DNA of 64,000 nucleotides from Clostridium massiliamazoniense (GTDB lineage: Bacteria; Bacillota; Clostridia; Clostridiales; Clostridiaceae): the NCBI RefSeq assembly GCF_001403635.1, contig NZ_LN879467.1:310001-374000 (forward strand). Reading direction: 5' to 3'. The translations under genes and the position numbers were made by a program. Numbering within the stretch: position 1 is the stretch's first letter; the number at the start of each line of letters is the position of its first letter. Of the stretch, positions 1 through 64,000 are shown in pieces. The notes under the pieces were generated by a model, which saw nothing but the letters and a program-made list of their open reading frames with translations, was not told the origin of the DNA and did not search any database.

Positions 1-745
1 GATAATATATATATAAAATTATTTTCAAAATTAAAAAAAATGAATATAAAATATGTACTGTACATAGGTGGAAATGATTCTATGGATACAGTACATAAAT
101 TATTTCAATATTCAATACTTAATTGGTGAACGTATTTCTTTTATTGGTACTCCAAAAACGATAGATAATGATTTAGTAATCACAGACCATACACCAGAAT
201 TTAGAAGAGAGCAAAATATGTTGCTACATCTGTAAGAGAGATTTCATTAGATTCTGAAGTTTATAATACTCAATCTGTAATTATTATAGAAATTATAGGA
301 ATGTATACTGGATGGCTTACAGCTAGCACTGTACGTTCAAGAAAATATAAATCTGATAATCCAAAGTTGATTTATTTTATATAAATACCCTTTAATGTTA
401 AAAATATAGCATAATTGGAAGAAAAGTTGAAAGAAGATAAAAATATAGTTGTTTGTGTTTCAGAAAATATAAGAGATAATAATGGGAAATTTATTTGTGA
501 ATATAATGGTAGTTTAAATAAAGATATATTTAGTCATAAAAATTTGACTGTATATGCTAAATACTTAGAAACTATAATAAAAGATAGATTAAAAATAAAA
601 ACTCGTTCTAGTTGATGTGAAGTGTGTTTGTAATCATAAAAAGCTATTTCCAAAAGATTGGATAACGATAAATGGTACCGATATACATAGTGATTTTCTT
701 AAATATATAAATCCTTTAATTGAAGGAGAACTAGATAAAAAATGA
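1..745 (+). pseudogene. 6-phosphofructokinase remnant (PFK-A superfamily)
   Basis: Pieces of a phosphofructokinase are spread over the three + frames. GGNDSMDTV lies at about 60-95, GTPKTIDNDLV followed by TDHTPEF at about 145-200, EIIGMYTGWLTAS at about 288-330, and a C-terminal piece (from about 415, with VSENIRDNNGKF) ends at the TGA at 743-745. The GGNDSMDT and PKTIDNDL blocks are the phosphate-binding and catalytic blocks of this superfamily; the TDHTPEF context resembles the PPi-dependent type more than the short bacterial ATP type. Several frameshifts and in-frame stops make it non-functional. The 5' end lies outside the window. The following RpiR regulator often controls sugar genes, so the two may once have been one locus (inference). 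Confidence 0.8.
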
Positions 746-889
746 AAAATGGACTACCGATATTTTGTTATAGAAAATAAATTATTTTATATTTATATAA
801 AAAATAATACCAACCATAATTTTTGTAGTTTTACTATTGAATAATGAGATATAATTAATAAAACTATTAAAATTAAGGATGTGTATAAT

Positions 890-1765
890 TTGGAAAATAA
901 TGAATCATATGAACAAAAAATAAAGAATGTATATAATATTTTAAGTCCTTCAGAGAAAAAAGTTGCAGATTTTGTTTTGTCAAATGGTTATTCTATATCA
1001 ACGATGTCATTAAATAAATTATCTATAGAGATAAGATTAAGTGAACCGACTATTATTCGATTTGTAAAAAAAATAGGATTTACTGGATATAGTGAATTTA
1101 AAATGAATTTAATGAAAGAATGGGGTAAAGAATCTGTATCAGAAAAAGGTGAACGTAATGTGTTAGTAGACTTGCATATTGATAAAAATGAAAAATTAGA
1201 AGATATACCACAAAAGATGATAGGAATTACAATAAAAGCATTAGAGGATACCTTAAAATTGATTAACTTTAAAAAATATAGAGAAGCAATTGAGTTAATA
1301 TCTAATGCTAATATCATAGATGTATATGGAGTGGGGAATTCGGGAAGTATAGCAAGTGATATAATGAATAAATTAATTCGTATAGGATTAAATTGCAGGT
1401 CATATCCAGATAATCATGTACAACAAATTTATGCAAGTCACTTAACTGAGAAAGATGTTGCAATTGCAATATCTCATTCTGGAAATACCATAGATACAGT
1501 CAATGTATTAAAAATTGCAAAAGAATCTGGTGCCAAGACAATTGCACTAACAAATTTTAGGGCTGCGGCTATTTCTAAATATGCAGATATTATTTTTTAT
1601 ACTGGAGATACAGAAACAACATTTTATAGTGAAACAATGGTTTCACGTATATCACAATTAGCGATTGTAGATATGCTTTATATGGGAATATTATTAAATA
1701 ATTTTGATTCATCTATAAAGCGACTTGAAAAAGTAAATACATTGGTAAAAGAAAAAAATTATTAA
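890..1765 (+). CDS. MurR/RpiR family transcriptional regulator with SIS domain
   Basis: A 291-residue DNA-binding regulator of sugar metabolism. The N-terminal RpiR helix-turn-helix spans about residues 12-75 (SEKKVADFVLSNG, then LSEPTIIRFVKKIGFTGY). A C-terminal SIS sugar-phosphate-binding domain spans about 120-260, with GVGNSGSIASDI and AISHSGNTIDTV as its two phosphosugar-binding loops. The frame is open from a GTG at 881, but AAGGAT at 875-880 is correctly spaced for the TTG at 890, so TTG is preferred. Its likely ligand is a phosphorylated sugar. The only neighbour that could be a target is the broken phosphofructokinase upstream, so the current regulon is unknown. The gene looks intact although both flanks are decayed. 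Confidence 0.88.
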   Translation: MENNESYEQKIKNVYNILSPSEKKVADFVLSNGYSISTMSLNKLSIEIRLSEPTIIRFVKKIGFTGYSEFKMNLMKEWGKESVSEKGERNVLVDLHIDKNEKLEDIPQKMIGITIKALEDTLKLINFKKYREAIELISNANIIDVYGVGNSGSIASDIMNKLIRIGLNCRSYPDNHVQQIYASHLTEKDVAIAISHSGNTIDTVNVLKIAKESGAKTIALTNFRAAAISKYADIIFYTGDTETTFYSETMVSRISQLAIVDMLYMGILLNNFDSSIKRLEKVNTLVKEKNY

Positions 1766-1848
1766 ATTATAGTTAAAATATCCAATTATTGATTATAAAA
1801 AGTAAATATAGTTATCTATAATAAAAAAGAAATGTATATTATAAATTT

Positions 1849-3429
1849 GAAGACAATCCCCTTTTTGCGTTTAACCGACTTTTTATAGATTTTGTTTAAA
1901 ATATAATTATGCAAAAAACAAACAAAACCTATGATATAAATTTAACCATAAATACAGAAAATATTCTAGATAAAAATTGTATGGTGAGAACGCTAAATTG
2001 CTCTATTAATAATTCAAAAATAAGAAATTAAGTAATATCTACAAAAAAGGGAGAAATCCAGCGGTAGAACCACTTACTATGCTAAAAATAATAGTTTATG
2101 CTTACATGAAAGGAATATATTCTAGTAGAAAAATAGAAGATGCGTGTAAACGAAATTTAGATTTTATTTAGTTATTAAAAAATTTAAAACCACTTACACG
2201 AAATACAATATGCAGATTTATAAAAAAGATTTCTCTACTTATAAAGAAAATACTTAGTAAGTTTATTAATTTCTTTCATCTATTGATTAAATTAACTTTA
2301 AAAATATCTTCATTGATGACACTAAAATAGAAGTATATGCTAATAAATATTCCTTTGTATGGAGAAAAACGATAGAGAAATCTAAGGAAAAATTACAAGA
2401 AAAGATAAAAAATTATTTTTTACTTTATGGAGTTTCGGTTAACGATGATTATTTATATTGCCTATCAATTTTTGAAAAATATTTAAAATAAAAGATAAGT
2501 AATGAAGCTATAAAATTTGTTTATGGCAAGGGAAAAAGAAAATCACCGGTTCAACGAGAATATGAAATAATAACTGAATATATAGAAAAACTTGAAAGGT
2601 ATTGCACTTATGAAAAAATCTTAGGAAAAAGAAATAGTTTTTCTAAAACAGATACTGAAGCCACATTTATGAGAATGAAAGAAAATCACATGTTAAATGG
2701 GCAATTAAAACCGGCTTACAATATACAAATAGGAATTGCTTCTAGATATATAGTAAATTTTATGGCTTCTCAAGAAAGAACAGATGTTAATACGTTAATT
2801 CCATCTTTAGAAGATACATCTAAATATCATAAATATAAAAATATAGTTGCCAATGCAGGTTATGAAAGTTTAAAAAATTATAGATATCTAAATAAAAATG
2901 GCTATAAGTCATATATTAAACCTAGTAATTATGAAATAAGGAAAAAAAATTATAAAACTAAAATAGGCAATATTGATAATATGACTTATAGCTCTAAAGG
3001 TAATAAATACATATGTCCTAATAATGTAACTTTAAATTATAAATATACGGGGAACCGCAAGAATAAAAGTGTTTTTGAATATCCTGTAGATGTTTATGAA
3101 GCAGAAGATTGTAGCAATTGTGAATTTAAATCATTATGTAAAAAACTAATAGAAATAAAACTATTCAAGTAAATAAAGAATTTCAATTAATGAGAAAAGT
3201 ATCAAATGAAGACATAAAATCTGAATATGGTATTAAACTTAGGACAAACAGATCAATCCAAGTTGAGTGTGTATTTGAATTAATAAAAGAAAGTAGAAAG
3301 TTTAGAAGATTTTCATATAGAGGATTAAAAAACGTTTAAACGCAATTTTTATTAATTTCATTAGCACATAATATACTCAATTATATTAGCAAAAGAGAAA
3401 CAGGTAGATTAAAAAAGCACTTATTTTAA
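1849..3429 (+). mobile_element. IS1182-like transposase remnant
   Basis: A decayed DDE transposase. An N-terminal piece starts at ATG 1909 (MQKTNKTYDINLTINTENIL). Further pieces follow in shifting frames (EPLTMLKIIVYAYMKGIYSS near 2065-2125, then KPLTRNTICRFIKK near 2190). The longest intact stretch, 2669-3172, carries the core DTEATFMRMKENHMLNGQLK and a Cys cluster CSNCEFKSLCK. A C-terminal piece (GRLKKHLF) ends at 3429. This layout is that of IS1182-type transposases of about 500 residues. At least four frameshifts or stops exclude activity. A terminal-repeat-like sequence, GAAGACAATCCCCTTTTTG, begins at 1849. I found no clean inverted partner downstream. Confidence 0.8.
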
Positions 3430-3603
3430 TACTCTTCTATATTTATCCAAAGGTATCTTTGATACCTTTATTTGTCGTGCATAAAAATCAGCTGAAGTAA
3501 AAGAACCGCCTCACAATACTAAATTATGGCATTGTAAGACATCCCCTTCTTCTTCTATGTTAAGAAATGTTGGATTGAAGATATTGAATTTAGATATTAT
3601 ATA
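3421..3603 (-). pseudogene. C-terminal fragment of an unidentified gene
   Basis: Read on the minus strand from about 3603 to the TAA at 3421-3423, one frame gives FNPTFLNIEEEGDVLQCHNL, one internal TGA, then GGSFTSADFYARQIKVSKIP and a tail ending RRVLK. The composition is clearly protein-like, but I do not recognise the family. It overlaps the end of the transposase remnant by 9 bases and looks like the tail of a gene destroyed by insertion or deletion at this spot. Confidence 0.4.
3449..3469. terminator. Short perfect hairpin
   Basis: Arms AAAGGTATC and GATACCTTT flank a 3-base loop, followed by ATTTGT. Weak as a terminator because the T-run is short. It lies just past the transposase remnant. 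Confidence 0.4.
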
Positions 3604-3656
3604 GAGATAGGCTTATCATTTATAACTACTCACCTACGTAAAGAAGTTCTTTAAAT
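3598..3656. repeat. Partial copy of the long palindromic element
   Basis: The sequence ACTCACCTACGTAAAGAAG and its flanks match, in reverse complement, the right arm of the 193-bp palindromic element at 24892-25084. Only one arm is present, and it is diverged. Confidence 0.65.
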
Positions 3657-3771
3657 AATAAAAGCACTTGAAAAATAAGGTGCTATATTATTTTTCGTTG
3701 TAGTGCCTATTTGTGAATGATATAATACGAATATAGAAAGGTAAAATTTTGAATTAACGGAGGTTATACAA

Positions 3772-3968
3772 ATGTTTAAAAATAAAAAATTTTGCGGGGT
3801 ATTATATTAGCTGTATTGTTAATTTGTACAGTATTTATAGTGTATTCTATTGTAACAAATCCCTTAGGTAAACATAATAGTATCTTTTCACTGGCTGTTG
3901 CAGCAGGTTTTATTGTACTTGATGCTGATAATGAAAAAAAGAATAACATCATTAATTCATTAAAGTAA
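3772..3968 (+). pseudogene. Small single-span membrane protein, frameshifted
   Basis: GGAGG at 3760-3764 precedes ATG 3772 (MFKNKKF), but the frame stops after 12 codons. The next frame continues without gap as GILLAVLLICTVFIVYSIVT, then a polar tail ending in INSLK and TAA at 3966-3968. The total of 197 nt equals 66 codons minus one base, so a single-base deletion around 3784-3800 explains the break. The repaired product would be about 65 residues with one N-terminal membrane segment. Function unknown. Confidence 0.55.
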
Positions 3969-4136
3969 ATCTGAGTTTTACAATTTCATCCTCACATTTT
4001 CAAAGCAGTTAGTCATTTCGATTGGTATACTGAAATTCTCTACATTAAGACATGAGATACGTATAGAAAATTTGAATATAAATACTTAACATAGCTAATC
4101 CTATTTATTAATTATATTTATAGGATGTGTGTACAA

Positions 4137-5765
4137 ATGAAAAAATATATTAAACTCTCTATTATTATTTTCTTAATACCAATACTTTTTTTCTTATTTA
4201 AGGAATATTCTTTTGCTGATAGTTCATGTAATTTTGAAAATAATCTGCAAAGCTCTAGTTCTTATATTAAAAATTCCTTAATTCCCAAAAAACTATATGT
4301 TATTTCAGACAGCAATATGACCAAAGCAGAACAATCAATGATTGCTACTCTTCAGGGCATAGTAGCTAGTAAATCCCATGACCAAATTTATATTCTTAGT
4401 GATTCAGAACCAGATTATAAAATATGGCTTGAAGATTTAAAATATAATTACAATGTAAAATATAAAGTAATAAAAGACCCTTGGAAATTATTAAAGAAAT
4501 TCAATTCTTATGTAGATGGATATGTATTATACTCTACCTTTAATCCCCCATCTATAAATAACGCTTGTACCCTTGCTTCTTTAAAAAATTCTTTAGCTAT
4601 AGATGAAGCTATAGAGTATAAAGTAAAAGAATGTGGAATAAAAACCTTAATTGAGGATTGTAGAAGTACAGATAAATATTGGGCTTTTAAAAATCTTTGG
4701 AACTCAGGATTAAATCACTCAACAGTTATAGAAATTTCTCCTGATAAATTCATGGCTCTAAGAGATTATGCTATAACATCTAAATCTTTAGTTTTTTATG
4801 AAGATGAAGTAAATAATCCCTCTTTAAGAGAATCAATTTTTAAATCTATGGATGAAAATGGACATTGTCTAGGCTGGGGACCTGATGAACATACCAATGT
4901 AACAATAGCTTCCACTTATGGTGTTGATATGGTTGCTGCTGATTGGTCTTATAATCTTTCTGTATTAAGCTCTTTTCCTTCTTTACCACAACAACAAAAA
5001 AGAAATAATGACTATAAAGGTGAAAATGGAGTCCATTATGTTACATTTATTATGTCTGATGGTGATAATCAACAATGGATGCTCGGTAGTAATTACAATT
5101 CTAAAAACTACTTCGGTTCTCCTTACAGAAGTACTTTTAACTTAGGTTGGTCCATAAATCAAGCTATTTATTACTTAGCTCCAACAGTATTTAATAGATA
5201 TTATCAAAGTGCTAGTTCCTCTAAATATTTTGATAACTTTGTCACTGCTCCTTCTGGAAATGGATATATGTATCCTAGTAAATTTCCTTTAAATAAATTA
5301 AATAGTTATACTTCTATACTAAATGATTATATGAAAAAAGTTGATCAAAATTATGTTCTTATATTAGATGATGAAGCTCTAGATAATATAAATCTTTGGG
5401 ATAAATATACTTGTCATAATAATATAAAAGGCTTACTTTATCTTAATTACGAAAAAAACAATAGCTATAAAGGAAAAATAGTTTGGTCTAATAATAAGCC
5501 TGTGGTATCTTGTCGTGATTTACTTTGGTGGGGATTAGAAAGTGAAAATGACCTTATTCAGAATATTAATGAAAGAATTAAACTAGGCTATACAGATATA
5601 AAAGACCCTAATTCCTATAGTTTTGTTTATGTTCATGTTTGGAGCAATACTATGGATAATGTTAATGATGCCATAAGAAAGCTAAATGAAAATCCTCAAG
5701 TTAGAATTGTAACTCCAGACACCTTCATGGAATTGATTAATGATAATGTATCTCACAATAATTAA
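4137..5765 (+). CDS. Secreted GxGYxYP-family protein (putative glycoside hydrolase)
   Basis: About 542 residues. An N-terminal signal peptide or anchor (residues 1-28, KYIKLSIIIFLIPILFFLF) is followed by an export-type segment. The signature GNGYMYP, the GxGYxYP motif that names this putative glycoside hydrolase family, lies near residue 380. An upstream block, VTFIMSDGDNQQW, and downstream acidic stretches (ILDDEALDNINLWD) also fit. Substrate and activity are unproven for the family. The frame opens at ATG 4125, but that codon overlaps the AGGA ribosome-binding site; ATG 4137 is better spaced and begins a normal signal peptide. It stands alone between decayed DNA and an intergenic repeat. 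Confidence 0.8.
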   Translation: MKKYIKLSIIIFLIPILFFLFKEYSFADSSCNFENNLQSSSSYIKNSLIPKKLYVISDSNMTKAEQSMIATLQGIVASKSHDQIYILSDSEPDYKIWLEDLKYNYNVKYKVIKDPWKLLKKFNSYVDGYVLYSTFNPPSINNACTLASLKNSLAIDEAIEYKVKECGIKTLIEDCRSTDKYWAFKNLWNSGLNHSTVIEISPDKFMALRDYAITSKSLVFYEDEVNNPSLRESIFKSMDENGHCLGWGPDEHTNVTIASTYGVDMVAADWSYNLSVLSSFPSLPQQQKRNNDYKGENGVHYVTFIMSDGDNQQWMLGSNYNSKNYFGSPYRSTFNLGWSINQAIYYLAPTVFNRYYQSASSSKYFDNFVTAPSGNGYMYPSKFPLNKLNSYTSILNDYMKKVDQNYVLILDDEALDNINLWDKYTCHNNIKGLLYLNYEKNNSYKGKIVWSNNKPVVSCRDLLWWGLESENDLIQNINERIKLGYTDIKDPNSYSFVYVHVWSNTMDNVNDAIRKLNENPQVRIVTPDTFMELINDNVSHNN

Positions 5766-5817
5766 AAAGATAATATATCAAAGCATTCTTTAAAATTATA
5801 TTATTAGTATCTTTATA

Positions 5818-5888
5818 TGCCTCACGCCTCTAGATAACTTTGACTAAACATTCAGATGGAGTCAGAACTCTACCTGAATTAAGTGCAT
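5818..5888 (-). repeat. Dispersed intergenic repeat, copy A (head part)
   Basis: On the minus strand it reads ACTTAATTCAGGTAGAG, a 4-base gap, then CTCCATCTGAATGTTTAG and GTCAAAGTTATCTAGAGGC. It is nearly identical to the copy at 60550-60618. The head forms a hairpin (TTCAGGTAGAG pairing with CTCCATCTGAA). Confidence 0.8.
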
Positions 5889-5941
5889 TTACAAAAATAC
5901 AAACTCTAAATAGATTCTCCTCTATATGATTTAGTAAAGCA

Positions 5942-5978
5942 AAATGGGATGTATCTATAAATTTCATACATCCCATTT
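5942..5978. terminator. Bidirectional terminator
   Basis: Arms AAATGGGATGTAT and ATACATCCCATTT around an 11-base loop, T- and A-rich on both sides. It serves the minus-strand phosphatase gene and possibly the + strand GxGYxYP gene. Confidence 0.85.
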
Positions 5979-6084
5979 CTTTAAATAATATTTCTCTCAA
6001 TTAATTTTCTACTATTCCCTTTGTTATTTAATGGATTTTCCCATTATACAAGCTTCTTCCATAGCTTTTGTACCACAAATTTCA

Positions 6085-6654
6085 CTAAAATTCAAGTCTA
6101 ATGACCTCAACTAATTTAAAACTTTTATCCATATACTCATATTTAAAAATAGAACAATTTCCAAAACCCTTTTCAAGTTCTTCTCTTGGATCTTGCCATG
6201 CTCTTAAGAAATGATAACAAGCTCCTCCATGAGATACTGCAAGTACAATATTATGATCTTCTTTATCCATTATTTCAGTACATGTTTTTACCATTCTATC
6301 TCTAACTTCATCTATAGATTCCCCTCCATGAGGTACAAAAAATGTTTCATAATCCTCTGGTCTTTTTGGATTTAAATCTTCACTTTCCCCTTCATAAGCA
6401 CCAAAGTTCATTTCTTTAAGCCCTTTTAATCTTATATAAGGCTTATTTTCTGTGATTAATTCCAATGTATCACAACATCTCTCAGATGTGGAAGAATAAA
6501 AATGATCTAAATCAATATTTTTAAAATATTCTCCTACCCTTTGAGCTTGTTTTATACCATCCTCAGTTAATGGTGAATCACAAAAACCTTGTATTTTCCT
6601 CATTTTATTGAATAAAGTTTGACCATGTCTCATTAAATATAATGTTTTTTTCAT
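6085..6654 (-). CDS. Histidine phosphatase family protein (phosphoglycerate mutase-like)
   Basis: A 189-residue member of the branch-1 histidine phosphatase superfamily. The catalytic RHG is at residues 9-11 (YLMRHGQTLFN). SSTSERCCDTLEL and the proton-donor region MNFGAYEGES lie mid-protein. The second catalytic His is near residue 144 (VSHGGACYHF). It probably dephosphorylates a small phosphorylated metabolite; the substrate cannot be read from sequence. The start is preceded by GAGGGGG. The promoter region carries a MerR-type operator between well-placed -35 and -10 boxes (6693-6723), so expression is probably inducible. It forms its own transcription unit, with a terminator at 5942-5978. 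Confidence 0.88.
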   Translation of the reverse strand: MKKTLYLMRHGQTLFNKMRKIQGFCDSPLTEDGIKQAQRVGEYFKNIDLDHFYSSTSERCCDTLELITENKPYIRLKGLKEMNFGAYEGESEDLNPKRPEDYETFFVPHGGESIDEVRDRMVKTCTEIMDKEDHNIVLAVSHGGACYHFLRAWQDPREELEKGFGNCSIFKYEYMDKSFKLVEVIRLEF

Positions 6655-6692
6655 AAATCCCCCTCACCCCTCTAAATTCTTTCTTCATATAA

Positions 6693-6723
6693 ATTCTACT
6701 ACTTCGAGTCAACTCTAAGTGAA
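6693..6723 (-). promoter_or_regulatory. MerR-type operator in a 19-bp-spacer promoter
   Basis: The 20-bp dyad ACTTCGAGTCAACTCTAAGT at 6701-6720 matches the MerR-family pattern (ACTT-n-GAGT-nn-ACTC-n-AAGT). On the minus strand, TTCACT (6718-6723) and TAGAAT (6693-6698) are -35 and -10 boxes with a 19-bp spacer, the over-long spacing typical of MerR-activated promoters. It lies about 40 bp upstream of the histidine phosphatase start. Confidence 0.72.
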
Positions 6724-6933
6724 GAGGTTTTATAAATTTTATAATTTATATTTTCTAGCCTTGCTTCTTTAATCAAATTTTTCACTTATAACTTATGAAT
6801 CTTTCTATATCTAAAATACTAATAATGATTTAACAGATTAAAATCTTAACTTATCATAATTATACGGACTGCTCGTTCCTACTACATCAAACTTAGCAGT
6901 TATTTTCTTTAAGCTTATTTCTATAAAATATAG

Positions 6934-7677
6934 CTATGCTCTCCATCCAAATTCTACTTTAGTTAATAATTTATCATTATTACCAATCATTGAATGTATA
7001 CTTCTTATAAGACCATTTTCCTCTTCTTTTAATTCACTTGAAACTTTTATTGTATCGCCAAAAGTTGTTTCCTTTTTAAATACTATTTTTATTTCACTAA
7101 GTTCATGGTTATTTAAAAATTCAAATGGTAATGTATCCATAGCCATTTCCATATACTTTAAGTTATTAACATGTTTATTTGAATCTATATCACTAAATCT
7201 TACAACATAATCTCTTGAATACTCTATATTCTCAACTTCTTTTATATTATCAAGTTCTATATCCTCTTCTAAATCTCCTGTTATGCCATATAGTTCATAT
7301 TGCTCAGGTAATAATCTCATAGGTCTTCTTTTTTCCATATTTACTAAAAGTGCAATAGCCCTTCCTTCAGCTAAAACTTTTCCTTCTGAATTTCTTATAA
7401 TATAATCTCTTACACCATAGAATTTTTTTACACCAACAACTCTATTTTCAACATTTATTACATCTTTATATTTTGGATATTCATGTATTTTTATATCGTA
7501 TTTTAATAATATCCAAGCACATTGATTTATTAAACCATTTTTAGTCTCTCCTAGTGCTTCTGTTTGAGACATAACAACATCCCATAAATAATTCACTATA
7601 GTTGAAAACTTACACTTTAAATCTGAATTGACATCATAAATATTTATTTCATAATCTTTACTATATACATTGTTCAT
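6934..7677 (-). CDS. Acyl-ACP thioesterase (FatA-like)
   Basis: About 247 residues with tandem hotdog folds of the bacterial acyl-ACP thioesterase family (PF01643 type), which release free fatty acids from acyl-carrier protein. Landmarks are the N-terminal hotdog helix INYLWDVV-like segment, WILLKYDIKIHEYPKYKDVI, and in the second half RFSDIDSNKHVNNLKYMEMA, the Asn/His block that holds the catalytic residues. The frame starts at a GTG (7686), but AAGAAGGG is spaced 10 nt from ATG 7677 (MNNVYSK), which is preferred. Cytoplasmic. Other fatty-acid genes in the window are an oleate hydratase and an acyl-CoA thioesterase, not adjacent. Confidence 0.88.
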   Translation of the reverse strand: MNNVYSKDYEINIYDVNSDLKCKFSTIVNYLWDVVMSQTEALGETKNGLINQCAWILLKYDIKIHEYPKYKDVINVENRVVGVKKFYGVRDYIIRNSEGKVLAEGRAIALLVNMEKRRPMRLLPEQYELYGITGDLEEDIELDNIKEVENIEYSRDYVVRFSDIDSNKHVNNLKYMEMAMDTLPFEFLNNHELSEIKIVFKKETTFGDTIKVSSELKEEENGLIRSIHSMIGNNDKLLTKVEFGWRA

Positions 7678-7813
7678 TAAAAACACACCCTTCTTAATTA
7701 ATCTATATTAAACTTAACATATTTTTCATTATTTATACACTATTTAATTATTAACCACTTCTAAGAAATTTATAATTATTTATTTTACCTCATAAAATTT
7801 TTCTAATAAAAAA

Positions 7814-7848
7814 ACCACAGAAACAATGTAAAACATTACTTCTATGGT
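7814..7848. terminator. Terminator of the phosphate permease gene
   Basis: Imperfect hairpin with arms ACCACAGAA and TTCTATGGT, 3' of the permease stop and with T-rich flank on the minus strand. Confidence 0.7.
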
Positions 7849-7861
7849 CACGAAAACTATA

Positions 7862-8872
7862 TTAAATTAAAAACATAAAACCTCTTACTATTTCAACAAA
7901 TATATAACATAAGATTGCTGCTGCTGGAATTGTTATAATCCAAGCTAAAACTATATTTTTTGCAACACTCCAATTAACTCTCTTTATTCCATTTTGAGAA
8001 CCTGCACCCATTATTGAACTTGTCATAACTTGAGTAGTACTAACTGGTGCATGCATGCTAGTTGCAATTGCTAAAACTATTGCTGAGCCTATTTGTGATA
8101 CAAATCCACCCATAGGATCTATCTTTGTTACTTTATTTCCTAAAGTATGAATTATTCTCTTACCACCTACTGATGTTCCTAATCCCATAGCTGTGGCACA
8201 TAGAGCTATAACCCATATCGGTACATTAAATGATGATAAAAATCCACCACTTACTAAAGACATGGTTATTATCCCCATAGACTTTTGAGCATCATTTGCT
8301 CCATGATTAAGAGCTATTAATGCTCCTGAAAGTATTTGTATTCTTCTAAAGAATAAATTTGTTTTTCTTGGTTTCACATTTTTTAAAACTACCTTTAAGA
8401 TAGCTATAAATATGTATCCTAATACAAAACCAATTACTGGAGAAATAAATATCCATAAGATAAATTTATTGAATAGTACAGACCAACCTACATCTTTTAG
8501 ATTATTAGACATAGCTATTCCGCCACCTACTAATGCTCCTATTATTGCACAAGTTGAACTACTAGGTACACCAAAATACCAAGTAAATAAATCCCACAAT
8601 ATAGCAGCTAATAATACACAAATTATTATCCATAATGGCATTTTACTACTATTAACAATTCCATGTCCAACTGTTTTTGCGACAGAAGTACTTGTAAAAG
8701 CACCAATAAAATTAAATATGGCACAAATTAAAATAGCTTTTTTAGGTGATAAAGCTCTTGTTGTTATAGAAGTTGCAACAACTGTTGCTGTATCATGAAA
8801 TCCATTTGTAAAATCGAATATAAGTGCTAAAATAACTATAGCAATCATAAGTATTATTGTGCTATTCCCCAT
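7862..8872 (-). CDS. pit: Inorganic phosphate transporter, PiT family
   Basis: A 336-residue permease with about ten membrane segments, importing phosphate by ion symport. The family signature is duplicated: DFTNGFHDTATVVATSITT at residues 21-39 and LNHGANDAQKSMGIITMSL near 190. A further conserved block, SSTSVAKTVGHG-like, lies in the first half. GAGGAGTGG lies 9 nt before ATG. In many Firmicutes pit is preceded by a DUF47/PhoU-like gene; none is present here, and the 426 bp upstream are non-coding. It has its own terminator (7814-7848). Confidence 0.93.
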   Translation of the reverse strand: MGNSTIILMIAIVILALIFDFTNGFHDTATVVATSITTRALSPKKAILICAIFNFIGAFTSTSVAKTVGHGIVNSSKMPLWIIICVLLAAILWDLFTWYFGVPSSSTCAIIGALVGGGIAMSNNLKDVGWSVLFNKFILWIFISPVIGFVLGYIFIAILKVVLKNVKPRKTNLFFRRIQILSGALIALNHGANDAQKSMGIITMSLVSGGFLSSFNVPIWVIALCATAMGLGTSVGGKRIIHTLGNKVTKIDPMGGFVSQIGSAIVLAIATSMHAPVSTTQVMTSSIMGAGSQNGIKRVNWSVAKNIVLAWIITIPAAAILCYIFVEIVRGFMFLI

Positions 8873-9239
8873 GTTTAAATACCACTCCTCTTTGAATATC
8901 TACAACCCTTTTACCGGAGTATACTGTACTTTCTAGAACATTAAACGAGATTTTCTTTTTGTTTTCATTAAACATATTTTTTGCTCAGCTCCTAAAATTT
9001 AATATATATTTTTAATATATTTTGAGTTGTATAAACTCTAATATACTACTTTTTTGCTGAATTAACTTTATTTTTATGAACTAATTTTATTATAATTATA
9101 AATTGTTACAATTTTATGTCTATTATTAATAAAATATTAACATTTTTAATTAATTAAATAATTTATTTAACTTTTTTATTAACAAAACCTCTTAACTTCA
9201 AATAGTAGTTACTTCATTATATGAAGTTAAAATTAAAAA
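8873..9239. other. AT-rich intergenic region upstream of pit
   Basis: No open frame of interest. The sequence is strongly AT-rich and should hold the pit promoter on the minus strand. A small inverted repeat (TAACTTCA and TGAAGTTA) lies at about 9190-9229. I see no clear Pho box. Confidence 0.5.
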
Positions 9240-9281
9240 AGCTATCTCAAAATACTAAATTATTAGTATCATGAAATAGCT
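9240..9281. terminator. Terminator of the EamA transporter gene
   Basis: Hairpin arms AGCTATCTCA and TGAAATAGCT, with inner arms ATACTAA and TTAGTAT, 18 bases 3' of the EamA stop codon (minus strand), with A-run/T-run flanks. Confidence 0.85.
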
Positions 9282-9298
9282 CTTCTAAAAATTAAATC

Positions 9299-10168
9299 TT
9301 AATGTACAGCTTGTTTTCTATAAATACTTCTATCATAGAAATAAACAATAATTCCACCTATTATTATTAGGGCATAACCTATATATTGTATCTTTTGAGG
9401 TAATGCGCCAAAAACAAATAAAGAAATTATAGCTGAAAATATAACCTCAGTATATCCAAATACAGATATTTCTTTACCAGGCGCACATTTATAAGCCATA
9501 GTTGCACTTACTTCTGCACCAGCAATAGAACATCCTGATCCAAATAAAAGAAGTGCTTGGTGTAAATCAACATGCACATAATGTACCATCATTGCTGGCA
9601 CTGTAAAAAATAAAGAAACCAAAGCTAAATAAAATACTATAGTTTCAGATTTTTCCTTAGCTCTAATACCACGAATTATTGTATAAGCACCACCTGATAA
9701 AGCAGCTGATACTATTGCCACTATAGTAGGTATTAAAGGCATGTCACTTCCTGGATGAACTATGAAAAATATCCCACAAAATGCTACTACTATAGCTAAT
9801 ATTTGTATAATATTTACTTTTTCTCTTAAGAATATAAATGAGAATATTATTATAAAGAAAATATTTAAATCTGCAAATATTGTTTCTGTTGGCAATATCA
9901 TATGTTGAAGTGCATAGAATCCTGCTAAAATTCCAAGGGTACCAAAGGCTCCTCTTCCTATTAAAGCAATTCTACTTCCTTTACTTCCCCATAGTGAAGA
10001 CTTGTTTTTATAAATCATAATTAAAGATACAACAAAAAGCATTATATTTCTATAAAAAACCTTTTCTCCTAAGGGAATTCCCTTTACTCCTTTCATAAAT
10101 CCATTCATTGCTGCAAAGCAAAGCGCGGAGATAATAATTAATATAATTCCTTTAAATTTACTATTCAA
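9299..10168 (-). CDS. EamA/DMT-superfamily transporter
   Basis: About 289 residues with ten predicted membrane helices, built from two five-helix EamA repeats (residues about 5-140 and 150-285). Typical segments are IILIIISALCFAAMNGFMKG at the start and YIGYALIIIGGIIVYFYDR at the end. Members export amino acids, nucleotides or other metabolites; the substrate is not readable. The frame opens at GTG 10177, but GGAG overlaps that codon and is 8 nt from TTG 10168, which I prefer. Monocistronic, with a terminator directly downstream. Confidence 0.85.
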   Translation of the reverse strand: MNSKFKGIILIIISALCFAAMNGFMKGVKGIPLGEKVFYRNIMLFVVSLIMIYKNKSSLWGSKGSRIALIGRGAFGTLGILAGFYALQHMILPTETIFADLNIFFIIIFSFIFLREKVNIIQILAIVVAFCGIFFIVHPGSDMPLIPTIVAIVSAALSGGAYTIIRGIRAKEKSETIVFYLALVSLFFTVPAMMVHYVHVDLHQALLLFGSGCSIAGAEVSATMAYKCAPGKEISVFGYTEVIFSAIISLFVFGALPQKIQYIGYALIIIGGIIVYFYDRSIYRKQAVH

Positions 10169-10254
10169 ATATCTCACTCCATTTTTTAACTATTTATCCC
10201 CCCCTGTAAATTTTAACACTAAAAGTTTACATTTTAGAAACAAATAGTTAATAA

Positions 10255-10926
10255 TTATCGATATTCTTCAATTATTTTTTCAAATACATCTATAGTTTCA
10301 TTTAAATTTACGTTATATTTTTCTTCTAATTGTTTTACTATATTTATACTTTCTTTAGCTATTTCCTTTATTTCTTTTTCACCACGCTCACCTTTTCCCA
10401 TTTTGTCTGCAAAAAATAATAAAGCTATATCATGCAATTCAACATTCTTTACCATCTTTTCAAAATCACCAAAAGGCAAATTTCTAGTCATATATAATCC
10501 ATGCATATGATATCCTACTAAATTTTCTACTTTATTTTTAAATTCATTATTTAAAAACTCATAGCTATCTAATAACTTAGTAACTTCACTTCTTCCATAT
10601 ATATCATGCTTATAAGCTACGATTCTATTTTTAATTCTTTTTGTTGCCCTCTTTTTTCCTATATCATGTAAAAATGCTGCCCACATTAAAGCCCTTTTAT
10701 CCTTTGCATAATCTCTTACTATAGCAGCCCCATCAACCACTAATAAAGTATGGTTTAAAACATTACCTTCAGGATGATAAACAGGATTTTGTTCTACCTT
10801 CTCTAAATCTACAATTATCTCCAAATTACTTCCTTTAAGTTTATGAAGAATACTTTTGATATACTCTGAAGGTTTCCTATCTTCTAATAAATGTTTTTCT
10901 ACGTCTTTAAATAAATTACTTTCCAT
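10255..10926 (-). CDS. HD domain-containing phosphohydrolase
   Basis: A 223-residue HD-superfamily protein. Metal ligands are visible as H at about residue 59 (NVLNHTLLVV), the HD pair in WAAFLHDIGKK (about 87-88), and downstream H in YKHDIYGRS. This arrangement resembles the HD domain of tRNA nucleotidyltransferases and of small phosphohydrolases acting on nucleotides; substrate unknown. A further conserved YHMHGLYM precedes a charged C-terminal helix. AAGGGG precedes ATG. The 3' end lies 78 bp upstream of the transporter gene on the same strand, so co-transcription is possible. Confidence 0.82.
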   Translation of the reverse strand: MESNLFKDVEKHLLEDRKPSEYIKSILHKLKGSNLEIIVDLEKVEQNPVYHPEGNVLNHTLLVVDGAAIVRDYAKDKRALMWAAFLHDIGKKRATKRIKNRIVAYKHDIYGRSEVTKLLDSYEFLNNEFKNKVENLVGYHMHGLYMTRNLPFGDFEKMVKNVELHDIALLFFADKMGKGERGEKEIKEIAKESINIVKQLEEKYNVNLNETIDVFEKIIEEYR

Positions 10927-10967
10927 AAAAAATCCCCTTGTCTTACTCTTACAAATTAATGTTCTAA

Positions 10968-11103
10968 ATAAACTAAGACTTAACTCAGATAGAATTTTAA
11001 CTCTATCTGGATTTTAGTGGTCGTTATTTAGAAACCTATGTCTGTCTACCTCTAGCTTATAAAATAATAAATTATTACATTCTCTAGACATTAAATAAAT
11101 CTA
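10968..11103 (+). repeat. Dispersed intergenic repeat, copy B (full length)
   Basis: Head AAACTAAGACTTAACTCAG with stem CTCAGATAGA/TCTATCTGG, then GTTATTTAGAAACCTATG, CTACCTCTAGCTTATAAAA and tail ACATTCTCTAGACATTAAA. The same order of blocks occurs at 35815-35945 and 56353-56490. Confidence 0.8.
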
Positions 11104-11284
11104 ATATTAAGCAAAACCTCTTAACATTAAATTTCAATTTAATTATATAATATTTTTTCCTATTCTGATTGATTTATTCTATAAATTATAAACTTTCACT
11201 AATCATCATATAAAACAAATTTTTGATTAGACCTAAACTATTACAGTATAATAGTCTTGTTAACAAAAGCTAAAGGAGACTTAC

Positions 11285-12706
11285 ATGGTTAAGTGTTATG
11301 ATAAAAACATAAAAAATAAAACTTCAAAAAAAGAAGAGACAGAACTATCTCTTAATAAGAAAAAAACAAATAATGCTCTTAGTGAAATAGAAAAATATAA
11401 AAACATATTGTCAAGTTCTCTAAAAGAAAAAACTAAGTTTAATTTAAGTTCTCTAATGAGAGATTTCGAATTTGAAAGCTTTCATTTCAATCCACCTTTA
11501 AACTTAAAAGAAGAACGCCATGAGTTAAAAAAAGAAATTAAGGAATTATCTAATTCTAAAGGCTTGGACAAACTATTAGATTCTTTAAATATAAAGCATA
11601 AAAATAAACTTAATATAGCTAATAAAAAACTAGACTTAGTTGAAAATAAGATAAAAAAAGAGAAAGAAAAACAGCTTAAAACCTATAAAGTTAATAAGGC
11701 CTTAGCAAAAGAAAAAATAGATAAGCATAATAACAAGATAAATAATTTAAAATTAGGTTATGAAAGTTATAATAAAAATTCTATAAAAAGGTACTTTTCT
11801 CTTGCTCTAAAGGAACATAACTATAGCTTTAAATATAAAAAAAATTTTAAGGTTGACTTTGATAATAATAAAAAAATATTATTTATTGACTTTAAAATCT
11901 TAACTATAGATGAAATTCCCTCAATTATTGAGTATAAATATATAAAATCAAAAAAAGAAACTATACCTAAGAAGATGAATAAAAATACTTTAAAAACCTT
12001 TTATAATAATATTAAAGCTCAAATAGTTCTTGAACTTCTAAATTACATCTTCAGTTGTGATTATAAAAACACTATTTCACATATAAACCTAACACTCTTT
12101 ACAAGTAGTGATGATTCAGAAAAAATAGTTGATGAAGTACTTATATCTAAAAATGAATTAAAAAAAATAAACTTAAATAAATTAACTGACAAAGATTTAG
12201 TTTCTATAGTAAATAATCTAAAGAAAAAGTCTAAAAATAAAACAATTAATAAAAAAAATTCACCAAAGAAACTTAAGAATAAATCTAAAGTGACAGATAG
12301 GAAAATAAATCTAGCTACATTAGAATGGGGAGCTTTTGAAGATTTGATTGGAAAACTATTCTCTAAAGAATTTTCTGATGAAAATTCTAAGGTTGAAGTT
12401 ACTAAAAGAAGTAGAGATGGAGGCGCTGATGTTATAATAACTAGTACAGATCCCATAAGAGGTGGCAAATATATTGTACAAGTAAAAAGATATAATAAAA
12501 CAGTATCTCCTACAGCTGTAAGAGATTTATATGGAACTATACAACATGAAGGAGCTCTAAAAGGAATACTAGTTACTACCAGTGATTTTGGAAAATCCTC
12601 CTTTGAATTTATAGAAAATAAACCCATCACCTTAATAAATGGCTCTATGTTACTAAACCTTTTAAAAAACTATGGTTATAATAACTATAAAATAGAACTA
12701 AGCTAA
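11285..12706 (+). CDS. Solitary Mrr-type restriction endonuclease with coiled-coil N-terminus
   Basis: A 473-residue, very lysine-rich protein. Residues about 1-160 form charged coiled coil. About 185-310 is a middle domain (VDFDNNKKILFIDFKILTID, then IEYKYIKSKK). About 340-470 is an Mrr_cat nuclease domain with EWGAFEDLIGKLF, the catalytic RDGGADVI and VQVKRY (D...QxK), then AVRDLYGTIQHEGALKGILV. This three-part layout is a known family of stand-alone Mrr-like endonucleases, thought to cut modified or foreign DNA. No methyltransferase or partner gene is adjacent, which favours a modification-dependent role (inference). AAAGGAG precedes ATG. Terminator at 12712-12756. Confidence 0.85.
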   Translation: MVKCYDKNIKNKTSKKEETELSLNKKKTNNALSEIEKYKNILSSSLKEKTKFNLSSLMRDFEFESFHFNPPLNLKEERHELKKEIKELSNSKGLDKLLDSLNIKHKNKLNIANKKLDLVENKIKKEKEKQLKTYKVNKALAKEKIDKHNNKINNLKLGYESYNKNSIKRYFSLALKEHNYSFKYKKNFKVDFDNNKKILFIDFKILTIDEIPSIIEYKYIKSKKETIPKKMNKNTLKTFYNNIKAQIVLELLNYIFSCDYKNTISHINLTLFTSSDDSEKIVDEVLISKNELKKINLNKLTDKDLVSIVNNLKKKSKNKTINKKNSPKKLKNKSKVTDRKINLATLEWGAFEDLIGKLFSKEFSDENSKVEVTKRSRDGGADVIITSTDPIRGGKYIVQVKRYNKTVSPTAVRDLYGTIQHEGALKGILVTTSDFGKSSFEFIENKPITLINGSMLLNLLKNYGYNNYKIELS

Positions 12707-12711
12707 AAAAT

Positions 12712-12756
12712 AAGACTATATCAAAACTGGAATTAATTCCATATTGATATAGTCTT
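12712..12756. terminator. Terminator of the Mrr-type gene
   Basis: Perfect arms AAGACTATATCAA and TTGATATAGTCTT with an inner GGAATT/AATTCC stem, starting 6 bases after the stop and ending in ATCTTCTG. Confidence 0.88.
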
Positions 12757-12871
12757 ATCTTCTGTGTTGTTTAATTTAGTACATAGTGAGAAGTCCTATA
12801 CTTACTATGATTTATTTGTTAAAAATTTGAATATTTTAGATCTTAATAATATCCTAAAGGGGAGGGATATT

Positions 12872-13288
12872 CTAAGCTAATTTACTTATTTTTACTCCAT
12901 AATTTATAATTTCCTCTTTATCATCAGGAGCATAATTAATCATTAATGGCTCTAATGCAACAGTAGCTCCTGTAGCTTCAGTTTCTTCTGCCCAATCTCT
13001 TATCCATTTTCCATCGCCCCATCCGTAAGATCCAAATAAAATAACTTTTTTTCCATTTAATTTAGATTTATTTTCATCAAAGAATACTCTGAATTCTCCT
13101 TCTTCTAACTCCTCATCTCCCATAGCAGGACATCCTAGAGCTATTATTGAATCACTATCTGTTATTTCTACTTTATCTGATGATATATTAAAAAGTTCTG
13201 CCTTTATATTTTCTTTACTTAGTCCTTCTGCAATTAAATTTGCAATTTCCTCTGTATTTCCTGTGCTTGTCCAATATACTATTTTCAT
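12872..13288 (-). CDS. Flavodoxin (iron-starvation type)
   Basis: A 138-residue FMN-binding electron carrier. The phosphate-binding loop WTSTGNTEEIANLI is at residues 6-19, with the aromatic/FMN loops ALGCPAMGDEELEE and LFGSYGWGDGKWIRDW downstream. Flavodoxins replace ferredoxin when iron is scarce. This fits the promoter: two Fur-box-like sequences lie between the -35 box and the start (13306-13369). AAGGAGGG precedes ATG. A hairpin (AATATCC/GGATATT, 12848-12871) lies right after the stop codon but has a poor T-run. Confidence 0.92.
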   Translation of the reverse strand: MKIVYWTSTGNTEEIANLIAEGLSKENIKAELFNISSDKVEITDSDSIIALGCPAMGDEELEEGEFRVFFDENKSKLNGKKVILFGSYGWGDGKWIRDWAEETEATGATVALEPLMINYAPDDKEEIINYGVKISKLA

Positions 13289-13305
13289 TTCATTTACCCT
13301 CCTTA

Positions 13306-13369
13306 TTGAAAATGATTTTCATTTTCTTTTCTATATTTATATGATAATCATTTTCAATAGATTTGTCAA
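13306..13369 (-). promoter_or_regulatory. Fur-regulated flavodoxin promoter with two Fur boxes
   Basis: On the minus strand TTGACA (13364-13369) and TATCAT (13341-13346) have a 17-bp spacer. One Fur-like dyad, around TGATAATCATTTTCA (13342-13356), covers the -10. A second, GAAAATGATTTTCATTTTC (13308-13326), lies just before the ribosome-binding site. Both resemble the GATAATGATTATCATTATC consensus. Iron-dependent repression is inferred. Confidence 0.8.
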
Positions 13370-13417
13370 CTATAAAATAATATTTTTTCCTTAATTTGAA
13401 ACTTTTTAAATTAAACC

Positions 13418-14491
13418 TTATATTAAATTAACTTCAATTGTTTTTAAAACCTCTTCCTTTCTTTCAACTAATTCAAAAGTTTCCCCTACAAAGTTCCTCT
13501 CTTCTTTCTTATTTACCTCTCTAAGTTTTTTATATGTTACAATTGGTGTTATATATAGTTTTTTACTTTCTTCTTTCACAGCACTTATAGTTTTTCTATA
13601 AGTCTTATTTAATTTATCATCACCTTCTACTCCATTATCAAGAATAATATAACTATTTCCTAAATCATCCCTTACTTCAATTTCAACCTCTATATCACTC
13701 CAATAATCCCTAGCACCTCTAGAAACTATCTGATTGTAACTTAAAAACATTGATGTTTTAGTAATCTCTAATTTACCAAAATTAATCATAATATCATCAT
13801 TATTATAACTTTCAACATCTACTAATTTTCTTTCCTTAAAGTTTTTTAATTTCAATTTGAAATTCCACTTTCCTCTTATCACATCCTTGTTTAACTCTAT
13901 ATCAGTTACTCCCTTTATGTTTAAATCAACATCAATACTTTCTTCTTCCCCTGTGAAATTAAATAAGGAATAATTAATATGACCAACATAAGTGTTTTCA
14001 TCAACTTTTTTAATTTCTGTTTGTCCTGTTCCCCCTGACTTTTCATAACCTTTCACCTTTAATTTATCTAATAAACTTATATTTTCTCCTAAATCTTTAT
14101 TACTTTTAATAGTGAATGTTAAATCTATATTATGTCCATCAAAAACACCTTCATTTATGGTTATCGCTGTCCACTTATCTTCTACAGTAACTCCAATTTT
14201 GGTAGAATTATTTTTATATTGATCATAAAAGCCTTCATTCTCTTTGCTAAATACTTTAAAAATATCATCAACTATAGGAATATCCTCAGCATAACTAGAT
14301 AACCCTCCTAAAAAAATCATTGAAATAATTGATGCTGCTACGGCAACACTTTTCTTTTTATTCCTTCTTTTATTTATTGTACTCTTTAGTTTCTTCTTGA
14401 CTCTTCTTCTTTCTAACTCATCAACTTCTACTTCTATTAATTCATCATCATCTATATTAATTTCATTAAATACTTCATATATATCCCTCAT
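13418..14491 (-). CDS. DUF4179 membrane protein, probable anti-sigma factor
   Basis: A 357-residue protein with a short cytoplasmic N-terminus (about 45 residues, highly charged), one membrane helix (VAVAASIISMIFLGGLSSYA, about 48-68) and an extracytoplasmic DUF4179 domain plus C-terminal beta-rich domain. Proteins of this layout encoded right after an ECF sigma factor usually act as its anti-sigma partner. The ATG abuts the TAA of the sigma gene (14492/14491), so the two are translated together. Signal sensed is unknown. Confidence 0.82.
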   Translation of the reverse strand: MRDIYEVFNEINIDDDELIEVEVDELERRRVKKKLKSTINKRRNKKKSVAVAASIISMIFLGGLSSYAEDIPIVDDIFKVFSKENEGFYDQYKNNSTKIGVTVEDKWTAITINEGVFDGHNIDLTFTIKSNKDLGENISLLDKLKVKGYEKSGGTGQTEIKKVDENTYVGHINYSLFNFTGEEESIDVDLNIKGVTDIELNKDVIRGKWNFKLKLKNFKERKLVDVESYNNDDIMINFGKLEITKTSMFLSYNQIVSRGARDYWSDIEVEIEVRDDLGNSYIILDNGVEGDDKLNKTYRKTISAVKEESKKLYITPIVTYKKLREVNKKEERNFVGETFELVERKEEVLKTIEVNLI

Positions 14492-15052
14492 TTAAATAAC
14501 CTCCATTTTTTCCTTATAAAATTCTCTTAATTTCTTTTTTGCTCTATATATTCTGTTATCAACAGATGCTTTGGTTAATCCTAATCTCTTTCCTATATCC
14601 TCTGACTTAATCCCCAAATAAAATTTTAATATAATTATTTCTCTATCTGGTTCATCTAAATTATCTATAAGCTTTAAAATCTCCTTCCTATATTCATTTA
14701 ATAAAAATTTATGTTCAATATCACTTGAATCTTTTTTATCTACTAATTCTTCTAAAACCAATTCCCTATTTCTATTTAACTTCCTATAATAATCAATTGC
14801 TTTAAATTTAGCTATAGTTCCAATCCATTTTTTAAATTCTAAATCATTCCCTATAAATTTATTCGAATTATTCCAAACAGCTATAAATACATCATTTATA
14901 CATTCTTCAATATCTCCTTCATTACCTACATTAAAAAGTACTTTATATGTAATCCCTTTAACTAAAGGTACATATTTATCAACAATGAATTCTAATGCAT
15001 CTTCCTTTCCTTTTTTTAGTCTCTTTATATAATTATCTTCCCTTGTCCACAT
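14492..15052 (-). CDS. ECF-type RNA polymerase sigma factor
   Basis: A 186-residue sigma-70 family member with region 2 (ALEFIVDKYVPLVKGITYKV, then DIEECINDVFIAVWNN, about 18-75) and region 4 (DEPDREIIILKFYLGIKSED and LTKASVDNRIYRAKKKLREF, about 120-178). It directs RNA polymerase to a small regulon under control of the following DUF4179 protein. AAGGAG lies 5 nt before ATG. Two-gene operon sigma/anti-sigma. The divergently placed secreted protein at 15607 is a possible target, but I cannot identify a defining promoter. Confidence 0.9.
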   Translation of the reverse strand: MWTREDNYIKRLKKGKEDALEFIVDKYVPLVKGITYKVLFNVGNEGDIEECINDVFIAVWNNSNKFIGNDLEFKKWIGTIAKFKAIDYYRKLNRNRELVLEELVDKKDSSDIEHKFLLNEYRKEILKLIDNLDEPDREIIILKFYLGIKSEDIGKRLGLTKASVDNRIYRAKKKLREFYKEKMEVI

Positions 15053-15606
15053 ACATTACTCCTTAAATTTTAATAATTAAAAACTCTTACAATATATAAA
15101 ACGATATAATTTCAAATTATTCTCAAAATAATAAAAGTTTAGAATAGATAATATAATTCTTTTCTAAACTTTAAAAATATCAATATAAAAAAATTATTAC
15201 GTATTAGTTACATATATATTTACCTTAATTTGCTTTACATTAAATTATTACATTTTCATTTCTTTAAACAATTAAGATTATTAGTAACCTAAGACTTCTT
15301 TTCTTAAATTTTTTTAAGACGGAATTATTACAATAAAATTTTGTATTCATACTATACACCTTATATACAATAAAAAAAAGTAATATTTGTAACTCAATTG
15401 TAAAATATTTGGTAATTTTTCTTCAAAATGATTATTAATTTTAAATTTACTTTTTTATTTCTTTTATTTTTTTAACTTATAATAACATTTTTATATTTTT
15501 TTAATTCTTTAATTATTATTTTTACATTTTTATTTCTTTGTCTCAATAAAAACTAGAAAATATAATAAAAGCAACAACTTACTAAAAACAAAGGAGATTC
15601 AAATTC
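15053..15606. other. 554-bp AT-rich divergent intergenic region
   Basis: No gene seen. It contains a hairpin at 15134-15172 (arms AAAGTTTAGAA and TTCTAAACTTT) and long T/A runs, and separates the sigma operon from the secreted-protein gene. It should hold promoters for both directions. Confidence 0.5.
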
Positions 15607-16521
15607 ATGAAAGCAAAAATAATCGGAGGGGTTTCTCTAGCAGTTGCTTTAGCTGCTACAGCTAGTGGAGCTATGATATTACATAAACCTAAAATTGTTA
15701 ATTCAACTGTTTATGTAAATAGTAAAAATAATATAAAAAAGGAAAATGCTACCAATCCTGCAAAAGTAACAAAAAAAATTAAGGTAACCTTATATGTACT
15801 TAAGACTACACCTCCTGCAAATCTTACTAAAAATATTAATAAAAAAAATCCAAATTATATAGTAACTACAGCTAATGATAACTCTTCATATGCCCAATCA
15901 AATACCTTTATTCCCTTAGGTCAAGGAACTATTAAAGATATTACAACACCAGTTAATTTAGCTCCTGAAAATAGCTATTTTAAACATAATATTTTCATAA
16001 AAAAAGTTGTAGAAATTCCTGTTGGAACAAAGTTCAATATTCTTTCTGATCCTTCAAGATATTATTCAAAGGATAAAATACCTCAAGGTCTAGCTGATAC
16101 AGTTGCAATTGATTACAATGGAATTAAGACATATATTCCTAAAGCTTATTTAAATATAGGCACTCTTAAAAGCAAAACAGAATTATTACAAAGTGCTTCT
16201 AAGGAAGAATTACCAAAAGTTCATTATATTGGAACTGCCAAAGTTCAAAACTTTGCTCCAGCTGGAGAAGGTATTGTTTTCAAACCTTCTATTAGTAGAC
16301 AATTTAACATGGGTAGTTATTCATTAAATCTAAAACCTGGTACTACAGTTAATGTGATAAAAAAAGGTGGGGAGATTCACATAAATGAACATACTATTAT
16401 TCATGGACAAAAGATTAATGGCTTCTACTATTCAACATTTGCCATTGTAGAGTATGATGGTATAATCGGTTCTATGCAATATCAAACTCTAGGACCTATT
16501 CAACCTTTACAAAATAAATAA
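15607..16521 (+). CDS. Secreted or anchored protein of unknown function
   Basis: A 304-residue protein with an N-terminal export signal or anchor (KAKIIGGVSLAVALAATASG), then a lysine/threonine/asparagine-rich linker to about residue 60 and a probably beta-rich globular part (for example VVEIPVGTKFNILSDPSRYY and LNLKPGTTVNVIKKGGEIHI). I do not recognise the family. AAAGGAG precedes ATG. It shares a bidirectional terminator with the converging protease gene and stands alone. The adjacent divergent ECF sigma operon is a possible regulator. Confidence 0.7.
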   Translation: MKAKIIGGVSLAVALAATASGAMILHKPKIVNSTVYVNSKNNIKKENATNPAKVTKKIKVTLYVLKTTPPANLTKNINKKNPNYIVTTANDNSSYAQSNTFIPLGQGTIKDITTPVNLAPENSYFKHNIFIKKVVEIPVGTKFNILSDPSRYYSKDKIPQGLADTVAIDYNGIKTYIPKAYLNIGTLKSKTELLQSASKEELPKVHYIGTAKVQNFAPAGEGIVFKPSISRQFNMGSYSLNLKPGTTVNVIKKGGEIHINEHTIIHGQKINGFYYSTFAIVEYDGIIGSMQYQTLGPIQPLQNK

Positions 16522-16619
16522 AATATCAAGTAAAAATTCCTATTTCTACATTAATTCAACAATCTACTTTTATTAAAATTAATTAGTATAAAATATTAAA
16601 ATTATATACCAAAAAGAAA

Positions 16620-16681
16620 AGACTACGCAAGTTATAAATAGTTAATGCTAAATTTACATTTCCTATTTATTTGCGTAGTCT
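16620..16681. terminator. Strong bidirectional terminator
   Basis: Perfect arms AGACTACGCAA and TTGCGTAGTCT plus inner ATAAATAG/CTATTTAT, flanked by A-run and T-run. It terminates the secreted-protein gene (+) and the M60 protease gene (-). Confidence 0.92.
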
Positions 16682-16852
16682 ATTTTATAATTAACAAAAT
16701 AAGTTTATTTTAATTAATTCAAATTAATCTTTAATCACTTATTTTTTCTTTCTAAAGATAAATAATGCACTTAAAAGAGCTGCCATAGTTCCGAATATTC
16801 CTAAAGTACCACTATCAACTTTTAAACTATCACTTAGACCTGTATGAGGTAG

Positions 16853-18751
16853 TTGATTTATTGCTTTTTGAATGTTTTCTTGAGCATTATGAACTTCTGA
16901 TGGAGTTGAATTAGGATTATTTAAGATATTCTCTCCTTCACTCACTGCTTTTTCAACATTTTTGATTGAACTCTCACTATACTTTTTATTACGTATTTCT
17001 GATTTAGCCTTAGCTATATCATTCTTTAATCCAGTTTTATTTACCTTTAATCCATTAATAGCTTTATTTATAGAATTAATTACATTATTAATCTCTGCTT
17101 TTGTTCCATTAGAATTATCTAATAGCTTTTTACCAGCATTTATTTCATTTTGTAATGACTTCACTGAATCTGGTGTATAAATTCCACTATTTATATCATT
17201 TTCACCTTGTTCTATTAACTTCTTAATCTCTGATTTATTTACTGATACTTTCTTTGTACTTGGATTATCATTATTAATAATCTTTTTAGGTTGTACTACT
17301 TTAACTGGATTCTTTTTGTTGTCTTCATTATTTACATTACTTACTTTTTTATCATTATTTACTTTATTATTTTCTTTATTTCCTGTATTTGTATCTGACT
17401 CTTTTTTATCCTTACTTACAGTATTACTTTCTTTTACTTTATTATCTTTTAATCCATTTATAGCATTGTTTATAGCTTCTACTTCTTTATTAACCTCATT
17501 TTGAGTAATATTTTTATTACTTAATAACTCTTTAGCAGAATTTATTACATTCTCTAAGTTTTCTATTGAATTAGGTGTATATTTATTATTATTTATATAA
17601 CTTTCTCCTAATTTTATAGCGTTCTTAAGTTTTGAAGTATCTACATTGCTTGTCGGATTTTGCACTGGACTAACCTTAGTTTTTTCACCATTAGGTTCTG
17701 AACTTGTTGGTTTTACCTGTAATCCATTTATAGCATTTTCTAAAGCACTTGTTTCATTATTGATTTCATTTTGTGTTGCATTTAAATTTTCTAATAAAAC
17801 TTTTGCTCTACTTACTTCATTTACTAAAGATTGAACAGATTGTTTTGTATACTTTCCACTATTTATAGCTTTTTCAGCAACTCCTACAAGTTTTTTAAGT
17901 TCTGAAGCATTAGCTCTATCTACTAAAGATTTAAGAGAATTATTTATTCTATTTTCAGCATTATGAACTTCTTCAGGTGTTACATTAGAATTACTTAAAA
18001 CTTGTCTTCCATTTTCTAATGCTTGTTGAACAATCTTAACTGAATCAGGTGTATATTTTTCACTTCCTATTTGAGCTTCAGCTTTCGCTATATCACCTTT
18101 TAATCCTGTTTCATTTGTCTTTAAAGCACCAATTGCTGTATTAATAGCTTTAATATCATTATTAACTTCACTTTCACTTAAGTTTGGGTTAGTTAAATCA
18201 CTCTTTCCAGCATTTATAGCATTCTCTAAAACATTTACAGAATTTGGTGTATAATCTCCACTATTTATAGCACTTTGTCCTTTTGCTATATCATTCTTAA
18301 GCTCTGATTCATTAACTTTTTCTACCTTCTTAGCAGGTTTATTTTCTTTTAATCCTTTAATAGCATTATTTATAACATCCACTTGATTATTTACTTCTTC
18401 TTGTGTTGCATTTGGATTATTTAATAAAGTTTTTCCTTCTTCAATTGCTTTTTCTAAAGATTCTACTGATTGAGTTGTGTACTTTTTACTATTTACATCA
18501 GTTGTTCCTTCTTTAATTGCTTTTTCTAAAGCTTCTGTATTAGCTTTCTTTACTAATCCTTCTATTGCTTTATTTATAGCATTTGCATCATTATTTACTT
18601 CACTTTGAGTAGCTTTCGGATTACTTAATAAAGCTTTTCCGTCTTTTATATCATTCTCTAAAGCTTTTACTGAATCTGGTGTATAATCTCCACTATTTAT
18701 AACACTTTGTCCTTTTGCTATGTCCTTCTTAAGCTCTGATTCATTTATTTC
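16853..18751 (-). repeat. Eight FIVAR modules (protein-level tandem repeats)
   Basis: Each module of about 70-80 residues follows the pattern L-K-I-G-Y-T-S-V-L-A-L-N...T-E-V-N-I-AI-L, for example DIAKGQSVINSGDYTPDSVK and LLSNPKATQSEVNNDANAIN. An Asn/Lys-rich spacer separates modules 6 and 7. DNA-level similarity between modules gives scope for recombination that changes the number of repeats. Confidence 0.85.
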
Positions 18752-21700
18752 ATTTTCTTTTGGCTTAATTAAAGATAATCCATCTTTAGTTATATAAATA
18801 GTTGTTGGCTTTTTAATATCATATTGACTTATACCCTGTGGTGTCATAATTTTATTAATTGATAATTGTGATGATGCTTTATATTCTATTATGAACTTAT
18901 CACCAACTTTAAAATCAACATTATTAAATGTATTAGTTAAATCACTTCCTATATATACTCCACCATTAGCGGTAAATGATTTTATAACCTGTCCATCTTT
19001 ATTTTCTAAGATTAACTTAAATGCTTCTCCTGATAAATAAGGATTAACTTCACTCCATCCACCTTGTACTTGAATTTTATAATTTTCATAATTAAACTTA
19101 ATAGCACCTAAAGGTTGTTTCCAAACATTATTTATAGTTAAAGTAGAATTAACTCCATATATTTGTGTAGTTTCATTAATTAAAGTTCTTGAACCTATAC
19201 TATCTTTATAAATAACCTTTTCTCCAACTTGAAGATTTTCAGGCAATTTCATACTTACCTTACCATCTGCACCAACATTCTCTTTATAAGTTTTATTACC
19301 AATTGTAAGTTCAACTTGAGAACCTGATATAGCATTTAAATCAAGGGTCTTTGTGTTTGTTGTTATATCTAAAGTAGGTTTTTGCACATATTCTAACCCA
19401 TATTTAGTAACAACAATATTCCATTCTTGAAGATCATCTGCAATTGTTGGTTTTAAGTTACCTTTATTCTTATTCATCTCACTATAATTCACTGCTATTT
19501 CAGTATTAGATGTAGGTGCATCAAATGTAATTATAGTACCTATTGGGAGCTTCTTTTGTTGTAGAAATTCTTTTGCCTCATTAAAATTACTATGTTGATA
19601 TATATCCTCTTTAAATATTACTTTACCTTCAGGATTACTTACTTTCATATTCATGAAGTATTGATTTCCTTTAGCTTCCCAATCTGGATTTCCACCAGTT
19701 GATACAAAATTTATTGTTCCTTCTGGAGTCATACTTAATACAGCTAAAGTTCCCCCAGCACCGTTATTAGATACTACACTAAAGGATTTATTATTTTCAA
19801 TGAAAGCTTTACTAAGAGATAATACTGATACATAACCTTTTGTTTTTTCAGGTGTCTCTGCATATATTTTAGCTATACTACTCTCACCTTTAGGGAATGA
19901 TATAGTAAATTTACCTGCACTATTACAAGTTGTTGTATAATCTTTTCCATCATATTGAACTATAACCTTTGAATTTGGATTAACTAGCCCTTTAATAATA
20001 TAACTATTATTCACCAATTGAGGAGTAAGTATTGTTACAGGCACACTCATATTTCTGTACTTATTAAAATAATCCTCTTTAGGAACTAAATTAGTCGTAT
20101 TTGTTGAATTATCAATAACATATTTTATTAAGTTTTGATTTTCTATCTTATATCCCCACATTTCTAATGATGGAATTATATTTGTATGATATATTTTTGC
20201 CATAGCATAAGCTAAAAAATCTATTCCTTTATAAGGCAATGTATTGTTATACCATTCTGATCTATATAAATCATCTGTTTTAGCCATATAATCAGGAAAA
20301 TATTGTTTTAATAATGTAAAATAATATAATCCTTCACTAAACTGTTGTAGATAATTAGTTGGAAAATCACCGTTAAGATATCCTTCAAATATTGGGCCTA
20401 TATTTTTATCAACATCTTTTGGATTTAACCCATTATAAAGCCAACTTGTTTTTCCCTGAATTCTTAACTGAGTTTCTTGAGTATACATATTTGAATATAC
20501 TTCACAATGCAAGTAACTATCAGCCCAAATTGGATCAAAAATATGTCCTACTTCATGGAACATTATCCAACCTGGAGTAGTAAGGCCTATCTTAAACATA
20601 CCTGGAATAGCGCTTGTTCCTCCACTGCCAGTCCACCAACCATCTCCATTATCAGAAGTGTAAGTAGTTACATAAAAGAAGTTTGTATGAAACTTATCTA
20701 ATTGACTAGTAGCATTTTGAGATAATCCATTTAACTCATTATCACTTATGAAAGCTTCATTATACCAATTTACTGTATTTTGAGCATTAAATGTAGTTGG
20801 TAATGACTCTCCTACATTAGGAATATATATTCTAACATGATCTCCTATTATAATTGCTCCATGGTCTATATTAGAAGGACTGAATATTTCTTTATTAAAG
20901 GTTGCCTCATTACTAGTTGCTTCTGAATCTATTTTGACGAATCCTCTATTATCAAAAACAGGAATAGATCTATAATATCCACTTTGAACTTTTACATTTA
21001 CTTTAAAGTTAAATTTGCTAGCTTGATTTCCATCATAATCAACATTTCCAGTATCTACTATTAAGGCCCCACTTTCAGGAACATTAACAACTGTTGGCGT
21101 ATTAACATTTACAGTAGTTAAGTACTGTCTTTTAACTCCATTATTAAAATAAATTGCAGCCTTTTCTTTTATATCACCTTTTATATCTATTAATACCTTT
21201 GCCTTCCCTGAAAATTGCAGTGGAATTGGTTCATAAGATGTTAATGTCATATCATCACCTTTTAAGGCTACTTTACTTGATGGTGAAAAACTCGCATACC
21301 TAAACATATTATAAGAAAATTCTTTAAGAGAATTAGAATATGCACTATATACTGTAACTGGTAGTGTCTTCATATTTCCTTTTATAACCGTTACAGTTAT
21401 AGGTGTCCCTACAGTTATATCACTAGGTACTTTAAATATAAATTGCCCCTTTGAATTAGTCTTATAATCATAATCCTTACCATTTATTTTTATAGTTACT
21501 CTAGCATTAGCATATGAATTAATAGTCAATTTATTTCCTGACACACTAATACTTGGTTGATTAACCTCAAGAAGTCCATCCTTTGTTATTTTTAATACTA
21601 TAGTTTTGTTTATTTCATAATTTTTCTGATTATTGAAATTGGATATACTTATCTTTGAAGAACTATTGTATTTTATTTTTATATAGTCCCCATAAGAATA

Positions 21701-22325
21701 TTTTAAATTATTTAAGGTGTTATATAAATTTTGCTCTGGATATTCATCTCCATTTACTTGTATACTCTTTATTAATTCAGCATTGTTTTTATATAAGCTA
21801 ATAGAAAAAGCATCCTTATTTTTTGCTAAATATGGATTAACCATAGTCCATCCTTTTATAAATTCTATTTCTGATGTTATTGGATTAAATTTTAAAGCAC
21901 CAATATTTTCATTCCAAACGTTATTTATAGTTATAACATTATTTAAAATTTTATATACATTTGGATTTGGTGTTACCTCTATACTCTCACTTACTTCATT
22001 ATGTGGAGCTACTACTATATTAGTTCCTGGCATAATTGAAGATGGTAAAGTTACCTTAAAAGCACCACTACTTCCAGATATAGTACTATAAGATTTATTT
22101 CCTACCCATAATGTAACCAAAGTATTAGGAGTGGTCTCCCCTGTTACTACTGTATTATTTCCATTATAATAAGCTCCAAGGTTACTTACACTATCATTAT
22201 TTAACTTCTTAAGACCATTTCTTGTAATTATATAATTTATCTCTTTTCTACTTTCAACTCCATCAACCTCTAAATGTGCATTACTTCTACTTATTATATT
22301 AATTATATCACCATAATTAAACTTT

Positions 22326-22721
22326 TTATTTCCTAATTGCTTGATTTACTTCTTCATATGGATAAGACCCACCAGCAAAGTTTTGATTATATATAATTTT
22401 CCCATTAGAATTAGTTATATTAACTGTTAATGAATTATTTCCAGTATAATAAGGATTTAAGTAATTTCCACCATTTGAAATTTCAAAAGTATTATCCTTA
22501 TTAAACCCTATATTAAAAACTGGATAATTCCATACATTAGTAATTTTTATTTGTTCAGTATAAAGATTATTATTTTCTGTAGATTCTGATATATTCTTTG
22601 TTGAGTTAGTTAATAATATATTATTTTGTCCAATATGAGTAACTGGTGAAATCATAGATGCCATAGTAGTAACTGTTACCAAAGTTAATGTTTTTTTTCT
22701 TTTATTCATTAAAGCCTCCAT
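22326..22721 (-). CDS. N-terminal open fragment of the broken M60 protease
   Basis: This frame encodes the signal peptide and most of the first mucin-binding-like module (ITNVWNYPVFNIGFNKDN, then LNPYYTGNNSLTVNIT and GGSYPYEEVNQAI), then ends at a TAA created by the frameshift. Homologous positions in the second and third modules (YPEQNLYNTLNNLKYSYGD and GSDLTNTFNNVDFKVGD) show that the protein should go on with NKKFNYGD, which is present in the next frame. The frame opens at 22721, but the ribosome-binding site favours ATG 22709. As it stands it could yield only a secreted peptide of about 125 residues. Confidence 0.8.
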   Translation of the reverse strand: MEALMNKRKKTLTLVTVTTMASMISPVTHIGQNNILLTNSTKNISESTENNNLYTEQIKITNVWNYPVFNIGFNKDNTFEISNGGNYLNPYYTGNNSLTVNITNSNGKIIYNQNFAGGSYPYEEVNQAIRK

Positions 22722-22956
22722 CTTTAGTTGTTATTTGATTTGTACCTTATTAATTATTAATAAGGTAGAATTATTATCATATTATTCAGATTTAAAGATT
22801 TTTATATTTTCTTTATCTAAATTTTTAATTTTGTTAATTTTACGTTAATTTTATGTTAATTTTTTATTTTTTTCTTATTATAATATATCTTTTTCATAAG
22901 TTATTTAAAAAAGTATTACAAAGCAATCTATAAAGTACCTGATAAAAAGAAAAAAA

Positions 22957-22996
22957 GAGTATCTCTAAAGAAAATAAAAATTTCTTTAGGACACTC
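22957..22996. terminator. Terminator of the 164-residue protein gene
   Basis: Arms GAGTATCTCTAAAGAAA and TTTCTTTAGGACACTC with a 7-base A-rich loop, preceded by AAAAAA on +, giving a T-run on the minus transcript. Confidence 0.85.
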
Positions 22997-23015
22997 CATA
23001 TTTAATATTTAATTG

Positions 23016-23056
23016 CTGGTCTTTAATTAAATTCTACCTGAATTAAGTCTTAGTTT
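23016..23056 (-). repeat. Dispersed intergenic repeat, copy D (head stub)
   Basis: On the minus strand AAACTAAGACTTAATTCAGG is the conserved 5' head of the repeat family, then the match decays. It overlaps the 3' end of the 164-residue gene. Confidence 0.6.
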
Positions 23057-23544
23057 ATTTCATCTAAAATTTCTACTATCATAGATGGGTCTGGTGATAA
23101 TTTAAATCCTGATATTTCTGTAGCCACTGAAATTGCTGTACTATAATTATTGTTTCCTATATTAAATTTTATATTTGTTCCATTATTATTGAAAATAAGT
23201 TTTTTATTTTCTAAATCACAACTTAAATTTTGACCCTTTCTATAAATTATAATTGGATTTAAACTTTTTGTAGCTTTATAAAGATTTATTATTGGATATT
23301 CTCTCTTAAGTTCTAAACTATAAACAAGTTCTTCTACTGATTTATATGCAAAATTTATATTTCCACCATCAAATTCATAATCAAGGTTTCTTATATCCCC
23401 TGTTTCTAAAGCACTTAATATTGTATTTCTTAACTTTTCATCTGAACTATCTCTGTTTACTATATCTATTAAATCAAATTTTTCTCCTGCCTTAAGAGCA
23501 GTTATTACTTTTTCAAACTTGCTTATTCTCACTTTATCTTCCAT
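23050..23544 (-). CDS. Hypothetical cytoplasmic protein, 164 aa
   Basis: Not recognised. The protein has no signal peptide or membrane helix. The N-terminal half is alpha-helical and charged (KFEKVITALKAGEKFDLIDI), and the C-terminal half is beta-rich with Asn-rich turns (NNNGTNIKFNIGNNNYSTAI). AAGGAG precedes ATG and codon use matches its neighbours, so it is probably real. It forms a single-gene unit with its own terminator (22957-22996). Confidence 0.7.
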   Translation of the reverse strand: MEDKVRISKFEKVITALKAGEKFDLIDIVNRDSSDEKLRNTILSALETGDIRNLDYEFDGGNINFAYKSVEELVYSLELKREYPIINLYKATKSLNPIIIYRKGQNLSCDLENKKLIFNNNGTNIKFNIGNNNYSTAISVATEISGFKLSPDPSMIVEILDEIN

Positions 23545-23738
23545 TTTAAAATCTCCTTAGTATTTATGTAATTCTTATATCAATATACTATCTTTTAATA
23601 ACATATGCAAACTCCCCTTCTCTACACCTTTTTTAATATAGTTACAAATATGTAATTTTTTATATATAGCACCTTTTAAATTCATATTATGTTAAAATAT
23701 AGTATCTGTGTAAAAATATCAATATTATTGGAGGTTTT

Positions 23739-24833
23739 ATGATTATTAATTATGCAATTATTTTTTCTATATTACTTATAGTATTTTATTTAATAACTAC
23801 TATATTCTCTTATTTTAAAAGCAAAAAATCAGGAAAAATCTTTAACTTTCCTAGAAAAATTGTAGAATTCTTTTTCTTACTTTATTTTATAGCAATTATT
23901 TATTTCACTATGGGAAACACCTATGGCTATTCAGTACTTACTCCCATTCATTTTGGTGAAAATTTTTATATTAATCTAATTCCTCTAAAAGAAACTATTT
24001 TAATGTTTCAACAGGACTTAGGAACTGCACTTTATAACGTTTTGGGAAATACTATAATGTTTATCCCCCTAGGTATTTTTATTCCATTTTTATATAGAAA
24101 AAAATTAAATATTTTACATATAACCCTTTATGGATCTTTCTGTTCTCTTTTAATAGAACTAAGCCAAATCTTTACTGGATTACGTTCCTTTGATATAGAT
24201 GATATCATAATTAATACTATTGGTTCTGTTATTGGTTTTTTAATTTATAGAACTATTATTTCCTTTAATAGTAACTCTAAATTAAAGGATTTATTATTTA
24301 ATATTTCTAGTAATAAATCTATATTAAGAGAAATAGTTCTTATTACTGTTCCTATGTTACTTTTAATAAATACCTCAATTTATTTTTCTAGATATAGCTT
24401 TTTTAAATCAAGAGCTGTAGATAAAAATAATATAGTTCAAGTGTTTAAAGAAAAGGGAAATTCCATAGTTAAAAGTAATCAAATAGGTGATGCTCATTAT
24501 TATCTTTCTAAAAATAATGATAATAACTTTATCCTTTCACAATATGAATATCAGTTAGACTACTTTATAGAAAATTATGAAAATCTTATTTTAGATGATA
24601 ACCTCACTTTAAATGATAATAAAGGTAATAAATTAATCTTAGAATCTATTGAATTTGCTTCTAATAAAGTTAAAACTATGCTTATTTATGGTGAATTACT
24701 TAGTGATAAAATCTTAAAAATAAAACATAATGGAAAAGAACAATCTGTAGCCTTAAAAGCTGGTTATTATTTAGATACTATAGATGTATCAGCTCTTCAT
24801 ATTGATGATGAATTTGAAAGCTACTTTGAATAG
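23739..24833 (+). CDS. VanZ-like membrane protein
   Basis: A 364-residue protein. The first 210 residues hold about five membrane segments and the VanZ-like core: YINLIPLKETILMFQ, NVLGNTIMFIPLGIFIPFLY, then LIELSQIFTGLRSFDIDDII, the conserved acidic block of the family. A further membrane segment near residue 205 is followed by about 140 extracytoplasmic residues. VanZ-type proteins are linked with cell-envelope resistance, but the activity of this member is unknown. GGAGG lies 5 nt before ATG. It is followed by the palindromic element. Confidence 0.82.
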   Translation: MIINYAIIFSILLIVFYLITTIFSYFKSKKSGKIFNFPRKIVEFFFLLYFIAIIYFTMGNTYGYSVLTPIHFGENFYINLIPLKETILMFQQDLGTALYNVLGNTIMFIPLGIFIPFLYRKKLNILHITLYGSFCSLLIELSQIFTGLRSFDIDDIIINTIGSVIGFLIYRTIISFNSNSKLKDLLFNISSNKSILREIVLITVPMLLLINTSIYFSRYSFFKSRAVDKNNIVQVFKEKGNSIVKSNQIGDAHYYLSKNNDNNFILSQYEYQLDYFIENYENLILDDNLTLNDNKGNKLILESIEFASNKVKTMLIYGELLSDKILKIKHNGKEQSVALKAGYYLDTIDVSALHIDDEFESYFE

Positions 24834-24891
24834 GAATTGATCTGTATCAAATCAGCACCTTAATTTTATATTATTTCTTCATCTGCCGAAA

Positions 24892-25084
24892 TAGCTATAT
24901 AGGTACAAAATGCTGTGACCATTGAACTAGTACTAGAAGCTCTTTATTTTTGAACAATAGTTTCGTAAAAAAATTTCCATTGTTTGAACAAAGTGAGTTT
25001 GGAAATTTTAGAAACTGTTGTAGAAAAAATATTAGAGCTTCTTTACGTAGGTGAGTGGTCACAAATGGTGAACCTATATAGCTA
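24892..25084. repeat. 193-bp long palindromic element (MITE-like or structured RNA)
   Basis: Outer arms TAGCTATATAGGT (24892-24904) and ACCTATATAGCTA (25072-25084) are perfect complements. TGACCA pairs with TGGTCA inside them. Then AGAAGCTCT (24935-24943) pairs with AGAGCTTCT (25034-25042), and GTTTC...AATTTCC pairs with GGAAATTTTAGAAAC. Only a loop of about 20 bases near 24985-25005 is unpaired. The minus-strand frame through it (24895-25113) is not credible as a protein. One arm recurs at 3598-3656. Confidence 0.8.
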
Positions 25085-25094
25085 GATAAAAGGC

Positions 25095-25130
25095 AGAGAG
25101 GATGTACCTGCAATTTGATACATCCTCTCT
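25095..25130. terminator. Bidirectional terminator
   Basis: Perfect arms AGAGAGGATGTA and TACATCCTCTCT with a 12-base loop. It sits against the 3' end of the acetyltransferase gene and ends the VanZ/palindrome side as well. Confidence 0.9.
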
Positions 25131-25131
25131 T

Positions 25132-25653
25132 CTATTCAAAAAATTCTTTTGCATATATTATGATTCCTGAAACTTCATCTAATGAGTTTTCTTTTAACTG
25201 AAGCACCATAAGAGCTTCTTCTGGTACTTCAAAAGGTGCTTTTACTCCATATTTACTTGACCTTTCAAAACCAAATTTCGGATAATAGTGGTGGTGTCCA
25301 AGCACTACAATTGATTCATAACCTAAATTTTTTGCCTTCTTAATTCCTTCATTAACAAGTTCACTACCTATACCTTTCCTTTGATATTCTGGTAATACTG
25401 ATAAAGGAGCTAAAACTAAGGTTCTAAATTCTTTATCTTCATTCTTTATTTTCCCTTCAGTAAAAAGACAATGTCCTACTATTTCCCCCTCTAATTCTGC
25501 CACTATAGATAACTCTTTAATAAAACTTTCACTACCTCTTAACTTATTTACTAATATATGTTCTGTTTTATCACTAAATTCTGCCTCTTCAAAAGCTTTT
25601 TTAACTATTACTTCTACCTTTTCATAGTCCTTCTCTAATTCTACTCTTATCAT
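25132..25653 (-). CDS. GNAT family N-acetyltransferase
   Basis: A 173-residue acetyl-CoA-dependent acyltransferase. The pyrophosphate-binding block is VLPEYQRKGIGSELVNEGIK (about residues 83-102), followed by the family beta strand SIVVLGHHHYYPKFGFER. The HHYYPKFGF segment is characteristic of the YhbS-like GNAT subgroup. Substrate unknown. AAGGGG lies before ATG. Monocistronic. Confidence 0.9.
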   Translation of the reverse strand: MIRVELEKDYEKVEVIVKKAFEEAEFSDKTEHILVNKLRGSESFIKELSIVAELEGEIVGHCLFTEGKIKNEDKEFRTLVLAPLSVLPEYQRKGIGSELVNEGIKKAKNLGYESIVVLGHHHYYPKFGFERSSKYGVKAPFEVPEEALMVLQLKENSLDEVSGIIIYAKEFFE

Positions 25654-26032
25654 TTATTATTCCCCTTAAATATGTACTATAAAATTCTATTAATTAAACA
25701 TATAATATCACAGTTTATATACTCTTTTTTAATTTAATAGATTAATTAATAATTTATACATACTTTTTAAAGATTACTTCCTATAATTTTAAATATAATT
25801 AATAAATTTTTCTTACTTTTCTTATATTAACTTAAAAATACACTATTTTACTCTATGTTATTGTTAATTATGAACAAATTTACTTTTTAAATTTTAATTA
25901 TCTTTTACATTTGTTAATAATTCTTTTGTAATAAATAATTTAAAAAAAGTCTACGGCTTTCTTCTCCTCATGATGTTAAAATTAACTTATATTAATACCA
26001 GAAGAAAAATAAAGAAATTAACTGGGGGTAAC
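25654..26032. other. AT-rich intergenic region
   Basis: No gene or repeat seen. It holds the promoters of the acetyltransferase (minus strand) and of the DUF5412 protein (plus strand), which I cannot place with confidence. Confidence 0.4.
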
Positions 26033-26410
26033 ATGAAGAAGAAAAAGAAAATACTTTTATATTCAGCTCCAATTGCACTTATTTTAATTACAATGGCAAT
26101 ATACTTTACAGTAACTACATATATTAATAACCTACACTTATTACCAGAAGGAAAATTTTTAACAGAATCAGTCTCCCCTGATGGTAAATATACAGTTAAA
26201 GCCTATTTGTGCACTGGAAATGTAGATACTGATGTGTCTATTAGAGGTGAATTGATTAACAACAATAATAAGAAGAAAAGAAACATCTATTGGGACCATA
26301 AAATTTATGATGCAAATATAATTTGGAATACTGACAATAGTGTACTTATAAATGCTCATAAAATAAATTTACAAAATGGAAAATACAATTGGAGAGTAGA
26401 TAAATATTAA
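26033..26410 (+). CDS. DUF5412 family membrane-anchored protein
   Basis: About 125 residues from ATG 26033, which follows GGGGG with good spacing; the upstream in-frame ATG at 25970 lacks a ribosome-binding site. One N-terminal helix (ILLYSAPIALILITMAIYF) is followed by an extracytoplasmic domain with LPEGKFLTESVSPDGKYTVK, IRGELINNN and a Trp-rich stretch (IYWDHKIYDANIIWN), which match the DUF5412 pattern I know from Firmicutes. Function unknown. Terminator at 26449-26493. Confidence 0.78.
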   Translation: MKKKKKILLYSAPIALILITMAIYFTVTTYINNLHLLPEGKFLTESVSPDGKYTVKAYLCTGNVDTDVSIRGELINNNNKKKRNIYWDHKIYDANIIWNTDNSVLINAHKINLQNGKYNWRVDKY

Positions 26411-26448
26411 GACAATAGTAATTATTACTTTTATAAAAATTCTAAATA

Positions 26449-26493
26449 AAAGGAGTATCTCTAAAGATTTAAACAACCTTAAGATACTCCTTT
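26449..26493. terminator. Terminator after the DUF5412 gene
   Basis: Perfect arms AAAGGAGTATCT and AGATACTCCTTT. Similar in sequence to the hairpin at 22957-22996. Confidence 0.85.
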
Positions 26494-26549
26494 ATCTGTT
26501 AACTAATACTTATAATACTTTAATCTTCTATAAATAATTACTTGTCCCT

Positions 26550-26612
26550 AAATAACTTCCATTAAAATTCAGCTATAATCAAAACTCTAGCTAAATTAAA
26601 TCTGAGTTTACT
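26550..26612 (-). repeat. Dispersed intergenic repeat, copy E (head)
   Basis: On the minus strand AAACTCAGATTTAATTTAGC, TAGAGTTTTGATTATAGC, then TGAATTTT: the hairpin head of the repeat family, closest to copy G. It abuts the MutS-like gene's stop codon. Confidence 0.65.
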
Positions 26613-28223
26613 TTATTCATACTCTTTTACTCTTAATTCTGCCATATCTGTTATTTCCTTTGGATATCCAACATATTTAAGTAACTTTATAGCATTTCCT
26701 TTCTTTAAGATACCTCTTTTTAATTTATAATCAAAACTTAGCCCTGTTTTTTCACTGACATTTTCACTAAAATAATAAAAATCATGACTTTCCTCTAAAA
26801 GATTTGTTAGCTCTCTATCATGAGTCGCAACCAATGATATGGAATTTCTTCTTTGAATATATCTCAAGATTTCCTCTGATGCAGCTATTCTCTCTACAGG
26901 ATTTGTTCCTCTAAAAATCTCATCAATTAAGCAAAATACTGGTCTTTCTTTCTCTAATTCTTTTATTATTCTAAGTAATGCTTCTGCTTCTGCTAGATAA
27001 TAACTTTTTCCATTGCTTACGTCATCTTCTGGACTTATTGAACTTACCAAATTGAAAAAAGGTGCTTCATATTCTTTTGCTATGGCAAAATTAAAACTTT
27101 GTGCGAAAATAATATTAATTCCAAGCATTCTTAAAAATGTAGATTTACCCGACATATTAGTTCCAGTTATAACAATACCTTTTTTATCTATGTTTATTGA
27201 ATTTCCTACTGCTTTTTCAACTAAAGGATGTATTCCTTCTACTATTTTAAAAGAAGTTTCATCTATGAATTTAGGTATAGTAACTTCCTCTTCTATACTA
27301 TCTAAATAGGATGCTATAGCAATTAAAGCATCTACTTCTCCAAGTTTTTCATACAATATTTTTATAGGTTCTTGATAATCTTTATATCTTCTAGCTACTT
27401 TATAATAAGCTATTTCAACATCAAAGGTTGTTTGTCCAAAAGCTTCTTTAAAAGCATCTCTAGCTAAATTAAGAAGATTTAATGCATCAATTCCCTCATT
27501 TCTACTTACAGATCTAAAGCTTCTTTGTTCTTTTTTTAATATATCTATTGACTTTTCTATATCATCTCTATATTCATCTAAAATTCTACAATCTAATTTT
27601 AATATTTTTTTTCCAGCCTTAATCATATGACCTACATAAGCTATTGCTTCCATAGGTTGCTTTTCAATTAATCGCTTTCTTTCCATACTAGAAATAACAC
27701 CATTTATAACTAAATTTACTACAAAAAATATAATGAAGGCAATATTAAAAAATGAAAGTAAAATAAATATAATAGGTAAAACTCTTCCAAGAAAAGTGAA
27801 TAAAATTCTCTTATGCTCTTCAACTTCTAAATCATTAGAGATAAAACTTATTACTTGTGCATTTCTATCTTTACTTAAGTCAAATAACTGTCCTTGAATT
27901 TTAATTCTGTTTGCTTCATCATTTTTTATACTCTTTATAAGATTTAATCTCTTATTTAATTCTTCTTTATTTGCTAAAGGAGTTCTAAGCATATTGTAAA
28001 GCATAGATTCTCCTGCTGAGCTATAAGTTCTATCAATAAGTTTATAAACTTCATCCATTGATAAATCATCCCAGCTTTGATCATCAACTACATATTCCTT
28101 ATTACTAGAAAATACATCATAATATTTTCTTATATATTTAAACTCTCTCTTTTTACCCGGTCCATCTGGCCATGCTGTTCTCACATAATGTTCAAAATCC
28201 TTTGTTTTATTTATTATTCCCAT
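26613..28223 (-). CDS. MutS-related ATPase with two membrane segments
   Basis: A 536-residue protein. The C-terminal MutS-type ATPase domain (about 335-530) has Walker A GTNMSGKST, Walker B CLIDEIFRGTN and switch ATHDRELT. Residues about 60-140 carry the MutS clamp-like helices, interrupted at about 135-175 by two hydrophobic segments (ILFTFLGRVLPIIFILLSFF). It lacks the mismatch-recognition domain of true MutS, so it is not the repair enzyme. Members of this membrane-associated group are usually annotated as MutS family DNA mismatch repair protein; real function unknown. AGGGGGG precedes ATG. Confidence 0.85.
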   Translation of the reverse strand: MGIINKTKDFEHYVRTAWPDGPGKKREFKYIRKYYDVFSSNKEYVVDDQSWDDLSMDEVYKLIDRTYSSAGESMLYNMLRTPLANKEELNKRLNLIKSIKNDEANRIKIQGQLFDLSKDRNAQVISFISNDLEVEEHKRILFTFLGRVLPIIFILLSFFNIAFIIFFVVNLVINGVISSMERKRLIEKQPMEAIAYVGHMIKAGKKILKLDCRILDEYRDDIEKSIDILKKEQRSFRSVSRNEGIDALNLLNLARDAFKEAFGQTTFDVEIAYYKVARRYKDYQEPIKILYEKLGEVDALIAIASYLDSIEEEVTIPKFIDETSFKIVEGIHPLVEKAVGNSINIDKKGIVITGTNMSGKSTFLRMLGINIIFAQSFNFAIAKEYEAPFFNLVSSISPEDDVSNGKSYYLAEAEALLRIIKELEKERPVFCLIDEIFRGTNPVERIAASEEILRYIQRRNSISLVATHDRELTNLLEESHDFYYFSENVSEKTGLSFDYKLKRGILKKGNAIKLLKYVGYPKEITDMAELRVKEYE

Positions 28224-28295
28224 AAAAAATTCCCCCCTAAAGAAATTTAAAGTGTTTTATATGATTTGAACTCATTTATTTTTAACAGAATTTCT

Positions 28296-28727
28296 CTAAT
28301 AATATAATAAAGTAAGAAATGTCATTACAACTAAAATTAACATACCCTTTGAACAGTTTTTGACCATTATAATACAATAATTCATATAGGTGAATATTAA
28401 TAATACTTCAATACTTAAAGCTTTCATCATTATGGTTGCTGAAAAATATTGCTTTTCCCTATTCTCTTCTGTTATTTCAACTGGATAATTATATAATTTA
28501 GGATATTTTGATAAAAGTAAGATCCCTCCCTCTAATATAATTCCAATACATACAGGAAAAAATTAAAAATTCTTTGTCATATAATCTTCAATTCTTCCCA
28601 TAGAATCAATATGATTAGGAATTTCACTAGGTAATTTACTCCAAGCAATAACAGTTCCACTTATTAATAAAATAAGAAATCCTATTATAATTACATCTAA
28701 AACTATACTTATTTTTTTATTCTCCAT
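28296..28727 (-). pseudogene. DUF1648 membrane protein with one premature stop
   Basis: AGGGAGATAG precedes ATG 28727. One frame runs 144 codons to the TAG at 28296-28298, interrupted only by TAA at codon 55 (28563-28565). Before the stop it encodes a membrane helix and LPSEIPNHIDSMGRIEDYM, the DUF1648 core. After it come FFPVCIGIILEGGILLLSKY and two more hydrophobic stretches. A Leu TTA to TAA change would explain the stop. It might be a sequencing or recent point mutation because the rest of the frame is intact. Confidence 0.65.
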
Positions 28728-28980
28728 AATCTATCTCCCTTATGATTATTAATGTACACAAGCACTTATTTTATAGTCCCCCATATATAGATTATCTTTG
28801 GAACAAAACATCTTAGATTTTTTCATATTATAATACTTTGCAATCTAAAGAAAAAAATGTTTGCTAACCTCCTTATAGTATATTTTAACATTTTTAAAAG
28901 TTATTTACTACTTGTTTTTTTAATGGTATTATTATATATAAGTTATACTAAACTATATTAAAGGAGTGTTTAAAACGTAT

Positions 28981-29706
28981 ATGATTATTTTCAATAACTT
29001 ATCAAAAGCATATTATGGAAAAAACTATGTAGTCACTAATTTAAATCTCAAAATAAATTCTGGTGAAATTATAGGACTGATTGGACATAATGGAGCTGGT
29101 AAAACAACAACCTTAAAAATGTTAAGTGGTATTTTAAAACCAAGTAAAGGAGAGATTAATGTATTTTCAAAAACTTTATCTAATGATAATATTACTGTAA
29201 AAAAAATGATTAACTATGTTCCAGATAAACCAATTATTCTTTTGGAATTAACAGGCTTAGAATATTTAGAATTTATATCAAATATTTATGAAGTTCCTTT
29301 AGAAGAAAGAAATACTAATATAGCACTTCTTACTAAAAAATTTAAAGTGGAAAATGTTTTAAATGATAAACTTAAAAATTATTCTCAAGGTATGAGAAAA
29401 AAACTAATGTTAATTGCTTCTTTTATTAGCAATGCTAAAATACTAGTTCTAGATGAACCATTAACAGGTTTAGATCCTGAAGCTATATTCATACTTAAAG
29501 AACTTTTAAAGGACTATGTTAAAAAAGGTAATATTGTTATTTTCTCTACACACCTTTTAGATATAGCAGAATCATTTTGCACTAGATTCTTTATATTAAA
29601 TAAAGGTAATATAATATTCGATGGGGATATTTACAAATTAAAAGATAAATATGGTGAAGATGCTTCTTTAGAAGATGTATTTATGGAGGTTATAAAAAAT
29701 GAATAA
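28981..29706 (+). CDS. ABC transporter ATP-binding protein
   Basis: About 241 residues. Walker A GHNGAGKTTTLKML, signature NYSQGMRKKLMLIAS, Walker B ILVLDEPLTGLD and H-loop FSTHLLD are all present, so it is an active-type ATPase energising the permease encoded next. The frame opens at GTG 28966, but that codon overlaps AAGGAG (28961-28966); ATG 28981 begins the usual IIFNNLSKAYYG start of such subunits and is preferred. It overlaps the next gene by 8 bases (ATG 29699), showing translational coupling. Closest to ABC-2-type exporters. Confidence 0.92.
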   Translation: MIIFNNLSKAYYGKNYVVTNLNLKINSGEIIGLIGHNGAGKTTTLKMLSGILKPSKGEINVFSKTLSNDNITVKKMINYVPDKPIILLELTGLEYLEFISNIYEVPLEERNTNIALLTKKFKVENVLNDKLKNYSQGMRKKLMLIASFISNAKILVLDEPLTGLDPEAIFILKELLKDYVKKGNIVIFSTHLLDIAESFCTRFFILNKGNIIFDGDIYKLKDKYGEDASLEDVFMEVIKNE

Positions 29707-31207
29707 TTCAAAGTATTTTTTGAAACTCCAATTATCTAATACTATAAAAAGCCTTTTTAATAAAGATACTATGGGAAAAAAGAAAATAAACACCTTAATA
29801 CTGACAAACTTAATTTTCTTTTTACCTACCTTAGCACTTTTATTAATAAAAAAAGATTTCTTAGTAGCTAATTTCAAAATAAATCATATTATCTCATTTT
29901 ACTTTATGTTTCATATAGGATATCTTTTATTAGTTTTTTTCAAAAAGATAATTGCAAATATTTTTCTAGCTGGAGACTATGAAATTTTTTTATCTTTACC
30001 AATAAAAATTAAAGATATTCTTTTAAGTAAAATTATCACTGTCAACATTTTAATCCTAGCTGAGTCTCTTTTTATTTTATTCTCCTTCCTAGGAATTCTT
30101 TCTATATATAAAGTGAAATTTTATGCCTATATACTTTGCATTCTTAGTTATCTTATAACTAATTTCTTATTTACTTTATACACTTATATAATTTCTATAA
30201 TTTACTTAAAGTTAAATAAGATTAATAAAAAAATAAAATATGGACTATTTTTGGGATTAATTATACTTTCAGTTTCTTCTTTCAGTTTCAGAAATATCTT
30301 TGCTCTCATAAAAAAAGTCTTCTTAATCAACCTAATAGTCAACTCTTCAAATATGGAATTAAACATCCTTTTATATATTCTTCTTGGATTATTAATCCCC
30401 TTATTTGGATTTTCATTATTCTTTAAAGCATATAAAAATATTATATTTAATTTGAATTTATCTCAAACTCTTCATTATGCTGAAAAAAATAATAATACTA
30501 AAGTTAAAACGACAATTCATGCTCTTATTTATAAAGACTTAAAGAAAATTTTTGGTAATTCAAATTTTAAACAAAACTTTATAATCGGCAACCTAATATT
30601 CATTATATTTTTTATTATAAGTTATTCTATATTAATCCCTAAACTTACAGACATAAAGATAACGATTATGTTCTTTATAGCCTTAACCAATATATTTCCA
30701 TCTGCATCTATAGTATCTATTTGCTTAACTCAAAATTTAATATCAATGGATGGCCAAGACCTAGAATTAATACAGTCTTTGCCTGTAGATGTTTATAACA
30801 TAATGAAGTCTAAAATTATAGTTGCAGTAATTATAAATTTACCACTTATTTTAGTTTCCTTAATACTTAATACAATTTTTTATAGGAATTCTCCTTTGTT
30901 AATGTTTCTTTCATTAGGTGCAACACTATTAACTTATGGAACCTTTATGATTTATTCTATATATATTGATGCTAAAGCCCCTAACTTTACATGGTTTAAT
31001 AGCAAAGACTTATTAGATGATTTTTTTAAAACATTTAAAATCCTTGGATTTTCAGCTGTAATTTATGTTCCTCTATATTTATTAAATGTTATATTCAAAG
31101 GAAACTATTTTCTAATCCTACTACCCACTTTATTTAACTTATATCTTTTAATAACTACTTACAATAAGTTTAAAATTACAATAATCAACACATTCTCTTT
31201 TAAATAA
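29699..31207 (+). CDS. ABC-2-like exporter permease subunit
   Basis: A 502-residue, strongly hydrophobic protein with about 11-12 membrane helices, including LILTNLIFFLPTLALLLI and IIGNLIFIIFFIISYSILIP, and the loop GDYEIFLSLPIKIKDILLSK typical of this exporter group. It overlaps the ATPase gene. The substrate cannot be told; no antibiotic, lantibiotic or regulator gene lies next to it. A dispersed-repeat head at 31219-31260 may serve as its terminator. Confidence 0.85.
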   Translation: MNNSKYFLKLQLSNTIKSLFNKDTMGKKKINTLILTNLIFFLPTLALLLIKKDFLVANFKINHIISFYFMFHIGYLLLVFFKKIIANIFLAGDYEIFLSLPIKIKDILLSKIITVNILILAESLFILFSFLGILSIYKVKFYAYILCILSYLITNFLFTLYTYIISIIYLKLNKINKKIKYGLFLGLIILSVSSFSFRNIFALIKKVFLINLIVNSSNMELNILLYILLGLLIPLFGFSLFFKAYKNIIFNLNLSQTLHYAEKNNNTKVKTTIHALIYKDLKKIFGNSNFKQNFIIGNLIFIIFFIISYSILIPKLTDIKITIMFFIALTNIFPSASIVSICLTQNLISMDGQDLELIQSLPVDVYNIMKSKIIVAVIINLPLILVSLILNTIFYRNSPLLMFLSLGATLLTYGTFMIYSIYIDAKAPNFTWFNSKDLLDDFFKTFKILGFSAVIYVPLYLLNVIFKGNYFLILLPTLFNLYLLITTYNKFKITIINTFSFK

Positions 31208-31218
31208 ATATATTAAAA

Positions 31219-31262
31219 TAATTCAGATAGAGTTTTTAACTTTATCTGACTTTCACTAAAAG
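31219..31262 (+). repeat. Dispersed intergenic repeat, copy F (head hairpin)
   Basis: ATTCAGATAGAG, then CTTTATCTGAC: the stem-loop head of the family, 12 bases after the permease stop, with no tail. May terminate the ABC operon. Confidence 0.65.
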
Positions 31263-31460
31263 CACACTATAAATTTTCCTTTATTTAGACCTCCCTTAGA
31301 ATTACTTACCATTATATAAACTTAATCACATTTAAAATCTTGCTTATTTTAAATCATTCTTCTATTCAAGCTTTTTCAAACCCATATTTTCACAAAATAA
31401 ATATGATATTTACAATTCTATTTTATATATGCTAAACTATTAGTATCCAATTTAAGATGT

Positions 31461-31521
31461 CTCCTTTTGTTTATAAAGTTAGTTGCTAAACCTAATTTTA
31501 TTCTAACAAAAGGAGTTTTTT
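31461..31521 (+). terminator. Compound hairpin with T-run
   Basis: Outer arms CTCCTTTTGTT (31461-31471) and AACAAAAGGAG (31505-31515) are followed by TTTTTT. An inner stem is AAAGTTAG/CTAATTTT. It lies 250 bp after the ABC operon and about 115 bp before the PH-domain gene, so it is either a terminator or a leader attenuator. Confidence 0.65.
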
Positions 31522-31637
31522 CATACCTACTACTAAAGCTACTATGAACATCACTGCACAGCAGGTAATATTCTTTAAATATACTAATTGCTACTAAATT
31601 AAGTGTATACTTAATTAAATACTAAGGAGGAATTTCA

Positions 31638-32006
31638 ATGAAAATTATTTATTGGAGCGGTAAGATAAATCACTTTGGATTACCATTAAGTTTTACTACT
31701 TATGAAGTATCTGATGATTATTTAACAATAAGAGAGGGATTACTTAATTTAAAAGAATCTCAAACTAAGTTATTTAAAATTACTGATATAAATTTAAAAA
31801 TGAGCTTAATTGATAGACTTTTTGGACAAGGAAGTCTTGAGTTATTTACAACAGAAAATAATGATCCTGTTGTAGTATTAAAGAACATTAAAAATCCTAG
31901 AGATGTAAGAGATTTATTAAATGGATGTATTAAAACTTCCTTAGCTACTAATAAAGTTACTCAAACTCAAGTTTATTCAAATGACTTAGATGATACCTTA
32001 CATTAA
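31638..32006 (+). CDS. PH domain-containing protein
   Basis: A 122-residue soluble protein whose pattern (YEVSDDYLTIREGLLNLKES, then LFKITDINLKMSLIDRLFGQ and GSLELFTTENNDPVVVLKNI) is that of bacterial PH domains (bPH_2 type). The family is structural and its ligand is unknown. AAGGAGG precedes ATG. It follows the compound hairpin at 31461-31521 and is followed by a bidirectional terminator. Confidence 0.78.
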   Translation: MKIIYWSGKINHFGLPLSFTTYEVSDDYLTIREGLLNLKESQTKLFKITDINLKMSLIDRLFGQGSLELFTTENNDPVVVLKNIKNPRDVRDLLNGCIKTSLATNKVTQTQVYSNDLDDTLH

Positions 32007-32035
32007 TAGTTGTTTAATAAAATATTGTATTAAAA

Positions 32036-32075
32036 AAATAAAGCCTTGGAACATAAAAATTCCTTGGCTTTATTT
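32036..32075. terminator. Bidirectional terminator
   Basis: Arms AAATAAAGCC and GGCTTTATTT with inner GGAA/TTCC, between the PH-domain gene and the helicase remnant. Confidence 0.85.
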
Positions 32076-32461
32076 CATGAAAATGTCTTATTTCTATATT
32101 ATCAATATTTATATCCTTATTATTAAGGTCTTCACTGAAAAGAGAAGCTACTTTATTTAACTTACTTTGCAATTTATATCTCAAAGATTTATTATAAGTT
32201 AAAATAAGCACTCTCCAATTCGGCTTTTCTTTTATTAAATGAATTGCTCTAGCAAATAAATATAATCTTCTGACCAATCCTTAACTTCCAATATTGCTAT
32301 TCCTCTTTTAATATCAACTACTATAAAGTCAACTCTTTTACTAGAAATAGATTGTTGACCATGTACATATACCTCATGCTTTCCCCCTGCATATAATCTA
32401 ATACTTTTACTTCTCCTTTTGTAAGCTCAAAAGCTTTATTTATCGAAACTTTTAATCCCAT
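32076..32461 (-). pseudogene. Remnant of a NERD-domain UvrD-like helicase
   Basis: GGGGG precedes ATG 32461, which starts GLKVSINKAFELTKGEVKVL. After a frameshift in a G-run near 32387 the frame goes on with SKRVDFIVVDIKRGIAILEV and KDWSEDYIY, the core of a nuclease-related (NERD) domain. It then jumps directly to NWRVLILTYNKSLRYKLQSK, a helicase motif, in another frame (to about 32076). The Walker A region and everything between is missing, so an internal deletion plus frameshifts destroyed a several-hundred-residue DNA-processing gene. Confidence 0.7.
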
Positions 32462-32625
32462 ATATCCCCCTATTATAGTTTTCTCTATATAAGTATATTT
32501 TTCTAAATATATTTATATTAAATTTATTTTCATTTAATATCTTTTTTTATTATTACATAAGATAAACTATTCTTCTATGAATAAAAATTATTTAAGTGAA
32601 GTTATTAATTATTTCAAAGTAAAAT

Positions 32626-32652
32626 AAAAGATGCTAAAATACAGCATCTTTT
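32626..32652. terminator. Terminator of the SdpI-like gene
   Basis: Perfect arms AAAAGATGCT and AGCATCTTTT with a 7-base loop, overlapping the gene's stop codon region. Confidence 0.85.
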
Positions 32653-32992
32653 ATTCTTTATCTAAAAAACTTAATTTTCTTTCTATAATTATTGATGATA
32701 TTATAGTTACTATAATAACTGCTATGTTAAGATATGAAATCATATTTCTAGTATGGTTCTTGTAAACTACAGTAAAAATTAAAGCTAATGCTAAAGTTAG
32801 TCCCCCCATAAGTACCCAAACTATTCCTATAAACTTTTGAGCATACTCCCAATTTCTATCGCTAATTCTAGATCTTCTAGTTCTATATCCCATATTAGCT
32901 TCTCTATGTTTAGAAAATACTACTATTTCTAAAATCCCTAGAACAATAAATATTAAAGGTAATATTGTGTTTTGCAATATCATTAAATCCAT
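32651..32992 (-). CDS. SdpI family membrane protein
   Basis: About 113 residues from ATG 32992, preceded by AAGGAGG; an upstream in-frame start at 33040 has no ribosome-binding site. Three hydrophobic segments (ILPLIFIVLGILEIVVF, VWVLMGGLTLALALIFTVVY, LNIAVIIVTIISSIIIE) surround the loop GYRTRRSRISDRNWEYAQKF, which is the SdpI-family signature. In Bacillus SdpI gives immunity to the SdpC toxin, but many homologues have no known toxin; none is seen here. Confidence 0.8.
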   Translation of the reverse strand: MDLMILQNTILPLIFIVLGILEIVVFSKHREANMGYRTRRSRISDRNWEYAQKFIGIVWVLMGGLTLALALIFTVVYKNHTRNMISYLNIAVIIVTIISSIIIERKLSFLDKE

Positions 32993-33191
32993 ACCACCCA
33001 CCTCCTTAACTATGATTATATTTAAGGAGAACTTAAACACAAATTATATCTTTTAATAATAATTTAGTTGAAAACATCATCCTCATTGAAATTCATAGTT
33101 TTCTTAAATAAATAAAATGATTTATTTAATTTAAGATTTAATTTTATAAATCTCTTTCAAAAATAAACTAAAACTTTGTTTATAAATACTA

Positions 33192-33208
33192 GTTATAAGA
33201 TAAATAAC
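33192..33208 (+). promoter_or_regulatory. Operator candidate upstream of the TetR gene
   Basis: GTTATAAGATAAATAAC matches the perfect palindrome GTTATTTACTAAATAAC at 33929-33945 in 13 of 17 positions. It lies 71 bp before the TetR start, consistent with autoregulation. Confidence 0.5.
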
Positions 33209-33278
33209 TTATATGGTAAAATTATCATATGATTAAATATCGTTTAAATTTACTCAGCATTAAGGAGGATAAGGTAAA

Positions 33279-33824
33279 ATGTCTACAATAACAAAAAAAG
33301 CACTTGCAACATCATTAAAAAAATTAATGAATAGTACCCCATTAGATAAAATAACTGTTAAAAGCATTGTTTCTGATTGTGGTGTTAATAGACAAACCTT
33401 CTATTATCATTTTCAAGATGTCTATGACCTGTTAGGTTATATATACAAAACAGAGGTTATTGCCAATATTTCAGACTGTAAAAGTTATGACACTTGGGAA
33501 TCTGGTTTTCTAAAGGTATTTCATTATGTCAAAGAAAATAAAAAGCTTTGTATGAATACTCTTAATTCACTTGGTCGAGACCATTTAGAAACTTTTCTCC
33601 ATAATGAAGTCTTTAAACTTCTTATTGATGTAGTAGATGAAGTTGCTCAAGGACATAATGTATCTGATTTAAACAAAAAATTTATAGCTGATTTTTATAC
33701 CTTTGCTTTTATAGGAACCTTAATATCTTGGATGAAAAATGATATGAAGGAAAGTCCAGAAAGTATAATTCATAATATAGATACACTAATAAAGGGGAAT
33801 ATAAAAAAGGCTTTCATGAATTAA
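33279..33824 (+). CDS. TetR/AcrR family regulator (DhaS-like), probable regulator of oleate hydratase
   Basis: A 181-residue repressor-type protein with an N-terminal helix-turn-helix (KITVKSIVSDCGVNRQTFYY, about residues 25-45, then HFQDVYDLLGYIY) and a helical ligand domain ending FIGTLISWMKNDMKESPESI, a layout shared with DhaS-type TetR proteins. AAGGAGG precedes ATG. It lies directly upstream of the oleate hydratase gene on the same strand, separated by a terminator (33842-33880) and a perfect palindrome. A fatty-acid-responsive repressor of the hydratase is the natural hypothesis. Confidence 0.85.
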   Translation: MSTITKKALATSLKKLMNSTPLDKITVKSIVSDCGVNRQTFYYHFQDVYDLLGYIYKTEVIANISDCKSYDTWESGFLKVFHYVKENKKLCMNTLNSLGRDHLETFLHNEVFKLLIDVVDEVAQGHNVSDLNKKFIADFYTFAFIGTLISWMKNDMKESPESIIHNIDTLIKGNIKKAFMN

Positions 33825-33841
33825 ATAAAAATTTTAGACAA

Positions 33842-33880
33842 ATAAGGCTAATTGTATAAAACTTATACAGTTAGCCTTAT
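33842..33880 (+). terminator. Terminator between TetR and oleate hydratase genes
   Basis: Arms ATAAGGCTAA and TTAGCCTTAT with inner TATAA/TTATA. It separates the two transcription units. Confidence 0.85.
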
Positions 33881-33928
33881 CTGTCTATGTAATTAAAGCT
33901 TTTTTAGGATTATTATATGGTTATAGGG

Positions 33929-33945
33929 GTTATTTACTAAATAAC
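33929..33945 (+). promoter_or_regulatory. Perfect palindromic operator upstream of oleate hydratase
   Basis: GTTATTTACTAAATAAC is an exact 17-bp dyad (8-bp arms around one C), 135 bp upstream of the hydratase start. A related site precedes the TetR gene. Confidence 0.6.
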
Positions 33946-34079
33946 TTTTGATTAAAATTCTAAAACTTAATATTTAACCCTTAAGCTTTAGAGGTTTAAT
34001 TTAAAAGAAACTCCTTTTTATTTTTAGTAAATAAAAAAACATAAAATTAGCATAATTAAAATATATGGAGGGGATTTTT

Positions 34080-35672
34080 ATGAACGAAAAATTTAAAAAC
34101 AAACATGCTTACTTTGTTGGTGGAGGTCTTGGCTCATTAGCTGGAGCTGTTTATTTAATAAGAGATTGCAATTTTCCTGGTGAAAATATTCACATATTAG
34201 AAAGCATGAATATCTTAGGTGGAAGTAATGATGGAGCTGGTAATGCTCCTGATGGATATATAATTCGTGGTGGTAGAATGCTTAATGAGGAGACTTATGA
34301 AAATCTTTGGGATCTACTTGGATCTATTCCATCACTAGAAAAAGAAGATATGTCAGTTTGTGATGAAATATTCGAATTTGACCATGCTCATCCAACTCAC
34401 GCTAATGCTAGATTAATAAATAAAGATGGTGAAGTTTTAGATGTTATGTCCATGGGCTTTGATAATAATGACCGTATGGCTCTAGGAAAATTAATGATAA
34501 CTCCAGAAGAAAAATTAGACAACTTAAGAATTTGTGACTGGTTTGCTGGTACACCACATTTCTTTGAAACAAACTTCTGGTATATGTGGCAAACAACCTT
34601 TGCATTCCAAAAATGGTCTAGTCTTTTTGAATTCAAACGTTATATGGACAGAATGATTTTTGAATTCTCACGTATACAAACTTTAGAGGGTGTAACTAGA
34701 ACAACTTATAATCAATATGAATCTATTATTTTACCAATTAAGAACTACTTAAATAATCATAATGTTGATTTCACCTTAAACTATACAGTTACAGATTTAA
34801 AATTCAAAGATGATGATTCAATCACAGTAACTGATATTATCTATAATAATAATGGAGTAGAAGGCTCTTTACATTTAAATGATGGAGATCTTTGTATTGT
34901 TACTAATGGTTGTATGACTGATAATGCTACCTTAGGTTCATTAGATTCAGCTCCTGAGATGATTACTGAAAATCCTGTTTCTGCAACTCTATGGAGAAAT
35001 ATAGCTAAGAAAAAACCTAACTTAGGTAATCCTGAGCCATTTTTCAATAATCCTCAAGAAACAAATTGGGAATCCTTTACTGTAACATGCAAAGGAAATA
35101 AACTTTTAAAAAGAATAGAAAAATTCTCTAGAAATGTTCCTGGAAGTGGTGCATTAATGACCTTTAAAGACTCAAGTTGGCTTATGTCAATTGTTGTAGC
35201 TGCACAACCACATTTCAAAAACCAACCTGAAGATGTCACAGTATTTTGGGGTTATGGACTTTACACAGATAAAGTTGGAGATTATGTGAAGAAGCCAATG
35301 AATCAATGTACTGGTGAAGAAATACTAACTGAACTTTTATACCACCTACACTTTGAAGATGAATTAGATGAACTTCTTGGTACTGCTATAAATGTTATTC
35401 CTTGTATGATGCCTTATATAGTTTCTCAATTCCAACCAAGAGCAATGAAAGATAGACCTGAAGTTGTTCCAGAAGGTTCAACAAACTTTGCCATGGTTTC
35501 ACAATATGTTGAAATACCAGAAGATATGGTATTTACAGAAGAATACTCTGTTCGTGGAGCTAGAATGGCAATCTACAAACTTTTTGGACTTGAAAAAAAA
35601 GTAGCTCCTGTAACTGCTCATAAATATGATATAAGAACATTATTAAGAGCACTAAATACCTCTTTTAGATAA
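34080..35672 (+). CDS. Oleate hydratase (MCRA family flavoprotein)
   Basis: About 530 residues. It adds water to the cis-9 double bond of oleic acid (10-hydroxystearate product) and so detoxifies unsaturated fatty acids. Landmarks are the FAD-binding loop FVGGGLGSLAGAVYLIRD at about residues 12-29, ILESMNILGGSNDGAGN, the active-site block RGGRMLNEETYENLWDLLGS, and the C-terminal PFMMPYIVSQF-like substrate tunnel segment (CMMPYIVSQFQPRAMKDRPE). The residue after GGR is Met rather than the Glu of the best-studied group, so it belongs to a different hydratase subgroup. GGAGGGG precedes ATG 34080; the upstream ATG 34065 overlaps it. Confidence 0.93.
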   Translation: MNEKFKNKHAYFVGGGLGSLAGAVYLIRDCNFPGENIHILESMNILGGSNDGAGNAPDGYIIRGGRMLNEETYENLWDLLGSIPSLEKEDMSVCDEIFEFDHAHPTHANARLINKDGEVLDVMSMGFDNNDRMALGKLMITPEEKLDNLRICDWFAGTPHFFETNFWYMWQTTFAFQKWSSLFEFKRYMDRMIFEFSRIQTLEGVTRTTYNQYESIILPIKNYLNNHNVDFTLNYTVTDLKFKDDDSITVTDIIYNNNGVEGSLHLNDGDLCIVTNGCMTDNATLGSLDSAPEMITENPVSATLWRNIAKKKPNLGNPEPFFNNPQETNWESFTVTCKGNKLLKRIEKFSRNVPGSGALMTFKDSSWLMSIVVAAQPHFKNQPEDVTVFWGYGLYTDKVGDYVKKPMNQCTGEEILTELLYHLHFEDELDELLGTAINVIPCMMPYIVSQFQPRAMKDRPEVVPEGSTNFAMVSQYVEIPEDMVFTEEYSVRGARMAIYKLFGLEKKVAPVTAHKYDIRTLLRALNTSFR

Positions 35673-35680
35673 TAACAATA

Positions 35681-35721
35681 AATATCCTATAGTACTATTT
35701 AATTTAGTATTATGGGATATT
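35681..35721. terminator. Terminator of the oleate hydratase gene
   Basis: Arms AATATCCTATAGTACTA and TAGTATTATGGGATATT, followed by CTTATTTTT. Confidence 0.88.
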
Positions 35722-35814
35722 CTTATTTTTTAAAATTTATTTTATTGTTGTTAAAAATTCCAATCTCTCCTCATCCTCTGTTTATTTGTAAAAGTAATAT
35801 TATGGTATAATATA

Positions 35815-35945
35815 ATAAACCAAGACTTAATTTAGATAGAGTTTTAACTTTAGCTAAATTTTAGTTATTGTTATCTAAAGACCTGTGTCTATTCATCTCT
35901 AGCTTAGAGAACATTGGGATATACAGACATTAGTCACCAGAAAAA
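35815..35945 (+). repeat. Dispersed intergenic repeat, copy G (full length)
   Basis: AAACCAAGACTTAATTTAG, stem TTTAGATAGAG/CTTTAGCTAAA, GTTATCTAAAGACCTGTG, CATCTCTAGCTTAGAGAAC and tail ACAGACATTAGTCACCAG. It lies between the hydratase terminator and the HAD gene, ending about 20 bp from its start. Confidence 0.78.
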
Positions 35946-35968
35946 GATGAACTAAGGGGGATATATAA

Positions 35969-36838
35969 ATGAGCAATATAAAAGTAATTGTTATGGATGT
36001 AGATGGAACATTAACTAATAGTCAGAAATTAATTAGTCCAAACACTATGGATGCATTACTTAAAGCACAAGAAGCTGGAGCTATTTTAATTTTGGCATCT
36101 GGAAGACCAACCTCTGGATTAATAGATTTGGCTAAAGCTTTAAAGATAGACAAGTATAATGGTCTTTTAGTTTCATTTAATGGTTCTAAAGTAATCCATT
36201 GTGAAACAGAAGAGGTTTTATTTAATGAAACAATGACTGTCGAACAAGGACAAGCTGTCCTTGAGCATATGAAAAAATTTAATGTTATTCCCATGATTGA
36301 TAAAGATAATTACATGTATGTTAATAATGTTTTCAATAATGAATTACACCATAAAGGTAAAGCTATTAATATAATTAAATATGAATCTCGTGGTGGTAAA
36401 TTTAAATTATGTGAAATTGATGATTTAGCAATCTTTGCTGATTTTCCATTAAATAAAATTTTAACAGCTGGAGAACCTGAATATTTGCAAAAGCACTATA
36501 AAGAAATGATAGAACCATTTAAAAACTCCTTGAGCTGCATGTTCACAGCAGATTTTTACTTTGAATTTACAGCTAAGGGAATTGACAAAGCTAAGGCTCT
36601 AGATACTGTATTAACTCCTAAAGGTTATAAAAGAGAAGAAATAATTGCCTTTGGTGATGGACATAATGATATTTCAATGATTAACTATGCTGGAATCGGT
36701 GTTGCAATGGCTAATGCTGTAAATGAATTAAAATCTGTAGCTGATGAAGTAACTTTATCTAATGATGAAGATGGCATAGCCCATACTCTAAGCAAATACT
36801 TTAAAAATATTAAAGTATATTCTTTAACTTATGTATAA
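35969..36838 (+). CDS. Cof-type HAD-superfamily phosphatase
   Basis: A 289-residue sugar/nucleotide-phosphate phosphatase. The nucleophile motif DVDGTLTN is at residues 9-16, motif II LASGRPTSG near 44, and motif III/IV GFK-like block with IIAFGDGHNDISMINYAGIG near 230-250. The central cap domain is the C2b type of Cof proteins. Substrate is not predictable. AGGGGG precedes ATG. Monocistronic, with a strong terminator downstream. Confidence 0.92.
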   Translation: MSNIKVIVMDVDGTLTNSQKLISPNTMDALLKAQEAGAILILASGRPTSGLIDLAKALKIDKYNGLLVSFNGSKVIHCETEEVLFNETMTVEQGQAVLEHMKKFNVIPMIDKDNYMYVNNVFNNELHHKGKAINIIKYESRGGKFKLCEIDDLAIFADFPLNKILTAGEPEYLQKHYKEMIEPFKNSLSCMFTADFYFEFTAKGIDKAKALDTVLTPKGYKREEIIAFGDGHNDISMINYAGIGVAMANAVNELKSVADEVTLSNDEDGIAHTLSKYFKNIKVYSLTYV

Positions 36839-36878
36839 GTATAATCAAGGAGTAAAAAACAATTAATTTAAAATTAAT

Positions 36879-36918
36879 ATAACTATCTCAAATAAAAAAT
36901 CTTACTTGAGATAGTTAT
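36879..36918. terminator. Bidirectional terminator
   Basis: Perfect arms ATAACTATCTCAA and TTGAGATAGTTAT between the converging HAD and glutathione peroxidase genes. Confidence 0.9.
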
Positions 36919-36931
36919 GTTTTATTAAATC

Positions 36932-37405
36932 TTATAGTAATTTTTCAATATCAGATTTTATTTTTTCCGGTTTTATCATTGAACCATATCTCTTTATAAC
37001 ATTCCCCTTTGAATCAACTAAAAATTTAGTAAAATTCCACTTAATCTTTTCTCCCATTACACCTTTAGCTTCTTTCTTTAAATATTTATATATAGGGTGA
37101 GTATTTTCTCCATTAACATCTATTTTCTCAAACATACTAAAAGACACACCATAATTAAGCAAACAAAATTCACTTATTTCTTTGTTAGTTCCTGGATCTT
37201 GATTAGCAAATTGATTACAAGGGAATCCTAAAACTTCAAATCCTCTATCTTTGTATTCCTTATAAAGTTCTTCTAACCCTGCCAATTGTGGAGTAAAACC
37301 ACACTTACTTGCTGTATTAACTATTAAAAGTACTTTTCCCTTATATTCTTCCATACTTACATTTTGTCCATTCATTTTTACTGCACTTAAATCATAAAAT
37401 CCCAT
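36932..37405 (-). CDS. Glutathione peroxidase family thiol peroxidase
   Basis: A 157-residue thioredoxin-fold peroxidase reducing organic and hydrogen peroxides. The catalytic Cys is in [11 protein letters not shown] (about residue 35), the Gln in [13 protein letters not shown], and the Trp/Asn pair in [10 protein letters not shown], giving the complete tetrad with Cys in place of selenocysteine. Clostridia lack much glutathione, so thioredoxin is the likely reductant (family knowledge). It follows ohrR on the same strand, and an OhrR-type operator lies 34 bp upstream of its start, so induction by organic peroxides is expected. Confidence 0.92.
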
Positions 37406-37438
37406 TCTTAAAACATCCTTCCTTAGTTAATTTTACAC

Positions 37439-37462
37439 AATTTAATTGAACTCAATTAAATT
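37439..37462. promoter_or_regulatory. OhrR-type operator upstream of the peroxidase
   Basis: Perfect dyad with arms AATTTAATTGA and TCAATTAAATT around AC. It matches the OhrR box pattern (AATT-n-AATTG...CAATT-n-AATT) and recurs almost unchanged upstream of ohrR. Confidence 0.78.
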
Positions 37463-37495
37463 TACCAAAAAATATTTAAGGATAAACTTAAATAT

Positions 37496-37927
37496 TTATT
37501 CAAATCTCTTTAAAAATTTATCTAACATTGCTTTTAATTCACTAACTTCATCCATGTCTATAACACTTTTACAAAGCATTTCTTTTGGAACCTCAAGTAT
37601 GTCATCCTTTAAAGCCTTTCCCTTTTCAGTTATTTCTACCATTACCACTCTATCATCTTCTTTAGTTCTATACTTTATTATTAACTCCATAGCCTCTAGC
37701 TTTTTCAATACTGGAGTAAGAGTACCTGAATCTAAATGAAGTTTTTTTCCTAAATCTTTAAATGTAATTTTTTCTTTTTCCCACATTACTAACATTGCTA
37801 TATATTGAGTATAGGTTAAATTATATTTATCAAGAATAGGTTTATATAATTTAATTATTTCTCTAGATAATGCATAAAGTGGAAAACATAATTGATTTTC
37901 TAATTTAATACTATCATATTTATCCAT
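37496..37927 (-). CDS. ohrR: OhrR-like MarR family peroxide-sensing repressor
   Basis: About 143 residues. The N-terminal LENQLCFPLYALSREI carries the reactive Cys (about residue 14) that defines OhrR-type sensors. The winged helix spans about 50-110 (ITFKDLGKKLHLDSGTLTPV, LKKLEAMELIIKYRTKEDDR). Oxidation of the Cys by organic hydroperoxide releases DNA. The frame is open up to 38134, but ATG 37927 is preceded by GAGGTG, gives the normal length and places the Cys correctly. It sits upstream of, and on the same strand as, the glutathione peroxidase gene; both carry the same operator. Confidence 0.88.
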   Translation of the reverse strand: MDKYDSIKLENQLCFPLYALSREIIKLYKPILDKYNLTYTQYIAMLVMWEKEKITFKDLGKKLHLDSGTLTPVLKKLEAMELIIKYRTKEDDRVVMVEITEKGKALKDDILEVPKEMLCKSVIDMDEVSELKAMLDKFLKRFE

Positions 37928-37952
37928 AAGCACCTCATAAATAATTTTATAA

Positions 37953-37973
37953 AATTTAATTGAACTCAATTGA
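37953..37973. promoter_or_regulatory. OhrR-type operator upstream of ohrR
   Basis: AATTTAATTGAACTCAATTG, 26 bp before the ohrR start, is identical to the site before the peroxidase over 19 bases. Autoregulation is inferred. Confidence 0.75.
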
Positions 37974-38120
37974 CATTTTAAATTATATTCTAACAACCTA
38001 CTTCTGTCAATATATTTACTTATTTCTTCATTAGAATAATAAATATCAATAACAAAAAAAGAGGAAATATACTTCCCACCTTTGAACCTTAATTTTAGAC
38101 ATCGCTTATTATAAAAATAA

Positions 38121-38156
38121 TACAGTATTAACACTTTTGATATTAATACTGTTAAT
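38121..38156. terminator. ACAGTATTAA-type terminator 1
   Basis: Arms ACAGTATTAA and TTAATACTGT, after the end of the 204-residue gene. The same stem recurs at 44276, 45714 and 49916. Confidence 0.75.
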
Positions 38157-38245
38157 TTCTGATACTACTAGTCTATATCTTACATAAAAAAACAAACTCA
38201 AGTTACCTATATAAAAACTATATTACTTCATCCTTAGATATTTTA

Positions 38246-38854
38246 TTAGTCTTTAAAATGCTCTTTTTTTGTACTTTTGTAATTATCATCTAATGCATAT
38301 AGTAATCTTATTACTTCATTTCTTATATTAACTGGTAGTATGAATTTATTTACATCAATTTCATTAAGATAATATTCCTCCATATCCAGTTCAATTAAAT
38401 TATCAGGAATATAATTCTTATAATAACGATCTTCCAAAGAAAGCTCTTCGTATTCTTCATCCTCTTTTGCATTCATCACAAAATTATTTTTTTCATAATA
38501 ACATAAAATTATATCAATACAACATAAAATAAATGATTTTAATGACATTTCCCAAGTATATAAGTCCGAAAAAGCTGGTCTTGTCCATTTATATCTTTCT
38601 GCAAACCCACAAACTACTATTATTTCATTATTTTTTCTAGTTATTAAAATAGTCCCAATAGGGCTATCCAAAATCTCTTTTTCCATTTCAAAACTATCAC
38701 TATCTCTATCTCTTTTTTCTAAAATTCCTGCTATCAAAGAGTTTAAAACCAGTTTTGTTCCCTCACTTTTTAAACAAAAGAATAAAAATTCTATCTTTTT
38801 TTCATTTAAACCGTACTTACTAATTATATCTCTAAAAATCTCTTTATTTTCCAT
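38246..38854 (-). CDS. Hypothetical protein, probable immunity-type protein (202 aa)
   Basis: A soluble acidic protein of about 202 residues from ATG 38854 (GAGG 7 nt upstream; an ATG at 38860 overlaps that site). Features include KIEFLFFCLKSEGTKLVLNS, FAERYKWTRPAFSDLYTWEM and an acidic stretch AKEDEEYEELSLEDRYY. I do not recognise the family. It lies 9 bp after the 138-residue gene and downstream of a toxin-domain remnant, the usual place of immunity genes of polymorphic toxins; that role is inferred from position only. Confidence 0.65.
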   Translation of the reverse strand: MENKEIFRDIISKYGLNEKKIEFLFFCLKSEGTKLVLNSLIAGILEKRDRDSDSFEMEKEILDSPIGTILITRKNNEIIVVCGFAERYKWTRPAFSDLYTWEMSLKSFILCCIDIILCYYEKNNFVMNAKEDEEYEELSLEDRYYKNYIPDNLIELDMEEYYLNEIDVNKFILPVNIRNEVIRLLYALDDNYKSTKKEHFKD

Positions 38855-38863
38855 AATCATACC

Positions 38864-39280
38864 TCACAATAAATTATCTATGTTTTCTCTAATACATGTC
38901 AATAACTCACAATCTTTCCTCAAATCTTCTGTTATTAATTGATAATGGCATATATACTCTTCTGTAAGAACATATTTTCTTAACAAACATAGAAGTTCTT
39001 TATCCGAAAATTCAATATTACAAAACTTTATAATATTTTCTTTTAAATTTGTCTTTTCATCACTAATATTAAATCCTATTTCATCATCATCTAAAAGATC
39101 CGAATAGTAATCTTCCAATATAACGCTAATATATACTTTTTGTTGTGAAAATAAAAATTCATACTTTCTAGTTCGAATTAATATATCATAATTGGTCTTA
39201 TTACTTTTATATAAAGCAATTAATATTTTCATAATTTCATATTCATTTAATATTATATCTTCTAAATTTAAAGATTCCAT
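38864..39280 (-). CDS. Hypothetical protein, probable immunity-type protein (138 aa)
   Basis: An acidic, helical, soluble protein (NEYEIMKILIALYKSNKTNY, ILEDYYSDLLDDDEIGFNIS). Family not recognised. AGGAGG precedes ATG. It follows the EndoU-like toxin remnant at 39352-39960 by about 70 bp on the same strand and is tightly coupled to the 202-residue gene. By position it is the best candidate for immunity to that toxin. No signal peptide or membrane helix, as expected for a cytoplasmic immunity protein. Confidence 0.65.
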   Translation of the reverse strand: MESLNLEDIILNEYEIMKILIALYKSNKTNYDILIRTRKYEFLFSQQKVYISVILEDYYSDLLDDDEIGFNISDEKTNLKENIIKFCNIEFSDKELLCLLRKYVLTEEYICHYQLITEDLRKDCELLTCIRENIDNLL

Positions 39281-39351
39281 TTTATCCTCCTAGAATTTTT
39301 TAATAATAAAGAATAGCATATAATCAAATTATATACTATTCTTATAACTTT

Positions 39352-39960
39352 TCATATTTCTTGTTCTTCTTCAGGCTTTAATGGTTCTCAATCTGGTTCA
39401 TTATCTTCTTCACTCTCTACATATTTAATTCTCTTAATACCTTGTATTTAGCTGCTTCTATCTCCTCTTTATTTAAAGGATATGCTGTTCGAATTTTTCC
39501 TGTTGCTTTAACTATAATAATTCTCATTGTTACACCTAAAATTTCAACATTTTTAATTATAAATTTAGGATTTTCTTTTGTAAATGCTTCTTCTCCTTCT
39601 TCAGCACCTTTTACTATAATATTAATGAGTTTTTGTGGATTCCACTCTTCAGGAAACTAGGTTTGAGTAATTTTTCCAGTCGTATACTTATTATCAGATA
39701 TAATTCTTTTGACCATAGATTTCCCATCAAACTTTTTAACAAATCCTTGATACGCATTTGAACTTGAAGAAATAAATTCTTTAGTTGTAGGACTTACTAA
39801 TATTTTAGGATTGAATTTAGCAAAATCTGCATGTCCACCAACATAAATAATTTTTTTTGAAGTGTTTCTCTTAGTTTACCTTCAAAAATACGTTCTAATC
39901 CATCCTCTGTAAATTTTTCTGAGTTTTTATATATACTATATCACGAGTGTTGATTATGTA
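39352..39960 (-). pseudogene. C-terminal remnant of an EndoU-like polymorphic toxin
   Basis: Minus-strand frames give SEKFTEDGLERIFEGKLRET, then after a shift GGHADFAKFNPKILVSPTTK and SNAYQGFVKKFDGK, one in-frame TAG, then FPEEWNPQKLINIIVKGAEE and VTMRIIIVKATGKIRTAYPL, and an acidic tail with another shift. The HIFEG-like start, GGH, FP-x-W-P-Q and GKI-x-AYPL blocks follow the order of bacterial EndoU RNase domains. No N-terminal delivery domain is present, so this is an orphan, multiply broken toxin tail. Two possible immunity genes follow. Confidence 0.65.
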
Positions 39961-40049
39961 AAATTCGGATGTTAAAAATATAAAAAACAAGGTCATTCTG
40001 TGGTAATATTAAATAGCAAAAAAACAATACTACTAAGGAGAATAACCTC

Positions 40050-40154
40050 ATGAAAAATAATATCACTAGAATTCTTAAATTAGATAAAGATATTATAGCT
40101 ATTGATTCTACAACTATAAGTGTAAGAAAAGAATTAACAAAGCCAATTTACTGA
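40050..40154 (+). pseudogene. Truncated short ORF
   Basis: AAGGAG precedes ATG 40050, encoding 34 residues (NNITRILKLDKDIIAIDSTT, then ISVRKELTKPIY) before TGA. It looks like the first part of a longer gene cut off by a junction: its end overlaps the 3' end of the converging gene at 40134. Product unknown; a link to a transposase (IDSTT) is only a guess. Confidence 0.35.
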
Positions 40155-40592
40155 TATAGAAACTATTCTATTTTCTGATTCGAAAATTATAGCTGAAGAA
40201 TCGAATGCTTTTTCTAATAAAATTTCTTCATAAAAATTATCTCTACATACTTGTTTATTTACATAAGTATATATATTATATTTATTTTCATTACAAAATA
40301 TTTTTATTCTATAAAAAAGTTGCTTAACAATTGTTATATTTCCAATCCAAGTTAAAAGTAAATCATATAATTTCCCTTTATATTCTAATTCCTCTAAATT
40401 ACTTCCCATTTCTTTAAATATAAATTTACTCCTAAATTGATCATTTTTAAACTTTTCAAATAAATTTCTATCTACATTATAATTATATTCAATAAGAGTT
40501 TCTCCACCGAAATGAATTATTTCAAAATAAAACTCTATTCCACTTCGTTCTAAATCTGCTACTAACACTTCAAAAAATTGTATCCCATTCAT
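40134..40592 (-). CDS. Hypothetical protein, probable orphan immunity protein (152 aa)
   Basis: A soluble protein (IQFFEVLVADLERSGIEFYF, then FHFGGETLIEYNY-like and DLLLTWIGNITIVKQLFYRI). Family not recognised. GAGGT precedes ATG. It lies downstream of the SUKH immunity gene on the same strand in a region of toxin remnants, so an immunity role is plausible but unproven. The 3' end touches a junction with the truncated + strand ORF. Confidence 0.6.
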   Translation of the reverse strand: MNGIQFFEVLVADLERSGIEFYFEIIHFGGETLIEYNYNVDRNLFEKFKNDQFRSKFIFKEMGSNLEELEYKGKLYDLLLTWIGNITIVKQLFYRIKIFCNENKYNIYTYVNKQVCRDNFYEEILLEKAFDSSAIIFESENRIVSISVNWLC

Positions 40593-40763
40593 ATAAATTA
40601 CCTCATATTCATCTCTACTTTCTCCATCTTTAGGTATTTTAACTTTTAATATTATTTAAATAATATAACTAAGTAATCTCAATTTACCAAAAATAATTTT
40701 ATACATTCATAAAAATCTTCTTATAATAGCTATGTAAGTACTTTTTTTAAAATTTATTTTTAA

Positions 40764-41264
40764 TTATACATTTTGTTTTTCATATTGTTTTTCAAATTCT
40801 ATTTCTTCTTCAATTTGTTTATATAAAAATTCACCAAAATTATCTGCAATAACCTCCCTAATTTGTTCATTATCATCATATCCTAGAATGTAAGCTATAA
40901 CCTTTCCATATTCATTATTAGAACTTAAATCTAAGCAATATAATTCTCCAATCCCAAAATCTGCTATTATTAATAACTCATTTGGGAAATTATATCTTAG
41001 TCTTTCATCTAATGTATACCAAATACCATCAGGTACACTACTCTTATCAATTAATTTATTATTTACTATTCCATATACTTGTAAAGCTTCAAAATTTAAA
41101 TATCCAAAATCTTTTAAAAACTGTTTATATACTTCTGGAAACTTAACTCCTAATTTCTTTTCTGCTAATTGTATAACTTCTAATTCTGCTCCTTTAGTTT
41201 TTACTAATAACCCTTCATTTTCTTTTATTAATTTTAAAGCCTTTTTATAATATTCATAACTCAT
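40764..41264 (-). CDS. SMI1/KNR4 (SUKH) family immunity protein
   Basis: A 166-residue SUKH-fold protein. The family pattern is clear: VIQLAEKKLGVKFPEVYKQF, LKDFGYLNFEALQVYGI, then ELLIIADFGIGELYCLDLSS near residues 95-115 and a C-terminal helix (ADNFGEFLYKQIEEEIEFEK). SUKH proteins neutralise nuclease and other toxins of contact-dependent or T7SS polymorphic systems. AAGGAG precedes ATG, and the ATG lies 13 bp after the stop codon of a toxin tail remnant (41278-41400), the normal toxin-immunity arrangement. Confidence 0.88.
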   Translation of the reverse strand: MSYEYYKKALKLIKENEGLLVKTKGAELEVIQLAEKKLGVKFPEVYKQFLKDFGYLNFEALQVYGIVNNKLIDKSSVPDGIWYTLDERLRYNFPNELLIIADFGIGELYCLDLSSNNEYGKVIAYILGYDDNEQIREVIADNFGEFLYKQIEEEIEFEKQYEKQNV

Positions 41265-41277
41265 AATATTTCTCCTT

Positions 41278-41402
41278 TTATTTAAAGTCTTTTGTTCTAT
41301 TTATCCAATAAGCTCTATCTCCATCAATTTTACTTACTATATGTATTGTATTTTTACTATTATTTATTCTATAGCCAGGTGAATTCCTATTATTTTAAGC
41401 TT
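41278..41402 (-). pseudogene. C-terminal toxin tail upstream of the SUKH gene
   Basis: The frame NNRNSPGYRINNSKNTIHIV followed by SKIDGDRAYWINRTKDFK and TAA (41278-41280) ends 13 bp before the SUKH start and is closed upstream by a stop near 41403. The pattern and position fit the last 40 residues of a polymorphic toxin C-terminal domain; the rest is gone. Family not assigned. Confidence 0.5.
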
Positions 41403-41737
41403 TGATATAAAAATTTTTTTATAATGTTAAATTATATTAGGTTATATTTCACTTAAATCTTCTATAAATAAATTTATATTTGTATCTAATTCTCATTTAT
41501 TAAAATTAAGTACAAACATAAAAAAATTCATTCAATAATTTTATTTTGAATACTAATTATCTCTAAACTCTAAAACAACTTCAATATCACTGTTTATACT
41601 AATATCACTATCTTATTACTATCCAAATAAATTATAGATATATCACATCCTCCAATTTATAAATAGTAGTGATAAAAAGATAGTCTTAAAACATATATTT
41701 TCAAAAACTAATATCTGTAAAACTTGATTTTATATTT
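41403..41737. other. Decayed AT-rich stretch
   Basis: No recognisable gene. It probably contains degraded coding sequence between the toxin tail and the TetR gene. Confidence 0.4.
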
Positions 41738-42352
41738 TTATATGTCTTTACGCATACCTACTGCCCTTAGTGGACCAATTAACGACATTCTAGCAAGTGT
41801 CAGTGCCATTTCATTAGGGGATTCTTTCATATTTTTTTCAAGCCAATGTTTAATTACACCTAAGTCTGCTGAAAGTATATATTGTATAAAATATTCTTCT
41901 GAAATTACTGCCTCATCTATATTAAAACTCTTAAGTTTTTGCTTCTCAAACAAATTAGTTTCAATAAATTTTTTTATTTTTCTTTCAAAAGTAAGATCAC
42001 CTTTAGGACCTAAAATAGCTTTAATAATTACTGAATTTTCTCTAAAATATTCAAAAAGTTTTACCATAAATGGAAGAGGTTCATTTATAGCATCTATATT
42101 CATCATGTTGACTGAATTAAGATTCTTAGTCTTTTCTTCAATTTCCTGTATGATTTCATTTTCAATCTTCTCTAACAAGTCATACTTGTCAATATAGTGT
42201 AGATAAAATGTTCCTCTGTTTATATCCGCCCTTTGTGTTAAGTCAGTAACTGAGATATTATTAAATCCTTTTTCCTCTATTAACTCTGCTAAGGCAGACC
42301 TAATCATCTTTTTAGTACGTATTACTCTTCTATCAATAGATACTTTTTTCAT
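41738..42352 (-). CDS. TetR/AcrR family regulator of the nitroreductase pair
   Basis: A 204-residue protein with helix-turn-helix ISVTDLTQRADINRGTFYLH then YIDKYDLLEKI (about residues 33-65) and a C-terminal ligand domain ending LGVIKHWLEKNMKESPNEMA. It is paralogous to the TetR proteins at 47000 and 58825 (shared RGTFYLHY-x-DKYD block). It is divergent from two tandem nitroreductase genes and probably represses them in the absence of a nitro or quinone-type inducer (inference). GAGG precedes ATG. Confidence 0.87.
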   Translation of the reverse strand: MKKVSIDRRVIRTKKMIRSALAELIEEKGFNNISVTDLTQRADINRGTFYLHYIDKYDLLEKIENEIIQEIEEKTKNLNSVNMMNIDAINEPLPFMVKLFEYFRENSVIIKAILGPKGDLTFERKIKKFIETNLFEKQKLKSFNIDEAVISEEYFIQYILSADLGVIKHWLEKNMKESPNEMALTLARMSLIGPLRAVGMRKDI

Positions 42353-42597
42353 AAATTATGTCCTCATTCTATATAAATTTTTAACTTTTATTAACATATT
42401 TCTAGTAAATGTTTATTATTTAACAATTTAAATATTATTGTTTATTGTATAAAGCAATATAAATATTATAATATACATATAGATTATTAATCAACAATAT
42501 GTTCATTAAAAATACACTTTTTCACATGTTCTGGAAAACATATAATTGATGTAAATTTAATAATTTTGGTAAATAAATTGATTAATGGAGGATAAAA

Positions 42598-43242
42598 ATG
42601 AATAATTTAGATAAAAACAATGTTAATGAAGTTTTGGACATGCTATTAAGAAGTCGAAGATCCGTAAGAAGTTTTACAAAAGAAGTGCCTTCAAAAGAAC
42701 TAATTGAAGAAATAATTGAGGCTGGGAGACTTGCACCTTATCCAATACTTGCAGTAGCAAAGCAAACAGATTTCCGACATTTCTTTGTTATTTCAAATAA
42801 CAGTTTACAAATGGATAAAATAAAAACTATTCTTGTTGATGTTATTAAAACTCAAATATCAGCCTGCGAGAAAGAGGTAGAGAATAACAGCACTTTACAA
42901 TCCTTTATCACCTCCTTAAAGATGCAAGTTGAAAAAGGAGTTCTTGGTGTAGGTACAGCCCCTTATCTTATTATTATAGGAGAACGTCGTGGAATACCAG
43001 CCATAGAACAAAAGGCATTATCTCATGTGATGCAGAATATGTGGCTTAAAGCAACTGCTTTAGAATTAGGTGTTGAACTTGTTAGTGTAATAGGAAGATT
43101 AAGTAATAATAAAGATTTTTGCGATATTTTAGGAGTACCAACAGGAGAATATGGATTTGATGCTTGTGCAATTGGTTTCCCTACAACACCTGTAACTAAA
43201 GAAGGCAGAGCTGTTCCTTACCCATCTATAAAATGGATATAA
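42598..43242 (+). CDS. Nitroreductase family protein 1
   Basis: A 214-residue FMN-dependent oxidoreductase. The N-terminal FMN-phosphate-binding motif is LRSRRSVRSFTKEVPSKELI (about residues 17-36), then IIEAGRLAPYPILAVAKQTD; the C-terminal half has GVELVSVIGRLSNNKDFCDI and GEYGFDACAIGFP. It may reduce nitroaromatics, quinones or flavins with NAD(P)H. GGAGG precedes ATG. It is followed 123 bp on by a second, related nitroreductase and is divergent from a TetR gene. Confidence 0.87.
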   Translation: MNNLDKNNVNEVLDMLLRSRRSVRSFTKEVPSKELIEEIIEAGRLAPYPILAVAKQTDFRHFFVISNNSLQMDKIKTILVDVIKTQISACEKEVENNSTLQSFITSLKMQVEKGVLGVGTAPYLIIIGERRGIPAIEQKALSHVMQNMWLKATALELGVELVSVIGRLSNNKDFCDILGVPTGEYGFDACAIGFPTTPVTKEGRAVPYPSIKWI

Positions 43243-43365
43243 TAAAAATTCTAATGTGTTTTTGTTCTAGTATCATGTAAAGACAGTAAATAGAAATTAA
43301 TGATATAAACTGATATATAAACTTATAAGTATGTCTTATAGATTTATAATAAGGAGGATGAAATT

Positions 43366-44025
43366 ATGTTTGAAAATATTAGTAAAACTCAAAGTGATGC
43401 TCTAGAAGACATTCTAAAAGCTCGTCGTTCAGTAAGATTGTTTAGTACCATTCCACCAGATAAAAAGGATATTGAACAAATAATTCAAGCTGGATTAATT
43501 GCTCCCTTTGCTTCTGTTCCCGCTAAGGGAAAGAGAGATTTTCGAAAAATAATTATAATTCCTACTGACTCTAATGCAATGACAAAGATTGAAAGTATAA
43601 TTAAGGTTGTATCTCTAAAGCACTTTGGCGAAATGAAGGAAAAGAATGCCATGGCATCTTCTGTTATGAAAAAACTTGAATCAGGTGATGTTACAGATTT
43701 ATTTGGTAATGCACCTTACTTAATAATTGCAGCAGAACGTAAGGGAAAAGGATTTCCTTTCACTTATGAAACTGAACAGTCAATAAGTTTAAGTTATTGC
43801 ATGTATAATATGTGGTTGAAAGCAACTTCACTTAAAATTGGCTTCAAGCTAGTATCAATTTTTGTACATTTAAAATTGGGGAATAATAAAGAATTTTGTG
43901 AGTTATTAGGAATTCAATGTGGCGAATACGCTATTGATGCCTGTGCTATTGGATATCCAGATGATAAATATAAACTACCTCAAGTAAATTATCCAAACTA
44001 CGAATCGAACACTACATGGTTATAA
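43366..44025 (+). CDS. Nitroreductase family protein 2
   Basis: A 219-residue paralogue of the preceding gene, with the same order of blocks: KARRSVRLFSTIPPDKKDIE, APYLIIAAERKGKGFPFTYE, MYNMWLKATSLKIGFKLVSI, GEYAIDACAIGYP. Tandem duplication followed by divergence is likely. AAGGAGG precedes ATG. The 123-bp gap has no strong terminator, so it may be in one operon with the first. The C-terminal end is a short variable tail. Confidence 0.86.
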   Translation: MFENISKTQSDALEDILKARRSVRLFSTIPPDKKDIEQIIQAGLIAPFASVPAKGKRDFRKIIIIPTDSNAMTKIESIIKVVSLKHFGEMKEKNAMASSVMKKLESGDVTDLFGNAPYLIIAAERKGKGFPFTYETEQSISLSYCMYNMWLKATSLKIGFKLVSIFVHLKLGNNKEFCELLGIQCGEYAIDACAIGYPDDKYKLPQVNYPNYESNTTWL

Positions 44026-44749
44026 ATTTACAATATAGAAGTTATTATAATCATAAGCTCAATATTTAACTAGAAAAGTAACAATTTTGAAAAATCACAC
44101 TAGTGTTGCATTGATGTAAGTTTTACATATTTACAAATCAAGCCATATATAATGTATAACTTATAAAAAACTGCAATACTTTAGTTTTAACTTTTTTATT
44201 GTTTACCTTCTCTTCAACGAATATTACTATCTTCTATATCAATTAAATACTGCTTTGCTTCTTGAAATATAAAAAACAGTATTAACATCCTTATTGATGT
44301 TAATACTGCTGAATTATGATATTTTATACCTCATAATAAAAATTCTATTTCTTTAACTTTACTTAGTTCCATCAAGAACTTTTTTAAACTTGCACTTATA
44401 TTCTCAAAATCTTCTAGATATTTTTACTCTAATTCATTTACCTTATAAACAACTGCAGAAAAAGATGTTTGTACTGATTGTTTTTCTTTAAGTTCCTCAA
44501 TAGAATTAATATAATCAATTTGCTTCTCCTTAGTTTCTCCAATTAAAGAGTAATAATATTTTTCGGATTTCTATTCTGCTTTTTGTTCTATATTGTTAGA
44601 TTTCTGTTCTACCTTTTATTTATAATATAAAATTTAATTTTAATTCATAAAAAAATATAAATAATAGATTTATTTTCTATAAATTAATTCTAAAGTTTTA
44701 AGTTTTGATATTTATATTATATTTAAATTTTTTTATTCCAAATATAGTA
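44026..44749 (-). pseudogene. 724-bp region with a broken coiled-coil gene
   Basis: On the minus strand, between about 44610 and 44330, one frame with two in-frame stops reads YSLIGETKEKQIDYINSIEE, LKEKQSVQTSFSAVVYKVNE and LEDFENISASLKKFLMELSK, a small helical coiled-coil protein of about 90 residues, reminiscent of accessory proteins near T7SS effectors (weak inference). An ACAGTATTAA-type terminator (44276-44309) follows it. The remainder is AT-rich and shows nothing. Confidence 0.45.
44276..44309. terminator. ACAGTATTAA-type terminator 2
   Basis: Arms ACAGTATTAACA and TGTTAATACTG with a 10-base loop, preceded by AAAA. Confidence 0.75.
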
Positions 44750-45013
44750 TCATACATATAAAAATGAAAAAACCAACAATATAAAAAATAATATATCCTC
44801 CCCAAGAAATATATATTTGCATAATACTATTTTATATTTTGTATATTTTAATAAATAAAATATACATATCATCATCAAAATTCCTAAAGTTATTGGAATA
44901 AAAACTCCTATCATTGCTAAATAATTTTCTGTAAAAAACACATCTGAAAAATATAATAAGTGAAATACTATTGAACCAATAAAGGTTTTAGTAAAAATAT
45001 TTTTTATCTCCAT
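44750..45013 (-). CDS. Small membrane protein (87 aa)
   Basis: About 87 residues with three hydrophobic segments (FIGSIVFHLLYFSDVFF, AMIGVFIPITLGILMMICIF, YIFLGEDILFFILLVFSFLY). ATG 45013 is preceded by GGAAGGTGA; a GTG at 45034 overlaps that region. Family unknown. Located among toxin/immunity remnants, it could be a membrane-type immunity protein, but nothing in the sequence proves it. Confidence 0.6.
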   Translation of the reverse strand: MEIKNIFTKTFIGSIVFHLLYFSDVFFTENYLAMIGVFIPITLGILMMICIFYLLKYTKYKIVLCKYIFLGEDILFFILLVFSFLYV

Positions 45014-45262
45014 ACAATTTACATCACCTTCCACCCAATATTGTTATTTAATTTAATAGTAGTATAATAATATTATTATTTTAAAACCTTTTTTTTAATA
45101 AACTGTATATTTTTAGTTCTTAACTATATATGTAAAAAAATACAGAAACTAAATTCTGTATTGTTTTAAAATTATTCCTATTAATTTATCTATGCTATCA
45201 ATTAATTAACTATAAGTAGTTTGAATTTAACTATATTGTATTTCAAAGGAGATTATTTCATT

Positions 45263-45708
45263 ATGAAAAAATTTTTTAATAGTGACTATTCCCCTTAGTT
45301 CTATAGACCTTATTGGCTGTAATTATAGCAAATTTGAAATGTCAGATACTGATAAAATACAAAAATATGAAACAGAACAAAAAAATAAAAATATTAAATC
45401 AATCAAAAAATTTGAAGATAAAGTTGGATTAGAAAATGTCACTAAATTATCTGCCAACGATTTATTCACCTGCTCTCCTTAATAATAAACGCTCTAAAAT
45501 TAATACTAATATATTAACAAAAGATATAATTTAACAAGTAATTGAAAGAGCTAAATATATAATAGATACTAACTCTGTAATTTTATCAGAAATAGAAGAC
45601 AAGCCACTATATGAATTTAATCTTATGAATAACTTAAATGACCTTGATAGACTTGGTCTTGTTATATCTAAAGATTTAGCTTTAGATTTATATTACAAGT
45701 TTTTATAA
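45263..45708 (+). pseudogene. Decayed lipoprotein gene
   Basis: AAAGGAG precedes ATG 45263, but the first frame ends at once. With five instead of six T's in the run at 45272-45277 the start would read MKKFLIVTIPLSSIDLIGCN, a lipoprotein signal with Cys after LIG. The second frame goes on (FEMSDTDKIQKYETEQKNKN) to a stop at 45482; a third frame continues (VIERAKYIIDTNSVILSEIE, DLDRLGLVISKDLALDLYYK) to TAA 45706-45708, with one more stop. Function unknown. Confidence 0.6.
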
Positions 45709-45713
45709 AAAAA

Positions 45714-45750
45714 TTAACAGTACCAACACTAATAGTATCAATACTGTTAA
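45714..45750. terminator. ACAGTATTAA-type terminator 3
   Basis: Arms TTAACAGTA and TACTGTTAA around an imperfect interior, just after the lipoprotein remnant. Confidence 0.7.
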
Positions 45751-45820
45751 CTTTTAATCTTTATATTTTATTTCTACAAATCTTAATTATCCATCACTGT
45801 ATTTAATAAACATAAATTTC

Positions 45821-46813
45821 TTATTTCTTAAAACGTGGGAAAAGTTCTAAGGCATTATTATATAAAATATCCTCAATTAACTTATCATCAAATTTTTGAT
45901 AATTTGAAATTCTTTCTGTCATTTCTTTGGACCAATCTTCTGGTGCATAATGTGCATCACTTCCAAATAAAATATGAGATGAACTTGTTGTATCTTTCAA
46001 AGCTTCAAAGGTTGCTGGTTGAGTAGAAATAGCTGTTTCAAAATAAAAATTACTCATATATTCTTCAGGCTCTTTTTTTAAAGTACTCCATCTCTCTGCT
46101 ACTAATGAATCTTTCATCCAGACCTTCCCAGCTCTATAAGATTGTCCAATTCTCCATTTTAAATATGGAAGTGTTCCTCCTGCATGTGCAAGAATAAATT
46201 TAATATTTGGACAACGCTCAATTGTTCCACTTAGAACAAGATTTGCTGCTGCACGAGTTGTATTAAATGTAAATTCAGCCATAAAATCAGCTGTTAAAAA
46301 TTTAGGACGTGGATTTGATGCTGGTGGAGCACTAGGGTGAATAAATACAACTGCATTTCTTTTATTTAATTCATCCATTAAATCATCAAAAATAGGATCA
46401 CCTAAAAAATGTTCATTATAATTAGAAAGTAGCCCTACCCCATCTAATTTAAGTTCATCTAATGCATATTTTAATTCTTCTATGGCATTATTTACATGTG
46501 GTAATGGTAAAAATGCAAAACCACCGAATCTTTTAGGGTATTTTGAAATCATATCTGCTTGGAATTCATTTATATCACGTGCAAGTTTTTTTGCTACTTC
46601 TGGATTTAAAATAGGAATTACACCTGGTTCAGAAATAGATCCAATTGCAACTTCTATTCCTAAACGATCCATCATATCTAAACTTGTTTCAGGGGTCCAT
46701 TTTTTAATAGGCATTCCACCTGATTCACCTACTCCAAAGTATTCAAGAGTTGAACGGTATTGTTCTGGAATAATGTGATGATGTACATCTATAAATTTAT
46801 TTGCTTTATTCAT
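45821..46813 (-). CDS. Amidohydrolase family protein (ACMSD-like decarboxylase fold)
   Basis: About 330 residues, a metal-dependent TIM-barrel hydrolase or decarboxylase of the Amidohydro_2 type. Metal-binding segments are IDVHHHIIPEQY at about residues 8-19, FIHPSAPPASNP near 155, FILAHAGGTLPYLKWRIG near 210 and LFGSDAHYAPEDWSKEM near 280. Substrate unknown. The frame opens at 46861, but AAAGGAAG precedes ATG 46813, which is preferred. It is divergent from a TetR gene, and two inverted repeats lie between them. Confidence 0.87.
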   Translation of the reverse strand: MNKANKFIDVHHHIIPEQYRSTLEYFGVGESGGMPIKKWTPETSLDMMDRLGIEVAIGSISEPGVIPILNPEVAKKLARDINEFQADMISKYPKRFGGFAFLPLPHVNNAIEELKYALDELKLDGVGLLSNYNEHFLGDPIFDDLMDELNKRNAVVFIHPSAPPASNPRPKFLTADFMAEFTFNTTRAAANLVLSGTIERCPNIKFILAHAGGTLPYLKWRIGQSYRAGKVWMKDSLVAERWSTLKKEPEEYMSNFYFETAISTQPATFEALKDTTSSSHILFGSDAHYAPEDWSKEMTERISNYQKFDDKLIEDILYNNALELFPRFKK

Positions 46814-46864
46814 AAAAATCTTCCTTTCATTTTCAATTATATATTTTAGACATCTTGTCAATTA

Positions 46865-46881
46865 ATATACACTTTGTATAT
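46865..46881. promoter_or_regulatory. Inverted repeat in the amidohydrolase promoter region
   Basis: ATATAC and GTATAT around ACTTT, 52 bp upstream of the amidohydrolase start. Possible secondary regulator site; short and AT-rich, so weak. Confidence 0.35.
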
Positions 46882-46928
46882 AATAATTATATCAAGTTGT
46901 AAACTTAGGTCAATGTATAAAAAAACAC

Positions 46929-46950
46929 TAAATGTCTCTTAAAAGACATT
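46929..46950. promoter_or_regulatory. Strong operator candidate between amidohydrolase and TetR genes
   Basis: A 22-bp dyad with arms AAATGTCT and AGACATTT around CTTAAA, 49 bp upstream of the TetR start. Size and symmetry are those of a TetR-type operator. Confidence 0.65.
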
Positions 46951-46999
46951 TTAATAAATATTGTTTAAAAAAAATAAATTATAGATATGGAGAAATGAT

Positions 47000-47605
47000 A
47001 TGTCTAAAAGAAAAAAAATTGATCCACGTGTAAAAAGAACTACTAAATATTTAAGAGATGCATTTATCGATCTTCTAGAAGAAAAAGATTTAGATATGAT
47101 TAGTATTCAAAATATTACAGATAGAGCTGAGCTCACTCGAGGAACCTTTTATTTACATTACGAAGATAAGTATGATTTTATTTCAAAAATTATAAATGAA
47201 ACTTTAGAAGACTTAATTGAGCAAGTAAAAACTGATCAGACAAGTAAAGATAATCCTCAAATTTCATTTATTAACCTTTTTGAATATATAGCTAAAAATC
47301 ATAATTTCTTTAGGGTTATGTTAAGTGATAGGGGACCAAAAGAATTTCGACATAGTATATTTGAAATTGTTCAAGAAAAAATATATGGAAATTTACTTTC
47401 AACTATTGTAAATTCAACTGAAGACTTAATAATACCTAAAGATATTTTTATTAGTTATGTTATTTCTGCACATATAGGTGTTATAAGTTCTTGGTTAGAA
47501 AATGGTATGAAGTATAGTCCTACTTTTATGGCTACAACTTTAACTAAGTTAACATTCGAAGGACCATTACAGGTTATTGGTTTACAAGATAAAATTAAAT
47601 TTTAG
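47000..47605 (+). CDS. TetR/AcrR family regulator of the amidohydrolase
   Basis: A 201-residue protein. Helix-turn-helix ISIQNITDRAELTRGTFYLH then YEDKYDFISKI; ligand domain ends GVISSWLENGMKYSPTFMAT. Paralogous to the TetR at 41738 (both end with a GPL-x-VIG-like tail, FEGPLQVIGLQ versus LIGPLRAVGMR). Divergent from the amidohydrolase, with a 22-bp dyad between them. The terminator at 47754-47770 lies about 150 bp downstream. Confidence 0.88.
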   Translation: MSKRKKIDPRVKRTTKYLRDAFIDLLEEKDLDMISIQNITDRAELTRGTFYLHYEDKYDFISKIINETLEDLIEQVKTDQTSKDNPQISFINLFEYIAKNHNFFRVMLSDRGPKEFRHSIFEIVQEKIYGNLLSTIVNSTEDLIIPKDIFISYVISAHIGVISSWLENGMKYSPTFMATTLTKLTFEGPLQVIGLQDKIKF

Positions 47606-47753
47606 ATATCGTCATTAACTAAAATTTAAAATTTTTTCTGTTTATATATTCCAAAATAAGAAAATAGTATGGCAATATTAGGAAGTATCTAAATTAATTT
47701 ATGAAAAAATGAGTATAATTATTTTTTTATATTAATTATTTTCTAATCAGAAT

Positions 47754-47770
47754 CACCCGTTTAACGGGTG
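47754..47770 (+). terminator. GC-rich terminator hairpin
   Basis: CACCCGTTTAACGGGTG followed by GTTTATTTTA, an exact 8-bp stem. Ends the TetR transcript; the rest of 47606-47997 is AT-rich without a gene. Confidence 0.8.
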
Positions 47771-47997
47771 GTTTATTTTATATATATAATTAATTTATTA
47801 CTACAACTACTATTAGTTCTTTAAAATGCTATTACTTATCTGATATATATTTATAAACTTTTTGTAAGTACTAATTTAAGGAATAATATTTCGATAAAAA
47901 GTCATATATTGTTTACATTCAATATATAGCTTTTTCTATTGTTAATAATTACTATTATATATGAAAAATTTAAATCTTATATAATGGAGAGAAATAA

Positions 47998-48441
47998 ATG
48001 AAAAAAATATCAGTAAAAAACAGATTTAAAATACTTATACCTTATTCACTCATTTTATTTATTAGTTTTAGTGTTTATGACATATTAAGAATAACAGAAT
48101 TTATGGAGAAACAATTTCTTATTACGTCTATAGCTATTTTAATACTTGTTTTTCTTTTTACAAGTACTATTTGGGATGTTACAGCTTTTTACTTATTATT
48201 CGGAATCACTATGTTGTTTTTATCACAACAAAGATATTTTGTAGAGGATGTACTATTAGACATGTCAATTCCAGGGAGTATACCTTTACTTTTTAAGGCA
48301 CTAGCATTTGAATCCTATAGAAATAATGTTCTTATTGATTTTAAATTATTAGCTACAAAGTCATCTATATATATTATAATTTTATATAGTCTAAATTTAT
48401 TTATCTTATTATTATCTAAATTTATTCATCGTAAAAAATAA
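47998..48441 (+). CDS. Membrane protein of unknown function (147 aa)
   Basis: About four hydrophobic segments (ILIPYSLILFISFSVYDIL, FLITSIAILILVFLFTST, AFYLLFGITMLFLSQQRY, SIYIIILYSLNLFILLLSKF) and a basic C-terminus (FIHRKK). GGAGAG precedes ATG. Not recognised. It is followed by a short decayed membrane-protein fragment and a terminator. Confidence 0.65.
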   Translation: MKKISVKNRFKILIPYSLILFISFSVYDILRITEFMEKQFLITSIAILILVFLFTSTIWDVTAFYLLFGITMLFLSQQRYFVEDVLLDMSIPGSIPLLFKALAFESYRNNVLIDFKLLATKSSIYIIILYSLNLFILLLSKFIHRKK

Positions 48442-48752
48442 AATATTTCTAAATATATTTAAAGTGATCCATAGAATAAAAACTGAATATTTTATAAATT
48501 ATAAATATAGAAAAGAAATATAGAGTCAAAACTTAAAACAATAAGATATTCACTAATTGCAGTTGTTTTAGCATTTTTCAATATTTTTATTTGTACTTTT
48601 AATTATACTACGTCTTTATTAACTTTTTTTATTACTATTATTTATTAATTATTTTCTAATAAATAAAAAAGGGGCTGTCTCATAATAGAACTATTTTCCA
48701 TATCCAAACAAGAGATAGAGAATTTTAAATGATATCATGCTGTTTAAAGAAA
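48442..48752 (+). other. Short membrane-protein fragment and spacer
   Basis: About 48520-48645 encodes IRYSLIAVVLAFFNIFICTF and a few more residues with no credible start, a gene stump. AAAGGGGCTGTCTCATAATAG at 48669 onward is a partial copy of the terminator arm at 48753-48802. Confidence 0.4.
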
Positions 48753-48802
48753 AAGGGATTGTCTCTAAGTAGGAATTTTATTCCACTTTGAGACAGTCCC
48801 TT
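48753..48802. terminator. Long terminator hairpin
   Basis: Arms AAGGGATTGTCTC and GAGACAGTCCCTT with inner TAGGAAT/ATTCCA, at the 3' end of the minus-strand membrane protein gene. Confidence 0.85.
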
Positions 48803-49673
48803 ATAACACTTTATGAAAGCCAATTACTTGATTAGAGTGAACACCAATTACAAGTATTACTTTTTCTCCATTTTTAAAAATACGATTTTTAGAATTAAAA
48901 GTTATTTCTTTATTATTACCTTCTAGAATTTTAATAGTATGATATCCTCCAGTTCCCCTTCCACTTTGTCCATAATTAATACAAGTTCCTTGACATTTAA
49001 TAAATGAATTAAATTTACAATCTAAAATTTGTTGAAATGGCTCTTGTGAAATAAAAAATATACTACACGCTATTATAAATAGCATACTTGTAATTATATT
49101 AAAATTCAAAATATTAAAATATATTAGCGGTGCACTTAAAGGTACCAATATAAAAGTAAAATATAAAATTGTTGTTATTAAAGAACTTATAAAACCTTCC
49201 CATTTATTATATCTTTTTAATTCATTTTCACCTATTATTTTTACCTCTTTATGCTTCCATAAATAACGTAAATTATTGTATGAATAAGAAAAGTTAAAAA
49301 TTCCAATAAAGAATACCTCACTTGCTATTATCATTATAGGTATTGAAATATAAAAAAATTGTTTTTTAAATAAATACATTCCTATAATTATACTATAAAT
49401 AACTAATATACTAGTAAAGTACTCCTCCCTTAATATATTAATATTAATTTTCCTTTTAATGATATTTCTCTTTATTTTTTTTATTTCTCTTAAACAGAAG
49501 AAAAATAATATTGTTGGTATCATATAAATATTAAAGATAATTATTTTATCAATAAAAGATAAATCATTATCAAATGCATATGATGATGGAATTATTAAAA
49601 ATGCAATATTAGCTAATAAAAAACTTGCAATATAAATAAGCTGACGAAAAGTAATATAAATTTTGTTATACAC
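48801..49673 (-). CDS. Membrane protein with C-terminal soluble domain (about 290 aa)
   Basis: About six hydrophobic segments fill residues 1-210 (QLIYIASFLLANIAFLIIP, YFTSILVIYSIIIGMYLF, LITTILYFTFILVPLSAPLI). The last 70 residues form a small beta domain with CQGTCINYGQSGRGTGGYHT and GEKVILVIGVHSNQVIGFHK. AGGAGG is too close to ATG 49679 but 7 nt from GTG 49673, so GTG is favoured; the frame is open to 49742. Function unknown. A degraded paralogue of the C-terminal domain lies at 50700-51215. Confidence 0.65.
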   Translation of the reverse strand: MYNKIYITFRQLIYIASFLLANIAFLIIPSSYAFDNDLSFIDKIIIFNIYMIPTILFFFCLREIKKIKRNIIKRKININILREEYFTSILVIYSIIIGMYLFKKQFFYISIPIMIIASEVFFIGIFNFSYSYNNLRYLWKHKEVKIIGENELKRYNKWEGFISSLITTILYFTFILVPLSAPLIYFNILNFNIITSMLFIIACSIFFISQEPFQQILDCKFNSFIKCQGTCINYGQSGRGTGGYHTIKILEGNNKEITFNSKNRIFKNGEKVILVIGVHSNQVIGFHKVL

Positions 49674-49915
49674 TTTCATTCCTCCTAAAAAAGGTGGTAT
49701 TAACATACGAAGACTAATCTTATTAAAATTTGAGCATATCAATAGAATTGTGTAAAGTTTAAATAATTTGTATAATCACCCATCTTTATGTATTGGATAG
49801 AATCCCCTTATTTTATATTATAGTAATTTGCTTTTCCTTCACCACTCACTTATAATTTACCATTTGCATTTGATTTGTATCTTTTAAATCTGCATTTTGA
49901 ATAATAAAATTAAAA

Positions 49916-49943
49916 TAGTATTAACATTATTGTTATCAATACT
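49916..49943. terminator. ACAGTATTAA-type terminator 4
   Basis: Arms TAGTATTAACA and TTATCAATACTA, downstream of the 188-residue minus-strand gene. Confidence 0.65.
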
Positions 49944-49966
49944 AAAACTTATAAAATTTAATAAAT

Positions 49967-50533
49967 TTATTTTTTATTATTTTTTAAAAATACTGTGATA
50001 TCTAAAATTCCTATAACTTCTAAAATCAATAATATTACTGCGAACAATATAACTATTATTTTTAGAATTGGATGGTTTTTATAAAGAACAAAAGCTAAAA
50101 TATATCCAATTATAAGTGTAAAAATTAATGCACCACATCCTTGTTTTCTTTCACTTTTTTTTAATCTAATAATTGTGTCTTCTTGTTCTAAATATTCCAC
50201 AAATTTTTGTAATTTTATAATTTGCTCTTGCGTTATACCAATATTTTCATTTTCCTTTCTTTCTTTTACTACTAAACTATAAAAATCTCTATTTGCAGTT
50301 GTTACAACTTTAACTGAAAATTTTCCTGAAGTAAGATTTTTAATATCCTCTCTATACATTCCCCTTCCTATAAACCTATTAAGTGATTCTGCATAATAAG
50401 TTAACTCTATATCCAATTTTTTATCACTTAAATTACTATTAATTATTTCATTATATTTTGACTCATATTTATCTATAGCTTCTTGTATATTGCAATTACA
50501 TCTTGGAGTTTGAGGCCCTCTTGCTGCTCCCAT
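49967..50533 (-). CDS. Protein with C-terminal membrane hairpin (188 aa)
   Basis: The N-terminus GAARGPQTPRCNCNIQEAID is unusual, with CNC close together. A helical charged middle (KYESKYNEIINSNLSDKKLD, ENIGITQEQIIKLQKFVEYL) and two C-terminal membrane segments (GALIFTLIIGYILAFVLY, IIVILFAVILLILEVIGI) follow. AAGGAGGG precedes ATG. Family not recognised. It probably sits on the inner face of the membrane. A terminator for converging transcripts is at 50598-50630. Confidence 0.62.
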   Translation of the reverse strand: MGAARGPQTPRCNCNIQEAIDKYESKYNEIINSNLSDKKLDIELTYYAESLNRFIGRGMYREDIKNLTSGKFSVKVVTTANRDFYSLVVKERKENENIGITQEQIIKLQKFVEYLEQEDTIIRLKKSERKQGCGALIFTLIIGYILAFVLYKNHPILKIIVILFAVILLILEVIGILDITVFLKNNKK

Positions 50534-50597
50534 TATTTTCCCTCCTTTTATTCTATACTAATTAGAATAACACATATTTATTGCATAAAGTATACAA

Positions 50598-50630
50598 AAA
50601 GGCATCTAAAATTTTCTTTAGATACCCTTT
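50598..50630. terminator. Hairpin upstream of the 188-aa gene
   Basis: Arms AAAGGCATCTAAA and TTTAGATACCCTTT. It ends transcripts coming from the decayed region at 50.7-51.2 kb on the minus strand. Confidence 0.75.
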
Positions 50631-50699
50631 CAACTAAATTAACAACATGCCAAATGCACATAAAAGTTCTGTCTCTGTTTCTATTAAATCACCTAGGGT

Positions 50700-51215
50700 A
50701 ATTTACTGCAATTTCAAATAATCCTTCTAATCCTTCAAAACTATCAATAAATACTTTTCCTAATTCAGTTATCACTATTGCAATTCCATTCTCTATTTGT
50801 ATAGCTTTTGAACTTAATATTTCTATCAATAGTAATATCATTACCTTTAAGTTTTAATCATACTAAAAAGTTAAAAAATGCTCCATTATTCTTTTTGAAA
50901 AAACTGCATGTATTACTGTTATTCTATCGCCAAATTTATAGGTTTTTATTGGCGCTGATATAGTGATAGTTCTTTCATTCCTATAATCAGTTACAACTTA
51001 ACCAGTATATCTACTTTTAGGATCAGTTATTTTATCTGTACAGCCCCCTTCTATTTTAGTATATTGATTTAGAAAAAGATCTAATATATATCCTCTATTT
51101 AGATATATAAAAATTATTAAACATCCTATAATATTTTATAATACCCCCTAGCTCCTCCTTGTCCACTTTGTCCATAGTTAATACAAATCCCTTGACATTT
51201 AATAAATGTAACGAT
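50700..51215 (-). pseudogene. Degraded paralogue of the C-terminal domain of the 48.8-49.7 kb protein
   Basis: Minus-strand pieces are FIKCQGICINYGQSGQGGAR (about 51215-51155), GGCTDKITDPKSRYTG, VVTDYRNERTITISAPIKTY and FGDRITVIHAVFSKRIMEHF (about 51040-50880), then FIDSFEGLEGLFEIAVNYP (about 50750-50695). The first matches FIKCQGTCINYGQSGRGTGG of the intact gene almost exactly. Many stops and shifts; no membrane part survives. Confidence 0.6.
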
Positions 51216-51413
51216 TACAAAAAACAAAGCTAGTAGATTTTAATAAGGTTTATTCTACACTATCTATTCTAAACAAAAAAGTAGGTTAAACTTTAAAATT
51301 CAAGTTTATTTATAATTAATCTCTATATCTATTACTAATACCTAATGTAATTTTTGTAACTTTTAAACAAAACAGTTATAATATAATTATTTTATGAAGA
51401 TTAGGAGACATTT

Positions 51414-51848
51414 ATGAAACGATATTATAGAATCTATATGCCTATTATATATATTATTTTAAATATATATTTATTGTGCTATAATCTTAAATTTACCTCA
51501 TTCAAAAATATAAATATTATAAATAAGAAAAATATTATAATAGCATTAATAATATTTTTCTTATTTATGTTTTTAATTTACTTTATAATATTAAAAAGTA
51601 TTTCTTATATTAGCTATTATTTATTTAAAGCTCAAACAGCATTAATAGTTAATATTATAATTTTATTTTTTATTTACTTTTTTACACTTAAAAACCTTGG
51701 TTTATTATTTAGTTTTATTTATGCTTTTTTTACAAGTATTTATATATCTTTTTTATTAAAATCAAATGTTAAAATGCCAATATTAAAATTATCTTTATTT
51801 TATAGTTTTACTTTATCAATATTAACACTAATATTAACAATTTTTTAA
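51414..51848 (+). CDS. Four-helix membrane protein (144 aa)
   Basis: Four to five hydrophobic segments (YMPIIYIILNIYLLCYNL, IIIALIIFFLFMFLIYFIIL, IIILFFIYFFTLKNLGLLFS, LSLFYSFTLSILTLILTIF) separated by short basic loops. TAGGAGA precedes ATG. Not recognised. A dispersed repeat follows within 50 bp. Confidence 0.6.
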   Translation: MKRYYRIYMPIIYIILNIYLLCYNLKFTSFKNINIINKKNIIIALIIFFLFMFLIYFIILKSISYISYYLFKAQTALIVNIIILFFIYFFTLKNLGLLFSFIYAFFTSIYISFLLKSNVKMPILKLSLFYSFTLSILTLILTIF

Positions 51849-51895
51849 GGATCACAAATAAATAACAAATTTAATAATAATTTAGAAAATATTTT

Positions 51896-51998
51896 ATCTG
51901 ATAGCTAGAGACTGTAATACTCCTATCTTCTATAAGCAGGAGACAAACAGCCTCATGCTTCTAGACAACTACGACTTAATTATTAACTAGAGTTTTAC
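51896..51998 (-). repeat. Dispersed intergenic repeat, copy H (tail plus middle)
   Basis: On the minus strand: GTTGTCTAGAAGCATGAGGC, CTCCTGCTTATAGAAGATAG, GTATTACAGTCTCTAGCTAT, CAGATAAAA. The tail is almost identical to copy J (56353-56490); the hairpin head is changed. Confidence 0.75.
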
Positions 51999-52416
51999 GT
52001 AATAAAATTGCTTTTTCTCTTATTTCTTTTTCTTCCTCATCTTTAGGCTCGTCTAAAGAAATATTATGTTCTATTTTCTTTCCTGTTTCTTCATTTACTG
52101 TTACAAAAGTTAAGAAACCATCTATTACTATATCTCCTGTCATGGAATCCTCAACTGATACATAAACCATCAGGCTTGTTTTGCCACAATATGCAACTCT
52201 ACTTGTAAGCTTTATAAGTGAACCATTCTTAACAGTTTTTTTGAATGACATTCCATGTAAATTACGACAAACAATATTAGATGGACTTTTATATTCAGAT
52301 GCTGCTGCAATAAATGCTGTTTCTACAAACCATGATGCTGCACGAGCTGCAAATAACGTTCCATGATGATTTAAATCTTCTCCTTTTACTAAATGAATAG
52401 TTTGATATTTTTCCAT
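51976..52416 (-). CDS. Acyl-CoA thioesterase, hotdog fold
   Basis: A 146-residue single-hotdog thioesterase. GEDLNHHGTLFAARAASWFV at about residues 12-31 and SLIKLTSRVAYCGKTSLMVY are the conserved acyl-CoA hydrolase blocks; an acidic tail follows. It hydrolyses fatty acyl-CoA. AGGAGG precedes ATG 52416; the frame is open to 52467 without another site. An unusual cluster of repeated motifs (52480-52549) lies upstream. No partner gene adjacent. Confidence 0.87.
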   Translation of the reverse strand: MEKYQTIHLVKGEDLNHHGTLFAARAASWFVETAFIAAASEYKSPSNIVCRNLHGMSFKKTVKNGSLIKLTSRVAYCGKTSLMVYVSVEDSMTGDIVIDGFLTFVTVNEETGKKIEHNISLDEPKDEEEKEIREKAILLRKTLVNN

Positions 52417-52479
52417 ATAAATTCCTCCTATGTTAACTAATAAAAAACTCTTAATAATTTTATACAACTTGTCTTATTG

Positions 52480-52600
52480 TAAGTATCTATAACTAAACCG
52501 TTCTTTACATAAGTAACTATCTAAATCTTGATTTAGTTATAGGAACTTACTCAGCGAGCAATGCGAGTCTAGTTTCCTTATAAAAAAGCAAATTTTATAT
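52480..52600 (-). promoter_or_regulatory. Three-copy motif cluster upstream of the thioesterase gene
   Basis: TAAGTATCTATAACTAAACC (52480-52499), TAAGTAACTATCTAAATC (52510-52527) and, inverted, GATTTAGTTATAGGAACTTA (52530-52549) are three copies of one motif. The second and third can also form a hairpin. A more GC-rich piece, CAGCGAGCAATGCGAGTCTA, follows at 52552. The set lies 65-185 bp upstream of the thioesterase start and could be operator sites or a structured leader. Confidence 0.5.
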
Positions 52601-52645
52601 CTATTTTAACATAAGATTTTTCTTTTTAGTTAATTCTCTGAAATT

Positions 52646-52738
52646 TCACCTAATAACTAGTGTCTATAATACCCTATTCCTCTCTAACCTAGAAATAAAG
52701 AAACACTAGTCCTTAGATAACTTACAAAGTACTTAAAA
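52646..52738 (-). repeat. Dispersed intergenic repeat, copy I (tail)
   Basis: On the minus strand: GTAAGTTATCTAAGGACTAG, TCTAGGTTAGAGAGGAATAG, ATTATAGACACTAGTTATTA. Diverged tail of the repeat family. Confidence 0.6.
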
Positions 52739-52746
52739 CTTTAGTT

Positions 52747-52986
52747 CTATAGCTCAGCTAAATCCTTTAAGAGTCTTATATTCTTTACCTTGTCTTCCTT
52801 TGAAGAATTAAGTTGCATATTTTCATCGTAATTATTATTGTAATAATTATATTCTTCTGTGAACATATTTCTACCGAAAGATGTAAATTCAGAACTTTGT
52901 GGATTTTTAACCTCAACTTCTATGTACCTTATATCCTCATTTTTAATTGCATCATCAAATATATGTAAAAATTCTGTTTTTTTCAT
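52747..52986 (-). CDS. Small hypothetical protein (79 aa)
   Basis: An acidic soluble protein with an Asn/Tyr-rich middle (EEYNYYNNNYDENMQ) and charged ends. AAAGGAT precedes ATG. Family not recognised. No membrane helix or signal peptide. Single-gene unit between a repeat and a terminator. Confidence 0.55.
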   Translation of the reverse strand: MKKTEFLHIFDDAIKNEDIRYIEVEVKNPQSSEFTSFGRNMFTEEYNYYNNNYDENMQLNSSKEDKVKNIRLLKDLAEL

Positions 52987-53097
52987 AACGCCAAATCCTT
53001 TCTTTGATTTTAAAAATATATAACTTGTTTACTGAATAATAATTATACTTTCTATTAGTTTCTCTTCCTAACTTAATACTATTCATTAATATAAAAA

Positions 53098-53122
53098 AAC
53101 AACTAGGTTTCTCCTAGTTGTT
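53098..53122. terminator. Terminator of the hydrolase operon
   Basis: Perfect arms AACAACTAGG and CCTAGTTGTT with a 5-base loop, T-run on both strands. Confidence 0.9.
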
Positions 53123-53127
53123 TCTTG

Positions 53128-54093
53128 TTAATTTTCTATAACTTTATTAATGAACTCAACAATTGCTTCATACATTTGATCTAAAGCAGGTTGTTCTACA
53201 GGATAATGTCCACCATTTTTAAGTTTTGTTATTTTCACATCTACCTTTTTTATTCTGTTTAGAAATGGTGTGCTTAAATGTAGTGGTGTCCAACGATCCT
53301 TATCTGGTTGTGTTAAAAGTATTGGACATACATCAAAGTCTTCAGGCTCCATATAAACCTTAGGATAGCAATAGGATTCTAAAAACTTCATTGTAGCACT
53401 ATTACCAGCTGATGTTTTATCTCTCATAAATATTTTCATAGCCTCTGGATCATTACATAAAGCACTCATTTTAGAAGCAACACTCATTTTAAGTTTAAAT
53501 CTACTTAATCCTATGTTAGAACATAGCTTTGTCATTGGAACACCCACAGCACTCATAAATTTATTATTTGTAGTTTCATTACGAACTTGTTGAGAATTCT
53601 GATCTAGAAAAGTCATTCCAACTATGCCTTTTACCTTTTTATTTTTGCATGCAACATGATAGGTTTCCATACCACCTGCACTTAAACCATATAAAACAAT
53701 GGGTCTTTTATCTAATCCTAATTCATAATTAATATAATCACTAGCTAAATCTACCCAATCATCATAAGTCACTAAAGCTCCCTTTTTAACTTTAGTCATT
53801 CCGTAAGTTGGCATATCAATAGCAATTGTTTCAAAGCCTGCCTTTGCTAATGGTCCTCCTATAATCATTGATAATTGTCTTCCATTTGTACCAACACCAT
53901 GTAATAAAATCACCTTGGCTTTTGCATTTTTATTTCTAAAACAATCTAAATGTACTTTATGCCCTTTCCAATCCCACCATTCTTCTGTTGGTTTATAATC
54001 ATTTGTAAAATGAAATTTTTTTGATAAAATTTCTTGTAGTTCTTTCCATTCCTTTTGTTCCCTATAACTCATAATATCATTCCTAATACTCAT
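53128..54093 (-). CDS. Alpha/beta hydrolase (esterase/lipase-like)
   Basis: A 321-residue hydrolase. The oxyanion-hole segment VILLHGVGTNGRQ is near residue 62, the nucleophile elbow GLSAGG near 145, an acid in the QPDKDRWTPLHL region, and the catalytic His near 300 (KLKNGGHYPVEQ). Substrate unknown. The ATG at 54093 has AAGGAGGG 9 nt upstream and lies inside the end of the Crp-like gene (11-base overlap), so the two are one operon with coupled translation; ATG 54072 is an alternative start. Confidence 0.86.
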   Translation of the reverse strand: MSIRNDIMSYREQKEWKELQEILSKKFHFTNDYKPTEEWWDWKGHKVHLDCFRNKNAKAKVILLHGVGTNGRQLSMIIGGPLAKAGFETIAIDMPTYGMTKVKKGALVTYDDWVDLASDYINYELGLDKRPIVLYGLSAGGMETYHVACKNKKVKGIVGMTFLDQNSQQVRNETTNNKFMSAVGVPMTKLCSNIGLSRFKLKMSVASKMSALCNDPEAMKIFMRDKTSAGNSATMKFLESYCYPKVYMEPEDFDVCPILLTQPDKDRWTPLHLSTPFLNRIKKVDVKITKLKNGGHYPVEQPALDQMYEAIVEFINKVIEN

Positions 54094-54676
54094 CTCTAAT
54101 AGCCCTCCTTATTCTGCTAAGTGATACTGGAGATATTCCTAAATAAGAAGCTATATAAGCTTGGTTCACTCGTTCTTCTATATCTGGATGATTTCTTTTA
54201 AATTCTAAATAACGCTCAGTTGCACTTTTTATTTGGAATGCATTTTCTCTATTCATTTTATAAATAAGAGTTTCCTCAAGTTTTTTTATGTATATATCAA
54301 TAAGTACTTTTTCACTAAAAAAATACTCTTTTAACTCTCTTGCATCAAATTCTAATGCAACTATATCTTCTAAAGCTTCAAATCCCTCTTCACTTCTACT
54401 ATTTGTAAAAAGACTTTCTCCAATACAAAAATCATATTCTTTAGTAAAAGTTTTAGTTACATCATTCCCTTGCATATCTAAATAATAACTACGTGCAATT
54501 CCTTTAAGTATAAAATATGTCTTTCTCATAGGATCACCAATTCTAAGAATTAATTCTCCCTTTTTAAAAACTTTCTCTTTTCCTAAAGCTTTTATATTAT
54601 TTAATATATTATTTAATATATTATCATTTATATCTTCATCAAATTTATTTTTAACTATATTTATAAATTCCTTCAT
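54083..54676 (-). CDS. Crp/Fnr-type cyclic-nucleotide-binding-domain regulator
   Basis: About 197 residues from ATG 54676 (AAGGAG 8 nt upstream). A cNMP-binding-like beta barrel fills residues 30-120 (VFKKGELILRIGDPMRKTYF, ILKGIARSYYLDMQGNDVTK), and a C-terminal helix-turn-helix reads QAYIASYLGISPVSLSRIRR. The Arg/Glu pair that binds cAMP is not evident, so another effector, or none, is used. It is co-transcribed with the following alpha/beta hydrolase, its probable target. Confidence 0.86.
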   Translation of the reverse strand: MKEFINIVKNKFDEDINDNILNNILNNIKALGKEKVFKKGELILRIGDPMRKTYFILKGIARSYYLDMQGNDVTKTFTKEYDFCIGESLFTNSRSEEGFEALEDIVALEFDARELKEYFFSEKVLIDIYIKKLEETLIYKMNRENAFQIKSATERYLEFKRNHPDIEERVNQAYIASYLGISPVSLSRIRRAIRDEY

Positions 54677-54830
54677 GGTCTCACTCCTTATTTCTATACC
54701 TATTGTACTTATATTTTTAATATAATTCATTAACATATGTTAATAACTTTTTATTTTTAATAGTTTAATCTCTTTCTACTTATTTCTGATTTTCCCCAAA
54801 TATATTTTTTCTACTATAAATAAACATGAA

Positions 54831-54861
54831 AAAAAGTGACAAATAAACTTCGTCACTTTTT
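54831..54861. terminator. Terminator of the MATE gene
   Basis: Perfect arms AAAAAGTGAC and GTCACTTTTT with an 11-base loop. Confidence 0.9.
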
Positions 54862-54883
54862 AAAATTTAAATATTAATATTTT

Positions 54884-56254
54884 TTAATCTAATGTAAGTA
54901 AATCACCTTTTTTAATTTTTATCTCTTTAATATATGGATTTTTATAAAATGAATAAGCAAGCTGAATGCACATAAATACCCAAATAATAGGTTCACAAAT
55001 AATGACTCCAAAGTATTTAAGAGCTGGAATAAACATTATTACAAAAACTATCTTGCCAAAGAACTCAATGACACTAGAAACAAGAGGCAATAACTTTTCT
55101 CCCATTCCTTGAAGTGCATTTCTTAAATTTAATAGTATACCAAGAACAGCATAAAAAGGTGCATTGAATATTAAATATCTACTTCCATTGTAAATAAGTT
55201 CTCTTTCACTAGATCCTGATAATAGCTTCATTAACATAGAAGAACTAAATACTAATATTATAGTAATAACAATGCTCCACACCACTGACATTCCATTTGC
55301 AAAAAATACAGCTTTTCTTATTCTCTCACCTTGATTTGCCCCTTTATTTTGTGAAACAAAGGTTGAAAGACTCATGGATATTGCTCCTATTGGTATCATT
55401 GCAAAGCTTCCTATTTTACGTGCTGCTGTGTGTCCAGCTATAATTAAATGGCCAAAACCATTAATACTTGTCTGTAATATTACTGTCCCTGTAGAAACAA
55501 TTAAAAGCATAACTCCCATTGATAATCCTTGTCCCAATAAATCCTTATACAATTCCTTATCTAAAGTAAAATGTTCTTTTTTAGGAATTAAAATAGGACA
55601 CTTCATAATAATATAAATAATACATAAAACTCCTGAAATACCTTGTGATATAACTGTTGCAAAGGCTGCTCCCTTAATTCCCATATTAAATTGAGTTATA
55701 AACAATATATCTAATCCAATATTAATAATAGATGATATTATAAGAAACACTAAAGGCATAACACTATTTCCTATAGCTCTTAGAAATCCTGAACATAAAT
55801 TATATAAAAACATAACTCCAACAAACATAGATACTATAAAAACATAAGAATATGATTCCTCTATAATATTAGCTGGAGTATTTACAATTTCTAATAATGG
55901 ATATAAAAATAAAGCTGAAATCCCCATTATTCCAATTGTTATTCCTAATCCAATAACTAATGATCCTGCTACAGATTTTTTTACTAATCCCTCATCATCT
56001 GATCCGTATCCCCTTGATGTAACAATACTAAGACCATTTCCAACACCTAAAGCAAATCCAACTAACATTTCATATACAGCTGCACATGCTCCTATGGCTG
56101 CTAAAGATTTATCTCCTAAATAATTTCCTACAATCATTATATCTACTGTATTGTATAATTGCTGAAACAAACTAGATATGAAAATTGGAATTGCAAATAT
56201 AATAAGAGATTTTAATATTTTCCCCTTTAATAAGTCTACATTTGTGCTAAACAT
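54884..56254 (-). CDS. MATE family efflux transporter
   Basis: A 456-residue antiporter with twelve membrane helices in two halves. The start KGKILKSLIIFAIPIFISSL then FQQLYNTVDIMIVGNYLGDK (about residues 12-48) and its repeat in the second half (ALLGQGLSMGVMLLIVSTGT-like) are the MATE pattern. It exports cationic drugs or metabolites using Na+ or H+. AAGGGG precedes ATG. Single-gene unit; the regulator at 54083 is on the same strand downstream and separated by a terminator. Confidence 0.92.
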   Translation of the reverse strand: MFSTNVDLLKGKILKSLIIFAIPIFISSLFQQLYNTVDIMIVGNYLGDKSLAAIGACAAVYEMLVGFALGVGNGLSIVTSRGYGSDDEGLVKKSVAGSLVIGLGITIGIMGISALFLYPLLEIVNTPANIIEESYSYVFIVSMFVGVMFLYNLCSGFLRAIGNSVMPLVFLIISSIINIGLDILFITQFNMGIKGAAFATVISQGISGVLCIIYIIMKCPILIPKKEHFTLDKELYKDLLGQGLSMGVMLLIVSTGTVILQTSINGFGHLIIAGHTAARKIGSFAMIPIGAISMSLSTFVSQNKGANQGERIRKAVFFANGMSVVWSIVITIILVFSSSMLMKLLSGSSERELIYNGSRYLIFNAPFYAVLGILLNLRNALQGMGEKLLPLVSSVIEFFGKIVFVIMFIPALKYFGVIICEPIIWVFMCIQLAYSFYKNPYIKEIKIKKGDLLTLD

Positions 56255-56352
56255 TTAATTTTATCCCCTTCCCAATTGAAACATTTAAACAATCTATTAA
56301 AGTATATATTTATATGTTAATATTTACAAGCAAAATATAAAATTCCTATAAT

Positions 56353-56490
56353 ATAAACGTAGACTTAATTCAGGTGAAGTTTTGACTCCATCTTAGTGCA
56401 TAGTGGTGGTTATTTAAAAGGGTAAGGCTGTTTATCTTCTACTTATAGAACATAGGAATATTACATCCTCTAGCTATCAGATAAATTTTG
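56353..56490 (+). repeat. Dispersed intergenic repeat, copy J (full length)
   Basis: AAACGTAGACTTAATTCAGG, stem TTCAGGTGAAG/CTCCATCTTA, GGTTATTTAAAAGGGTAAGG, CTTCTACTTATAGAACATAG and tail TACATCCTCTAGCTATCAGA. It is the clearest full copy with copies B and G. Confidence 0.82.
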
Positions 56491-56501
56491 ATAATACAAA
56501 A

Positions 56502-56543
56502 GACTCCATATAGAATTACTTTTACACAATTCTATACAGAGCC
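56502..56543. terminator. Terminator of the LprI-like gene
   Basis: Arms GACTCCATATAGAATT and AATTCTATACAGAGCC, 3' of the gene on the minus strand. Confidence 0.82.
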
Positions 56544-56573
56544 TCATTATAATTTTTAAATAAAATTTCTATA

Positions 56574-57371
56574 TTACGTTAAATACTTCTTAGCTAAACT
56601 TATAGCCCTTTTATAAGTTGCTTCAGCCTGTGCATACTGAGTTCTAGTTTCTGCTGATAAGGGAGAAATAGCATCTTCCTTTATATTCTCTTTCTCTTTT
56701 ATCCATTGGTTTTGTTCTTTAGTTAAGGCTTTCATTTCATTTTCTGATAAAATAGTTTTCAATCCACTCCAAAGGTCATTTAAAGTTTTATCACTCATAG
56801 TATAAAACTGTTCAACAGTCTTTTCATCTCCACCACCTTCTTCTCCAGAAAATATTAATTGACCATAATGTCTAAAATGGCTTCCAAATTTAGAATACAT
56901 AGCACCTACATTTTTACAATACTTATCATAAACCTTTTCTATATCTGCCTTAGTAATCCCAGCCTTATATATGCTATTTTCTTCTTTATTTATATTAACA
57001 GTAGTATTACTTTCTGATTTATTATTATTTTGAGTTTCTGTTTTTTCATTAGTTGTGTTTCCACTATTAGTAGTTACACTTTCTTTTTTTGCATTATCTT
57101 TACTTATATTCTCATTTTTTGTATTACTTTCACCTGTGCTTTTTATATCTGTAGATTCACTTGTGATTTCATTATTTATATTATTTTCCTCAACTGTACT
57201 ATTTTCTTTATCATTTGCTACATCAGTTGTAGCTGGTGTTTCTTTTTTTGCACTATCACTGGCTGTTCTTTCAACAGCAGTCTTATTATATGTCTTAGTA
57301 ACCGTAACTCCTGCCCCTAATCCTAAAGTAGCTATCATAGCACCAATTAATGTTATATGTGTTTTTTTCAT
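56574..57371 (-). CDS. Exported LprI-like (DUF1311) protein
   Basis: A 265-residue protein with an N-terminal signal or anchor (THITLIGAMIATLGLGAGVT), a Ser/Thr/Asn/Lys-rich low-complexity spacer (about 35-130) and a C-terminal LprI/DUF1311 domain (about 145-262; LTKEQNQWIKEKENIKEDAI is its core). LprI-type domains have been linked to lysozyme inhibition in other bacteria; here that is only a family hint. The usual Cys residues of LprI are mostly absent. AAAGGGGG precedes ATG. Own terminator at 56502-56543. Confidence 0.78.
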   Translation of the reverse strand: MKKTHITLIGAMIATLGLGAGVTVTKTYNKTAVERTASDSAKKETPATTDVANDKENSTVEENNINNEITSESTDIKSTGESNTKNENISKDNAKKESVTTNSGNTTNEKTETQNNNKSESNTTVNINKEENSIYKAGITKADIEKVYDKYCKNVGAMYSKFGSHFRHYGQLIFSGEEGGGDEKTVEQFYTMSDKTLNDLWSGLKTILSENEMKALTKEQNQWIKEKENIKEDAISPLSAETRTQYAQAEATYKRAISLAKKYLT

Positions 57372-57524
57372 GTGTATTTCCCCCTTTATCTCTTTACAAG
57401 TTCCCTCTGTATTTCATTATATCTCCTTCCAATGTTAACTTTGCTAACTTCCCATAAATAAACTTTAAACTTTTATTAGTTCTACATCCTATCTCTTACT
57501 ATAACTATGGTTAGCTCTATTTTT

Positions 57525-57546
57525 CATATAAACTAAGACTTAATTT
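57525..57546 (+). repeat. Dispersed intergenic repeat, copy K (5' stub)
   Basis: TAAACTAAGACTTAATTTTA: only the first 16-18 bases of the head are present. Confidence 0.45.
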
Positions 57547-57564
57547 TATTATTTTTACTATAAA

Positions 57565-57623
57565 AAAGACCCCATGTTATTTTCAAAGTATATTAATACT
57601 TCTTCTTTAACATAGAGTCTTTT
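57565..57623. terminator. Terminator of the dienelactone-hydrolase-like gene
   Basis: Arms AAAGACCCCATGTTA and TAACATAGAGTCTTT, followed by TTATTTTTT. Confidence 0.8.
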
Positions 57624-57666
57624 TATTTTTTTAAGTTTCTTTTAAATTAGATTTTTTAATTTAATC

Positions 57667-58584
57667 TTAAAGATTTTCTTTGTAGAATACTTCTAATTTC
57701 TCAATAGCTTTTCCAACTGCATCTTCCTTATCATATAAATCGTAGTGACTTGCACCTTCAATTACAAATAAGTCTTTTTTCTTTGAAGCCGCTTTATTAT
57801 AAAGCTCATGTCCATCTCTATATGATCCAAAAGCTCCTTGTACATCACCAACAATAATTTGTAAAGGTTGAGTTAATAAAACATCTGCTAAGTGGAAAGC
57901 ATCAAAAGCCATCATTAATTCTATACTAGCAAAATTTAATTTATTTGGTGAGTTAGGACTTTGTCCTCTTGAAGTTGTGTAATAATCAACAGCTTCTACA
58001 ATATCTATATCATTAATACCAGCTTGTTCTCTTTCCTCTTGATTTCTAGGAATCCAGTTTACAATCATAGATTCAGCCCCACGAGCTTCAGCAGTACGTT
58101 GTTTTCCAATTGCTTCTAATGTTGAAATAGAATCTCCACTTTCACGTTGTACACGACCAATATTAGCACCAGCAACTGTACCAACAGCTTTTATTCTTTT
58201 TTCTGTCATAGCTGCATTTGCTGCATAACCACCACCTGCACAAACTCCTAATACACCTATACGATTTTCATCTACAAAATCAAGTGTTGTTAAGTAATCT
58301 ACTGCTGAACGAATATCTTCAACTCTTGCACTTGGATCTTCTATATATCTTGGTTCTCCTTCACTTTCTCCTTGATATGATGCATCAAATACAATAGTTA
58401 CATATCCTAATTCAGCAAGCTTTCCTGCATAGATACCTGCAGTTTGTTCTTTACAGCTACTTCCTGGATGAACACAAACAATTGCAGGGTTTTGTTTTTC
58501 TTCAGCATTTTCAGGAACATTTAAAATAGCTGCTACTTGTAAACCACGTGCATTAAATTTTATATTTTTTTTATTTATTTTCAT
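57667..58584 (-). CDS. Alpha/beta hydrolase, dienelactone-hydrolase-like
   Basis: About 305 residues from ATG 58584 (AAAAGGTGG upstream; the GTG at 58596 overlaps that site). CVHPGSSCKEQTAGIYAGKL gives the oxyanion region. The nucleophile elbow reads GVCAGGGYA, with Cys in place of Ser as in dienelactone hydrolases. The catalytic His is in IEGASHYDLYDKED. Substrate unknown. It is divergent from a TetR gene of the same subfamily as those at 41738 and 47000, which probably controls it. Confidence 0.86.
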   Translation of the reverse strand: MKINKKNIKFNARGLQVAAILNVPENAEEKQNPAIVCVHPGSSCKEQTAGIYAGKLAELGYVTIVFDASYQGESEGEPRYIEDPSARVEDIRSAVDYLTTLDFVDENRIGVLGVCAGGGYAANAAMTEKRIKAVGTVAGANIGRVQRESGDSISTLEAIGKQRTAEARGAESMIVNWIPRNQEEREQAGINDIDIVEAVDYYTTSRGQSPNSPNKLNFASIELMMAFDAFHLADVLLTQPLQIIVGDVQGAFGSYRDGHELYNKAASKKKDLFVIEGASHYDLYDKEDAVGKAIEKLEVFYKENL

Positions 58585-58824
58585 ATTTATTACCACCTTT
58601 TAAAATTTTTTTATATACTTGCGAGTTTTAATTCCCTCGTGTATATTTATATTAAAACATAAAAGGAATTACTTCAATTACCACATCTACACTATCGTGA
58701 ATTAATACACATTTTTTTAAATTTGTATATTAAATCTTTGTATATGTTAGTTTATTTGATGATAATTCTAATATTATTGATTTATTTAAGATGTTTTTTA
58801 GTTTAATCAAAAAGGAGTTTTTAT

Positions 58825-59379
58825 ATGAATACTAAAATAGATAGGAGAATCTTAAAATCACAAAAAGTAATTCAATCAGCTTTTCTAACAATGCTAATTA
58901 AAGATGGCTTTGATGAAATTACTGTAAAAAAAATCACTGAAGAGGCTGATATAAGTAGAAAAACATTTTACTTACACTATTTAGATAAATACGATTTATT
59001 AGATACCTTAGTTAATAAAAAATTAGAAGAACTAGAAGAAATATGTGAAAGCAAAAAAGAAAAAGGTTATGTAGAAGGGACTATTATTTGGTTTAAGTAC
59101 TTTGAAGAAAACAAAGCTTTCTTTTCAGCCTTATTCTCAAGCAAAAGTACTGTATCTTTTAGACAACGTCTTTTAGATTTTATGATGGATCAAATTAATC
59201 AAAAAATAGCTGTAGTAAAACCTAAAAGAGATTCAGAAATACTTCCAAGATTTTTAGGTATGGCTGTTTTAGGTATTGTAGAATCTTTTGTACTTAATGA
59301 ACTAAATTCTAGTGCAGAAGAAATAGCAACAGAAGTAGGGGAGTTACTAATACTTAACCTTGCTCCAGCTTCAAATTAA
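58825..59379 (+). CDS. TetR/AcrR family regulator of the divergent hydrolase
   Basis: A 184-residue protein with helix-turn-helix ITVKKITEEADISRKTFYLH then YLDKYDLLDTL (about residues 32-62). Shorter ligand domain than its paralogues, with WFKYFEENKAFFSALFSSKS and AVLGIVESFVLNELNSSAEE. AAAGGAG precedes ATG. Intergenic 58597-58824 contains an imperfect inverted repeat, ATATACTTGCGAG and CCCTCGTGTATAT (about 58615-58648), as operator candidate. Terminator at 59398-59438. Confidence 0.87.
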   Translation: MNTKIDRRILKSQKVIQSAFLTMLIKDGFDEITVKKITEEADISRKTFYLHYLDKYDLLDTLVNKKLEELEEICESKKEKGYVEGTIIWFKYFEENKAFFSALFSSKSTVSFRQRLLDFMMDQINQKIAVVKPKRDSEILPRFLGMAVLGIVESFVLNELNSSAEEIATEVGELLILNLAPASN

Positions 59380-59397
59380 TTCAATATAATACAATAA

Positions 59398-59438
59398 AAC
59401 TATCTCAAGAAAAAAACTTTTATTTCCTTGAGATAGTT
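59398..59438. terminator. Bidirectional terminator
   Basis: Perfect arms AACTATCTCAAG and CTTGAGATAGTT between converging genes. Its stem resembles that at 36879-36918. Confidence 0.9.
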
Positions 59439-59478
59439 CTTACTTTTACTATATTTTTATTGTGCTTATATAGTTTCT

Positions 59479-60417
59479 TTATTGTTTAGGGGCTACTACA
59501 AATCTACCTTCATAATGTCCATATATAGCTCCATTCTTTGTATTTACAAAATAGCAAACAGCACTTTGAGTTGGCTCTGTAATAGATACTCCATAATATT
59601 TACTATCTGTCCCCTCATCATAATATCTTTCAGATATACCACTTACAATTTGGTCATCCCTTAAAATACCATCTAAATTTTTATTAACATAATCAAAAAA
59701 CTCTTTCTGTTTATCATCTAAACAAGGCTTTGATTCATCCTTGTTTTCTATGGCATTAATCATACTTCTTTCTTCAAAATATGATGCTGCTTTAAGTTCT
59801 CCATTAACTTCTTTAAACTCAACTGTCTTTATATTTTTATCAATTACAGGATAGCCATAAAGAAAACTAACATTAAATCTCACCTTTAAACTATTATTTC
59901 CTGTAACTTCACGTGATTTAACACTATGAAACTCGTAAGGCATATGATCTTCATAATACCAATTTTTCAAATAAGTTTTCCCATCTTTATCTATGTACTC
60001 TTCTTCATATACTCCAGGAGCGTAATATTTATTTATAAGCTCTTGTCTCTTTTTTATACTTTCTTTTCCTCTTACAAGCTCATTATAACATGCCTCTTTA
60101 TCATCAAAATATTCTAACTTTCCACGGTCACACTCTATTCCACTTTTAAGTACTTCTGTTCCTTCATTTAAAAAGTTCACCAAAAATTCATCTGAATATT
60201 TACTAAAATCTACTTTTTCTTCTTTATTTTCTACATTATTTTTAAGATTCTCTACCTGTTCTTTATCCTTATTTTCTTGTCCATCTTGGCTTTCAACCTT
60301 TCCTACTGACTCTATCTTTTTAGATACAGTTTTTTCATTTCCACAAGATACGAATAAAGTACTCATACCAATCAAAGTAGCTGTACATATTAACACTAAC
60401 TTTTTACTTTTCATCAT
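59479..60417 (-). CDS. Lipoprotein of unknown function
   Basis: A 312-residue protein with a lipoprotein signal peptide: SKKLVLICTATLIGMSTLFV then SCG, Cys near residue 26. A Glu/Lys/Asn-rich linker (about 30-75) leads to a globular domain (about 80-310) containing KDGKTYLKNWYYEDHMPYEF and YYDEGTDSKYYGVSITEPTQ. Family not recognised. AAGAGGTGG precedes a double ATG, so either start is possible. Anchored on the outer face of the membrane. Confidence 0.78.
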   Translation of the reverse strand: MMKSKKLVLICTATLIGMSTLFVSCGNEKTVSKKIESVGKVESQDGQENKDKEQVENLKNNVENKEEKVDFSKYSDEFLVNFLNEGTEVLKSGIECDRGKLEYFDDKEACYNELVRGKESIKKRQELINKYYAPGVYEEEYIDKDGKTYLKNWYYEDHMPYEFHSVKSREVTGNNSLKVRFNVSFLYGYPVIDKNIKTVEFKEVNGELKAASYFEERSMINAIENKDESKPCLDDKQKEFFDYVNKNLDGILRDDQIVSGISERYYDEGTDSKYYGVSITEPTQSAVCYFVNTKNGAIYGHYEGRFVVAPKQ

Positions 60418-60512
60418 CCACCTCTTAAATTTATTATACTCAGGTAAAATTATACATAAAAGATATTGACTTATTATGAATTTGGAATTAAATTTCAGCT
60501 ATAAAAAAAAGA

Positions 60513-60540
60513 AAATGTATCTTGCAATTTTGATACATTT
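60513..60540. terminator. Hairpin upstream of repeat L
   Basis: Perfect arms AAATGTATC and GATACATTT. It is a terminator for the Old Yellow Enzyme transcript on the minus strand. Confidence 0.7.
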
Positions 60541-60549
60541 CCTCTAAAT

Positions 60550-60620
60550 ATAAACCTAGACTTAATTCAGGTGGAGTTTTGACTCCATCTGAATGCTTAG
60601 TCAAAGTTATCTCATAGCTT
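60550..60620 (+). repeat. Dispersed intergenic repeat, copy L (head and middle)
   Basis: AAACCTAGACTTAATTCAGG, stem TTCAGGTGGAG/CTCCATCTGAA, then TGCTTAGTCAAAGTTATCTC. Nearly the same as copy A in the opposite orientation. Confidence 0.8.
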
Positions 60621-60632
60621 TTCACTCTATAA

Positions 60633-61661
60633 TTATATTCCTCTTTCGTAAGCTGAAGGTAAGTAATCTAATTTTATATTTCTTTTCTTAGCTTCATTTA
60701 AAACCCAATAAGGATCTCTTAATAAAACTCTTCCTAAGAATATTAAATCTGCTCTATTATTTTCTATTATTTCAGTGCCTTGATCTCCTGTTGTAATTAA
60801 TCCTCCTGCTATAACTGGAATATTACAATTTTCTTTTATATATTCAGCTTCTGGAACTTGATATCCAGGATAAGCATTTATAATGACATCTGAAACAACT
60901 GCTCCAGTACTTACATTAACTAAATCTATACCTTCTTTTTTAACTATATCTATTATTTTAGCCATTTCTACCTTAGTATTTCCACCTTCTACGTAATCCT
61001 TTGCTGAAACCCTAAGTGCAAGTGCTTTATCCTCCGGCCAAACTTTTTTAACTTCTTTTATTACTTCAACAATAAACCTAGTTCTATTTTCAAGACTTCC
61101 ACCATACTCATCTTCCCTTTTATTAGATAAAGGTGATAAGAACTCTGAAAGTAAATATCCATGTGCACCATGGATTTCTATAAAATCAAAACCAGCTTCT
61201 AAAGCTCTTCTTGCCCCTTCTCTAAATGCTACTTTAACTTCTTCCATTTCATTCTTAGTCATTTCTACAGGTTCTTTATATTCATCACTAAAAGCTATAG
61301 CTGATGGTCCTATTATAGTTTCATTTTCTATAGAACATTTTCTTCCAGCATGCCCTAATTGGATACCTACATATGCTCCATACTTTTTAATACCTTCTAC
61401 TACCTTTTTTAATCCTTCAATATGCTTTTCATCCCAAATTCCTAAATCTTTATCAGTAATTCTTCCTCTTGGTTCAACAGCAGTCGCTTCAAGAATTATA
61501 GCAGAAACACCACCTATAACTCTATTCATATAATGAACATAATGAAAATCATTAACCATTCCATCATTTTCAGCCATATACATACACATAGGCGCCATAA
61601 TTACTCTATTTTTTAAATTTAAGTTTTTTAAAGAAAACTCCTTGAAAATACCTTTTGTCAT
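60633..61661 (-). CDS. Old Yellow Enzyme family NAD(P)H:flavin oxidoreductase (NamA/YqjM-like)
   Basis: A 342-residue FMN-dependent TIM-barrel enzyme reducing activated C=C bonds or nitro compounds. NRVIMAPMCMYMAENDGMVN carries the Cys typical of the YqjM-like class. Further landmarks are HYVHYMNRVIGGVSAIILEA, the substrate His pair in FIEIHGAHGYLLSEFLSPLS then NKREDEYGGSLENR, and the FMN-phosphate loop DLIFLGRVLLRDPYWVL. Length equals the usual 338-345. AAAAGGAG precedes ATG. An inverted repeat (61680-61721) covers the likely promoter. Confidence 0.92.
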   Translation of the reverse strand: MTKGIFKEFSLKNLNLKNRVIMAPMCMYMAENDGMVNDFHYVHYMNRVIGGVSAIILEATAVEPRGRITDKDLGIWDEKHIEGLKKVVEGIKKYGAYVGIQLGHAGRKCSIENETIIGPSAIAFSDEYKEPVEMTKNEMEEVKVAFREGARRALEAGFDFIEIHGAHGYLLSEFLSPLSNKREDEYGGSLENRTRFIVEVIKEVKKVWPEDKALALRVSAKDYVEGGNTKVEMAKIIDIVKKEGIDLVNVSTGAVVSDVIINAYPGYQVPEAEYIKENCNIPVIAGGLITTGDQGTEIIENNRADLIFLGRVLLRDPYWVLNEAKKRNIKLDYLPSAYERGI

Positions 61662-61679
61662 AAGTTAATCACTCCTTTT

Positions 61680-61721
61680 AAGTGTAAATAATCCAAACAC
61701 TTGAATTTTACTTTTACACTT
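61680..61721 (-). promoter_or_regulatory. Inverted repeat upstream of the Old Yellow Enzyme gene
   Basis: AAGTGTAAA (61680-61688) and TTTACACTT (61713-61721) are exact complements, with a third half-site ACACTT (61697-61702) between. It lies 19-60 bp upstream of the start, so it could be an operator for an unlinked regulator. Confidence 0.45.
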
Positions 61722-61766
61722 AATATTATATCATTTCTCCTTTCTTTATTTAATATTTATTATTAT

Positions 61767-62276
61767 TTAATTATGATTATACTTTGCTCTATCTATTATT
61801 AGCTGTTCAACTTGCTCTTTAGATTTATTAAGAGAAATTGAAAATTCACCAAGTAAAAGCTCCTTTGCCGCTTTTAAATATCTATTATCCATACTTGAAA
61901 GTTTCTTTCCATCTTCTAATTGTTTTTCTTTTATTAAATGTAAGCCCCTACACACTTTCATTAATTCTTTGCAATCATGTGTATGTATAGCAGCTTTACA
62001 CTCTTCCTCCCTACTTCTATTATCATCAAAGAATGTACTTTCTATTATATTAATATGATCTATTAATTCATTTGTTTCTTGCTCTGATATTACCTTTCTC
62101 ATCATAATTTTATGATTATCAATTGGTGTATATATAATACTTTTTCCTTCATATATCTGCTTTAATTTATAATATTGCTTTTCTTTATCTCCACTTTTTA
62201 ATGGCGAAGGACATATATCTACTATTTTACATACTCCACTTCCTCCATAAATTATATAATCATCTACCTTAAACAT
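61767..62276 (-). CDS. CarD/CdnL family transcription factor
   Basis: About 169 residues. The N-terminal RNA-polymerase-interacting domain reads FKVDDYIIYGGSGVCKIVDI, then QYYKLKQIYEGKSIIYTPID (residues 1-55). The C-terminal helical domain includes CKELMKVCRGLHLIKEKQLE and SSMDNRYLKAAKELLLGEFS. Such proteins bind RNA polymerase beta and stabilise or modulate open complexes. AAGGGAAG is 8 nt from ATG 62276; the GTG at 62285 is too close. A cre-like site lies 49 bp upstream. Confidence 0.87.
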   Translation of the reverse strand: MFKVDDYIIYGGSGVCKIVDICPSPLKSGDKEKQYYKLKQIYEGKSIIYTPIDNHKIMMRKVISEQETNELIDHINIIESTFFDDNRSREEECKAAIHTHDCKELMKVCRGLHLIKEKQLEDGKKLSSMDNRYLKAAKELLLGEFSISLNKSKEQVEQLIIDRAKYNHN

Positions 62277-62324
62277 AATTTGCACTTCCCTTACATAGAT
62301 TTTAAAAATTAATATTTACAATTT

Positions 62325-62338
62325 TGATAACGTTTACA
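62325..62338 (-). promoter_or_regulatory. cre-like (CcpA) site upstream of the CarD gene
   Basis: On the minus strand ATGTAAACGTTATCAA fits the cre consensus (WTGNAANCGNWNNCW) at every fixed position. It lies 49 bp before the ATG, suggesting carbon catabolite control. Confidence 0.65.
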
Positions 62339-62393
62339 TACATTGTTCTAAAAAATTTAAATATTACTTTTATTTATTTTTTAATAAAAAAAT

Positions 62394-62435
62394 GTGTAGC
62401 TTTGACAACTGGATTTACGTTATCAAAAACTACAC
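62394..62435 (-). terminator. Terminator between the helicase and CarD genes
   Basis: On the minus strand GTGTAGTTTTTGA pairs with TCAAAGCTACAC, followed by ATTTTTTTATT. It isolates the CarD gene from the upstream helicase gene. Confidence 0.82.
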
Positions 62436-62497
62436 GGCTTACATCTATTATACACCCATTAGCAGAAAATTTGCAAATTCATTTACAAAAATACTTT

Positions 62498-62552
62498 TAT
62501 CTCATGACTAGTGTCTGTAATACTAAAGTCTCCATAAGCTATAGATAAACTA
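62498..62552 (-). repeat. Dispersed intergenic repeat, copy M (tail)
   Basis: On the minus strand: CTATAGCTTATGGAGACTTT, AGTATTACAGACACTAGTCA, TGAGATAAA, a tail-only copy directly after the helicase stop codon. Confidence 0.6.
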
Positions 62553-64000
62553 CTTTAATTCATTATATATTTTCATTGGCACTTTATTTCTTAATTTAAG
62601 ATGCACAGTTATAGGCTTTTCTCCTTCATAATAAACTGTATCCCCCATACCCATATATATATAAGGTTCTACTACTCCATCAATTTCTCTATATTTCCTT
62701 ACAAATAGATGCATGTTAATATTTTCTTTCACATTATTTATAAGCTTTTGTCCAGCTTCTGACTCTATTGTTGTTGTATTTCTACTTTGCCATACAAAAA
62801 CATCTCTTCCTATAAACTCATTTTCATGATTTATACTTTCTTTTATATCCTTCTCCTTTTCCATTCCAACAAACATATACCAGTCATTACCGTTAGTTTT
62901 AAGTCCTCCCATTCCATAGCCACCAAATTTCTTTGTAGCATTGGACATTCTTACAACATCATCTCTTGTATATTGACTATAAAGTTTAAGAAAAGGCATT
63001 CCATAATTCTCTGTTCCAAATTCTCTTTCATAAGTTAATAAGCCATAATTTATACAATCATCTATATATAATTTGAATTTTTCTTCTTCAATAACTTCTT
63101 TAAGCTCTGGAGCAAGAATTATTTTTTCCCCAAGGTCCTCTATAAAATTAAAATTACTTTCCTTTTTACTGTGGTAATCTCCTCTTAAACACTCTATGGT
63201 ATAAGAAAAAGTTTCCTCATCTATAAAGTCTATATATTTTTCTATATCATTTTTAAGTTCATCCCTTGTAGCTATCCCATTTTTTATAAGATATCTAATT
63301 ATAATAAATTCAAAAGGTCTTTTTAAAGGTAATTTTGCACTTATATCCTTTAAAACTAATTTAAATTTTTCATTCTTTAATAGCTTTAAATCATCAAAAT
63401 TCCCTTCAACTTTTTCTAAAAACCCAAGATAACTTTTACTAGGAATAGCTCCTATGAATTTAAGTGGATTTGGAGCTCCTTCAAAAGTAAAGTAATCAGT
63501 TAATAAGTTTACCACTCTTCCTCCATTAATTTTCTTAAATTCATTATACTCTTCCTTTAAATACTTCATTGTATTAAAGTTTTCTCTATCTATTTGCTCC
63601 AATATTCTTTCTTTAGCTATTTCATCCATTTGAATGTTTGTACATCCAGGTATATTAGAAAAATCTGTTTTTATTGAAACTTTTAAACTTTCCTTGTCGT
63701 AATATTTTGCACCATTTAGGGCTATAGCAATTTGAAAAGCTTTATTATAGTTTCCTATAAAATCTAGCACTGTTAAAAACTCTTTCTCCTTATATTTTCT
63801 AAGTCCTCTTCCTAGTTGTTGTATAAAAATAATAGAAGACTGAGTTGGTCTAAGCATTAAAACTAAATTTATAGATGGTATATCTATTCCTTCATTAAAT
63901 AAATCTACAGTGAAAATTACTTCTAAATCATCCTTATCATCTTCTAATTTAGCTATTTCGCTTTGTCTTTTACTAATTGAAGAACTTCCTGTTAAAGCAG
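62550..64000 (-). CDS. DEAD/DEAH helicase with DUF3427 domain (C-terminal part)
   Basis: The frame is open from the window edge (64000) to the stop at 62550, about 483 residues, so the N-terminus lies outside. The helicase C-terminal lobe is seen in LEVIFTVDLFNEGIDIPSIN (motif V region) and IIFIQQLGRGLRKY (motif VI). A long region of the DUF3427 type follows, with MPFLKLYSQYTRDDVVRMSN, GGYGMGGLKTNGNDWYMFVG and IGRDVFVWQSRNTTTIESEA. Such proteins often carry an N-terminal PLD-type nuclease domain and resemble restriction or defence helicases; that part cannot be seen here. Terminator at 62394-62435. Confidence 0.87.
   Translation of the reverse strand, partial: ALTGSSSISKRQSEIAKLEDDKDDLEVIFTVDLFNEGIDIPSINLVLMLRPTQSSIIFIQQLGRGLRKYKEKEFLTVLDFIGNYNKAFQIAIALNGAKYYDKESLKVSIKTDFSNIPGCTNIQMDEIAKERILEQIDRENFNTMKYLKEEYNEFKKINGGRVVNLLTDYFTFEGAPNPLKFIGAIPSKSYLGFLEKVEGNFDDLKLLKNEKFKLVLKDISAKLPLKRPFEFIIIRYLIKNGIATRDELKNDIEKYIDFIDEETFSYTIECLRGDYHSKKESNFNFIEDLGEKIILAPELKEVIEEEKFKLYIDDCINYGLLTYEREFGTENYGMPFLKLYSQYTRDDVVRMSNATKKFGGYGMGGLKTNGNDWYMFVGMEKEKDIKESINHENEFIGRDVFVWQSRNTTTIESEAGQKLINNVKENINMHLFVRKYREIDGVVEPYIYMGMGDTVYYEGEKPITVHLKLRNKVPMKIYNELK

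Follow-up and report, generated by a model that had tools for sequence, protein, structure and literature searches.

A two-hairpin, ATAAA-bounded repeat of Clostridium massiliamazoniense and other Bacillota, probably a non-autonomous mobile element oriented by the replication fork

Repeat copies in the window and their anatomy

The window is a stretch of 64,000 nucleotides of Clostridium massiliamazoniense DNA (contig NZ_LN879467.1, positions 310,001 to 374,000), and the repeat under study occupies its positions 10967 to 11099. The original prediction assigned this repeat and 11 other places in the window to a single family. A covariance model, R1, matches eight of the 12 listed places at E<=5e-4. 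Because R1 was built with four window copies among its sequences, an independent check was needed, and hairpin profiles made without any window sequence recovered five of the eight (60551, 56354, 5884, 10968 and 35816; E 6.5e-11 to 3.4e-4). The grouping therefore stands for these eight places and, in addition, for 23016, which reads as a clear head fragment despite its poor model scores, while 31219, 57525 and 62498 are weak members. The features of the window are as follows, with the supporting evidence in brackets.

10967..11099, + strand: the copy under study, near full-length, ATAAAC...AAATAAA (R1 86.1 bits, E=5.5e-17; R2 E=4.3e-13)
10977..11019, + strand: first hairpin, H1, of the 10967 copy (alignment A1 and structure)
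11025..11097, + strand: second hairpin, H2, of the 10967 copy, including the outer stem TTAT...ATAA (alignment A1 and structure)
35814..35945, + strand: near full-length copy (R1 E=6.1e-22)
56352..56485, + strand: near full-length copy, ATAAAC...CAGATAAA (R1 E=1e-18)
26491..26612, - strand: near full-length copy, TAAAC...CAGATAAA (R1 E=8.4e-14)
60549..60663, + strand: head copy, H1 whole and H2 mostly gone (R1 E=7.7e-11; profile without window copies E=6.5e-11)
51893..51985, - strand: tail copy that keeps H2 and the right end but has lost H1 (R1 E=1.6e-10; 84 nt are 82% complementary to the 56402 stretch)
5812..5893, - strand: head copy, H1 and centre (R1 E=4.6e-7; 53 nt are 94% complementary to 60560-60612)
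52645..52750, - strand: decayed copy, chiefly H2 (R1 E=5e-4)
23008..23059, - strand: head fragment, listed place 23016 (R1 E=0.85, R2 E=3.4; 32 nt are 94% complementary to 10966-10997)
31219..31254, + strand: lone H1-like hairpin, uncertain (R1 E=0.076, R2 E=0.062)
57530..57548, + strand: short head-like stretch, uncertain, listed place 57525 (19 nt, of which 3 differ from the head motif)
62496..62548, - strand: tail-like stretch with the end GAGATAAA, uncertain, listed place 62498 (by reading)

Even with filters off and a threshold of E<=5, R2 does not match the last two places, and 23016, 31219, 57525 and 62498 are fragments, with certainty falling in that order. Four copies rather than the three first counted are near full length (10967, 35814, 56352 and 26491), and the eight good copies do lie in both orientations, four on each strand. 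Other repeats of the window include six 187-nt units, 61-81% alike to the reference copy, within a 1793-aa open reading frame (16739-22120, - strand), a 47-nt direct repeat (48960-49006 and 51162-51208; 94% identical, 2.2 kb apart) and a 44-nt inverted pair outside the ATAAA-element family (3607-3650 and 25034-25077; 84% complementary, 21 kb apart).

Aligned copies define an element of ~130-160 bp, ends included, consisting of two imperfect hairpins bounded by ATAAA...ATAAA. On the strand of the original prediction, the consensus reads ATAAA-G-TGA-GACTTA-[H1]-TTAGTC-GAA-CTTATCC-AGG-GACTTA-[H2]-TTAGTC-ATC-GGATAAA, with the head sequence GTGAGACTT and the tail sequence CGGATAAA. The tail, which had been taken for a separate conserved block, is the 3' side of the second hairpin, and the true ends are the two ATAAA motifs. 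The inner stems of H1 and H2 vary freely between copies, as at L069; this copy (L069:1501-1617), with its unrelated inner stems, lies directly 5' of what by eye is an apparent 16S rRNA gene start.

Covariation across both hairpins is strong, and the compensating stem changes noted in the window are confirmed far beyond it. In alignment A1, which comprises the four near full-length window copies and eleven copies from other genomes and was made by MAFFT only, not model-fitted, 85.2% of cells are paired, and 68 cells carry two-sided changes; shuffles give 28.4, and sliding the partners never gives more than 23. These changes fall in 23 of 49 pairs, compared to 17.9 in shuffles (23 is reached in 14 of 500), and the number of pair types is no higher than in shuffles. 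In A3, whose 50 rows were fitted to the model and are hence biased towards it, two-sided changes are found in 40 of 49 pairs and in 359 cells versus 111.1. G.U pairs are about as common as A.C mispairs in A3 (87 vs 85) and rarer in A2 (113 vs 178); with no G.U excess over A.C, there is therefore no visible preference for one RNA strand. Where the left ATAAA pairs with the centre, covariation is weak. The idea that the central TTAT guides both ends was rejected, given that the right stem is supported, the left is weak, and TTAT is missing in many Bacilli copies. Rfam gave no gathering match in the 64-kb window and nothing at the element in four other loci (L018, L019, L020 and L013; E<=1). For annotators, the covariance model supplies a family unreported by Rfam, of which some genomes have dozens of copies or even more.

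Insertion at ATAAA and spread among genomes

The borders of the element are sharp, with unrelated flanks to the left of the left ATAAA and to the right of the right one. Counts of the exact motif are given below for seven genomes as left end, right end and both ends; the right-hand ATAAA is often not exact, notably in G006 and G449.

G003: 29/31, 27/31, 25/31
G006: 29/31, 16/31, 14/31
G023: 6/7, 6/7, 5/7
G142: 4/6, 6/6, 4/6
G202: 11/11, 8/11, 8/11
G246: 46/49, 43/49, 40/49
G449: 17/20, 8/20, 7/20

The comparison of flanks and the counts of direction by local GC skew leave out 14 of 100 matches: ten antisense hits, a good tandem copy at L086 13714, and three partial copies (L099 8269, L107 2935 and L106 15549).

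Seven insertions were compared between G023 and G142. Four from G023 are filled in both genomes, and three from G142 are empty in G023, where the sites read T-ATAAA-C, A-ATAAA-T and T-ATAAA-A, each with a single ATAAA. The filled counterparts are longer by 126 bp and have ATAAA at both ends, except that the left repeat is GTAAA in one of the three. Thus, in these three insertions, an ATAAA was already present at the site before the element arrived, and the inserted element is now flanked on each side by an ATAAA-like repeat. The target is always this same asymmetric 5-mer, and tandem head-to-tail copies share a single ATAAA (L086, L219 and G272, with four in a row). In G246 and G449, 68 of 69 copies are intergenic. 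The right flanks of L113 and L114 (query 284-360 and 541-719) gave dozens of further matches in G023 and G142, and another dispersed repeat therefore adjoins these insertions.

Rather than being confined to the window, copies occur in other genera, and neither of the outcomes that would have refuted the original prediction, restriction to the window or absence of covariation, was observed. Scanning genome contigs with an exact pattern turned up 20 loci, which belong to Sporomusa, Pelosinus, Desulfosporosinus and several MAGs of Firmicutes, Peptococcaceae and Negativicutes. In the genome searches, up to 150, 16, 13 or 8 candidates were scored for each genome, such that 'no match' means none among those scored. 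R1 matched at least 28 of 199 genomes in the phylum of the genome that supplied the Sporomusa silvacetica locus (G001). R2 matched at least 64 of 249 genomes in the order of G202 and, at E<=1e-6, at least 41 of 398 in its class; G202 was assigned to Bacilli because its copy matches Pseudalkalibacillus and Peribacillus plasmids. On these matches, the superfamily appears to be spread across Bacillota and across classes, and the clostridial scope proposed at first is too narrow, as the carriers include Bacilli and Negativicutes.

Copy numbers can be high. Eight genomes have at least 24 to at least 148 matches each (E<=0.01, 150 candidates scored per genome; antisense hits may be included), and in G003 at least 75 distinct places were counted by hand among the matches listed, all above 112 bits. 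Mean within-genome identity is 0.89-0.96 in five genomes compared to pairwise values of 0.62-0.73 among five window copies, indicating young copies in the former and old copies in the latter; the window copies are thus old, decayed and partial relics.

Bacilli-type copies are present on Bacillaceae plasmids, including Pseudalkalibacillus plasmids (R2 E=3.3e-19 and 5.4e-18). A window copy had no match in the phages or plasmids searched, a Sporomusa copy had no plasmid match, and a pattern match in a viral contig (L021) was rejected as an element since the rest of the element is missing there. A plasmid recorded as Klebsiella grimontii pNY3A carries a head-like copy (L351:1500-1612; R2 E=1.5e-6), for which transfer and a mixed-origin record are both possible.

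Direction relative to replication

Direction was scored in four genomes chosen as complete and with a located dnaA, in which the assumed replichores agree with GC skew in 56 of 60 stretches. Because the other four stretches disagreed, the terminus of G246, placed halfway for the locus count, was reset to 1.70 Mb for the tests of gene class and target supply. With the tandem copies of G272 and G449 collapsed, the element lies against the leading strand at 38/54, 21/23, 15/16 and 5/8 loci in these four complete Bacilli genomes (p=0.0038, 6.6e-5, 5.2e-4 and 0.73), or 79 of 101 loci in sum; the bias is not significant in G272 alone (5:3, p=0.73).

To separate replication from transcription, 69 copies (49 of the 54 in G246 and 20 of the 24 in G449) were sorted by their neighboring open reading frames, which were called mechanically. 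The ratio of copies against the leading strand to copies with it is 16:2 between convergent genes, 10:3 between divergent genes, 22:10 where both genes are on the leading strand and 6:0 where both are on the lagging strand. Since the lagging-strand class fails to reverse, direction tracks replication and not genes. Nor can target supply explain the bias: in intergenic DNA of the same stretches, with copies masked, TTTAT makes up 47.7% of ATAAA plus TTTAT on the leading strand, and the observed fractions exceed this expectation of 0.477, at 54 of 69 copies (p=1.9e-7) and, when three genomes are taken together, at 74 of 93 (p=2.6e-10). Tested against its own target supply, each class gave p=6.6e-7 (convergent), 0.0041 (both leading), 0.019 (both lagging) and 0.15 (divergent), the last not significant by itself.

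The sign of local GC skew gave the same direction in G003 (21:10), G023 (6:1), G142 (6:0) and G202 (8:3), and no bias in G006 (16:15) or among the eight good window copies (4:4). These results indicate that in several genomes the element takes its direction from the replication fork rather than from nearby genes, with the TTTAT strand being the lagging-strand template; this is shown statistically in the complete Bacilli genomes, whereas one MAG and the window lack the bias.

Mechanism, relatives and alternative explanations

Taken together, we favor the interpretation, with a probability of about 0.65, that the repeats are a non-autonomous mobile element belonging to a Bacillota-wide superfamily, bounded by ATAAA and oriented by the fork, for which single-strand transposition is the simplest mechanism. 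Mobility of this kind was one of the possibilities raised by the original prediction, and it is borne out by the empty sites, the fixed target, the target-sharing tandems, the many copies per genome and the occurrence in distant genera. Insertion probably proceeds through the single-stranded lagging-strand template, in the manner of IS200/IS605 or REP elements. Whereas target, ends and direction are observed, we infer the chemistry of movement as follows. The TTTAT strand would become single-stranded at the replication fork, allowing the hairpins to fold; an enzyme that processes single-stranded DNA would then cut after TTTAT at both ends, and the freed strand would be joined into another TTTAT on the lagging-strand template. 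The enzyme would be supplied in trans, and a HUH (Y1-like) nuclease would best fit the anatomy, though not linked to the element.

The enzyme search covered Y1_Tnp only. Of 11 genomes with the element, 9 have a Y1_Tnp match that passes the cut-off, whereas the copy-rich G003 has a single fragment below it and G007 has no match. Among Bacilli, 17 of 20 genomes with the element have a Y1_Tnp match (three only fragments) versus 16 of 20 without it, the former chosen from 64 genomes with matches and the latter being the first 20 listed of 185 without. None of the 60 best Y1 loci, 44 of which come from element-bearing genomes, carries the element within up to ~1.5 kb on either side. A Y1 transposase, neither linked nor associated in 11 and then 40 genomes, was thus rejected as the obvious mover, and these results imply that the mover has been lost, is only occasionally present, or is a different enzyme.

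The closest described family is bcr1, one of the group A Bacillus cereus repeats bcr1-bcr3, and the element, which we set beside it by description only, is kin of the bcr1 kind and not a proven bcr1; both are intergenic, structured, high in copy number and have TTTAT, the complement of ATAAA, at their ends. As reportedly described by Okstad in 2004, bcr1 is ~155 bp long with TTTAT at each end. It is a small, intergenic, structured mobile repeat with a mean of 39 copies per strain and a mobility tied to TTTAT motifs (PMC6542083), and a survey of stem-loop families places Bcr1 with other Firmicutes families such as Efa-1 and Clop-1 (PMC2267715). Transcripts of two strains include many of the intergenic bcr copies, 84 of 165 in one and 62 of 155 in the other (PMC3446304). 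In contrast with bcr1, which has been described from the B. cereus group alone, the element is found in other Bacilli, Clostridia-type bacteria and Negativicutes, and no fork direction bias was noted in the passages on bcr1 consulted. Plasmids of the B. cereus group gave no clear match to the element, and in the part of the literature that our search covered, no such family was found outside this group.

Among elements that move as single strands, IS608 and ISDra2 do so at the fork and prefer lagging-strand insertion (PMC6006769), while one survey of IS605 copies in Halanaerobium saw no strand preference, the leading strand carrying 10 of 22 (PMC7290912). The element resembles the IS200/IS605 family and PATE, the non-autonomous elements of that family associated with palindromes, in having subterminal hairpins, a lagging-strand preference and, possibly, an insertion point 3' to a fixed target of 4-5 nt (PMC6006769, PMC7290912), but it differs by having identical letters at both ends, and no TnpA with matching ends was found for it. 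REP/REPIN elements with TnpA-REP (RAYT) are likewise intergenic hairpins in many copies, for which a Y1 nuclease acting in trans is the presumed mover (PMC6006769). Unlike these, the element lacks a GT[AG]G tag at the foot of the hairpin in its consensus rows, has a fixed ATAAA insertion site, and does not flank Y1 genes (0/60). The target of ERIC/RU-1 of enterobacteria differs from ATAAA, as do its hosts from those of the element. The likeness to ERIC/RU-1, compared by description only, lies in its size of ~127 bp and its intergenic, MITE-like, multicopy nature (PMC2759123).

The most serious alternative is a classical MITE, which would have arisen from a DDE transposon by deletion, would move in trans as a DNA duplex and would duplicate a sequence-specific 5-bp target, ATAAA; bcr1-3 have indeed been termed MITE-like (PMC3446304). 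ATAAA at both ends and the single ATAAA at empty sites agree with it, and the end motifs are ambiguous because a 5-bp target duplication by a double-strand transposase gives the same letters. Good terminal inverted repeats are not evident, however, the left end having by eye a weak likeness to the complement of the right end; moreover, the target is invariably one asymmetric 5-mer, direction is biased with the replication fork, and no larger autonomous copy or enclosed gene was seen among the 34 lone heads and tails read in the loci examined, a small part of the genomes. We consider this alternative unlikely. Considerably less probable is a structured RNA copied back into DNA (a retro-type element) via the lagging strand, which some group II introns use for insertion. 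The conserved structure, the lagging-strand bias and some truncated copies, such as the tail-only L087 and L088, would fit such an origin, but G.U pairs are no commoner than A.C mispairs, truncations occur at either end, and Rfam has no match. Retention for function, as a terminator, processing signal or small-RNA family, would suit the intergenic position of 68 of 69 copies, the hairpins and the compensating changes, but is the least probable reading and these proposals of the original prediction were set aside, as direction goes with replication and not with genes in the two genomes that allow these to be told apart (16:2 even between convergent genes), three gains lie at unrelated sites, window copies are decayed and partial, inner stems vary freely (L069), there is no G.U excess, and Rfam is without a match in the window or the four other loci. 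Single copies may still serve as 3' ends or parts of UTRs.

Returning to the mobile-element interpretation, we tentatively suggest, at somewhat worse than even odds, a wider version of it, in which the repeats represent an ancient superfamily without a transposase of its own, with bcr1 as one branch, that spreads across Bacillota by inserting as a single strand at TTTAT, coupled to replication; its mover would not belong to the known Y1/IS200 group and might be a host protein of replication or single-stranded DNA processing. With the cross-class structure, fixed target, clean empty sites and fork bias in hand, the part played by lagging-strand DNA and the nature of the enzyme become open to test. 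New here are the full extent of the element (ATAAA to ATAAA, two hairpins), its target, the proof of insertion, its occurrence in several classes and the link between its direction and replication.

The 34 lone heads and tails look like truncations, H1-only palindromes, diverged copies or local gene duplication. Two tail-only copies (L087:14793-14845 and L088:18886-18928, - strand) end on their left side inside H2 against unrelated sequence. In G023, a head fragment was duplicated along with a 0.7-kb gene region (L199:6195-6240 and L200:6917-6963), and the stems of these two fragments differ by a compensated change (TTGAG with CTCAA). Three H1-only variants (L008:3103-3165, L012:2896-2957 and L050:2546-2612) are near-perfect palindromes running from ATAAAGTGAG or ATAAATGAG to the complement, and look like hairpin-mediated rearrangements; the variant at L050 retains the tail ATCGGATAAA.
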